A stretch of DNA of 36,008 bases from Granulosicoccus sp. (GTDB lineage: Bacteria > Pseudomonadota > Gammaproteobacteria > Granulosicoccales > Granulosicoccaceae). Made by a program: the position numbers and the translations under genes. The stretch lies in the NCBI GenBank assembly GCA_023300375.1, contig JALZWO010000186.1:1-36008 (forward strand). Reading direction: 5' to 3'. Within the stretch, counting starts at the first letter, position 1. The number at the start of each line of letters is the position of its first letter. Positions 1-36,008 of this stretch are shown piece by piece. A model generated the notes under the pieces. It worked only from the letters and a program-made list of their open reading frames with translations. It did not search any database and was not told the origin of the DNA.

Positions 1-402
1 ATAAATACTGACCATAACTCATTGCCGACGCACATGGCCGCGACTGTTTACTCACCTAACATCAACCTGACTGCCAAAGCATAAAATTGATGTGCAGGAA
101 CAATAATTTCAACATCAACACGAGTTGTAGTGCGCACTACCAGGCAGAGAGTTAGTGGGTTCGAGTATACCGGCGAGGAACTAGAACAGTCAGCAATAAA
201 GAAACTGGCAATCAGAAGAGGCGTCGAGTAATGTAAAAACTTGCCTTACACAATGCAATAGAAGATATTGCCTACCAATCAACAAGGCCGTAGGAGTGAT
301 TAAGATAGCCCGTTTACGTTTTATTACGCGACGTGCTTCATACCAATAAGGTTGCTCACAACAGTACCATTCTAACCCCCGCGCTAGTTATCGAACACAC
401 CC
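1..402. other. Intergenic region at left edge, no convincing gene
   Basis: I see no gene I can support here. One reading frame is open between stops on the + strand (about 91-231, 46 codons) and ends in an acidic/basic stretch (GEELEQSAIKKLAIRRGVE, then TAA). It lacks an ATG and a ribosome binding site, so it could be a decayed gene tail or chance. The right part is AT-rich and lies downstream of the GGDEF-EAL gene stop at 403; I found no clear terminator there. Confidence 0.4.
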
Positions 403-2919
403 CTAAGCCGCACCTTGCAGAAACTGCTGCTCATTGGCAAGAATTTCACCAACCTGTGCAACCGTTAGTGGTCGGCTAAACCAATAACCTTGGCAGATCT
501 CACATTCACGATCAAGTAGGTACTTGTAGTCACTCAGAGTCTCAACACCCTCTGCTACTATTTCAAGCCCCAAATTATGTGCGAGTGACACGATAGCTGA
601 CACTATTTTTTCGTTTGGCTCACCCACCTTCACACCGGTCACAAAGCTACGGTCAATCTTTAATATATCGATAGGCAGTGAATTCAATGAACCCAGAGAT
701 GAATAACCCGTGCCGAAGTCATCCATCGCAATACGTACTCCACTGTTACGGATCACGTTAAGTGAATGAAGCACGTCTGACTTTACGTCCATCATGCACG
801 ACTCCGTTATCTCAAGCTCCAACGCTTCTGGAGGCATGTCATATTTAACCAAGGTACTCGCAACAATATCAGGCAAATAGCCATGGCCAAATTGTTTCTG
901 CGACACGTTAACCGCCACGCGTGGAAGTTCGAAACCTTGCTCGTGCCACAGCGCCCATTGCCGGCAGGCCTCATCAAGTACCCAGGTACCTAACACGCCG
1001 ATCATCCCCATATCCTCGGCCAAACCCACAAATTTTTCTGGTGAAACAAATCCATGCTTGGGATGGTTCCAACGCAGCAAAGCTTCAAGACCGACAATTT
1101 GTTTATTTCTTGTGGCAACTTGAGGTTGAAAATAAAGTGTCAATGCTTGCGTCTCAATAGCATTTTTTAAATCATTCTCCAGCTCAAGCCTTTCATGTTT
1201 ATCACAATCCAAATTACTACTGTAAAAACGATAACTACTGCCGTTCCATCGTTTGGCTTCGTACATCGCAGCATCAGCACATTGCATAAGATGCTCTACC
1301 TCATTGCCATTATCAGGGAAGCAGGCAATGCCAATACTCACGCCAATAGTTAACTTCTGGCCTGCCAGTTCCATAGGTTTTTCTAACTCCAGCAGAATTT
1401 GTTCAACTACTAGACCAGCATCCATCGAATCATCTAGTCTGTGAGTTAAGAATACAAACTCATCTCCACCAATACGAGCTACAGCAGCTGTAGCGTCTGT
1501 ACAAGCTGAATTTTTTATCTGTAATTCACACTGTTCAAGAAATAGCTCCAAGCGTGCACCCACTATTCGCAATAGTTCATCGCCAGCCTCATGACCGAAT
1601 GTATCGTTTATTTTTTTAAAATTGTTCACATCAAGATAAAGCAACGCCTTACTAAAACTATGATCTTCCCACTGACTGGCAGCTTTCTTTACCTCCTGCA
1701 AAAAGGCGCGCCGATTGGGTAGCCCGGTAAGGCTATCTTTATACGCCAGCTCTTCGATCTCACGGTATGAATTTGTCAGGTTCAACATAGACTGCATGAG
1801 CTTACTGTTCATGGCATAAAAAGCGCGTGCTAAGTCCCCAATTTCGTCTGAGCGCTGTAGATTCAAATCAGCCATATCAGCAGCTCGTCCATCACCAATA
1901 TGAAAAGCTAGTTGCTGCAATTGATTGACAGGTATAAGGACAAGTCTAGACAGCAAAACGTACAGCAAATACGACGATGCGGTTACAGCGAAAATACCCA
2001 CCAGTATAATAGTGAGCCCTAGGTTTAGAAGGACGGGCTGAAACTCCGTATCAGGCAATACACTAAGCAATGTCAAATCAGAATTGAGAACTCTACCCTG
2101 CACATAAACATACTCTCCGTCTACTTTAGATTTTACCATACGCTTTACTTCATCAAGTTCATCAGTGAGCAGAGAATTGACACTTAATGCTTTGAATAAC
2201 TGAGTGGCATCCGTATTAATCATTTCAGCATTAGGATGAAATACAATTTTTTTCTGCTTATTGATCACAGTAAGATAACCACTTTCGCCAATGCCATTGC
2301 GCTCAACTAACGCATCAAGAGTGTCGAGACTGACTGTCAGAACAAGGTATCCCACCAAACGGTCACGTGCCTCTATAAGACTTGTACCAGGCTCTGGATG
2401 TCGTATAGCTATCGAGATTAAGAGGGCAGGATTACTGTTTTTTGGGTTGTTGATTACAGCCGTCCTATAACCCCTATCACCGCGCTTTATAAAATCAAAA
2501 TAAGGCACATCCTGCACGTCGTGTGTAAGGTCTGCAAATGGAGGGATAGCCACCCTTGTATCTTCATATCCATCCGGTAATATCAGCTGTATTTTTTTGT
2601 ATTCTGGATATAGGTTTTGATATTTGTTAAACAGTTGCAGCAAACCTGGCTGAAGAAGAGCATATCGTTCTGCTTCATCTTCAACATCAAGATATCGATC
2701 TATATAGTTTGAACTGGCAAAAAGCTTGGCATTAGCTATCGCATTTTTGACAAAGTCATTGGTTTTATTCTGCGTTTCATCCAGCAATGTGGCCATCTGA
2801 TGTAACACCATCATCTCAGATCGGTGTCGTAACTGTGCAAATACTATGGTGGCAAGCAGCAGCATTGACGCGATGATACTAAGCACGATAGCCAGAATTA
2901 TTTTTTTACGAAGTTTCAT
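403..2919 (-). CDS. Membrane-bound GGDEF-EAL protein with periplasmic sensor domain (MbaA-like)
   Basis: An 838-residue inner-membrane protein that should make and/or degrade cyclic di-GMP in response to a periplasmic signal. Visible order: TM helix ~7-29, periplasmic Cache-like sensor ~30-295, TM helix ~298-323, HAMP ~320-372, GGDEF ~391-555 (intact GGDEF at 484-488), EAL ~575-825 (EALLRW at 612-617, DDFGTGYSS at 733-741, EGVET at 790-794). The EAL catalytic motifs look complete, so phosphodiesterase activity is likely. The position expected for an RxxD inhibitory site, five residues before GGDEF, reads DATA, so no classical I-site is seen. The gene starts 40 bp after a PotD-like binding protein gene on the same strand. 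This is the arrangement of NspS and MbaA in Vibrio cholerae, where the binding protein reports polyamines to the GGDEF-EAL partner. Domain calls are firm; the polyamine link is inferred from context. Confidence 0.93.
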   Translation of the reverse strand: MKLRKKIILAIVLSIIASMLLLATIVFAQLRHRSEMMVLHQMATLLDETQNKTNDFVKNAIANAKLFASSNYIDRYLDVEDEAERYALLQPGLLQLFNKYQNLYPEYKKIQLILPDGYEDTRVAIPPFADLTHDVQDVPYFDFIKRGDRGYRTAVINNPKNSNPALLISIAIRHPEPGTSLIEARDRLVGYLVLTVSLDTLDALVERNGIGESGYLTVINKQKKIVFHPNAEMINTDATQLFKALSVNSLLTDELDEVKRMVKSKVDGEYVYVQGRVLNSDLTLLSVLPDTEFQPVLLNLGLTIILVGIFAVTASSYLLYVLLSRLVLIPVNQLQQLAFHIGDGRAADMADLNLQRSDEIGDLARAFYAMNSKLMQSMLNLTNSYREIEELAYKDSLTGLPNRRAFLQEVKKAASQWEDHSFSKALLYLDVNNFKKINDTFGHEAGDELLRIVGARLELFLEQCELQIKNSACTDATAAVARIGGDEFVFLTHRLDDSMDAGLVVEQILLELEKPMELAGQKLTIGVSIGIACFPDNGNEVEHLMQCADAAMYEAKRWNGSSYRFYSSNLDCDKHERLELENDLKNAIETQALTLYFQPQVATRNKQIVGLEALLRWNHPKHGFVSPEKFVGLAEDMGMIGVLGTWVLDEACRQWALWHEQGFELPRVAVNVSQKQFGHGYLPDIVASTLVKYDMPPEALELEITESCMMDVKSDVLHSLNVIRNSGVRIAMDDFGTGYSSLGSLNSLPIDILKIDRSFVTGVKVGEPNEKIVSAIVSLAHNLGLEIVAEGVETLSDYKYLLDRECEICQGYWFSRPLTVAQVGEILANEQQFLQGAA

Positions 2920-2959
2920 GCTAGCTCACCGATACACATTAAAACTGTTGACTGACCGT

Positions 2960-4081
2960 TCACTGAAAATCCCGAAATAATTCAGCATCGATGCTGTTGA
3001 TATACTTAGTCATTCGCGGTGCAATTGGTCTAATATGGTCAGAGTTTTCCAGCACGTGATTTTCTGGATGAATAATCGTGTTCGATAAATAGGCAGCTGA
3101 TAAATACGGTTTTGTCGCAACATTGGGTGATGCAAAATATACCCACTCAGCATTTCTTGCTGCAATATCAGGGCGATTGATAAAGTTTAGAACCTGATGC
3201 GCTAGTGGCTTATTATTGGTGGCCTGTGCAATGGCAAAATAATCTATCCACACAAGCGTGCCTTCATTTGGCGCCATGTAAGCAATATTTTCACTATGCT
3301 CCTGTAAGGCTAGTGCATCACCGTTGTACATACTCGCAGCCCAGACTTCGCCAGTAAGCATCACAGAATTTTCGTTCATCGTGGGGTAGGCATACTCTAC
3401 GAATGGCCTCTGATCTTGTAACAGCTTTCGTGCCTTTTTCAAGTGATCTATGTTGTTCGTATTTGGCGACAAGCCTGCAGTCTTTAATGCAATTGAAGTA
3501 AGCTCTCGCGCATCGCCAATCATTAGGATCTTGCCTTTGCGCTTTTCGTCAGGCTGCAATATTTCTATCCAACTATCGAATCCGTCGGGTAATAGATCTT
3601 TGCGATAGGCTATTCCCAGCGTGCCCCAGAAATAAGGCACACCATAGGTCTCAACACCTTCGAATGCGCTTTTCCACTTTGTATCAATATTTCTGGTGTA
3701 TGGAAGTTGATCTTGGTCTAGTGCTTGTAGCCATCCCCGAGCGCCATAGCCCTCAACCTTAAGGCTATTAATTAGGGATAGATCATATCCTTGAGCGTCC
3801 ACCGAGGCGACTGCTTCATCACGAGCTTGATCAGATTCGAAATAACTGAAGAGCATTTGCACGTTGTGCAAGCTTTCGAATTCCTCAACCAGCTCTGGAT
3901 TAATGCATTCAAACCAGGTAAGGATGTGTAACTGATTGTTGGCAAACGCTGGCACAGACACGGACATGAATATAAAGCCCACGAGCAGCAATTCAGCTAT
4001 CCATACGGCACATAACGCAGGCAGTTGGACTGTACGCCTTACACAGCTGAACTGACTTGCCAGAATAGAAAACTTGAACAT
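2960..4081 (-). CDS. PotD-like periplasmic polyamine-binding protein (NspS-like)
   Basis: A 373-residue extracellular solute-binding protein of the spermidine/putrescine (PotD/PotF) family. A long basic n-region and hydrophobic core (~26-43) end in a likely cleavage site after AFA-47. Segments typical of PotD are present: TWFE at 55-58 near the mature N-terminus, FWGTLGI at 151-157, GEVW at 244-247, MYNGDA at 251-256 and VWIDYFAI at 277-284. The W-x-D of the last (W278, D280) matches the PotD residues that hold the polyamine amine groups; the Trp of the PotD WNGS segment is Tyr here. No potABC genes are adjacent. The next gene in the same direction is a GGDEF-EAL protein 40 bp away, so the protein more likely acts as a signalling receptor than as part of a transporter. 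Ligand identity is not determined by sequence. Confidence 0.88.
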   Translation of the reverse strand: MFKFSILASQFSCVRRTVQLPALCAVWIAELLLVGFIFMSVSVPAFANNQLHILTWFECINPELVEEFESLHNVQMLFSYFESDQARDEAVASVDAQGYDLSLINSLKVEGYGARGWLQALDQDQLPYTRNIDTKWKSAFEGVETYGVPYFWGTLGIAYRKDLLPDGFDSWIEILQPDEKRKGKILMIGDARELTSIALKTAGLSPNTNNIDHLKKARKLLQDQRPFVEYAYPTMNENSVMLTGEVWAASMYNGDALALQEHSENIAYMAPNEGTLVWIDYFAIAQATNNKPLAHQVLNFINRPDIAARNAEWVYFASPNVATKPYLSAAYLSNTIIHPENHVLENSDHIRPIAPRMTKYINSIDAELFRDFQ

Positions 4082-4463
4082 CTCGATACTTCACCTTTGT
4101 TGAACAAACAAGCCTCTTCGATAAAACGAAGGCTGTAAGGTCAGATATCGACTAACAGTAAAGCTTCCTAAAATTATTACTGTGTACTTACCACGGCAAC
4201 ACTGTTACGCCGGCCGCGCAATAGAAGGTAAGGCTGGCAAGTAGGTATAGCGGTCAGATTGCACACGCAGCGGTAAAGAGCGGTAGCGTGACTCTTGAAA
4301 GTGGTGCGTCGCTTGCAGTTGGTCTGTTCGCATGATTAACAGCCCACTCACAAGACTCTCTCACAGGCGGCATTAGAGAAATAGAAGCTTGCCGCCTGTA
4401 TAGGCGTAGGAGACGAACAAGATCCGACTAGTTGAGAACTATAGAGCGCTGATTGTGCAATCT
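4082..4463. other. Intergenic region between the livF-type gene and the PotD-like gene
   Basis: No gene is seen in this stretch. It lies downstream of the ABC transporter operon and upstream of the PotD-like gene, both on the - strand, so it should hold the promoter of the PotD-like/GGDEF-EAL pair, but I could not identify convincing -35/-10 boxes. It contains a perfect 10-bp inverted repeat (4363-4399), and the 8-bp tandem array begins at 4464. Confidence 0.5.
4363..4399 (-). terminator. Stem-loop downstream of ABC transporter operon
   Basis: A perfect 10-bp inverted repeat (acaggcggca at 4363-4372 and tgccgcctgt at 4390-4399) with a 17-base loop. It sits about 120 bp after the last ABC transporter gene. 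There is no T-run on either side, so it is a candidate mRNA 3' end or Rho-assisted stop rather than a classical intrinsic terminator. Confidence 0.4.
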
Positions 4464-4535
4464 GCCAGATAGCCAGATAGCCAGATAGCCAGATAGCTAA
4501 ATAGCTAAATAGCTAAATAGCTAAATAGCTAAATA
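4464..4535. repeat. Nine-unit 8-bp tandem repeat overlapping the 3' end of the livF-type gene
   Basis: Nine consecutive octamers: four copies of gccagata (4464-4495), then five of gctaaata (4496-4535). The two unit types differ at two positions, so the array is two homogeneous blocks. The right end lies inside the ABC ATPase gene: its last codons (Y, L, A, I and the TAG stop at 4521-4523) are read from the repeat. The unit length is not a multiple of three and each gctaaata unit carries a TAG on the - strand. Confidence 0.95.
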
Positions 4536-5246
4536 TTCGTGACGTAACTCTTCGTTGTCTAGCACTTCTTGTGCACTACCACTAAATACTATTTCACCCG
4601 TATCGAGAATGAGCGCAGAGTCAGCAAGCTTCAATGCCGCAACTGCGTTTTGCTCAACAAGAACTGTGGTTATTCCCATGCTCTTCACTTCAAGAAGCGC
4701 TTTCTCGATATCGTGGCGCACAACAGGCGCAAGGCCTTCGTACGGCTCATCAAGTAACAGTAGTTTGATATCTCTAGCCAGTGCACGTGCAATCGCCAAC
4801 ATTTGCTGCTCACCACCCGATAGCGTGGTGCCTATTTGCTTACGACGCTCTTTAAGCCTTGGAAATAGGCTGTAAATACGTTCATATTCCCAGCCGGTAT
4901 CACCTGCAATACAGGCGATGTCGAGGTTTTCTTCCACGGTAAGCCCAGGAATAATGCGACGATCTTCAGGCACTAGCTGTATGCCAGCGAGCGCTGCTTC
5001 AAAATCTTGCATTTCATGAATTTGCTGACCTTGTAGCTGAACGCTACCAGAACGCACTTCAGGTTCAGCAGCTCGTGCTATTGCACGCAAAGTGGATGTT
5101 TTTCCTGCTCCATTGCGTCCAAGCAAGGCAACAATTTCACCTTCATTGACTGAAAAAGACACACCTTGCACGATGTAGCTGTCGCCATAATAGGCTTTTA
5201 AATCTTTGACTTCGAAATAGGCATTTGCAGTGGTTGAGTCACTCAT
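4521..5246 (-). CDS. livF: ABC transporter ATP-binding protein, LivF type
   Basis: A 241-residue cytoplasmic ATPase that would energise the importer encoded in the same operon. Walker A GRNGAGKT is at 43-50, the signature LSGGEQQ at 142-148 and Walker B with LLLLDEP at 162-168; length and sequence are typical of LivF/UrtE-like subunits. Its ATG overlaps the TAA of the upstream LivG-type gene by one base, so the two are translationally coupled. The C-terminal codons and the stop lie inside the 8-bp tandem repeat at 4464-4535. The substrate of the system cannot be fixed from the ATPases; livF is used in the family sense only. Confidence 0.92.
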   Translation of the reverse strand: MSDSTTANAYFEVKDLKAYYGDSYIVQGVSFSVNEGEIVALLGRNGAGKTSTLRAIARAAEPEVRSGSVQLQGQQIHEMQDFEAALAGIQLVPEDRRIIPGLTVEENLDIACIAGDTGWEYERIYSLFPRLKERRKQIGTTLSGGEQQMLAIARALARDIKLLLLDEPYEGLAPVVRHDIEKALLEVKSMGITTVLVEQNAVAALKLADSALILDTGEIVFSGSAQEVLDNEELRHEYLAI

Positions 5247-6007
5247 TACACTTGCTCCTCACCTAAGTAGGCTTCTTTAACACGCGGATCGTTCTTTACC
5301 TCTTCCGGAGTTCCTTGGCAGATAATTCGGCCACCCGCCAATACAGAAATGCGGTCGGCCAAGCTGAACACAACATGCATGTCATGCTCAATGATGACCT
5401 TAGTCATACCGCCTGCCTTGATTCGTTTCAATAACTCAATTGTGGCATTGGTATCGTGTCTTGCCATCCCGGCAGTGGGCTCGTCGAGCAGCAATAGTCG
5501 CGGCTTCTGGGCCAGACCCATGGCCAACTCAAGTCGACGTTTATCACCGCGCGACAAACTACCCGCATCGGTGCGAATTAAAGTTTCCATACCCAGATCG
5601 GACAGGAGATGCTCAGCTTCAATTCTTGCCGTTTTCTCGCTAGAAAACCGTCTGAACCAACGAAGTTTGAAAGAACCATCGCGTTTGGCCAGTATGGGAA
5701 TCATCACGTTTTCAAGCAATGACAGTTCCGGGAAGATTTCCGGCGTCTGGAATACCCGAACCACTCCTAGCTGATTAATTTCATGAGGCTGTTTTCCTGT
5801 CAGATTCTCACCATCGAAAACCACATGTCCTGAATCAGGCTTTAGCCTACCAATACACACATTAAGCAGCGTGGATTTACCGGCACCATTAGGCCCGATA
5901 ATCGCGTGAGTCTCACCTTCTCGAACGGAGAGATCGATATCACTTAGTGCATGTAGACCCGCAAAGCTCTTATGCACATCGGCTACGTGTAAGACTGTAT
6001 TTTCCAT
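5246..6007 (-). CDS. livG: ABC transporter ATP-binding protein, LivG type
   Basis: A 253-residue ATPase, partner of the LivF-type protein. Walker A GPNGAGKST is at 38-46, Walker B LLLLDEP at 171-177 and the switch histidine in IEHDM at 206-210. The signature region reads LSRGDKRRLE (151-160) rather than the usual L-x-x-G-Q/E; this departs from consensus but keeps the helix-capping Gly. The gene starts 2 bp after the LivM-type stop and its stop overlaps the next start (TAATG), so it is mid-operon. Assignment to the branched-chain amino acid/urea/amide class is firm, substrate unknown. Confidence 0.92.
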   Translation of the reverse strand: MENTVLHVADVHKSFAGLHALSDIDLSVREGETHAIIGPNGAGKSTLLNVCIGRLKPDSGHVVFDGENLTGKQPHEINQLGVVRVFQTPEIFPELSLLENVMIPILAKRDGSFKLRWFRRFSSEKTARIEAEHLLSDLGMETLIRTDAGSLSRGDKRRLELAMGLAQKPRLLLLDEPTAGMARHDTNATIELLKRIKAGGMTKVIIEHDMHVVFSLADRISVLAGGRIICQGTPEEVKNDPRVKEAYLGEEQV

Positions 6008-6009
6008 GA

Positions 6010-7167
6010 TTATGCCCCTGATGCATTTTCACTGGCACTTGGAGTGCTAGTGATGGCGGCAGTTGGTTTTTTGCGTGAAAAGATTGACCCGATACGACGT
6101 ACGCCTTCCATGATTCCACCCGGCAAAAATATTACCGTGATCATGAACATCAAACCGAGAGTCAAATGCCAACCCGAACCAACAAAAAGACTCACCACAT
6201 CAACAACGATTGGCTGTAAGGCTTCGGGTACAAAATCGAACACCTGAGTCAAACTCGTCGTGTTGTAAGCGGAGAGAATATTCTCAAAATACTTTATGAC
6301 TGCGGCACCAATGAATGGACCGAGCAAAGTACCGACACCACCTAATATCGTCATCAAAACGACCTCTCCCGACGCTGTCCACTGCATGCGCTCGGCACCT
6401 GCTAACGGATCAGTTACAGCCATCAAACCACCTGCTACACCGGCATACATCCCAGAGATGATAAATGCCCAAAGCAAATAAGGCTTGGTGTTAAGACCCG
6501 TGTAGGCCATACGCGTCTGATTAGATTTAATGCCGCGTAGCATCGCCCCAAAAGGCGATCTGAATATGCGTAACGATATAAAAAATCCGATGACAAGAAC
6601 AGTTGCGCAGAAGTAGAACCCTGGCATACCACTCATCTTGATCCCAAAGAAGTTAGTCACTGGCAGACTACGTGTGACCTCTATCCCGGCGGCGGCATCG
6701 AGCACCCGGGCATCGCTCAGTGTCAATTGCAATCCGGTTTCACCATTGGTGATGGGGGTGAGCACCGAATAAGCCAGTTTGTAGGACATCTGTGCAAATG
6801 CCAGCGTCAGAATGGAGAAGTAAATGCCCGAACGTCGCAAGCTGATGAAGCCTATGACTACGGCAAACAAAGCGGTAACCAACATGCTAAACATAATAGC
6901 TGGCACCACATTCATCGTTAACAGCTTGAAACTCCAAACCGCAGTGTATGAACCTATTCCCAAAAACGCCGCATGTCCAAACGACAGATAGCCGGTAAGA
7001 CCAAAGAGTATGTTGTACCCGATAGCGAAGAGTCCGAAAATGGCAAAGCGCTGCATGAGGTCTGGGTAATCTGCACCCAGAGGTTCCAGCCAAATTGGCA
7101 TGCTATAGACAGCTGCGGCAAATGCAAACAACAACACCCAGTCGGATATGGCAGAAAATTTATTCAT
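6010..7167 (-). CDS. livM: ABC transporter permease, LivM type
   Basis: A 385-residue inner-membrane permease with many hydrophobic helices and the BPD_transp_2 core. Family landmarks include [19 protein letters not shown] near the N-terminus and [13 protein letters not shown] in the second half. A cytoplasmic Lys/Ala/Ser-rich tail follows the last helix. It forms the translocation pore with the LivH-type permease encoded 9 bp upstream. The loop before the central helices (about residues 145-175) is longer than in many LivM proteins. Operon position LivH-LivM-LivG-LivF is the standard order for this importer class. Confidence 0.92.
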
Positions 7168-7176
7168 GTTCCTCTC

Positions 7177-8199
7177 CTAGTCTTCCATTACGCCTTTGCG
7201 ACCCATCAGGCCACGAGGTCTAACCAGTAAAACGATAACGGCGACAAGATAAATAATGATCTGGTCCATGCCTGGGATGATGCTCTTTACTTCAGTCATG
7301 GATGCAAACGACTGCACCAAACCTAAGAGGAATCCGGCGAGAACTGCTCCGCCTAAGGATCCCATTCCGCCAACCACTACGACAACAAATGAGAGTACGA
7401 GAAAGTCCATTCCAAGGTTGTAGTCAGGTGGATATATGGGGGTGTACATGACGCCAGCTAAGCCTGCAACCACAGCTGCAAGGCCGAACACGATAGTAAA
7501 ACGACGTTGTATGTCAATACCTAGCAAACCCACCATTTCGCGATCCTGCATGCCCGCTCTTACCACCATGCCAAATGTCGTGAATTGCAAAAAGGCAAAT
7601 ACCGCTCCAATAATCGACAATGAAAACCCCAGATAAATCAAACGCCACCAAGGGTAAATAACATTATCGCCTAAACCAACCAGGGCTCCAATATTCGCAC
7701 TACCAGACACGATATCTGGGGCTGTTTGAGGTATCGGACTTGCGCCAAAGTAATGTTTAACAATTTCTTGAATGACGATAGCCAGTCCAAACGTCACCAG
7801 TATCTGATCTGCATGCGGTCGCTTATAGAAGTGGCGAATAAGGCCACGTTCCATCACAAGACCGACTAACAACATAAAGGGGATGGCAAGCAAAATTGAG
7901 AAGGGTACCGAGTAATCCACGATAAACCCGCCGACTACTGGAAATTTTGCTTCCAGTATCGGCACTTCTTTGTATGCTTCAAAGAACGTGATACTTTCAT
8001 CACGTACCTTGGTAGAAATAGTCAGTACTTTTTGGACCGACACTGCGCAAAATGCGCCAAGCATGAATAGCGCACCGTGGGCGAAGTTAACAACACCCAG
8101 TGTGCCAAAAACCAAGGTTAGACCCAGCGCAATGAGCGCATACGCTCCACCTTTATCCAATCCGTTTAATACTTGTAAAAATATTGCGTCCAAGAGCAA
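7177..8199 (-). CDS. livH: ABC transporter permease, LivH type
   Basis: A 340-residue inner-membrane permease of the branched-chain amino acid/amide importer class. The N-terminus carries the family segment GLTLVFGTLGVVNFAHGALF and the C-terminal half carries VVVVGGMGSLGGAVLAGF. Between the first helices there is an extra hydrophilic stretch of roughly 30 residues (about 58-85), which is longer than in E. coli LivH. The gene is separated from the upstream binding-protein gene by a 364-bp gap containing two hairpins, so its expression is probably lower than that of the binding protein. Confidence 0.92.
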   Translation of the reverse strand: MLLDAIFLQVLNGLDKGGAYALIALGLTLVFGTLGVVNFAHGALFMLGAFCAVSVQKVLTISTKVRDESITFFEAYKEVPILEAKFPVVGGFIVDYSVPFSILLAIPFMLLVGLVMERGLIRHFYKRPHADQILVTFGLAIVIQEIVKHYFGASPIPQTAPDIVSGSANIGALVGLGDNVIYPWWRLIYLGFSLSIIGAVFAFLQFTTFGMVVRAGMQDREMVGLLGIDIQRRFTIVFGLAAVVAGLAGVMYTPIYPPDYNLGMDFLVLSFVVVVVGGMGSLGGAVLAGFLLGLVQSFASMTEVKSIIPGMDQIIIYLVAVIVLLVRPRGLMGRKGVMED

Positions 8200-8287
8200 A
8201 CCCCTTCTGGTTCAACATCGATCAATAGGCAAAACAAGCCCGTAAGCCAAGCTGTAAGGACAGCTAATGCCTGAAGATCAAAGCAAT

Positions 8288-8314
8288 AAAAAAGAACAAG
8301 TGAGTACACTTGTT
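8288..8314 (-). terminator. Intrinsic terminator or attenuator before livH
   Basis: Read on the - strand, an 8-bp perfect stem (aacaagtg/cacttgtt, 8295-8302 with 8307-8314) with a 4-base loop is followed by C and six T residues (8288-8293). This has the form of a Rho-independent terminator, modest in GC. It lies between the binding-protein gene and livH, so it should be only partly efficient if the permease genes depend on the upstream promoter. Confidence 0.65.
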
Positions 8315-8432
8315 TTGTCAGGTACAACTTAGATAACAACTCCTAGCAATTGTTCACCCAACCTATGGACAAAAAATTGTTTACCGGTTAATCAGTCCCG
8401 AACCAGTTGAGCGTTAAAGTTTCCTGAATCGA

Positions 8433-8474
8433 GGGTTGTTCGCATACAGAGCTTGCGCCCATTGCGAACAACCC
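8433..8474 (-). repeat. 12-bp perfect inverted repeat after the binding-protein gene
   Basis: The arms gggttgttcgca (8433-8444) and tgcgaacaaccc (8463-8474) are perfect complements separated by 18 bases. It begins about 90 bp after the binding-protein stop. No T-run follows on the - strand, so a 3'-end-protecting stem-loop that stabilises the binding-protein message is more likely than an intrinsic terminator. Confidence 0.6.
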
Positions 8475-8563
8475 GTTCTAGCTACACAATTATCTAAATG
8501 TTTGCGTGCTTATAAACCTAAAAGCGACAACAACAGAGCATAAGTGCGGCAATCTACAACGCA

Positions 8564-9925
8564 TCAAACGCCGTTGTTACAAGTACCTAAATCACCACCA
8601 GCAAACATCTCATGATCTACCGGGTACTCAACTTGAGCACGTGGTGTTACTTCAACAATTTCAAGAAGGTCGAATTGTGATGAAGGATTGTCTTTTCCTT
8701 TCACAACCAGCACGTCTTTGAAGCACTGATGATCGTCTGCTCGATACTCAGTAGGACCGTTGCCCATGCCATCAAACTTGTGACCTTCAAGTGCGCCAAC
8801 AACCGCACAAGGCTCAAATGTACCGGCACGTTCTGCAGCATCTGCATACAGGAGTGTTTGCACGTAACAAGTATGAGCCGCCTGTGAAGGTGGGAAACCA
8901 TACTCTTGGCCGAATGACTTAACAAAAGCTTGACTACCTGCATCGGTCAAAGACCAGTGCCAGTTTGTTGAACCGAAGATGCCTTTAATGTTGTCTCCAG
9001 CACCTTGCGCCATGAGACGCGAGAACAGTGGAACGACAATCTGGAAGTCTTTACCGTCAACTTGTCGATCACGCAGACCGAACTGGATAGCTTGAGTCAG
9101 GGAGTTAACCATGTCCTTGCCGTAGTGGTTAAGAACCAGCGTATCGGCACCTGAATTCAATACTGGCGTGATGTACTGACTGAAGTCACCAGCACCTACC
9201 GGAGTCAGTACAGTTTCAGCGGTGTTCCAACCGATATTTTCCGTGGATGCCACGATAGAGGCTTCCTGTGTCCAGCCCCAGTTATAGTCGGCTGTTAGGT
9301 GATAGGCGTTTCGCTCTTTCCCGTAGTTCTTTTCTAGTACTGGACCCAGCGCCGCACCTGACATGAACGCGTTAAAGAAGTGACGAAAGCCGTTAGCTTT
9401 CTTATCTTTACCCGTTGTGTCGTTGGCGTGTGTGAGACCCGCCATGAAGATGACACCTGCATCCTGGCAAAGGCTTTGAACTGCAACCGCTACACCTGAC
9501 GACGATCCACCTGTGATCATGGTGACACCGTCTTTCTCGATCATACGCTTGGCCGAGGCTCTGGCAGCATCACTTTTAGTCTGTGTGTCGCCTGTTACGT
9601 ATTCGACTTTTTTGCCCAAGATACCGTTGCCTTTCAGAGCATTCGGTTGCATGGTATTCAACATGCCACCATCGCCTTCACCGTTAAGGTGCTTTACCGC
9701 TAGCTTGTATGCACGCAGCTCATCTGCGCCTTCGTCAGCGTACGCACCAGATTGAGGAACGTTAAAACCGAGTGTGACAGTACTAGCGTCGCCCGGATCG
9801 TTGACGTAATCTGCAGCAAACGCATTCTTTGTGAAGAACATTGGAGCGCCGGCTATGGCTGTTGTAGCAGCACTGGCCTTTAGTACATCACGGCGTGACC
9901 AATCGCTAGTTGTTTTCTTACTCAT
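8564..9925 (-). CDS. Tat-exported ABC transporter substrate-binding protein (branched-chain amino acid/amide class)
   Basis: A 453-residue periplasmic binding protein of the Leu/Ile/Val-binding (type I fold) family. The N-terminus has a twin-arginine signal (S10-R-R-D-V-L-K) and a likely cleavage after AFA-37, so it should be exported folded by Tat. The mature start (VTLGFNVPQSGAYADEG) and GGSSSGVAVAVQ are typical of the family. Five cysteines occur in the mature protein (LCQ, TCY, PCA, QCF, TCN), unusually many for this family and possibly disulphide-forming. ATG is preceded by a good aggaga ribosome site (9932-9937). The permease and ATPase genes follow on the same strand. The ligand is unknown; amino acids, amides, urea or aromatic acids are all handled by relatives. 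Confidence 0.9.
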   Translation of the reverse strand: MSKKTTSDWSRRDVLKASAATTAIAGAPMFFTKNAFAADYVNDPGDASTVTLGFNVPQSGAYADEGADELRAYKLAVKHLNGEGDGGMLNTMQPNALKGNGILGKKVEYVTGDTQTKSDAARASAKRMIEKDGVTMITGGSSSGVAVAVQSLCQDAGVIFMAGLTHANDTTGKDKKANGFRHFFNAFMSGAALGPVLEKNYGKERNAYHLTADYNWGWTQEASIVASTENIGWNTAETVLTPVGAGDFSQYITPVLNSGADTLVLNHYGKDMVNSLTQAIQFGLRDRQVDGKDFQIVVPLFSRLMAQGAGDNIKGIFGSTNWHWSLTDAGSQAFVKSFGQEYGFPPSQAAHTCYVQTLLYADAAERAGTFEPCAVVGALEGHKFDGMGNGPTEYRADDHQCFKDVLVVKGKDNPSSQFDLLEIVEVTPRAQVEYPVDHEMFAGGDLGTCNNGV

Positions 9926-9982
9926 GCATTCTCTCCTGAGAGTTTAACCGTTTGTTTTATCTTTCCGACCTTGATAACAACC

Positions 9983-10002
9983 GGCAAGCGAACTCGCTTG
10001 CC
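9983..10002 (-). promoter_or_regulatory. Hairpin in 5' leader of the binding-protein gene
   Basis: A perfect 8-bp stem (ggcaagcg/cgcttgcc) with a 4-base loop lies about 45 bp upstream of the ribosome site. It would form in the mRNA leader and could affect translation or stability; no known riboswitch class is recognised. Confidence 0.5.
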
Positions 10003-10024
10003 TGCCCCTCACCGCCTTTCGTAA

Positions 10025-10057
10025 TTCTGATCGCTCGTGGTGGAGCGACTTTCAGAA
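10025..10057 (-). promoter_or_regulatory. Stem-loop in 5' leader of the binding-protein gene
   Basis: The arms ttctga+tcgctc (10025-10036) and gagcga+tcagaa (10043-10048, 10052-10057) pair as 12 bp with a three-base bulge and a six-base loop. It lies in the presumed leader of the ABC operon beside a second hairpin. The family is not recognised. Confidence 0.45.
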
Positions 10058-10076
10058 CGACGGCGGATGCCCGTTA

Positions 10077-10093
10077 GGCATAACTGTTATGCC
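10077..10093. promoter_or_regulatory. 17-bp palindrome, candidate operator of the ABC importer operon
   Basis: ggcataac-t-gttatgcc is a perfect inverted repeat of 8-bp arms around one base. Its size and symmetry suit a dimeric regulator. It is located just downstream of the possible -10 box, a repressing position. A half-site copy occurs at 10246-10255. Confidence 0.5.
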
Positions 10094-10114
10094 ACGGTCT
10101 TTGGGTGTTTAGCT

Positions 10115-10140
10115 AGTATAGAGAAAGATAAACCTAGCAA
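10115..10140 (-). promoter_or_regulatory. Possible sigma-70 promoter for the ABC importer operon
   Basis: On the - strand a tatact box (10115-10120) is preceded by ttgcta (10135-10140), but the spacing of 14 is too short for a good match. The -10 box is credible; the -35 box is weak. Reported only as the best candidate in the leader. Confidence 0.25.
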
Positions 10141-10300
10141 GAATAAAGTTTAATAGTTAGTATTATCAACGGATTAGCTCAAAAATGTTGATATCTTGCC
10201 ACGCACAACATGCGACATCAGGATAATTGTTACGAAAAGTAACGGCTGTTATGCCGCTATCCGCATGATTGGCCGTGCCACCGAGCAATGTGCAGACGGC

Positions 10301-10909
10301 TCATTCGCTCAACGGCTTGTCAAACAGCCATTGATCTAGAACCGCATGGGCGTCATCAAGGCCTGTATTTTTAAGTGAAGAAAAATCTTGCAACGACGCT
10401 TCCACACCAGCATCTTCGAGTGCAGTTTGTGTACTGCGCACCGCACGCGCTACCTGACTGCGCGACAATTTGTCCGATTTTGTCAGCAGTACGTGTAAGC
10501 CAGACTGCCCCTGCTGTTGTAACTCGATGAGAGCACGATCAGACTCTGTCATGGGATGACGTATGTCCATAACAAGTACCAGACCTCGCAGACTCTCTCG
10601 GGAAATAAGGTACTGAGTCATTGCGAGTTGCCACTGTTTTTGTCTACCCTTTGATACTTGTGCGTAACCATAACCGGGAAGATCGACTAAAAACCTTCCT
10701 TCATCCAATGAGAAGTGGTTTATGAGCTGCGTGCGACCCGGCGTTTTGCTGGTTCTGGCAAGTTTTGTATTGCGGGTGATCGTATTAATGGCGCTACTCT
10801 TGCCTGCATTAGATCGGCCTGCAAAGGCAACTTCACACGTAGACTCTGGGCATTGATCGGGAATACTCGCGCTTGAATCGAATTGCGCAGAGAAATAGGC
10901 TTTGTTCAT
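10301..10909 (-). CDS. engB: Ribosome biogenesis GTP-binding protein EngB (YihA/YsxC)
   Basis: A small TRAFAC GTPase needed for late 50S ribosome assembly. G motifs are all visible: GRSNAGKS (G1), KTPGRT (G2), DLPGYG (G3), LTKSDK (G4) and SSLKNTG near the G5 position. I choose ATG at 10909 (starting MNKAYF, 202 residues) over a GTG four codons upstream; both give normal family length. It is divergent from the cytochrome c4 gene, a neighbourhood also known in Pseudomonas and relatives, which supports both calls. Confidence 0.95.
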   Translation of the reverse strand: MNKAYFSAQFDSSASIPDQCPESTCEVAFAGRSNAGKSSAINTITRNTKLARTSKTPGRTQLINHFSLDEGRFLVDLPGYGYAQVSKGRQKQWQLAMTQYLISRESLRGLVLVMDIRHPMTESDRALIELQQQGQSGLHVLLTKSDKLSRSQVARAVRSTQTALEDAGVEASLQDFSSLKNTGLDDAHAVLDQWLFDKPLSE

Positions 10910-11018
10910 TTTGTTACACACTCTTTCCGAGCAAGTTCAGTCTGCTAGAATTTCACAATCCTGTGCGGCGCTCACGGCGTACAGTCTAATACACGAATAC
11001 TGTCTATCTGGAGTTTCA

Positions 11019-11639
11019 ATGAAAAACTGGTTCCTATCGGCCATGTTATTTTGCCTATGCTTCGCGGGTCTGGCTCAGGCTGAAGGTGATGCCGCTGCTG
11101 GCCAAGCGAAGTCTGCAGTCTGTGCGGCATGTCATGGTGCAGACGGCAAATCCATTCAACCGGCCTATCCCAACCTAGCAGGACAACATGCCAGCTATAT
11201 CGCCAAGCAGCTTACTGATTACCGCGACGGCAATCGAGTCAACGCATTGATGTCTGGGCAAGCAGCCAATCTTAGTGACCAGGACATTCTCGATCTTTCG
11301 GCCTACTTCTCTGAAATGCAGAAAATTCCAGGCGTAGCAACTGAAGAAAATCTGGCACTAGGCGAGAATATTTTTCGCGGCGGCGTTACGGCTGCTGGTA
11401 TAGCATCTTGCGCCGCCTGTCACGGCCCTGCAGGTGCTGGCAACCCGGCAGCCGTTTGGCCTGTGCTTGCAGGCCAAAATGCTCAATACACCGCTGATCA
11501 ACTTCGCTATTTTCGTGCGGGCGAGCGCAATAATGATCCGAACGCGATGATGCGCAATGTGGCCAAACGATTGACCGACGCAGAAATAGAAGCAGTATCC
11601 AACTATATCGCGGGCCTGTATTCGCAAGTGAGCGACTAG
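11019..11639 (+). CDS. Cytochrome c4, periplasmic dihaem cytochrome
   Basis: A 206-residue dihaem c-type cytochrome that shuttles electrons between the quinol-oxidising complex and terminal oxidases. It has a cleavable signal peptide (~1-21, LAQA), a first haem site CAACH at 35-39 and a second at 131-135. Probable axial methionines lie in NALMSG (M78) and NAMMRN (M177/178). The two halves are homologous, as in the c4 family. The start at 11019 is chosen because the signal peptide begins there and a ctggag ribosome site precedes it; an open frame extends upstream to 10902 but would put extra residues before the signal. Divergent from engB. Confidence 0.94.
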   Translation: MKNWFLSAMLFCLCFAGLAQAEGDAAAGQAKSAVCAACHGADGKSIQPAYPNLAGQHASYIAKQLTDYRDGNRVNALMSGQAANLSDQDILDLSAYFSEMQKIPGVATEENLALGENIFRGGVTAAGIASCAACHGPAGAGNPAAVWPVLAGQNAQYTADQLRYFRAGERNNDPNAMMRNVAKRLTDAEIEAVSNYIAGLYSQVSD

Positions 11640-11693
11640 CTCAGACCCTAGCGCCCCTGATGAGCTGCAAAGGCTAATCAGGGCACAGCGTTT

Positions 11694-11728
11694 CCCCTTG
11701 TTAATTTTCTTGGAAAATTGGCAAGGGG
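11694..11728. terminator. Hairpin between convergent cytochrome c4 and phosphoesterase genes
   Basis: The 15-base arms (ccccttgttaatttt at 11694-11708 and aaaattggcaagggg at 11714-11728) pair at 13 of 15 positions around a 5-base loop. It lies between two convergent genes and likely ends both transcripts; the flanking T/A runs are short. A smaller inverted repeat (ccctgat...atcaggg) lies just upstream, at 11655-11683. Confidence 0.6.
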
Positions 11729-11802
11729 GAAATTTGCAGCAGACAATGTGCGACGGCCAACATTGCAATTAATCGCTCCTAGCCGAACCACAGGAGATCT
11801 AC

Positions 11803-12444
11803 TCAGCTAAGATCGAAAATCACTGGTTCATGAACAATGCGGTAGTGTTTGTTCATCGTGCTGATATTTAAGTACGTCGTGCCGGACAGGTCTTCACGCC
11901 CACGCCCCTCGTGAATATGACCAAAAAGATGCACGGTGGGAGTTAGCTTTTGCACTTTCTCAAGTAACGAAGGGCACCCGGTTTTCTCGAAGCCACCCGT
12001 AGGGCGCTCTACTGCGTCCATAATCCCGAAAGGGGGACCATGCGTAATCAGCACGTCAGTGGTGTCGGGAATGAGGTCCCAATGTGCCTCAATGTCCTCG
12101 CCAGGATCACGCATGAAGGCCCAGTCACAGAATCTGGGGGTAATGGGGGAGCCCCAAAACTGACGCCCATCTATCTCATATCCCGAGTCATTGAGCAGAA
12201 TCACCCCGGCTTCTCTAGCAAATTCGAGGCACGTCTCAGGCTCCTGCTCTAGATAAGTGTCATGGTTCCCCGCGATACACAGGACATGCTTAAATCCTTG
12301 CGAGCCGATCCAGCGCATGAAGCTCTGCACGTTATCGCGTGTGCCATGGGCCGTAAAATCACCAGCGTGGATGAGTACATCACCTGGCGGCAACTTAAGC
12401 CCCTCATGGTCACCATGTGTGTCACTGATGCAAACCAGCCTCAC
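11803..12444 (-). CDS. Calcineurin-like metallophosphoesterase
   Basis: A 213-residue cytoplasmic protein with the dimetal phosphoesterase motif series: D-T-H (SDTHGDH, ~7-13), GD-x (AGDFTAHG), GNHD, HGPP and GHIHEGRG. It resembles the small MPPED/YfcE-like group acting on phosphodiesters; the substrate cannot be told. The start codon is GTG, supported by a strong gagggg ribosome site (12451-12456) six bases upstream. It runs convergently with cytochrome c4, and a 114-bp gap separates it from the upstream gene. Confidence 0.85.
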   Translation of the reverse strand: MRLVCISDTHGDHEGLKLPPGDVLIHAGDFTAHGTRDNVQSFMRWIGSQGFKHVLCIAGNHDTYLEQEPETCLEFAREAGVILLNDSGYEIDGRQFWGSPITPRFCDWAFMRDPGEDIEAHWDLIPDTTDVLITHGPPFGIMDAVERPTGGFEKTGCPSLLEKVQKLTPTVHLFGHIHEGRGREDLSGTTYLNISTMNKHYRIVHEPVIFDLS

Positions 12445-12558
12445 CGTACACCCCTCACTACTCTTGAATGACTCAAGAGAGAATTGAATATCTTTTTATG
12501 CATATGTTCGTTATGCGTTTGCCGCCCCATCTAACAATTCATCGGCACCAATAGCGCT

Positions 12559-13635
12559 TCACTTCAACTTCTCTCCAATAATAACCTCTGCGCGCAATAG
12601 AATACCGTATGTCCGCTCAAAATCTGCGCTGGACGGCCACGCTACAGAAGGCCAGATCTCGTAAAAAAACCATGGACGCCCTACATTGTGCCTCCAACGA
12701 GCTCTGAATTGGTGCCCGCGATACCGTTCAGTTTCGTCCTCCTCCAGGTCTGTCTGATAACTGGCAAGCCCCTCAAGAGCCACTGAACGACGCTCACCGA
12801 GCTGCCAATAAACTCCCGTGGTGTGCCCAACAACCGCCCCCTCCTGACCATTCTCCCAATCTACAGAGGTGAATGTTCTAAAAAAAACATCTTTTCTGTC
12901 GTTGGAAAACAACTTTCGCCGCAAATCAAAGGACAGCCTGTTTTCGAATCCTGTTACGAAATAGTAGTAATAACTGTTGCCTAAACTGGCTCTCCAGTTT
13001 TTATTAAAATCAACGCGAAAGCGCAGATTCACTCGACTAAAAAACTGAATCCGGCTATTTTGCCTGCGAAGGCCTAAATCCAGATCGACTTTGGAATTTT
13101 CGCGTGCCGAACGAATAAAACGCAAAGCCACCGACGCATTCCTGTCCGCACCTCCCAGATCAGCAAGATCCTGCTCCTGAGCTGACGTATCCACATCATC
13201 ATCTTCGGTACTGATTAACAGCTTGAGTTTACGCTCTGTTTCGGGCAACACAGCACGCACTTTCACAGATGATTTCAGCTCAAAGGACTTCCCATTGGTA
13301 CCCCGTACGCCTTCTACTCGTATTCTGGCCCAGCTACCCGTACTGACAGCATCATCATCAGAACCTGCATTACTGAAAAAGCCGTCCACCTGCCCCATAA
13401 AAGCACCGAATCGCTCTGAAGCAAGACGTTGTGCGCCATCAGCCATGTTAATAGAACGCCTGATCACACCAATGCGAACGATATTCTGCCTTCGCTCAAC
13501 AGCTCCCCGGTTAGTCTCTATTTTAGAGCTTGTCGAATCGTCTTTGAGGTTAGATTCGTTAGCGTGCACCTGTGCATTTTGAAAAACCAGAACACAAATT
13601 ACTGCAAGACAAGACGCAGCAATCGTTCTACGCAT
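12559..13635 (-). CDS. Unknown exported protein, probable outer-membrane beta-barrel
   Basis: A 358-residue protein I do not recognise. It has a signal peptide (~1-25, ending VHA). A charged, Asp/Glu-rich segment follows, and the C-terminal two-thirds consist of alternating polar/aromatic stretches (for example FFSRVNLRFRVDF, YYYYFVTGF, FFRTFTSVDW, VGHTTGVYWQLG) typical of transmembrane beta-strands. It does not end in the usual aromatic BAM signal: the last residues are GEKLK. Its ATG overlaps the hisC stop by 8 bp, so it is translationally coupled to hisC, a strange pairing. Function unknown. Confidence 0.6.
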   Translation of the reverse strand: MRRTIAASCLAVICVLVFQNAQVHANESNLKDDSTSSKIETNRGAVERRQNIVRIGVIRRSINMADGAQRLASERFGAFMGQVDGFFSNAGSDDDAVSTGSWARIRVEGVRGTNGKSFELKSSVKVRAVLPETERKLKLLISTEDDDVDTSAQEQDLADLGGADRNASVALRFIRSARENSKVDLDLGLRRQNSRIQFFSRVNLRFRVDFNKNWRASLGNSYYYYFVTGFENRLSFDLRRKLFSNDRKDVFFRTFTSVDWENGQEGAVVGHTTGVYWQLGERRSVALEGLASYQTDLEEDETERYRGHQFRARWRHNVGRPWFFYEIWPSVAWPSSADFERTYGILLRAEVIIGEKLK

Positions 13636-14701
13636 CTATGCAATCCATGAGCTTACTCATATCGGAGCTTGTGCCAATGGAAATTCGCAACCAATCTTCC
13701 AGCCTCGGTTTTTTCCAGTATCGAACCAGCACACCTGCGGCACTCAAACGCTGAAAGAGTTCATGGGCTGCAGGCTCGCAACCGTCAACCTTAGTTGGCC
13801 TTGGAACGCGTGCGAATATAAAGTTTGCCGATGAGGCTAACACCTCAAAACCTCGGCTCCGCAATTGCTCTGTCGTCCAGTCTCTGGATTCAATAATTTG
13901 AGAAAGCGTTTGCTTGTAATAGCTGTCATCCTCAATCGAGGCAATACCAGCGGCTTGTGCCACAGCATCCACAGGATAAGAGTTAAACGAATTTTTTACT
14001 CTCTGCAAGCCTTCTATCAACGATTTATCGCCGAACGCCACACCCAACCGCATGCCAGCCAGAGAACGTCCTTTAGAGAACGTTTGACTGACGAGAAGAT
14101 TGGGGTATTCATTGACTAAACTAACAACACTTTGTGCACCTAGATCCGCATAGGCCTCATCAACCAGAAGTACTTGTTCTGTGTGTTTTTTCAATAGCGT
14201 GTCAATGGAGTCACGCGGCGTTGCCAATCCTGTGGGAGCGTTGGGGTTTGGGAAAATAATACTGCCAGCGTTAGGGACGAATCGTTCCATCGACAAGCTG
14301 TAGTCAGCTTCAAGGCTGACAATCTGTGACTCGATAGAGTACAGATCGCAATACACCGGGTAGAAACTATAGGTGATGTCAGGGTACTGAAGTGCCTTGC
14401 CGTCAGTGAAGAAGGCGAGAAAAGCCAACGCCAGAATTTCGTCAGAACCATTGCCGACAAACACATTCTCTAGTGCAACACCGTGATAGGCAGCAAGCGC
14501 CTCACGGAGTTCCACTGATTCTGGGTCGGGGTAACGGCGCAAAACGTCTGAACTCACATTGCCGATAGCTCGCATCACCTCAGGTGATGGAGGGTACGGA
14601 TTCTCGTTCGTGTTGAGCTTGATTATATTGTCGCCACTGCGCTGCTCACCGGGTACATAAGGGGTGAGTCCTTTAACAGTGTCTGTCCAGAATTTAGTCA
14701 T
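13628..14701 (-). CDS. hisC: Histidinol-phosphate aminotransferase
   Basis: A 357-residue PLP-dependent class I/II aminotransferase. It transfers an amino group from glutamate to imidazole acetol phosphate in histidine synthesis. Visible motifs: LNTNENP at 29-35, NPNAPTG at 152-158, DEAY at 181-184, and the PLP-binding lysine in TFSKGRSLAGMRLG (K210). Length and motifs fit HisC. No other histidine genes are nearby; the gene lies 26 bp after an IclR regulator and overlaps an outer-membrane-like gene by 8 bp. A second HisC-like enzyme with broader substrates (aromatic amino acids) remains possible. Confidence 0.85.
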   Translation of the reverse strand: MTKFWTDTVKGLTPYVPGEQRSGDNIIKLNTNENPYPPSPEVMRAIGNVSSDVLRRYPDPESVELREALAAYHGVALENVFVGNGSDEILALAFLAFFTDGKALQYPDITYSFYPVYCDLYSIESQIVSLEADYSLSMERFVPNAGSIIFPNPNAPTGLATPRDSIDTLLKKHTEQVLLVDEAYADLGAQSVVSLVNEYPNLLVSQTFSKGRSLAGMRLGVAFGDKSLIEGLQRVKNSFNSYPVDAVAQAAGIASIEDDSYYKQTLSQIIESRDWTTEQLRSRGFEVLASSANFIFARVPRPTKVDGCEPAAHELFQRLSAAGVLVRYWKKPRLEDWLRISIGTSSDMSKLMDCIDA

Positions 14702-14727
14702 CTCAAGCTGTTAGCGACCATGTTTGG

Positions 14728-15537
14728 CTAATCTTCAAGCAGGCAACTCAGTTGTTGGCTGGCAGCCTTGAGTTGCGGTAAAAAATCAGATACCTTGGAA
14801 AAAGGCACTCTCATGCGGGGAGCATGAAATGACAACGTAGCGTACAGCCTTCCCGCACTGTTGTTCACAGGCACTGCCAGTGCAACCATGCCGTCTATGT
14901 ATTCTTCGTTATCCAACGCATACCCACGCTGTGCCGTAAGCTGTAGTTCACTGATCAAGGCCTGCTTATCTACCAAGGTGTTGCTGGTATGGCGTGACAG
15001 GCAAGTGTTGTCGATAATTGTATCCAGAGAGCAGGATTTAAGGGTGCTTAGGTACATTTTTCCGCCTGCTGTTGCATAGGCAGGAACTCGACTACCGACC
15101 TGCAAATTGACGCGTACTGGCCAGTGTGTCTCAGCTCGGTCAAAGTAAATCATCTCCGCACCATCAGGAATAGCGATATTACAGGTTTCACCAATCTGTT
15201 CTGACAAGCCTTTCAGTATGGCTCGCCTCTGAACTTGCAAAGGCGCCGATGCCAACACGTCTAACGCAAGTTTGTGCAGCTGGTTTCCTGCCTGAAGCCC
15301 TCGTCCATTCAGACTCGCTTCGACGTAACCTTGCTCTTCCAGCGTTGCGCAAAGCCGATGTGCACTAGCCTTGGGTATTTGCAGCATTTCTGCAATATCT
15401 GTTGGGCTCAACGGGCTCTCGGAAGCAACAATCGTGTTGAGGATAGACAACACACGTTTCACCGTCGACCCTCTTGCCGGAGGCAAGTCGGTACTAACTT
15501 GCAAATTGCCTTCTGGCGTGTCAGCTAAATCTGACAT
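14728..15537 (-). CDS. IclR-family transcriptional regulator
   Basis: A 269-residue regulator: an N-terminal winged helix-turn-helix (~27-85, with PTDIAEMLQIPKASAHRLC) and a C-terminal effector-binding IclR domain (~95-265, with AYATAGGKMYLS and GYALDNEEYIDGMVALAVPV). It is divergent from the GMC oxidoreductase gene across 138 bp that contain a 15-bp near-palindrome (15610-15624). It likely controls that gene and perhaps hisC downstream. The effector is unknown. Confidence 0.9.
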   Translation of the reverse strand: MSDLADTPEGNLQVSTDLPPARGSTVKRVLSILNTIVASESPLSPTDIAEMLQIPKASAHRLCATLEEQGYVEASLNGRGLQAGNQLHKLALDVLASAPLQVQRRAILKGLSEQIGETCNIAIPDGAEMIYFDRAETHWPVRVNLQVGSRVPAYATAGGKMYLSTLKSCSLDTIIDNTCLSRHTSNTLVDKQALISELQLTAQRGYALDNEEYIDGMVALAVPVNNSAGRLYATLSFHAPRMRVPFSKVSDFLPQLKAASQQLSCLLED

Positions 15538-15609
15538 GAGACCTCATTTCGGCTGTCGCCACTTGGTTAGTTACGTGTTCTGAAAAATCAAGATCGTTCA
15601 CTGTATATC

Positions 15610-15624
15610 GAAAATGAGATTTCC
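15610..15624. promoter_or_regulatory. Candidate IclR operator in divergent promoter region
   Basis: gaaaat-gag-atttcc is an inverted repeat of 6-bp arms with one mismatch around three bases. IclR-family regulators bind near-palindromes of about this size, often of GGAAAT/ATTTCC type. It lies midway between the divergent starts at 15537 and 15676. Confidence 0.5.
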
Positions 15625-15675
15625 AGTACCATTATATGAACCGAAGTTGGCACTCTTCAGAGAACCTATCCCAGC

Positions 15676-17283
15676 ATGACTCACATGATTTTCGATTATG
15701 TCGTAATAGGCGCGGGTTCAGCTGGTTGTGTACTGGCCAACCGTTTAAGTGCCGATGGTACTACATCAGTCGCACTGCTTGAAGCTGGTGGGCGTGATCT
15801 GAATCCATGGATCCATGTGCCCGTGGGGTATTTTAAAACAATACACAACCCGTCAACAGACTGGTGCTACCAAACCGAGCCTGATCCAGGTTTGAACGGT
15901 CGGTCGCTGAAGTGGCCACGCGGCAAAGTACTGGGCGGTTCCAGCTCTATTAATGGGCTGCTGTATGTGCGTGGCCAGCATCAGGATTACGATCGCTGGG
16001 CAGAGATCGGTTGTCAGGGCTGGAGTTACGATGATGTACTGCCGTACTTCATGCGCGCAGAAAACCAATCACGCGGTGCCAGCGAATACCACGGTGTCGA
16101 TGGGCCACTACGTGTCAGTGACATGAGCTTTAAACGCCCCATTTGCGATGACTTTATCAATGGCGTTGCCGAACTGGGCACGCCCATTAACGAGGATATC
16201 AATGGGGAATCGCAAGAGGGTGTTGGCTATTTTCAGTTGACTGCACACAAAGGCCGACGCTGCAGTACCGCTGTCGCCTATCTAAAAGGTGCCAAGTCTC
16301 GCCCTAACTTGCACATCATTACGCATGCCATGGTCAAGAAAATAGAATTCGAACAACAACGAGCCAAACAGGTGTTGATCGAGCGACGTGGCCAAGCAAC
16401 TCGCATAGAAGCGCGCGAAGAGATCATTCTTTGTGCCGGCGCCATTGGCTCTCCTCAAATCCTACAAGTATCCGGTATTGGCGATGGCAGTCATCTGCAA
16501 TCACTCGGTGTTGATGTCATTGTCGACTCACCTGAAGTGGGACAAAATCTACAGGATCATCTGCAAATACGCGCTGTTTACAAAACACACAAACCAGTCA
16601 CTCTCAATGATGAGTTATCCAATCCTTTGCAAAAGGCCAAAGCTGGCCTGCAATACTTAGTGAACCGAACAGGACCGCTAAGCATGGCGGCAAGCCAGGT
16701 CTATGCCTTTTGCAGAACCCGACTGGCTAATAAAAGGCCTGATATTCAATATCATTTTCAGCCATTGTCAGCTGACTCACCCGGCGAAGGACTTCACCCG
16801 TTCTCGGCCATTACAGCCTCAGTTTGCCAACTAAGGCCCGAGAGTCGGGGCTCTGTTATGGCAGATAGCCCAGATGCTAACGCGCACCCAAAAATCATCG
16901 CTAATTATTTATCGACCGATCTGGACTGTAAAACAGCGATTGAAGCGGTTCGCTTTACCCGATCTATCATGGCCACCACCGCCATGAAGGATCATATTGC
17001 TGAGGAATTACTGCCAGATTCTGCAGCAACAACCGACGAGCAATTACTCGAACAGGCGCGAAATATCGCCAATACCATCTACCATCCGACCAGCACCTGT
17101 CGTATGGGGGCTGATCTGCGGGCCGTAGTAGACCCACAGCTAAGAGTTAACGGTGTTGAAAATTTACGCGTCGTTGACGCATCCATCATGCCTGAGATCG
17201 TTTCTGGCAATACTAATGCACCGACCATTATGATTGCAGAGCGAGCAGCTGATCTGATCCTCAAGGCTAAGAAATTAACTTGA
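15676..17283 (+). CDS. GMC-family FAD oxidoreductase (alcohol/choline dehydrogenase-like)
   Basis: A 535-residue flavoprotein oxidising an alcohol. The FAD dinucleotide fold GAGSAGC is at 12-18 and LLEAGG at 34-39; the GMC signature starts at PRGKVLGGSSSING (81-94). The C-terminal catalytic pair is H470 (YHPTSTCRMG) and N514 (SGNTNAPT), followed by MIAERAADLI. It resembles choline and medium-chain alcohol dehydrogenases; the substrate is not certain and no betaine aldehyde dehydrogenase is adjacent. It is divergent from an IclR gene that probably regulates it. I use the first ATG; another three codons in would serve equally. Confidence 0.9.
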   Translation: MTHMIFDYVVIGAGSAGCVLANRLSADGTTSVALLEAGGRDLNPWIHVPVGYFKTIHNPSTDWCYQTEPDPGLNGRSLKWPRGKVLGGSSSINGLLYVRGQHQDYDRWAEIGCQGWSYDDVLPYFMRAENQSRGASEYHGVDGPLRVSDMSFKRPICDDFINGVAELGTPINEDINGESQEGVGYFQLTAHKGRRCSTAVAYLKGAKSRPNLHIITHAMVKKIEFEQQRAKQVLIERRGQATRIEAREEIILCAGAIGSPQILQVSGIGDGSHLQSLGVDVIVDSPEVGQNLQDHLQIRAVYKTHKPVTLNDELSNPLQKAKAGLQYLVNRTGPLSMAASQVYAFCRTRLANKRPDIQYHFQPLSADSPGEGLHPFSAITASVCQLRPESRGSVMADSPDANAHPKIIANYLSTDLDCKTAIEAVRFTRSIMATTAMKDHIAEELLPDSAATTDEQLLEQARNIANTIYHPTSTCRMGADLRAVVDPQLRVNGVENLRVVDASIMPEIVSGNTNAPTIMIAERAADLILKAKKLT

Positions 17284-17404
17284 TCAGGCAACCTGCTTTT
17301 CGACAACCAAGCACTCGACTGAACACAGCCGCGGGCATAGTCATCGACTCACATGATGTGATAATTTCTGTGTTACTAAAAACAAAACAACACCCTTAAA
17401 GATC

Positions 17405-18268
17405 ATGCTCTCTTTGCACCACCTGCTTGCCGTCACAGTTGTCGTTGCGATGGTTGCGGGTATACCCTCACAAACACTCAACGCCAAAAATTCTGACTAT
17501 ATTGTCGTTCAGTCGACCACCTCGACGCAAAATTCGGGGTTGCTCGATGCCATTTTGCCTACATTTGAAAATCAATCAGGCATTGAGGTGCGTGTGGTTG
17601 CGGTTGGCACAGGGCAAGCTATCAGAAACGCCGCTAATGGCGACGGGGATGTGCTTCTCGTTCACTCCAAAGCGGCAGAAGAACAGTTCGTCTCAGATAA
17701 GTGGGGCGTGGAACGCTTTGACGTCATGTACAACGATTTTGTCCTTGTCGGCCCCGAGAACGATCCAGCTGGCATTGCCGGCACAAGCAACATCACTGAC
17801 GCTTTGCGCAGCATCGCCGCCCAGGACAAGCTGTTCGCCTCTCGTGGTGACGACTCTGGCACACACAAAGCTGAATTGCAGCTCTGGAATGAGACGGGTA
17901 TAGACGTGAAGGTCAACTCTGGTGGCTGGTACCGTGAGACAGGCTCGGGCATGGGTGCGACGTTGAATGTAGGCATTGGTATGGGTGCCTATATCCTTAC
18001 TGATCGCGCCACTTGGATAGCTTTTGGCAACAAAAACAAGCACCAGATCGTGGTTCAAGGCGATGAGCGATTATTTAATCAATACGGTGTCATTCTGGTT
18101 AACCCTGAACGCCATCCCAACGTGAAGGCTACGCTGGGGCAAGACTTCATTACCTGGTTGCTTGGCAAACAAGGCCAGGCAGCCATCGCTGCATTCAAAA
18201 TAGATGGGCAACAGTTGTTCTTTCCCAACGCATTCTCAACAAAGCGTACTGAGGCGGCCACACAGTAA
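17405..18268 (+). CDS. tupA: Tungstate/molybdate-binding periplasmic protein, TupA-like
   Basis: A 287-residue binding protein with a signal peptide (~1-27, LNA). The mature N-terminus has QSTTSTQNSGLL, the oxyanion-binding signature of TupA-type tungstate receptors. Further family segments are GTGQAI, SRGDDSGTH and GWYRETGSGMG. TupA binds tungstate with high affinity and hands it to TupB (permease) and TupC (ATPase). Neither tupB nor tupC is present here: the next gene in the same direction is a phosphate acetyltransferase. The window also holds a tungsten aldehyde oxidoreductase gene (35027 onward), which would use the metal. Confidence 0.85.
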   Translation: MLSLHHLLAVTVVVAMVAGIPSQTLNAKNSDYIVVQSTTSTQNSGLLDAILPTFENQSGIEVRVVAVGTGQAIRNAANGDGDVLLVHSKAAEEQFVSDKWGVERFDVMYNDFVLVGPENDPAGIAGTSNITDALRSIAAQDKLFASRGDDSGTHKAELQLWNETGIDVKVNSGGWYRETGSGMGATLNVGIGMGAYILTDRATWIAFGNKNKHQIVVQGDERLFNQYGVILVNPERHPNVKATLGQDFITWLLGKQGQAAIAAFKIDGQQLFFPNAFSTKRTEAATQ

Positions 18269-18416
18269 GCTGCAGAATTTGCTGTGGTAGCTCATCCTTT
18301 AGCCACTGTAATACCCATGATATGCAACAAACCTGAGCAACCGATCGCGAGCAACAGGCAAGCGAGCAGCTTATGTCCTATCATCGACTACCCGTCTGTT
18401 TCTTAAATACACAAGC

Positions 18417-19409
18417 ATGAGCGTTTTCGATCGAGTTCTGAATGCTGCGCGCACAACCCTCAGAACGGTGGTTTTGCCAGAAGCTAACGATGAACGTGTG
18501 TTACGGGCAGCAGCACAATGCTGCGAACTGGCCATTGCACAACCTGTTTTGTTAGGCAAACCTGACGACATCCTTGCGCAAGCACAACGCTTAAGCATTG
18601 ATCTTGGCAGTTGCCTGATCATTGACCCCGAGACGTGTACTCACCGTCAACGCTATATCGACACGATGGTGCGAAAACGTCAACATCGAGGCATGGACGA
18701 AACAAAGGCAACCTTAGCACTCAACGACAACGTTACCTTCGCCTGCCTTATGGTCAGTGAAGGTGACGCACATGCGTGCGTTGCTGGCGCAGCCACAGCT
18801 ACAGCAACGGTTGTTAGCAACGCCATGCGCTATGTAGGAAAACGTGAAGGCGAAGCCATCATCTCCAGCTGCTTCATCATGTTAACCAAACCCGAACACC
18901 CCGTCAGTGACGCTATGGTCATTGGTGATTGTGCTCTGGTGATAGACCCCGATGCGCAGGAGCTTGCGGCCATTGCAGTGGCTACTGGCGAGACAGCTCG
19001 TCAAATACTCAACTTAAAGCCACAACTTGCCATGCTCTCTTTTTCCACAGCAGGTAGCGCAAAGCATGCAGCTGTCAGTAAAGTCGCAAAGGCGACAACA
19101 CTTGCGCGTGAATTAAGACCTCACTGGCGCATTGTGGGTGAAGTACAACTTGATGCGGCAGTCATTCCAGAGCTGCTGTCCAAGAAAGCCCCAGAACAGG
19201 CAACAGATGAGCCTTGCAATATTCTGATATTCCCCAATTTAGATGCCGGCAACATTGGTTATAAACTGATCGAACGCTTTGGAGGCGCACAAGCTATTGG
19301 GCCTATATTACAAGGACTAGCCAAACCGGTTAACGATCTTAGTCGTGGCTGCAGCACTGACGACATCGTGAGAATTGTTGCAGTGAGCGCCTCTCAAGTC
19401 GTCGACTAA
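18417..19409 (+). CDS. pta: Phosphate acetyltransferase
   Basis: A 330-residue short-form Pta that interconverts acetyl-CoA and acetyl phosphate. The protein is all catalytic PTA_PTB domain: VVLPEANDERVLRAA near the N-terminus, SEGDAHACVAGAA in the middle, MLSFSTAGSA, and a C-terminal IFPNLDAGNIGYKL. It lacks the N-terminal regulatory domains of E. coli Pta. No acetate kinase gene is next to it. It lies 148 bp after the tupA-like gene on the same strand; the two may or may not be co-transcribed. Confidence 0.92.
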   Translation: MSVFDRVLNAARTTLRTVVLPEANDERVLRAAAQCCELAIAQPVLLGKPDDILAQAQRLSIDLGSCLIIDPETCTHRQRYIDTMVRKRQHRGMDETKATLALNDNVTFACLMVSEGDAHACVAGAATATATVVSNAMRYVGKREGEAIISSCFIMLTKPEHPVSDAMVIGDCALVIDPDAQELAAIAVATGETARQILNLKPQLAMLSFSTAGSAKHAAVSKVAKATTLARELRPHWRIVGEVQLDAAVIPELLSKKAPEQATDEPCNILIFPNLDAGNIGYKLIERFGGAQAIGPILQGLAKPVNDLSRGCSTDDIVRIVAVSASQVVD

Positions 19410-19530
19410 TCAGAAGTTGACGAGTTCTTGGCTAGTTCTCGTCACAAGTGGTTGGCGGCTATCGTTAGCGGCTATCTTTCGCGATTTTCAATCCCCTCTC
19501 TTTGTTCCATGCCACGGCCAAGACTACGCC

Positions 19531-20544
19531 TCAAACGCTAACGTCCTGCCAATCTGATGAGGGCTCAAAACGACCCACATCTTCACCACGAGAATTGGTA
19601 ATTGAGGGCATAAAGTACTCTGCCAACTTTTGTACGGTATCAGATTGAATTACACCCAGAGTATTTAACACGGCACCCAGGGCCACTCTGGCAGCGACAT
19701 CATTACCGTCATCAATTTTCAAAGCAACGCCAAGTTTGTGCTCTGGAATAACAGCCGTATAAACGCCATTGGCACCCACTTTGACTAATACCTGAGGTGC
19801 CAACAATTGCATCAGATCAGTACACAGACGCTCCTTGCCTGCAACTAGATAAGCTTGCGAACTAATGGCGTTAATAATGCGATTTACTGACTCTTTGCGC
19901 TGCCCTTCAAACCAGTCAGCATCGCCAAACCGAGCCATTGATAGAGCAATGCGCTGGAGGGGCAATGCCACCGATGGGATTGCACATCCGTCATATCCCC
20001 AGGGTAGCTGCACAACCCGTGTATTGCTCAAACTTCCGAGCACGTCGAACCAACGTTGTTGGGCCGCGTGATTGTACAAGCGATAATTTTGCGTCTGCTC
20101 ACCATTGTGTTTACACGTACTCAGGAAACCCAGATGCTTGCCTGAACAGTTATGGTGAAGGCGTTGGGGGCCACGACCTTCAGCCATTAATTCGAATTGA
20201 GTCGCTTTGTGCATAGGCAATTCAGCCCCACATTCCAGGTCATCGTGCTCGCACCCTATCTTCTCCAACCAATCCGCAGCCAGCCCCGCATGTATGGGTT
20301 CGCCATTGTGCGAGGCACATGCCAGTGCAATATGTTTATCATCCAGACCAAAAGACTCAATGGCACCCGATTCAACCAGAGGCAGTGCCTGCAAAAATTT
20401 AATGGCTGATCGTGGAAATACTGGCCGTTGTATGTCACCAAGGGAGGAGAACACACGGCCTGTGCTATCCACTGCAGCCACGGCTCCACGGTAGCGACTT
20501 TCAATCGCATTGCCGCGCCATTGATTAACTAGTACAGGATTCAT
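19531..20544 (-). CDS. L-asparaginase II family protein
   Basis: A 337-residue protein of the bacterial/plant-type L-asparaginase II family (PF06089), unrelated to E. coli AnsB. Signature pieces are [41 protein letters not shown] and the glycine-rich central region. It would hydrolyse asparagine to aspartate and ammonia. Its ATG overlaps the trpS TGA stop (ATGA), so translation is coupled to the tryptophanyl-tRNA synthetase. No signal peptide is seen, so it is cytoplasmic. Confidence 0.87.
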
Positions 20545-21542
20545 TCAACACCTACCGCTTGACGCAGTTGTTGTAAATAAGGCCGGCTATGCTCTCGTGC
20601 CTTCTGGGCACCTTGAGCCAGAATGGTGTCAATTTGCGCAGTATTGGCCATCAATTCTACATAGCGCTCGCGCGGCTCCGCCAACGTTGCATCAACCAAT
20701 TCAAACAATTGCTGCTTGGCGTCGCCCCAGCCGATTCCATCGACAAAGGCTTGGCGCATATCACTACTTTGCTCAGGGCTTGCAAATGCACGAAATATTT
20801 CAAACACCGTGTTCCCATCGGGCTCTTTAGGCTCACCGGGCTCCTGCGAGTTTGTTTTTATCTTCATGATGGATTTGCGCAGTTTTTTTGAAGTCTCGAA
20901 CAACGGGATGGTATTGCCGTAGCTTTTGCTCATTTTACGTCCATCCAAGCCCTGTAGCACGGAGGCTCTCTCCTCAACCACAACCTGTGGCAAGACCAGA
21001 TGATCACCGTAATGATGATTAAAACGCTGAGCAATATCTCGTGCCATTTCAATGTGCTGAATCTGATCACGTCCCACGGGTACATGCGTGGCTTGAAACA
21101 TTAAAATATCCGCACTCATCAGTATCGGATAACTGAACAGCCCCATGCTGATGCCCTTGTCTGGATCTGTAGTTCCGTTTTCCTGATTCTCCTGCACGAC
21201 ACCCTTATAAGCGTGCGCACGATTCATCAGACCCTTTGCTGTCATGCACGTGAGAATCCAGGTAAGTTCTTGAATTTCAGGAATATCAGATTGCCTGTAA
21301 AACGTCACATGCTCAGTATCAAGACCTAATGCCAACCATGCTGCAGAGATCTCTAAACGCGACTGACGCAACCCTGCAGGGTCTTGATTCTTTATGAGTG
21401 CGTGGTAATCAGCCAGAAAATAGAAGCCTTCATGCTTATGATTATGGCTAGCTTCTACGGCGGGGCGAATAGCACCCACATAGTTGCCAAGATGCGGTGT
21501 GCCTGACGTAGTGATGCCAGTGAGCCAGGTTTGTTTTGACAT
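20541..21542 (-). CDS. trpS: Tryptophanyl-tRNA synthetase
   Basis: A 333-residue class Ic synthetase that charges tRNA-Trp. The HIGH-type motif reads PHLGN (16-20), the KMSKS motif is at 203-207, and [19 protein letters not shown] is typical of bacterial TrpS. I choose the ATG at 21542 (start MSKQTWLTG). A TTG nine codons upstream is also open, but ATG places the family N-terminus correctly. Its stop overlaps the asparaginase start. Confidence 0.96.
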
Positions 21543-21670
21543 GTAACAAGAGATCTGTAGTCTGCTCAACCGCTACGGTTGGGCGTTGAAATCGCTATTA
21601 GCTAGTAAACAGCTGCCCGTAAGCCGCCGATTGTAGCCATTAGAAGGTAGTCCGTTGCCTTAGCGGCTAG

Positions 21671-22021
21671 TTAGTGCTGTTGCTCTGACGTGTTCGACAA
21701 TTGGTTCACAGCCCCGATATATTGAAAGAGACTAAGATGCGCCTCAGCATTGGCTAGTTTTAATTCGTTGCTAGCAACGGTAAATCGCTGCACTTGCTCA
21801 TCGTGATCTTTCAGCAAGTTAGCAAGCTGAGCCCTTTGTTTGTCACTCGGATCAAGGTTGTAGTTTTTTTTCTTGCTATCGAGAATTTCCAATAATTCGT
21901 AATGCCGCCTTTTGGTGGTCTCCATGGCATTGAAAGCCTGCCATGCATCACCGCCCACACCACTTAATATTAGATCGGGACGCTCCATATCTCTACTCAG
22001 TGTGTCGCTTGCATTGCTCAT
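21671..22021 (-). CDS. Small hypothetical protein, helical
   Basis: A 116-residue protein I do not recognise. From the chosen ATG (22021, starting MSNASDT) it is hydrophilic and Lys/Glu/Leu-rich with predicted long helices (for example MERPDLILSG, then KRRHYELLEILDSKKK). No signal peptide or membrane helix is seen. The open frame extends 14 codons upstream (to 22063), but that extension looks unlike coding sequence. It lies between trpS and the EVE-domain gene, all on the - strand. Confidence 0.55.
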   Translation of the reverse strand: MSNASDTLSRDMERPDLILSGVGGDAWQAFNAMETTKRRHYELLEILDSKKKNYNLDPSDKQRAQLANLLKDHDEQVQRFTVASNELKLANAEAHLSLFQYIGAVNQLSNTSEQQH

Positions 22022-22120
22022 AGCCCCAAGTGTAACGTGACGGACAACGCAATGCACTGACACAATGCATACGATAATGTGTCACGACTAAGGTGCTGTG
22101 TAGCTGACCCAGACACAGGA

Positions 22121-22576
22121 TTAAAACCCTTGAATCAATTGCCATTCATCGGCAGTCACAGGTTGCACCGATAACCTGCTGCCTTTACGCAACAACTGCA
22201 TACCTTCAAGTCGAGCATCTTGTTTCAAATCTTTTAAGCTGATGACTTCTGGATATTCGCTGACGAACTTTACATCTACCATTGACCAACGAGGCTTATC
22301 CGGACTCGACTTCGGGTCATAGTACGGCGACTCTGGGTCCCATGCGGTGTGGTCTGGATAGGCCTCCCTGACTATTTCTACAACGCCAACGATGCCGGGT
22401 ATTTTGCAGCTTGAGTGATAGAAAAATCCCTTGTCACCCACTTTCATCTGGTCCCGCATCAGATTTCGCGCCTGATAATTGCGAATTCCATCCCAATGGT
22501 CGGTGCTATTTTTCATCCGTTTGAGATCTGAAATGCTGAACGCATCAGGTTCAGATTTGAACAACCAGTAATTCAT
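22121..22576 (-). CDS. EVE-domain protein
   Basis: A 151-residue single-domain EVE/PUA-like protein. The N-terminal MNYWLFKSEPDAFSISDL, the central WDGIRNYQARNLMRDQMKVGDKGFFYHS and GIVGVVEIV are hallmarks of the family (related to THYN1). EVE domains bind modified bases in nucleic acids; the exact role in bacteria is unsettled. A 99-bp gap separates it from the small hypothetical gene downstream. Confidence 0.92.
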   Translation of the reverse strand: MNYWLFKSEPDAFSISDLKRMKNSTDHWDGIRNYQARNLMRDQMKVGDKGFFYHSSCKIPGIVGVVEIVREAYPDHTAWDPESPYYDPKSSPDKPRWSMVDVKFVSEYPEVISLKDLKQDARLEGMQLLRKGSRLSVQPVTADEWQLIQGF

Positions 22577-22719
22577 AAGTGTTAGTTGCTAGGTTTTGAG
22601 GGGTATTTGCTCCTTGAGCACTGTCTGACGAGCGATCAAAGTCACATCATGGCTTTTTCACAGCCACAATGCACCCAGCGCACAAGCATTGCACGTGCGA
22701 ACGCTGTAAGCTCCCGTTC

Positions 22720-24852
22720 ATGACGATATCCAACGAATTTTCCAAATTCAGTGACCTGAATTTACCAGAAGCGGTGCAACTTGCCATAACGGCAGTTGGC
22801 TATGAAACTCCCACGCCTATTCAGCAGCGTACTATACCCCCGCTGATCGAGGGCAAAGATCTGCTTGGCCATGCGCCAACCGGTACAGGTAAGACGGCGG
22901 CATTCGCACTACCGATTCTTGCCAGAATGGACATGAACGCAAAAGGCGTTCAGGCCCTTGTGCTTGCACCTACTCGTGAGCTAGCCATTCAAGTTGCCGA
23001 AGCTTTTACCAAATACGCATCCAGAATGAAGAACTTGCGTGTGCTTCCTGTGTACGGTGGACAAGACTATACCGGACAAATTAGAGCGCTAAATCGCGGC
23101 GTCAATGTCGTGGTTGGCACACCTGGCCGCATCATGGATCACATGCGTAAGGGAACATTGAAGCTAGACAATCTGCAAACTCTTGTGCTCGATGAAGCCG
23201 ATGAAATGCTACGCATGGGCTTCATTGATGACGTTGAATGGATTCTCGAGCAAACCCCTGACACTCGGCAAATGGCTCTGTTCTCAGCCACCATGCCGCC
23301 AGTCATTAAGCGCATAGCCAGCAAGCATTTAAACAAGCCTGCAGAAATCAGTATCGAAGGCAAACTCAGCACTGCATCAACAATACGTCAACGCTATTGG
23401 ATGGTCAGTGGCCTACATAAACTTGACGCCCTTACCCGCATCCTTGAAGCCGAAACCTTCGATGCCATGCTGGTGTTTGTTCGCACCCGAAATGCCACAG
23501 TAGAGCTCGCTGAAAAACTCTCTGCCCGTGGGTTCACAGCATCTGCCATGAATGGTGATATGCCGCAGAAGCAACGCGAGCAAATGGTCGAGAAACTGAA
23601 GCGCGAGAAGATCGACATTCTCGTGGCAACCGACGTAGTCGCACGCGGACTTGATGTACAAAGAATCAGTCACGTAGTGAACTACGACATTCCTTATGAC
23701 ACTGAAGCCTACGTTCATCGCATAGGTCGAACTGGCCGTGCAGGACGCTCAGGCGACGCTATCTTGTTTGTGACGCAACGTGAGCGTCACTTGTTAGGCT
23801 CTATCGAGAGAGCTACACGTCAGAAACTCGAAGCGCTAGTGTTGCCTTCAGTGGAGATGGTCAACAATAAGCGCATTGCTGATTTCAAACAGAAAATTGC
23901 TGACACCATGGCTGGCGGTGAGCTGGCTTACCTGCAAAGAATGGTTGAAGAGATCTGCCGCGACCAGAATGTTCCTGCTGAACGTGTCGCAGCGGCCCTT
24001 GCAAAAATGAGTATGGGTGATCAGCCTCTGTTAATGAATGACAAGCCTGAACGCAACCGCAACGAAAAAGCAGCAAGAGAAAGAGCTGCAAAGCGCACTG
24101 ACACCCGGGAGCCTAAGCCTCATCAGAGCCGTGCACCTGCTCAGCGAGCTGACACACGTGAGCCAAGGGCTCAGCAAAGCCGAGCTACAGAACGTCCTGA
24201 TCATCCAGCACCTGTAAAACGTGTTAAAGAATCTGTCGTAAAGCCAACAGCCCCTATTGCAGCTGCAAAGCCTGTTAGCAAGACGACAGAGAAACACGCT
24301 GTCAACAAGGTCACTGACACACCAGTGGGTGAGGTTGAAAAAGCAGTTCATCCTGATTCACGTGCAGTCCGCAAACGTGCCGCAGAGAAATCTGATATTG
24401 AGATGGAACGCTTTCGAGTAGAAGTGGGCGAATCACACGGAGTAAAAGCCGAGAATCTTGTCGGAGCTATTGCTAATGAGGCGGGTCTTGATGCAGAATT
24501 TATTGGCCGAATAGACATCGACCAGAAGCACTCGTACGTAGAATTGCCAGCAGGCATGCCAAAGTTTTTACTTAAAGACTTGAAGCGCGTCTGGGTTTGT
24601 GAGAAGCAACTTAACATCTCACGTTTTGGCCAAGAAGGTAAGAGTGATGGCGATAGCGCGGAGCGAACAAAAGAACGTAAACCTCGAACTGTTGCTCCAA
24701 AAAAGAAAAAGAAAGACACTGATCATAAAGACCTAGCCACATCAAGAGATATGGCAAGTTCTGACGTAACAGACGACCAGAAACGCGAGAAAAAGAAGAA
24801 AGAAAGACACCGCACTAAAAAGAACAAAGGCAAGCGTAAAGTAGACAGCTAA
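22720..24852 (+). CDS. deaD: DEAD-box ATP-dependent RNA helicase, DeaD/CsdA type
   Basis: A 710-residue RNA helicase of the ribosome-assembly/cold-adaptation type. Motifs: Q motif around 12-35, APTGTGKT (52-59), PTRELA, GTPGR, DEAD (158-161), SAT (189-191), and HRIGRTGR (333-340). After the helicase core come a C-terminal dimerisation region, a long Arg/Pro/Ala-rich linker, a DbpA-type RNA-binding RRM (~563-635) and a Lys-rich basic tail. The linker holds two 17-residue tandem repeats (459-492). Start: ATG at 22720 (MTISNEFSKF) is preferred to the open frame from 22669 because the family N-terminus begins there. Confidence 0.93.
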   Translation: MTISNEFSKFSDLNLPEAVQLAITAVGYETPTPIQQRTIPPLIEGKDLLGHAPTGTGKTAAFALPILARMDMNAKGVQALVLAPTRELAIQVAEAFTKYASRMKNLRVLPVYGGQDYTGQIRALNRGVNVVVGTPGRIMDHMRKGTLKLDNLQTLVLDEADEMLRMGFIDDVEWILEQTPDTRQMALFSATMPPVIKRIASKHLNKPAEISIEGKLSTASTIRQRYWMVSGLHKLDALTRILEAETFDAMLVFVRTRNATVELAEKLSARGFTASAMNGDMPQKQREQMVEKLKREKIDILVATDVVARGLDVQRISHVVNYDIPYDTEAYVHRIGRTGRAGRSGDAILFVTQRERHLLGSIERATRQKLEALVLPSVEMVNNKRIADFKQKIADTMAGGELAYLQRMVEEICRDQNVPAERVAAALAKMSMGDQPLLMNDKPERNRNEKAARERAAKRTDTREPKPHQSRAPAQRADTREPRAQQSRATERPDHPAPVKRVKESVVKPTAPIAAAKPVSKTTEKHAVNKVTDTPVGEVEKAVHPDSRAVRKRAAEKSDIEMERFRVEVGESHGVKAENLVGAIANEAGLDAEFIGRIDIDQKHSYVELPAGMPKFLLKDLKRVWVCEKQLNISRFGQEGKSDGDSAERTKERKPRTVAPKKKKKDTDHKDLATSRDMASSDVTDDQKREKKKKERHRTKKNKGKRKVDS
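24094..24195 (+). repeat. Tandem 51-bp repeat inside the RNA helicase linker
   Basis: Two adjacent copies, 17 codons each, encode R-x-DTREP-(K/R)-(P/A)-(H/Q)-QSRA-x-x-(Q/R). The copies differ at several codons, so this is an old duplication in the disordered basic linker, not a recent slippage event. Confidence 0.7.
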
Positions 24853-24912
24853 TTTTGGTGCTTTACACAGCCTCGACTTCCGAGACTGATTGCACCGAAC
24901 ACGCTAACAACA

Positions 24913-25788
24913 ATGTATAGCCAGACTTACCAGCGTGGTGTTACGTACGTTATCCTCGCTGGTATCTTTCTCAGCCTAGGCGGCCTGTTTATTCGATTCA
25001 TTGAATCGGCTGATGCCTGGACGGTGCTCTTCTATCGCTCATTGACGTTTTCTGCAAGCGTCTGCTTGTTTATGTACCTGCGTGACGGTGCCAAGTTCAC
25101 ACAGCGGTTTAAACAAATAAGACCCCAAGACCTTATTGTCAGTGTCAGCCTAGCGTTAGGCTTTATCGCTTTCGTGCTCAGCATGTTCGCCACCAGTGTG
25201 GCCAACACGGTCCTCATTCTAAGTACAGGTCCTGTGTTTACTGCATTGTTAGCGTGGGCTTTGTTGCGAGAAAAAGTGAGCCGAGCCACCCTGCTAGCCA
25301 TGCTCTTAGCATTTGCTGGTGTGACCATCATGGTCTCAACCGGCTTATCCGCCAGCGACAAGCTTGGTGTGCTTTATGCCTTTGCGGCGGTGGCATCGTT
25401 CGCTGTAATGATTGTCACTTTGCGCGCAGCACCTGCAGGCAAAGACATGCTCGCCCCCACCGCTCTGGCAGGCTTTGTGGCCGCGATTCTGGCACTGGCC
25501 TTTATTCCTACGTTCAGCATATCCGCTCGCGATCTTTCGTTATCTATAGGCTTGGGCTCTGTACAAATTGGCCTTGGGTTTATTCTTATCACATTGGGCT
25601 CACGCACAGTGCCCGCTGCGCAAGTACCACTACTGGCCCTTGCAGAAACTGCGCTGTCACCGTTATGGGTCTGGCTTTTTGTTAACGAAACGCCTGCGCG
25701 CAACACCCTTATTGGAGGCAGTATTGTATTGTTAGCAGTAATTTTTCAAGGCTATGTTGGGTTACATAAACCTACCGCTAAACAATGA
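24913..25788 (+). CDS. EamA/DMT-family transporter
   Basis: A 291-residue inner-membrane protein with about ten hydrophobic helices arranged as two EamA repeats (first ~10-130, second ~150-285). Family landmarks: AGIFLSLGGLFIRF near the start, NTVLILSTGPVFTALLAW, and LALAETALSPLWVWLFVNE. It is probably an exporter of a small metabolite or amino acid; the substrate is unknown. The ATGA overlap couples it to the next gene, an NlpC/P60 peptidase. Confidence 0.9.
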   Translation: MYSQTYQRGVTYVILAGIFLSLGGLFIRFIESADAWTVLFYRSLTFSASVCLFMYLRDGAKFTQRFKQIRPQDLIVSVSLALGFIAFVLSMFATSVANTVLILSTGPVFTALLAWALLREKVSRATLLAMLLAFAGVTIMVSTGLSASDKLGVLYAFAAVASFAVMIVTLRAAPAGKDMLAPTALAGFVAAILALAFIPTFSISARDLSLSIGLGSVQIGLGFILITLGSRTVPAAQVPLLALAETALSPLWVWLFVNETPARNTLIGGSIVLLAVIFQGYVGLHKPTAKQ

Positions 25789-26615
25789 CGAATCGATTCA
25801 GAATTGCCCAAGCGATGGCGAGCATGTACGCCCAATGCTCAACCAACGCAGAATATACTAGCGAGTATTTGTTCGGAGAAACCGTACTTCTTGCTGATGA
25901 ACACTGTAGCTCTCCTAACGTTCCAGCTAACAATAATACGCATCCTGATTCAAACCCTGGCGCAAACTCAGAAGCAAGATTAGACTGGGTGCATGTAAGA
26001 GCGGAACGTGACGATTACACCGGGTACATGCAGCGAACAGATCTGCAAGCTGCACCCACAGAGCAGTGGCAACCGACACATTGGGTGGCGCAACGCAGCA
26101 CTCTGGTATTCACGGAGCCATCCATAAAAAGCGCCGTTCTTTATCGATTACCATTTTTGTCAAAGCTCTGCGTTGAAGCGCAACACAAGCAATCATTTAT
26201 AGCCCTACAAACAGGCGGCTACATCTGGGCAACACACGTACTCACCTGTGATCAGTTTATAAAACAGAATGCTCTGCAACTGGCCCAGACCCACTTCCTT
26301 GGCGCACCCTACTTATGGGGTGGCTGCTCACCCGATGGTGTTGACTGCTCTGGTCTTATTCAGGCATTAGCTTTAGCTAAAGGCATCAGATTGCCTAGGG
26401 ACAGTGGTGATCAGGAGAACTTCCTGGAGCACACAATAACGCGACAGACACGCCAAAGTGGTGACCTTGTTTATTGGCCCGGGCATGTAGGCATTCTTGT
26501 GGACAGTGACACCGTGCTACATGCCACAGCGCATTCGCTCAGTTGCACACAAGAACCATTGATAGATGTGGAGGCACGTGCAGGAAAGCTCAGGTCTATA
26601 AAGCGACTTTTCTAG
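25785..26615 (+). CDS. NlpC/P60 (C40) peptidase with N-terminal SH3b-like region
   Basis: A 276-residue cysteine peptidase. The catalytic domain (~165-270) has PYLWGGCSPDGVDCSG with C188, the histidine of PGHVGI (H234), and H246 in VLHATA. The first ~150 residues form two probable SH3b-type domains, as in YkfC-like gamma-D-glutamyl-diamino acid endopeptidases, which cleave cell-wall peptides after uptake. No signal peptide is seen, so it is probably cytoplasmic, in keeping with recycling. It overlaps the EamA gene by 4 bp. A role in muropeptide recycling is an inference from architecture and the nearby ampG and murI genes. Confidence 0.85.
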   Translation: MTNRFRIAQAMASMYAQCSTNAEYTSEYLFGETVLLADEHCSSPNVPANNNTHPDSNPGANSEARLDWVHVRAERDDYTGYMQRTDLQAAPTEQWQPTHWVAQRSTLVFTEPSIKSAVLYRLPFLSKLCVEAQHKQSFIALQTGGYIWATHVLTCDQFIKQNALQLAQTHFLGAPYLWGGCSPDGVDCSGLIQALALAKGIRLPRDSGDQENFLEHTITRQTRQSGDLVYWPGHVGILVDSDTVLHATAHSLSCTQEPLIDVEARAGKLRSIKRLF

Positions 26616-26671
26616 GCTCGATAGATAGCCCGAAACAAAACCACGCACCGTGTAGAACATACAATGCCTAT

Positions 26672-26690
26672 AGCCAATTTTTAAATGGCT
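26672..26690 (+). terminator. Weak hairpin between convergent genes
   Basis: A short inverted repeat (agcca ... tggct) with an AT-rich inside, followed by a T-rich stretch, lies between the NlpC/P60 gene and the convergent LysE gene. It may end transcription but is weak. Confidence 0.3.
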
Positions 26691-26743
26691 TTAATTTGAA
26701 TAGGATTCGTCTTTAGTATCGTGTCACTAGATTGTTAGCCATA

Positions 26744-27367
26744 CTACATTTCTCGCAAAATGATGGTTCCGGCAGCTCCAGCCATTGCAACAGCGGCCAC
26801 TCTATGCAACCGCTGCTGCGCTGTCGAACTTGACAGTATCTGGCGGATCGCGATCGCACCAAGGATGTATATTGACCCAACACCCAATAGCACAAAAATA
26901 GTGACAGGCACAAGAATTCCAGCCCAACTAACAAACGTGATGTTATTTAAATCGAGTACTAGCGGTAGCAAAGCCAAATAGAATGCGATAGCTTTAGGGT
27001 TCCCCAACGTTATGACGAGCCCTGTAGCCACCGCTGCACGTAGTTCATGCCTTGTATTTTCACCCCCAGACATTTCGTGATGTTCAGCGCTCCAGAACTG
27101 CCAAGCAAGATAGAGTAGATAAGCAACGGAACCCCAACGAATAATCGTGAATAAAGTGCCAAAGCTAGTAGCGATTAACGCTAAACCAAAAACAGCAAAA
27201 GACAGATAGAGAAAGTCTCCGATAATCACCCCACACAGCATTGCATAGCCTGCTTGAGCACCCGAGCCAACACTTCGCGCAACCAACGCAGTTATACCCG
27301 GGCCAGGGATAGCTACCGCTACGCCCAACGCCAAGGTATAGGCTAAAATGTCTGTCAGAGTGATCAT
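26744..27367 (-). CDS. LysE/RhtB-family exporter
   Basis: A 207-residue inner-membrane protein of about six helices. It has the family N-terminus (AVAIPGPGITALVARS) and the central GLVITLGNPKAIAFYLALLPL segment. LysE/RhtB proteins export amino acids such as lysine, threonine or homoserine lactone; the substrate is not predictable here. It lies 36 bp after the GH84 gene on the same strand and may be co-transcribed with it. Confidence 0.9.
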   Translation of the reverse strand: MITLTDILAYTLALGVAVAIPGPGITALVARSVGSGAQAGYAMLCGVIIGDFLYLSFAVFGLALIATSFGTLFTIIRWGSVAYLLYLAWQFWSAEHHEMSGGENTRHELRAAVATGLVITLGNPKAIAFYLALLPLVLDLNNITFVSWAGILVPVTIFVLLGVGSIYILGAIAIRQILSSSTAQQRLHRVAAVAMAGAAGTIILREM

Positions 27368-27403
27368 CAGAAAGTACGCAATGGCACGATATTGTTATCC
27401 ATT

Positions 27404-28669
27404 CTATTCACTGGTAGATGACACTTGTCCATCTTCTCGGCGTAACTTAACTAACGACTGTGATAGCGGGCAGGGTTGTGTTTTATAGATTCTAAGCACA
27501 GGATGTTCTCCAGCTTCTGTCAACAAGTCGTGCTTTAATCCAAACAAAAACGGATACCACTCTCGAGACAGGGGCGTTTTCCAACGCCACAAACAATGTT
27601 CAATAGCGGCTCGTATCGTATCGTCGTCGCACAGTTGGTTCTCGCCAGTAGTCTGTGAATTCTGATTGAAGACAGGATAGAGAAAGTACTGAGCTATAGT
27701 GAAGAACTGTTCGGGCACGTTGTGTCGACGTAATGTATTTTGCCAAATAGTCGTAGTGGATTTTTCATCATTACTCAACGTGCTGGGTATATCCAATTGG
27801 AGCTGCTGAGCCATCAGTTCCAGTAATAGGCAATCTGTATTGATCATTCCTGTCGGGTTCAGCAGTATATTGTTAACACCGTGCCTCAGCCGCCAGGGGC
27901 CCACAAAGAGCCGACGCGGACAATAATCGTTTGCGTATAAGTTATCCCAGATAACCACCTCATGTTCCACACCTGCCGCGCCATCCACACGCAAGCTGTT
28001 TATAGACTGTGCATCGATCTGGCGCGCGACAACATCAGACCCGCAGTAAAGTACAACATGGTGCTGATCAAGAGTGCTCATGAAATTGTGCAAATAATCG
28101 GGCGCCTCTGCAGTTAGCTCATCAGCATAGATTCGTGGAGTTACCCAAAGACATAAGCTACCCGTGCAATCGTTATCAGGCTTTAATGCAGTTTGCACAA
28201 GAGACGAACAGCTCAATGACTTGGCCAAGGTATTTGCTAACGCCGCATGGGCGGCACCTTCTGATGTGAATTCACCACTACGCTGTGCAAAATCCGCATC
28301 TATATCATCCATAAGCAGCGAAATACAATCGGCTCCTTCTATCAACAATATCTCGCATTTTTCTTTGAGTCGTTGGAAATCACGACCATCGGGCAAGTGC
28401 GAAAAATCGAAGTTCAGCCCAGGCGCAACGCCTGCAACCACGTGAATGCCCCGTTGTGTTGCTTGTGTGCAAAATTCCCGGAAATGCTCTCGCCACGATA
28501 AATCATAGGCTGTGCGCCATTCCAAGCGATGCCACGGATCTTCTTTGGGCGCGTAGTAGTACGTGTTGAGGTTGAGCTGCTGCAGGGTGTCGAGTATCTG
28601 CAGTCTTTCCTGCCAACTCAACAGCTTGCCGTAATAGCCCTCTGCATAACCTTGGTAAGGCCCTTTCAT
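27404..28669 (-). CDS. GH84 beta-N-acetylglucosaminidase, eukaryotic OGA-like
   Basis: A 421-residue glycoside hydrolase of family 84. Key segments: GYAEGYYGKLLSWQERL at the N-terminus, NTYYYAPKEDPWHR, GVAPGL, the catalytic aspartate pair in LLMDDIDADF (D121-D122), and VIWDNLYANDYCPRRLFVGP, the last very similar to animal protein O-GlcNAcases. GH84 enzymes use a substrate-assisted mechanism on terminal beta-linked GlcNAc. I choose ATG 28669 (MKGPYQGY) over the open frame to 28786, which would begin within six bases of the divergent ampG start. No signal peptide is seen, suggesting a cytoplasmic enzyme. Its place opposite ampG suggests it acts on recycled GlcNAc-containing muropeptides; this is inference. 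Confidence 0.87.
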   Translation of the reverse strand: MKGPYQGYAEGYYGKLLSWQERLQILDTLQQLNLNTYYYAPKEDPWHRLEWRTAYDLSWREHFREFCTQATQRGIHVVAGVAPGLNFDFSHLPDGRDFQRLKEKCEILLIEGADCISLLMDDIDADFAQRSGEFTSEGAAHAALANTLAKSLSCSSLVQTALKPDNDCTGSLCLWVTPRIYADELTAEAPDYLHNFMSTLDQHHVVLYCGSDVVARQIDAQSINSLRVDGAAGVEHEVVIWDNLYANDYCPRRLFVGPWRLRHGVNNILLNPTGMINTDCLLLELMAQQLQLDIPSTLSNDEKSTTTIWQNTLRRHNVPEQFFTIAQYFLYPVFNQNSQTTGENQLCDDDTIRAAIEHCLWRWKTPLSREWYPFLFGLKHDLLTEAGEHPVLRIYKTQPCPLSQSLVKLRREDGQVSSTSE

Positions 28670-28791
28670 CACACGGTAGTAATTCAGCTTAAATTTGTGG
28701 GTCAGCCTAGCACGCGAGCCTCGATAACACTGGCACACACACAATGGAGCCGCTATAGTTTGCCAACTCTCTACAAAACGATACACACACC

Positions 28792-30189
28792 ATGACGGAG
28801 ACAGCTGCTAGCCCTAAACCCTCCCTGAACGTTTATGCCGATAAACGTATGCTGCGCATTTTGTTGCTAGGGGCTATGAGTGGTTTCCCTTGGGTATTGA
28901 TAGGCAGTGCCCTATCGTTGTGGCTCAAGGAAGATGGTATGAGCCGAAGCACCATTGGCTGGGCATCACTGATTTTTGGCGTGTACACCATCAATTTCTT
29001 GTGGGCACCCTTAATTGATCGCCTGCGAATACCTTGGTTGACAGAACGAGTAGGACAACGCAAAGCGTGGATATTGTGCTTACAGCTGATCATCCTGCTT
29101 GCGCTATTTGCATGGAGTACGCTGAGCCCAACAGAAAACCTTGCATTGGTCATAGCGCTTGGATTAGCTATCGCCATTTGCTCAGCCTCTCAAGACATCA
29201 CCATTGATGCATTGCGAATTGAGCAAGTTGGAAGACACGAGTCCTCAGCCATGGCTGCCGGAGCTGCAATAGCGGTTGTTGGGTGGTGGACTGGCTACAA
29301 GCTAGGGGGATTTGCGGCGTTAATGATCAGTGACCATCTACAAACCAGTGGTGTTGAAAACTATTGGCAGATGACTTTTCAGATTCTTGCCATTCTTATT
29401 GCATTGATGAACGCCCTGCTGCTACTCATCCCCGAAGCCTCTTGGCGTGAACGACAACAAGCACAGGCCGCAGATCAGCAGAACATAGGCTCTAAAATCG
29501 GTACTGGTAGCAACAGTTTGCTGTCTTGGCTCGGTGCAACTATCGTGGCCCCTTTTGTCAGTTTTTTTCGTCACAACGGTGTATCCGTTGCCCTCTCAAT
29601 TCTGGGTTTTATTTTCCTGTTCAAACTCGGCGAAGCCTTTGTTGGCAAGATGTCGATCATTTTTTATAAAGAAGTAGGATTTTCTAAATCCGATATTGCC
29701 ATCTATTCGAAAGGACTCGGCTGGATAGTTACCGTCATCTTTACGTTGATTGGCGGCTGGTTTGCCGTTAAGCAAGGCATTGTTAAAGCCTTGTTCGTTG
29801 CAGGTATTGCGATGGCCGTAACCAACCTGATGTTTTCTATTATGGCGTGGACAAACGAGCCTTCACTTTGGTTGTTTGCCGCGTCAGTGCTGATTGATGA
29901 TGTCACCGCGTCCATCGCCACTGTGATTTTTGTCACGTTCATATCGCTGCTGGTGGACAGGACCTACACAGCAACTCAGTACGCTTTGCTTGCCTCGCTA
30001 GGTACCGCTGGTCGAACATTTATCGCGGCATCGTCCGGCGCCATGGTGGATTTTTTAGATGGCGACTGGGGGCTGTTTTTTGTAATAACCGCTCTGATGG
30101 TTATTCCATCGTTGCTATTGCTATTAACACTTCGCAAGCGGTTTTCAAGTATCGAGCAGATGCAAACTGATCAGGCCAAGACCCTCTAG
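28792..30189 (+). CDS. ampG: AmpG-family muropeptide permease (MFS)
   Basis: A 465-residue inner-membrane MFS protein of about 12 helices. It carries the AmpG family signature: ADKRMLRILLLGAMSGFPWVLIG at the N-terminus, LKEDGMSRSTIGWASL, and ASQDITIDALRI. AmpG imports GlcNAc-anhydroMurNAc peptides for recycling. Neighbours fit this role: a GH84 glucosaminidase divergent from it and an amidase gene converging on its 3' end. It ends on TAG sharing the CTAG tetranucleotide with the amidase stop on the other strand. Confidence 0.92.
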   Translation: MTETAASPKPSLNVYADKRMLRILLLGAMSGFPWVLIGSALSLWLKEDGMSRSTIGWASLIFGVYTINFLWAPLIDRLRIPWLTERVGQRKAWILCLQLIILLALFAWSTLSPTENLALVIALGLAIAICSASQDITIDALRIEQVGRHESSAMAAGAAIAVVGWWTGYKLGGFAALMISDHLQTSGVENYWQMTFQILAILIALMNALLLLIPEASWRERQQAQAADQQNIGSKIGTGSNSLLSWLGATIVAPFVSFFRHNGVSVALSILGFIFLFKLGEAFVGKMSIIFYKEVGFSKSDIAIYSKGLGWIVTVIFTLIGGWFAVKQGIVKALFVAGIAMAVTNLMFSIMAWTNEPSLWLFAASVLIDDVTASIATVIFVTFISLLVDRTYTATQYALLASLGTAGRTFIAASSGAMVDFLDGDWGLFFVITALMVIPSLLLLLTLRKRFSSIEQMQTDQAKTL

Positions 30190-30614
30190 GCAGGTGGCGG
30201 AAGAGTCGCCTTTAGGCCACGTGAAGCACACCAGCTTGCCACGTCGAAATTAGGGCATGTTTTGTCCGTGTAGCTAAAATCACGATGCCCACAGATGGAG
30301 GCTTGTGGGTATTGCTCTAGCCAGTGTTTCAAGATGCTCTCCAAGGCATTAAACTGTGCATCGGTGAACGTATGCCGCCCTATCATGCACACCCCAAGGC
30401 TAATCTCGTTGTGCCCATACACATGGGCGCCTTGCCAGTAATCAGGGCGGCCCATCTCAATGTCGCCTGTGCGCGTAATAACGCGATGATAGCCGGTGCC
30501 ATGCCAGCCAAAACCCAAATGCATTTGATGAATCTCACGAGCACCGATAGCTTCGTCATCAGGTGTATCCGAGCAATGTACAACAAGGTGCTTAATGGCA
30601 GCAGGGTCAAGCAT
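30186..30614 (-). CDS. N-acetylmuramoyl-L-alanine amidase, T7-lysozyme-like (Amidase_2)
   Basis: A 142-residue Zn amidase. Zn ligands would be H13 (VVHCSDT), H110 (GHRDF) and C120; Y42 and K118 (DKTC) match the catalytic Tyr and Lys of T7 lysozyme. GAREIHQMHLGFGWHGTGYH and GAHVYGHN are typical of the PGRP/T7 group. No signal peptide is seen, so it acts in the cytoplasm or leaves the cell by another route. It may remove peptides from recycled anhydro-muropeptides in the manner of AmpD, or be a domesticated phage-type lysozyme. No phage genes are around. It converges with ampG, overlapping it by 4 bp. Confidence 0.9.
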   Translation of the reverse strand: MLDPAAIKHLVVHCSDTPDDEAIGAREIHQMHLGFGWHGTGYHRVITRTGDIEMGRPDYWQGAHVYGHNEISLGVCMIGRHTFTDAQFNALESILKHWLEQYPQASICGHRDFSYTDKTCPNFDVASWCASRGLKATLPPPA

Positions 30615-30689
30615 GAGCGCAGGTATCGTTAATCAATCGAGATGAACAATACTATCTGATCTGGCTATGTGAACATGGCCTTTCATTTC

Positions 30690-30956
30690 TTAACGCTGTT
30701 TGTATTGTGTGGGGCAATACGCACGAGCCACGCCCTCAGGCCGCTTTGCTACATGCTTGGTGCTACGGTTACTCACCCGCTTTCGCCACAGCCGGAATGA
30801 GCCCGGTTTCATGTGCGTTCGCATCAGCTTGATAACCTGCGGCTCGCTAACGCCAAAGCTTGCAGTGATCGCGTCAAACGGCGTGCGATCTTCCCACGCC
30901 ATCTCAATAATGCGCGATAGTTCACTTTCGGAAAATGTGGGTAGTTGTTTACTCAT
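30690..30956 (-). CDS. TIGR03643/DUF2805-family small protein
   Basis: An 88-residue basic protein with a helix-turn-helix-like first half (LSRIIEMAWEDRTPFDAITASFGVSEPQVIKLMRTHM) and a basic tail ending in Gln-Arg. The sequence MKPGSFRLWRKRVSNR and KHVAKR is characteristic of TIGR03643-type proteins. The function is unknown; the first half looks able to bind nucleic acid. It starts 6 bp after the murI stop, on the same strand, so it is in the murI operon. Confidence 0.8.
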   Translation of the reverse strand: MSKQLPTFSESELSRIIEMAWEDRTPFDAITASFGVSEPQVIKLMRTHMKPGSFRLWRKRVSNRSTKHVAKRPEGVARAYCPTQYKQR

Positions 30957-30962
30957 GAGAAT

Positions 30963-31802
30963 TTATACGACGTCAGCGACAAGCAGATTAGGAAATGCCA
31001 TATCGTGTATTTGCATGCCCAAACTGCGAAGCAAGCGACACGTCGCAAGCGTTGGTGCACCTGATGTCATGATCGCCAGATCCTTGTTATTGCTAACAGT
31101 TGACAGCGGATTGGCTTCTGGCAGGCTGCCAGATTCACGGTTAAGCACGCGATACGCTTGCCGAGCCACTGCGGGTGACGGGTCTAGCCAATCAACGGGC
31201 CACGGCGCCACCTTGCGCATCTCATTCACCAAAAACGGATAGTGCGTACAACCTAAGGTTACGATATCTGTTTTACGGGTGCCATCCTGAACAAAGCAGG
31301 CGCGTATTTCTTCCCTCAAGAGCTCTAAGTCTATGGTTTGCAGCTGCATGTGCTGTTCAGCCATACGCGCCAACTGTGTAGCACCCACTAGGTTGACCTC
31401 ACATTGACTGCCAAACTCACTGATCAAATTTTTTATGTAGGGTCGACTTACCGTGCCAGGCGTTGCCAGCACGCTCACAAGTCCAGAGGCGGTGCGCTCT
31501 GCAGCCGGTTTAATTGCGGGGACGATACCGACAAAGGGAATAGAAAAACGCGCCCGCAAGGCAGGCATGATTAAAGTGGAAGCCGTATTACAAGCGACAA
31601 TGGCAATCTTAGGGTCAAAGCGTTCGATGAGCGTGGCAAACAAACCGACCATACGCTCAGTGAGTGCTTGCTCTTCCCAATCGCCATAAGGAAAACCTGC
31701 ATCATCCCCCACGTAGACGAACTGTTGCTCGTGCATGAGTAGCCGTGCTTCGCGCATCACTGACAAACCACCAATGCCTGAATCAAATAACAAGACACTC
31801 AT
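30963..31802 (-). CDS. murI: Glutamate racemase
   Basis: A 279-residue racemase making D-glutamate for peptidoglycan. FDSGIGGLSV (6-15) marks the N-terminus. The two catalytic cysteines are C71 in VACNTAST and C185 in LGCTHYPF. Both halves and length are typical. It lies 107 bp downstream of moaA and is followed at 6 bp by the TIGR03643-type gene. Confidence 0.95.
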   Translation of the reverse strand: MSVLLFDSGIGGLSVMREARLLMHEQQFVYVGDDAGFPYGDWEEQALTERMVGLFATLIERFDPKIAIVACNTASTLIMPALRARFSIPFVGIVPAIKPAAERTASGLVSVLATPGTVSRPYIKNLISEFGSQCEVNLVGATQLARMAEQHMQLQTIDLELLREEIRACFVQDGTRKTDIVTLGCTHYPFLVNEMRKVAPWPVDWLDPSPAVARQAYRVLNRESGSLPEANPLSTVSNNKDLAIMTSGAPTLATCRLLRSLGMQIHDMAFPNLLVADVV

Positions 31803-31909
31803 GGCTTATGGCTAGACTGTATTACATACATTGATTGCAGAAAATATGTGGGAACCTGCGTAATCATAGCAATAGAGCGAGCGTATTTTTATTGCTGTTG
31901 AACAGACTC

Positions 31910-32932
31910 CTAGCCACCAATAAAAGACATCTCCACCTTGGGACGCAATACAGCCACTTGGGTACGTGTTTCGGAGTATTGATCTGTACGCAGAGACCAT
32001 AATTTGGATAGCTCTTGAACCACACGGTCTTGGCCGTCGGATTCTCGCAACGCGGGGCGCAGATCATGTCCAGAGCTGGCAAACAAGCAGGTATAGATGC
32101 TGCCGGTAGCGCTGAGGCGTGCACGCGAGCAATCGCCGCAGAAAGGCGCCGAGACCGAAGAAATAATGCCCATCTCGCCACCACCATCATTGAAACGCCA
32201 GCGTTTAGCCACCTCACCCCGATAATTGGCCTCAACCGGCTCCATCGGTAGCTCGGCATTGATCCGTTCGGCTATTTGCGCACTGGTGACCACATGGGAT
32301 AGATCCCAGGCATTGCTGTTACCTACGTCCATGAATTCAATAAATCGCAAGATATGGCCAGAGTTGTGGAAATACCGCGCCATGGGCAAAATGCTGTGAT
32401 CGTTCAAGCCCTTCTTGACGACCATATTGACTTTGGTATCTACGAAACCCGCTTTGGCCGCATTGTCGATGCCGTCTAGAACATCTTGTACGCTAACGTC
32501 TACATCATTAACCCGCTTGAACGTCTCGTCATCAATGGCATCAAGACTAACGGTGATTCTTTGTAATCCAGCCTCTCTTAAGCTACGCGCGCGCTCAGCG
32601 GTTAATAGTGAGGCGTTGGTGGTCATGCTGATATCAGTGATGCCAGGTACTTGCCTGATTTGACTGATCAAAGCTTCCAGATCACGTCTTACCAAAGGCT
32701 CCCCACCGGTAATCCGAATTTTACTCACACCCAGCTGTGCTGCCGCCCGAACCACTTGTTCGATCTCTTCAAAGGTGAGTAATTGGGCGCGCGGCAAAAA
32801 CTTATAGTCTTTGTCGAAGACCTCTTTAGGCATGCAATAAACACATCGAAAATTACACCGGTCAGTCACCGATATGCGTAAATCTCGAAGGGGGCGATGG
32901 AGAAGATCAGTGACTTGTGCTGAATCGCTCAT
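31910..32932 (-). CDS. moaA: Molybdenum/tungsten cofactor protein MoaA (GTP 3',8-cyclase)
   Basis: A 340-residue radical SAM enzyme that, with MoaC, turns GTP into cyclic pyranopterin phosphate, the first step of the pterin cofactor. The N-terminal SAM cluster motif is C26-x3-C30-x2-C33 (RCNFRCVYC). The C-terminal cluster has the C-x2-C-x13-C pattern CGDCSRARLSATGSIYTC. The protein ends in the double glycine IGG needed by MoaA. Its start overlaps the stop of the 98-residue unknown gene by one base. The position at the end of an aldehyde oxidoreductase cluster suggests it supplies the tungsten-pterin for that enzyme, perhaps beside a second moaA elsewhere. Confidence 0.95.
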   Translation of the reverse strand: MSDSAQVTDLLHRPLRDLRISVTDRCNFRCVYCMPKEVFDKDYKFLPRAQLLTFEEIEQVVRAAAQLGVSKIRITGGEPLVRRDLEALISQIRQVPGITDISMTTNASLLTAERARSLREAGLQRITVSLDAIDDETFKRVNDVDVSVQDVLDGIDNAAKAGFVDTKVNMVVKKGLNDHSILPMARYFHNSGHILRFIEFMDVGNSNAWDLSHVVTSAQIAERINAELPMEPVEANYRGEVAKRWRFNDGGGEMGIISSVSAPFCGDCSRARLSATGSIYTCLFASSGHDLRPALRESDGQDRVVQELSKLWSLRTDQYSETRTQVAVLRPKVEMSFIGG

Positions 32933-33228
32933 CAGCCACCACCACGCTGAAAGCGTAAATCGAAATAGGCTTTGAATGCTTGCTGTTGCGCAGGCTCAAC
33001 ATCTTCGAACCGAAAGCTCACCACCGAATAAGGTAGGCAGACCGATGCTATGCGTCTTTCCTGTGTAGGACCAAGATGAATATGCAGGGAACCGCTGTAC
33101 AGCTTGGCATGCACGTTGTCGCCTTGTGTTTCATACACATGCTCACCCATTGCTCGTGGCAACAAACGCCAGAAGTCATCGTGGGTGAGGCCCATTTCTC
33201 GACTGTACTCAATGACTGGAATGCTCAT
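32932..33228 (-). CDS. Unknown 98-residue protein with C-terminal triple glycine, aor cluster
   Basis: A conserved-looking small protein I cannot assign by known motif. It is mildly acidic to neutral with one likely helix (GLTHDDFWRLLPRAMG at ~13-28), beta-like segments (HAKLYSGSLHIHLGP, then ERRIASVCLPYSVVSFRFEDV) and a last helix (AFKAYFDLRF) leading to RGGG at the very C-terminus. The tail recalls the diglycine ends of MoaD and ThiS, though the body does not look like a MoaD ubiquitin fold. It sits between the MoaD-like gene (87 bp upstream) and moaA (1-bp overlap), in a tungsten aldehyde oxidoreductase cluster. A maturation role for the W-pterin cofactor is an inference. Confidence 0.75.
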   Translation of the reverse strand: MSIPVIEYSREMGLTHDDFWRLLPRAMGEHVYETQGDNVHAKLYSGSLHIHLGPTQERRIASVCLPYSVVSFRFEDVEPAQQQAFKAYFDLRFQRGGG

Positions 33229-33315
33229 GATGTGATTGTAGCCGCACAGAACACTCGTTGAACCGCGTGTATGTTCTGGTGTAGTCCTAGGTGTGAACAG
33301 ATCATCAGTTTTTCC

Positions 33316-33570
33316 TTATCCACCTGCCACCGGCGGCCAAACAGCCAGCACATCATTCTCTTTGAGCACTTGCCGCTGATCACGATCTGCATCGCAATGA
33401 AACACACCATTAACCAGGACCAGATGGGCAAGCTCTCGCGGCACCTTGAATTGATCAATGATGTCGTTTAGCGAGGCATTGTCTGCAACCTCTATCTGCA
33501 CAGCATTGCGTACCGTACCGGAAGGCAGTAGGTGTTGTAATGTTGCGTAAAGCTTAAATGTGATTTTCAT
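33316..33570 (-). CDS. MoaD/ThiS-family sulfur carrier
   Basis: An 84-residue ubiquitin-like protein of the MoaD type ending in AGG (VWPPVAGG), the diglycine needed for thiocarboxylation. The core includes MKITFKLYATLQHLLPSG and LVLVNGVFHCDADRDQRQVLKENDVLAV, all typical. It would supply sulfur for the dithiolene of the pterin cofactor. It follows the FAD subunit gene of the aor cluster by 46 bp, an arrangement seen with the W-AORs of betaproteobacteria such as Aromatoleum. It may serve the tungsten cofactor in particular. Confidence 0.88.
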   Translation of the reverse strand: MKITFKLYATLQHLLPSGTVRNAVQIEVADNASLNDIIDQFKVPRELAHLVLVNGVFHCDADRDQRQVLKENDVLAVWPPVAGG

Positions 33571-33616
33571 GTTAATTAACTAAGCTACAGCCAACATAAT
33601 GGTCGTTGTGAGTTTA

Positions 33617-34888
33617 TCAGGCAGGTCCCATGGCCACATGTTGGGCTTGCGCACTGGCAAGGTAGGCCTCAGATATGCGGTTAGGCTCATGCATTAGCTT
33701 GTCTTTCCATACTCCCAGATGAGCGCCCGTTTGAATCAGTCCGCGCATAACACCCACATGTTGTGTCATACCCAGACTACTAGCACCCACCAACACATCG
33801 CCCTTGAATTGTAGATTCAGGTATTTGAAATTTTCAACATCTGACATCTCAGCCGTTTCCCCGCCCTCAACGCCCATCCACATACCAAACGATGTAGAGA
33901 TGAGACCTACGGTATCCAATACGTTCATATTCAGATTACCGGGATGCGGTGTGCGATTACCAAACACCATGTTGCTGGCTGCCAGCTTGCCATGTTCAAC
34001 GGCCGTTGGCTGTATGGCCTGTACATAGTAATCACCGGTAGACAGATCACGACCTTGAGCAACATCACCAGCGGCGAACACATCGGGCGCTGAGCTTTGC
34101 ATAAAGTCATCTACCACGATACCCATATCGACTTCGATACCACTGCCCTCCAGAAATGCCGTGTTAGACCTCACACCTGTGGCGCAGATGACCACGTCAG
34201 CGGACAATGTCTGGCCGTCCTTGGTGATCACGGATAGCGGATCTTCTCCTGTGTTGGTGTCGATGCGAGACACTGTAGTTGAGGTCAGAACCTTAATGCC
34301 TTTGGCAACACACCAATCCTTGATCATGGTGCCCATCACCTCATTGGTCATTCGCGAGACCATGCGGTTTTCCATTTCTACCACTGTTAGATCAACACCA
34401 CGTGCCGCCAATGCTTCCAGAATGATGCAGCCGATGAAACCTGCACCCATAAGAATAACCTTGGAACCCGGCTTTGTAGACTCAACAATTTTATGGGAAT
34501 CTGCCAGTGACCAGCAGTTGTAGATTTTATCTGAATCAATGCCTGCAATAGGCGGACGAGTTGCCGTGGCACCAGAGGCCACCAGCAGCTTGTCGTAATC
34601 GATTGTCTCACCCCCAAGCAACGTGATGCGCTTGGTAGAGGTATCTACTGAGCTAGCACGGCCGCTCTTGAGCGTGATGTTCAATGCTTCAAAGTGGTTT
34701 GCATTCTTTCGCAGATAGGTGCCCTCTGCCTTGATATTACCCACCAGATAATAGGGTAATGCCATGCGCGAATAGGGCGGGACATCTTCAGCCACTAGCA
34801 TGGTGATCTGCCCGCTAGGATCAAATTTGCGCAGATGCTCCGCCGCATTAACACCTGCAGGCCCTGCACCAATGATCACGTAATGCAT
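33617..34888 (-). CDS. FAD/NAD-binding oxidoreductase, aldehyde oxidoreductase accessory subunit
   Basis: A 423-residue two-dinucleotide-fold flavoprotein. FAD-binding GAGPAG lies near the start (8-13), the NAD-binding GAGFIG is in the middle (VILMGAGFIG), and FAAGDVAQG is the C-terminal FAD motif. The tail (GAHLGVWKDKLMHEPNRISEAY) is not of the usual nitrite reductase type. The gene follows the catalytic subunit gene at 138 bp with a hairpin between. It likely carries electrons between the tungsten enzyme's Fe-S chain and NAD, as AorC does in Aromatoleum aromaticum. Confidence 0.88.
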   Translation of the reverse strand: MHYVIIGAGPAGVNAAEHLRKFDPSGQITMLVAEDVPPYSRMALPYYLVGNIKAEGTYLRKNANHFEALNITLKSGRASSVDTSTKRITLLGGETIDYDKLLVASGATATRPPIAGIDSDKIYNCWSLADSHKIVESTKPGSKVILMGAGFIGCIILEALAARGVDLTVVEMENRMVSRMTNEVMGTMIKDWCVAKGIKVLTSTTVSRIDTNTGEDPLSVITKDGQTLSADVVICATGVRSNTAFLEGSGIEVDMGIVVDDFMQSSAPDVFAAGDVAQGRDLSTGDYYVQAIQPTAVEHGKLAASNMVFGNRTPHPGNLNMNVLDTVGLISTSFGMWMGVEGGETAEMSDVENFKYLNLQFKGDVLVGASSLGMTQHVGVMRGLIQTGAHLGVWKDKLMHEPNRISEAYLASAQAQHVAMGPA

Positions 34889-34928
34889 ACTTCAGTTCCT
34901 TAGTTGCTTGCGTTAAGTTTCCAAACGA

Positions 34929-34964
34929 CCAAGGGCGCAGACTAGCTGCGCCCTTGGCTTTTTT
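34929..34964 (+). terminator. Strong hairpin with T-run between aor catalytic and FAD genes
   Basis: A perfect 12-bp GC-rich stem (ccaagggcgcag/ctgcgcccttgg) with a 5-base loop is followed on the + strand by C and six T. It is a textbook Rho-independent terminator for + strand transcription, yet the genes on both sides run on the - strand. On that strand the hairpin is preceded by A residues and followed by only short T stretches, so in the operon mRNA it would be a stabilising or partly terminating stem between the two subunits' messages. Confidence 0.8.
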
Positions 34965-35026
34965 AACGGAATGGTACAAACATCAGTTTGCGATCCGCTG
35001 CGCTAATTCACCCTTACTGGGTGGGC

Positions 35027-36008
35027 TTAGCTGGGCAGTGCCCACTTCTGTCGTGTCTCGTCAGTCATCGAACCATCAACCGAGTAGCCACGCAATTGAT
35101 AATACTCTGGCAACATCTTGTCGAGTTCGCATACACGTCCTTTAGCAGGACCTACATTAGCGCCATCCTTTAGTAGACGTGCAGGCAAGGTATCGTCAGC
35201 ACCGGTTATTCCGGCCTTTTGATTGAAATCTTTCTCAAGATTCCAGATACGCTCACCCACTTCCATCATACGATCGGTAGACCAATCGCCTTCACAGGCA
35301 GCATCTACCTGTGGAGCAATATCGTCCATTGTCCAAGCGAAGGTGGTGAACACGCATAGGCCAGCCGAATCGACCGCTGCAGTTGCATCCTGAAACGCTT
35401 TAACAAGACCTGCCTTACCTTCAGACTGCAGTGGATCGGTTTTTTCTGGAATACCGAGAATTTCAGAAGCAACGGTATAACCACGTAGGTGACAAGCACC
35501 ACGATTAGCGGTGGCATAAGCCAGACCCATGCCCTGAATACCCCGTGGATCGTAAGCAGGAAATTCCTGACCTTTGACCGTCATGGACAATTCTGGACGC
35601 CCGTACTTTTCGCACAGTCGCTTTGAACCTAGACCTAGATCGACACCAAAGCCTTCGCCTTTTGCCGTGATCTCAGCAGCCCAACAAAGTGCCTCAGCTG
35701 AACCGAATTTAAGTTCAACGCCACCAGTATGCTCAGTGGTAATCACACCTGCTTCAAACATCTCCATAGCGGCAGCCACTGTGCACCCGAATGAGATAGG
35801 GTCCATGCCGTCTTCGTTGCACAGAAAATTAACGTACGTGAGTGCATCGATATCGTCGACACCTGTATCCGGCCCCAGAGCCCACGCTGCCTCGTATTCC
35901 AGACCACCAGAATTAACCCAGTACTCAGGCTTATCTTTCACCGAGAAGTGAGTTCTGTCGATGGTTGAGATTCGGCCACAGGCGATGGTGCACGAGTAGC
36001 ATGCGCCG
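35027..36008 (-). CDS. Tungsten aldehyde:ferredoxin oxidoreductase-type catalytic subunit (5' end beyond window)
   Basis: The C-terminal ~327 residues of an AOR-family enzyme; the frame is open to the right edge, so the true start lies outside. A GTG at 35941 is internal: codons upstream encode ACYSCTIACGR, the C-x2-C-x3-C motif for the [4Fe-4S] cluster. The fourth cysteine and a pterin-binding site are in DSAGLCVF (D-x-x-G-L-C). The GMDPISFG segment also matches the family. These enzymes oxidise aldehydes to acids with a tungsten bis-pterin. An FAD subunit, a MoaD-like protein, an unknown protein and MoaA follow on the same strand. An Fe-S subunit gene would be expected beyond the edge. Confidence 0.93.
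   Translation of the reverse strand, partial: GACYSCTIACGRISTIDRTHFSVKDKPEYWVNSGGLEYEAAWALGPDTGVDDIDALTYVNFLCNEDGMDPISFGCTVAAAMEMFEAGVITTEHTGGVELKFGSAEALCWAAEITAKGEGFGVDLGLGSKRLCEKYGRPELSMTVKGQEFPAYDPRGIQGMGLAYATANRGACHLRGYTVASEILGIPEKTDPLQSEGKAGLVKAFQDATAAVDSAGLCVFTTFAWTMDDIAPQVDAACEGDWSTDRMMEVGERIWNLEKDFNQKAGITGADDTLPARLLKDGANVGPAKGRVCELDKMLPEYYQLRGYSVDGSMTDETRQKWALPS

Follow-up and report, generated by a model that had tools for sequence, protein, structure and literature searches.

A PotD-type binding protein beside a GGDEF-EAL receptor in Granulosicoccus: a probable sensory unit on a sister branch of NspS/MbaA

Introduction

In Vibrio cholerae, NspS/MbaA is the precedent for a unit composed of a periplasmic binding protein (SBP) and a membrane receptor (PMC8079147 and PMC8967002). 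Circuits of the NspS-MbaA type are also in print outside Vibrio: PMC9993111 reports them in Sinorhizobium and in 222 proteobacterial genomes, and describes that in S. meliloti and other proteobacteria the system responds to polyamines with effects on biofilm and exopolysaccharide. An earlier note on the DNA analyzed here had suggested that, if its reading is correct, a circuit known from Vibrio now reaches a further lineage. In this form the claim is not supported, since the same source already places NspS-MbaA in Sinorhizobium, Pseudomonas, Shewanella, Marinomonas and others. It should be mentioned that the Shewanella and Desulfuromonas pairs listed in that source may belong to the branch presented below.

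The window, that is, the whole stretch of DNA that was analyzed, comprises 36,008 nucleotides of a Granulosicoccus sp. contig (JALZWO010000186.1). The nearest named relatives are Granulosicoccus, a genus that is frequently mentioned in a study of genomes from kelp surfaces (PMC9238374).

Results

The ORF check found both genes in the order given by the earlier note, with a PotD-like gene 40 bp upstream of a membrane GGDEF-EAL gene, and their domains were recognized (Table 1). The statement that no transporter partners are present at the locus also stood. ABC genes are located on the same strand at 4521-9925, starting 439 bp upstream of the SBP gene, but the ORF, Pfam and NCBIfam analyses showed that they are of the urea/branched-chain type with a binding protein of their own; therefore, no Pot-type partner adjoins the SBP gene.

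Table 1. Location of the SBP gene, the receptor gene and the receptor domains in the window.
Feature	Position	Strand	Remarks
PotD-type periplasmic binding protein gene (SBP)	2960..4081	-	373 aa ORF
Spacer between SBP and receptor genes	2920..2959	-	40 bp
Membrane receptor gene	403..2919	-	838 aa: TM, dCache, TM, HAMP, GGDEF, EAL
Periplasmic dCache sensor	2035..2838	-	~aa 28-295; Pfam dCache_1 aa 40-242, 61.7 bits (cut-off 45)
HAMP	1819..1956	-	aa 322-367; Pfam 19.2 bits, below cut-off 25
GGDEF	1249..1746	-	aa 392-557; Pfam 133 bits; intact motif 484-488
EAL	469..1176	-	aa 582-817; Pfam 229 bits; motif EALLR at 612

In the receptor, a pair of Cache modules is flanked by two TM helices, and the model of its sensor (pLDDT 90.7) could be superimposed on 2p7j with a Z of 21.3 (2.9 A, 236 residues). 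The profile of the family matches HAMP structures, HAMP matches being the best hits of the sensor profile. As judged from the sequence, the catalytic motifs are intact in both GGDEF and EAL, the residues E612, N671, E703, D733, D734 and K754 of the latter being all present.

The SBP, with a signal peptide at approximately aa 1-47 as judged by eye, scored 80.6 bits against Pfam SBP_bac_8. It reached 146.5 bits with the NCBIfam PotD model and 117.4 bits with the PotF equivalog, both below the equivalog cut-offs (582 and 636, respectively). Its best PDB sequence matches were PotD/PotF-type proteins; none of the 25 PDB sequences retrieved with the SBP, nor of the 51 retrieved with the sensor profile, was named as a solved NspS or MbaA. 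By alignment, the pocket comprises W56, E58, N105, L107, D190, E193, Y252, D255, W278 and D280, in which the PotD/PotF acids (E58, D190, E193, D255 and D280) and the aromatic box (W56, Y252 and W278) are kept. The W-x-D polyamine contacts pointed out in the earlier note are recovered as W278-x-D280. The same note had observed that one PotD tryptophan is now tyrosine and that this could change the ligand. The substitution itself is real (W229 to Tyr252); the change of ligand is not indicated by this Tyr alone. At that position Tyr is present in 32/32 NspS rows, in 61 of the 75 rows of the family of the present SBP and in 16 of 46 other rows, and we rejected it as a pointer to a new ligand because it is the NspS state. 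Six of the eight published NspS contacts (W41, D70, D90, F131, Y233, D236, W261 and D263) are identical in the SBP, and two NspS acids are lost, D70 being replaced by Q85 and D90 by N105. Loci duplicating named contigs, as well as several that were not needed, are absent from this alignment. Another particular feature is C59, which corresponds to PotD Y37 and is odd within its own family, where 70 of 71 rows have Tyr.

Taken at face value, the two changed contacts and the unusual C59 would fit a sensory unit whose ligand is not a polyamine, for instance an amino acid derivative, a GABA-like compound or another cationic osmolyte, and the PDB list does include binders of GABA or opines among the SBPs related to PotD. 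We consider this quite unlikely: PotD/PotF and the present SBP have the five acids and the aromatic box in common, and the SBP model matched polyamine-binder entries and YdcS with Z values of 33-39, well above those for GABA and opine binders (27-29). A polyamine or a close diamine is a likely ligand.

The SBP tree of 66 rows resolved three well-supported groups, namely the family of the present SBP (100/97), NspS (100/99) and the transporters (100/99). It was derived from 116 rows by removing L042, L053, L141, L120 and L197, which were long or unsure, and by thinning others; the tree with all 116 rows had the same outline with weaker support (89). On these sequences, the family groups with NspS in a single receptor-coupled clade that excludes PotD/PotF. 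Each of the two is a sister branch of its own within this clade, and the present SBP is placed not inside the NspS clade but in its sister. L042 adjoins a soluble kinase without sensor and, on a long branch, falls inside the family in the 116-row tree.

Residue markers could be recognized for these groups. R87 and R160 of the SBP mark receptor coupling, R87 being Arg in 114/114 receptor-coupled rows that carry a residue at this position and in 0/46 others. Of these 46, 33 are accompanied within 2.5 kb by a Pot-type ABC gene of the same strand, which is missing for the other 13 on the stretch examined. W117 is present in 73/73 family rows and 0/42 NspS-type rows, and C281 in all 42 NspS-type rows, with Y281 in the present SBP. 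As for the receptors, the comparison of the family and MbaA profiles gave 99.3% over TM, periplasm and HAMP, and 49.4% (local) or 74.6% (global) for the periplasm alone. Pfam dCache_1 had no match in the MbaA-type receptors L210, L226, L189 and L198, but we rejected it as a mark separating the family from MbaA because two of five further family receptors (L101 and L117) were also unmatched.

Another aspect to consider is whether the SBP serves a polyamine importer encoded elsewhere, its place beside the receptor being incidental. It has the PotD fold, and Pot-type permeases are present in the genome. Nevertheless, the genome search for potABC proposed earlier showed that the three best Pot-type permease sets (C109, C161 and C233) each lie beside an SBP gene of their own, so that the refuting case, a potABC system using this SBP, was not seen. 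In addition, the trees place the SBP with the receptor-coupled proteins, and we regard the importer explanation as very improbable. Regarding polyamine synthesis, the sole genome match of the nspC profile scored 30.6 bits, the cut-off being 409, and a role of norspermidine as self signal was rejected on this basis; the match is located within a LysA-like ORF that neighbors a DapF-like ORF. The spermidine synthase N-domain had no match in the genome.

The association of both genes was evaluated in 68 family loci picked on the SBP alone, blind to their neighbors. In every one of them the next gene downstream, on the same strand, encodes a receptor with a homologous sensor (67 clear cases and a weak one, L120). 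As it is present in all 68 related loci, the pairing goes beyond chance. Furthermore, in the class genome sample the pairing was also observed in 8/8 genomes with SBP matches of at least 38%, the present genome included. The two genes very probably act as a pair.

dCache domains often bind ligands directly, and the sensor has a full dCache fold near amino-acid and amine receptors. The domain might then bind a small ligand itself, as in chemoreceptors, with the SBP only co-expressed or modulating. McpU is reported as a polyamine-binding dCache, and linkage of an SBP gene to a kinase gene does not always reflect a common function: according to PMC11113362, the adjacent AgtS/AgtB and AruS/PA4985 pairs showed no interaction. 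The invariant linkage speaks against direct sensing, as do the residues shared by the SBP clade and missing from most or all transport-type rows. The R-x-W/Y-Y motif, the amino-acid motif of dCache sensors, was absent in 61/61 family sensors. Consequently, we consider direct sensing unlikely and favor an SBP-dependent receptor.

In a mirror-tree analysis of 45 loci, SBP, sensor and cytosolic part were all correlated (0.80-0.84). It was rejected as evidence of SBP-sensor docking because the SBP had a partial correlation of 0.53 with the cytosolic part and of only 0.34 with the sensor.

The output of the receptor is variable: a histidine kinase was found in 11/68 family receptors, in which sensor and SBP are still together. 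Eight of these 11 kinase loci remain in a 58-locus subset from which five near-copies and short rows were left out. In addition, two or three SBP genes precede a single receptor in 4 of the 68 loci, a tandem arrangement of the Halomonas PR-M31 type.

Discussion

The SBP and the receptor probably constitute one sensory unit that works like NspS/MbaA on a separate sister branch. In the periplasm, the secreted SBP would bind an amine of polyamine type that probably comes from the surroundings of the cell, and in a ligand-dependent state it would dock on the dCache domain of the receptor. A signal through TM2 and HAMP could then tip the receptor toward synthesis by GGDEF or breakdown by EAL, and c-di-GMP would change. 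The class of the ligand, the docking and the direction of the response are what we infer here.

More tentatively, and with somewhat less than an even chance, the family may be a modular and widespread unit in which SBP and dCache stay together, the output is exchanged between GGDEF-EAL and hybrid histidine kinase, and two or three SBPs of different pocket chemistry serve a single receptor in some genera, so that this receptor would read several amines. The kinase outputs and the tandem SBPs in the family are new here; in the open-licence literature we found no description of the sister branch or of these two features, which does not prove that none exists.

These results suggest that receptor coupling of PotD-type SBPs arose on one branch that then split in two, one of which was not set apart in the open-licence literature found. 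In annotation, R87 and R160 could separate signalling PotD-like proteins from importers. The natural output swaps are material for studying signalling by a dCache with bound SBP, and in the tandem arrays nature provides a case in which the integration of several ligands by one receptor can be examined. A concrete amine-to-c-di-GMP hypothesis is now available for Granulosicoccus.

Compared with known systems, the SBP resembles E. coli PotD/PotF in fold and in most pocket residues; however, these proteins are outside the receptor-coupled clade, lack R87 and are encoded beside PotABC or PotGHI genes. The double-Cache fold of the sensor is common to PctA, Mlp24, DctB and other chemotaxis or kinase receptors, but the family sensors differ from such dCache receptors in being always beside an SBP gene and in lacking R-x-W/Y-Y. 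The S. meliloti-type NspS-MbaA has the same gene order and parts as the present pair, and the rhizobial loci analyzed here (L134 and L218-L227) belong to the NspS clade and not to that of the present SBP.

Regarding NspS/MbaA of V. cholerae, the earlier note had described the locus as a pair of that type. This is correct for a PotD-type SBP with a GGDEF-EAL partner encoded directly downstream in the same order, but the pair belongs to the sister branch and its sensor appears only remotely homologous to that of MbaA. Both systems have R87 and R160 in common, as well as a receptor with two TM helices and HAMP. On the other hand, the SBPs of the V. cholerae-like loci (L209 and L210) are about 27-28% identical to the present one, the motifs are GGDEF and EAL here versus SGDEF and EVL in MbaA, the genes are separated by a gap here and overlap in NspS/MbaA, and kinase outputs exist in the present branch. 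Because the two form separate sister branches in the trees and their sensors are only remotely alike, the present pair would work like NspS/MbaA while representing another branch.

The gene pair and its distribution

The two open reading frames described by the earlier note were confirmed, both on the minus strand with 40 bp between them. The binding protein (SBP) matched Pfam SBP_bac_8 with 80.6 bits and the PotD model with 146.5 bits, far below its cut-off of 582, and its best PDB sequence matches were Lmo0810 and E. coli PotD. The receptor is arranged as TM, dCache_1 (61.7 bits), TM, HAMP (19.2 bits, under the cut-off), GGDEF (133 bits) and EAL (229 bits). Both output domains have canonical motifs, GGDEF at 484-488 and EAL at 612, and the EAL domain keeps N671, E703, D733, D734 and K754. 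The AlphaFold2 models of sensor and SBP were both confident (mean pLDDT 90.7 and 94.2). The sensor model superposed on the dCache structure 2p7j (Z 21.3, 2.9 A, 236 residues), and the SBP model gave Z 33-39 with PotF, PotD, SpuD, SpuE, VcPotD1 and YdcS entries and 27-29 with GABA and opine binders.

Features of the window and tandem SBP arrays of other genomes (L numbers, loci fetched from them)
Feature	Location	Coordinates	Strand	Remarks
Receptor gene	window	403-2919	-	838 aa
Spacer	window	2920-2959
SBP gene	window	2960-4081	-	373 aa
Short tandem repeat 'agatagcc'	window	about 4460-4500		upstream of SBP gene
ABC cluster	window	4521-9925		same-strand, urea/branched-chain type, own binding protein
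ORF	window	12559-13635		358 aa, unmatched in Pfam and NCBIfam at E 0.01
Two SBPs	L064	4971-7141
Three SBPs	L071	5037-8450
Three SBPs	L086	2413-6026
Two SBPs	L090	4899-7278

The source genome (4.58 Mb, 247 contigs, 97.5% complete) has one full match to the sensor profile, the other 13 reaching at most 38 bits, mostly over the TM2-HAMP end. Among the matches listed, the closest named relatives were Granulosicoccus MAGs (51-55% SBP identity). The pair is patchy: within the class sample it occurs in one further member of the genus (G354, SBP 47%), while the best SBP matches in G258 (same genus) and G145 (same family) reach only 30% and 28%. SBP matches at E 1e-30 or better were found in 51 of 369 genomes of the class; in all 8 genomes with at least 38% identity, the source genome included, a homologous receptor lies directly downstream.

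GTDB genome contigs were scanned with an 8-sequence SBP alignment, giving 419 relatives, of which the best 80 were taken on; loci were thus picked by the SBP alone. By profile score 68 of these 80 loci (74 SBP frames) belong to the family, and all 68 present a directly downstream, same-strand receptor with a homologous sensor (67 clear, L120 weak). Of the remaining 12, two are NspS-like with GGDEF-EAL partners (L121, Vibrio; L134, Ectorhizobium) and ten adjoin Pot-type transporter genes. Judging by sequence, the two genes form a real signalling pair. The MAG titles of L066, L116 and L122 (Halobacteria, Klebsiella, Anaerolineae) suggest misbinning, L122 being almost the same as L111, which is alphaproteobacterial, and L098, L099, L103 and L121 have broken SBP or receptor frames, by either real decay or sequencing error.

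Relationship to NspS/MbaA

NspS-type pairs were taken from one Vibrio genus sample and one rhizobial family sample. At all 8 contact positions published for NspS, L209 and L210 agree in both residue and numbering, and they also match D426/E427 of SGDEF (the EVL glutamate is residue 553, against 552 in print), from which we infer that they are V. cholerae-like. In a quick tree of 116 rows all receptor-coupled SBPs formed one clade (SH-aLRT 99), within which the NspS-type rows grouped together (99), as did 47 of the 48 family rows (89; the long row L042 inside, L120 outside). A careful tree of 66 rows, in which five long or unsure rows were omitted and the rest thinned, supported the family (100/97), the NspS type (100/99) and the transporter side (100/99). 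The match between family and MbaA sensor profiles had a probability of 99.3% when TM, periplasm and HAMP were taken together, but for the periplasm by itself the value fell to 49.4% (local) or 74.6% (global). Judged from the SBP clades and the sensor profiles, the pair is a sister of NspS/MbaA and not a member; what stands of the NspS/MbaA-type pair proposed earlier is a PotD-type SBP with a GGDEF-EAL receptor, and not its place within that branch.

R87 is Arg in 114/114 receptor-coupled rows with a letter there versus 0/46 others, R160 is kept in 115/117 versus 8/46, and W117 in 73/73 family rows versus 0/42 NspS-type rows and 2/46 others. Pfam dCache_1 fails as a separator of the two groups: it had no match in the 4 MbaA-like proteins scanned, but L101 and L117, both of the family, likewise lacked one, and L095 and L120 scored below threshold. 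A further NspS-side group (L121, L188-L196) occurs in Vibrio-type genomes; its GGDEF motif is mostly degenerate and its sensors give 27 bits or no match with the MbaA profile.

Receptor outputs

GGDEF and/or EAL motifs lie in the sensor's frame in 54 of the 68 family receptors, the GGDEF motif being absent in three of them (L089, L105, L107). Histidine-kinase motifs were found in 11 (L059, L093, L095, L097, L108, L111, L114, L115, L117, L120, L122), with SBP and sensor unchanged; Pfam HisKA and HATPase were confirmed in all four scanned (L059, L095, L117, L120), and several also carry receiver or Hpt domains. The other three have no in-frame call: L065 and L116 leave the contig end, and in L098, whose frame is broken, GGDEF-EAL follows in the next one. 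Trees of 58 loci require 7 (sensor) or 5 (SBP) changes of output label, of which well-supported branches force at least 2.

Ligand and mechanism

Apart from the six PotD numbers named in the caption below, the PotF/PotD pocket residues used for mapping, and the main PotF specificity sites (276, 182, 348), are from PMC8666671. At these three sites the SBP reads W and D, as in PotD, and I, which is closer to PotF; a triamine may therefore serve as a tentative first guess for the ligand.

Pocket residues by alignment (W34, T35, E36, W229, S232 and D257 are what we take to be the PotD numbers)
SBP	PotF	PotD
W56	W37	W34
E58	D39	E36
N105	S85	S83
L107	S87	Y85
D190	A182	D168
E193	E185	E171
Y252	W244	W229
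D255	D247	S232
W278	F276	W255
D280	D278	D257
I350	L348	Q327

Compared with NspS, Q85 replaces D70 (Q85 is common to L055, L056 and L057; 4/75 rows) and N105 replaces D90, N being the commonest family state (35/75). At the site of C59, Tyr stands in 70/71 of the family rows that have a residue there.

The potABC search proposed by the earlier note, run with E. coli PotB and PotC, gave three strong permease pairs in the genome, C109 (PotFGHI-like), C161 and C233, each accompanied by an ATPase and a binding protein gene of its own; so is the next match, C234, by a binding protein that looks sugar-type by eye. Profile searches for two synthesis genes found no spermidine synthase N-domain and no nspC match above cut-off, which, in a MAG that may miss genes, suggests a ligand from outside the cell.

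In V. cholerae, MbaA is a constant phosphodiesterase when NspS is missing; NspS carrying norspermidine associates with it and converts it from phosphodiesterase to cyclase (PMC8079147). By analogy, the SBP, docking in bound or free form, would tip the balance between the two intact enzymes of the receptor, GGDEF and EAL, one way or the other. The main alternative is that the dCache domain itself binds the ligand directly; the amino-acid motif R-x-W/Y-Y is absent from 61/61 family sensors, which argues against it, although polyamines can be bound by dCache domains in other ways, as McpU reportedly does. For the reading in which the SBP acts through the receptor, nearby SBP and kinase genes of P. 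aeruginosa whose products showed no interaction (PMC11113362) are a warning against assuming that linked genes act together.

Tandem SBPs and comparison with known systems

Four loci, from Marinobacter ELB17, Halomonas and Denitrificimonas, carry two or three SBPs before one receptor. In the 116-row tree the copies group by position across genera (first 96, middle 99, last 88). At pocket site 105 first copies have N (4/4), middle copies S (2/2) and last copies D (4/4); two further pocket sites vary, 151 being S in the middle copies and 255 being Y in the last copy of L064 and of L090. These tandem SBPs are the most novel lead. No description of them, of the separate branch or of the kinase outputs was found in the open-licence papers searched.

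The extension of a Vibrio-type circuit to another lineage, as proposed in the earlier note, was already in print: PMC9993111 reports a function for NspS-MbaA in S. meliloti and counts such pairs in 222 of 16,076 complete genomes of proteobacteria. Among them are pairs of Shewanella, Moritella and Desulfuromonas with genes 3-13 nt apart, and part of these may belong to the present sister branch.
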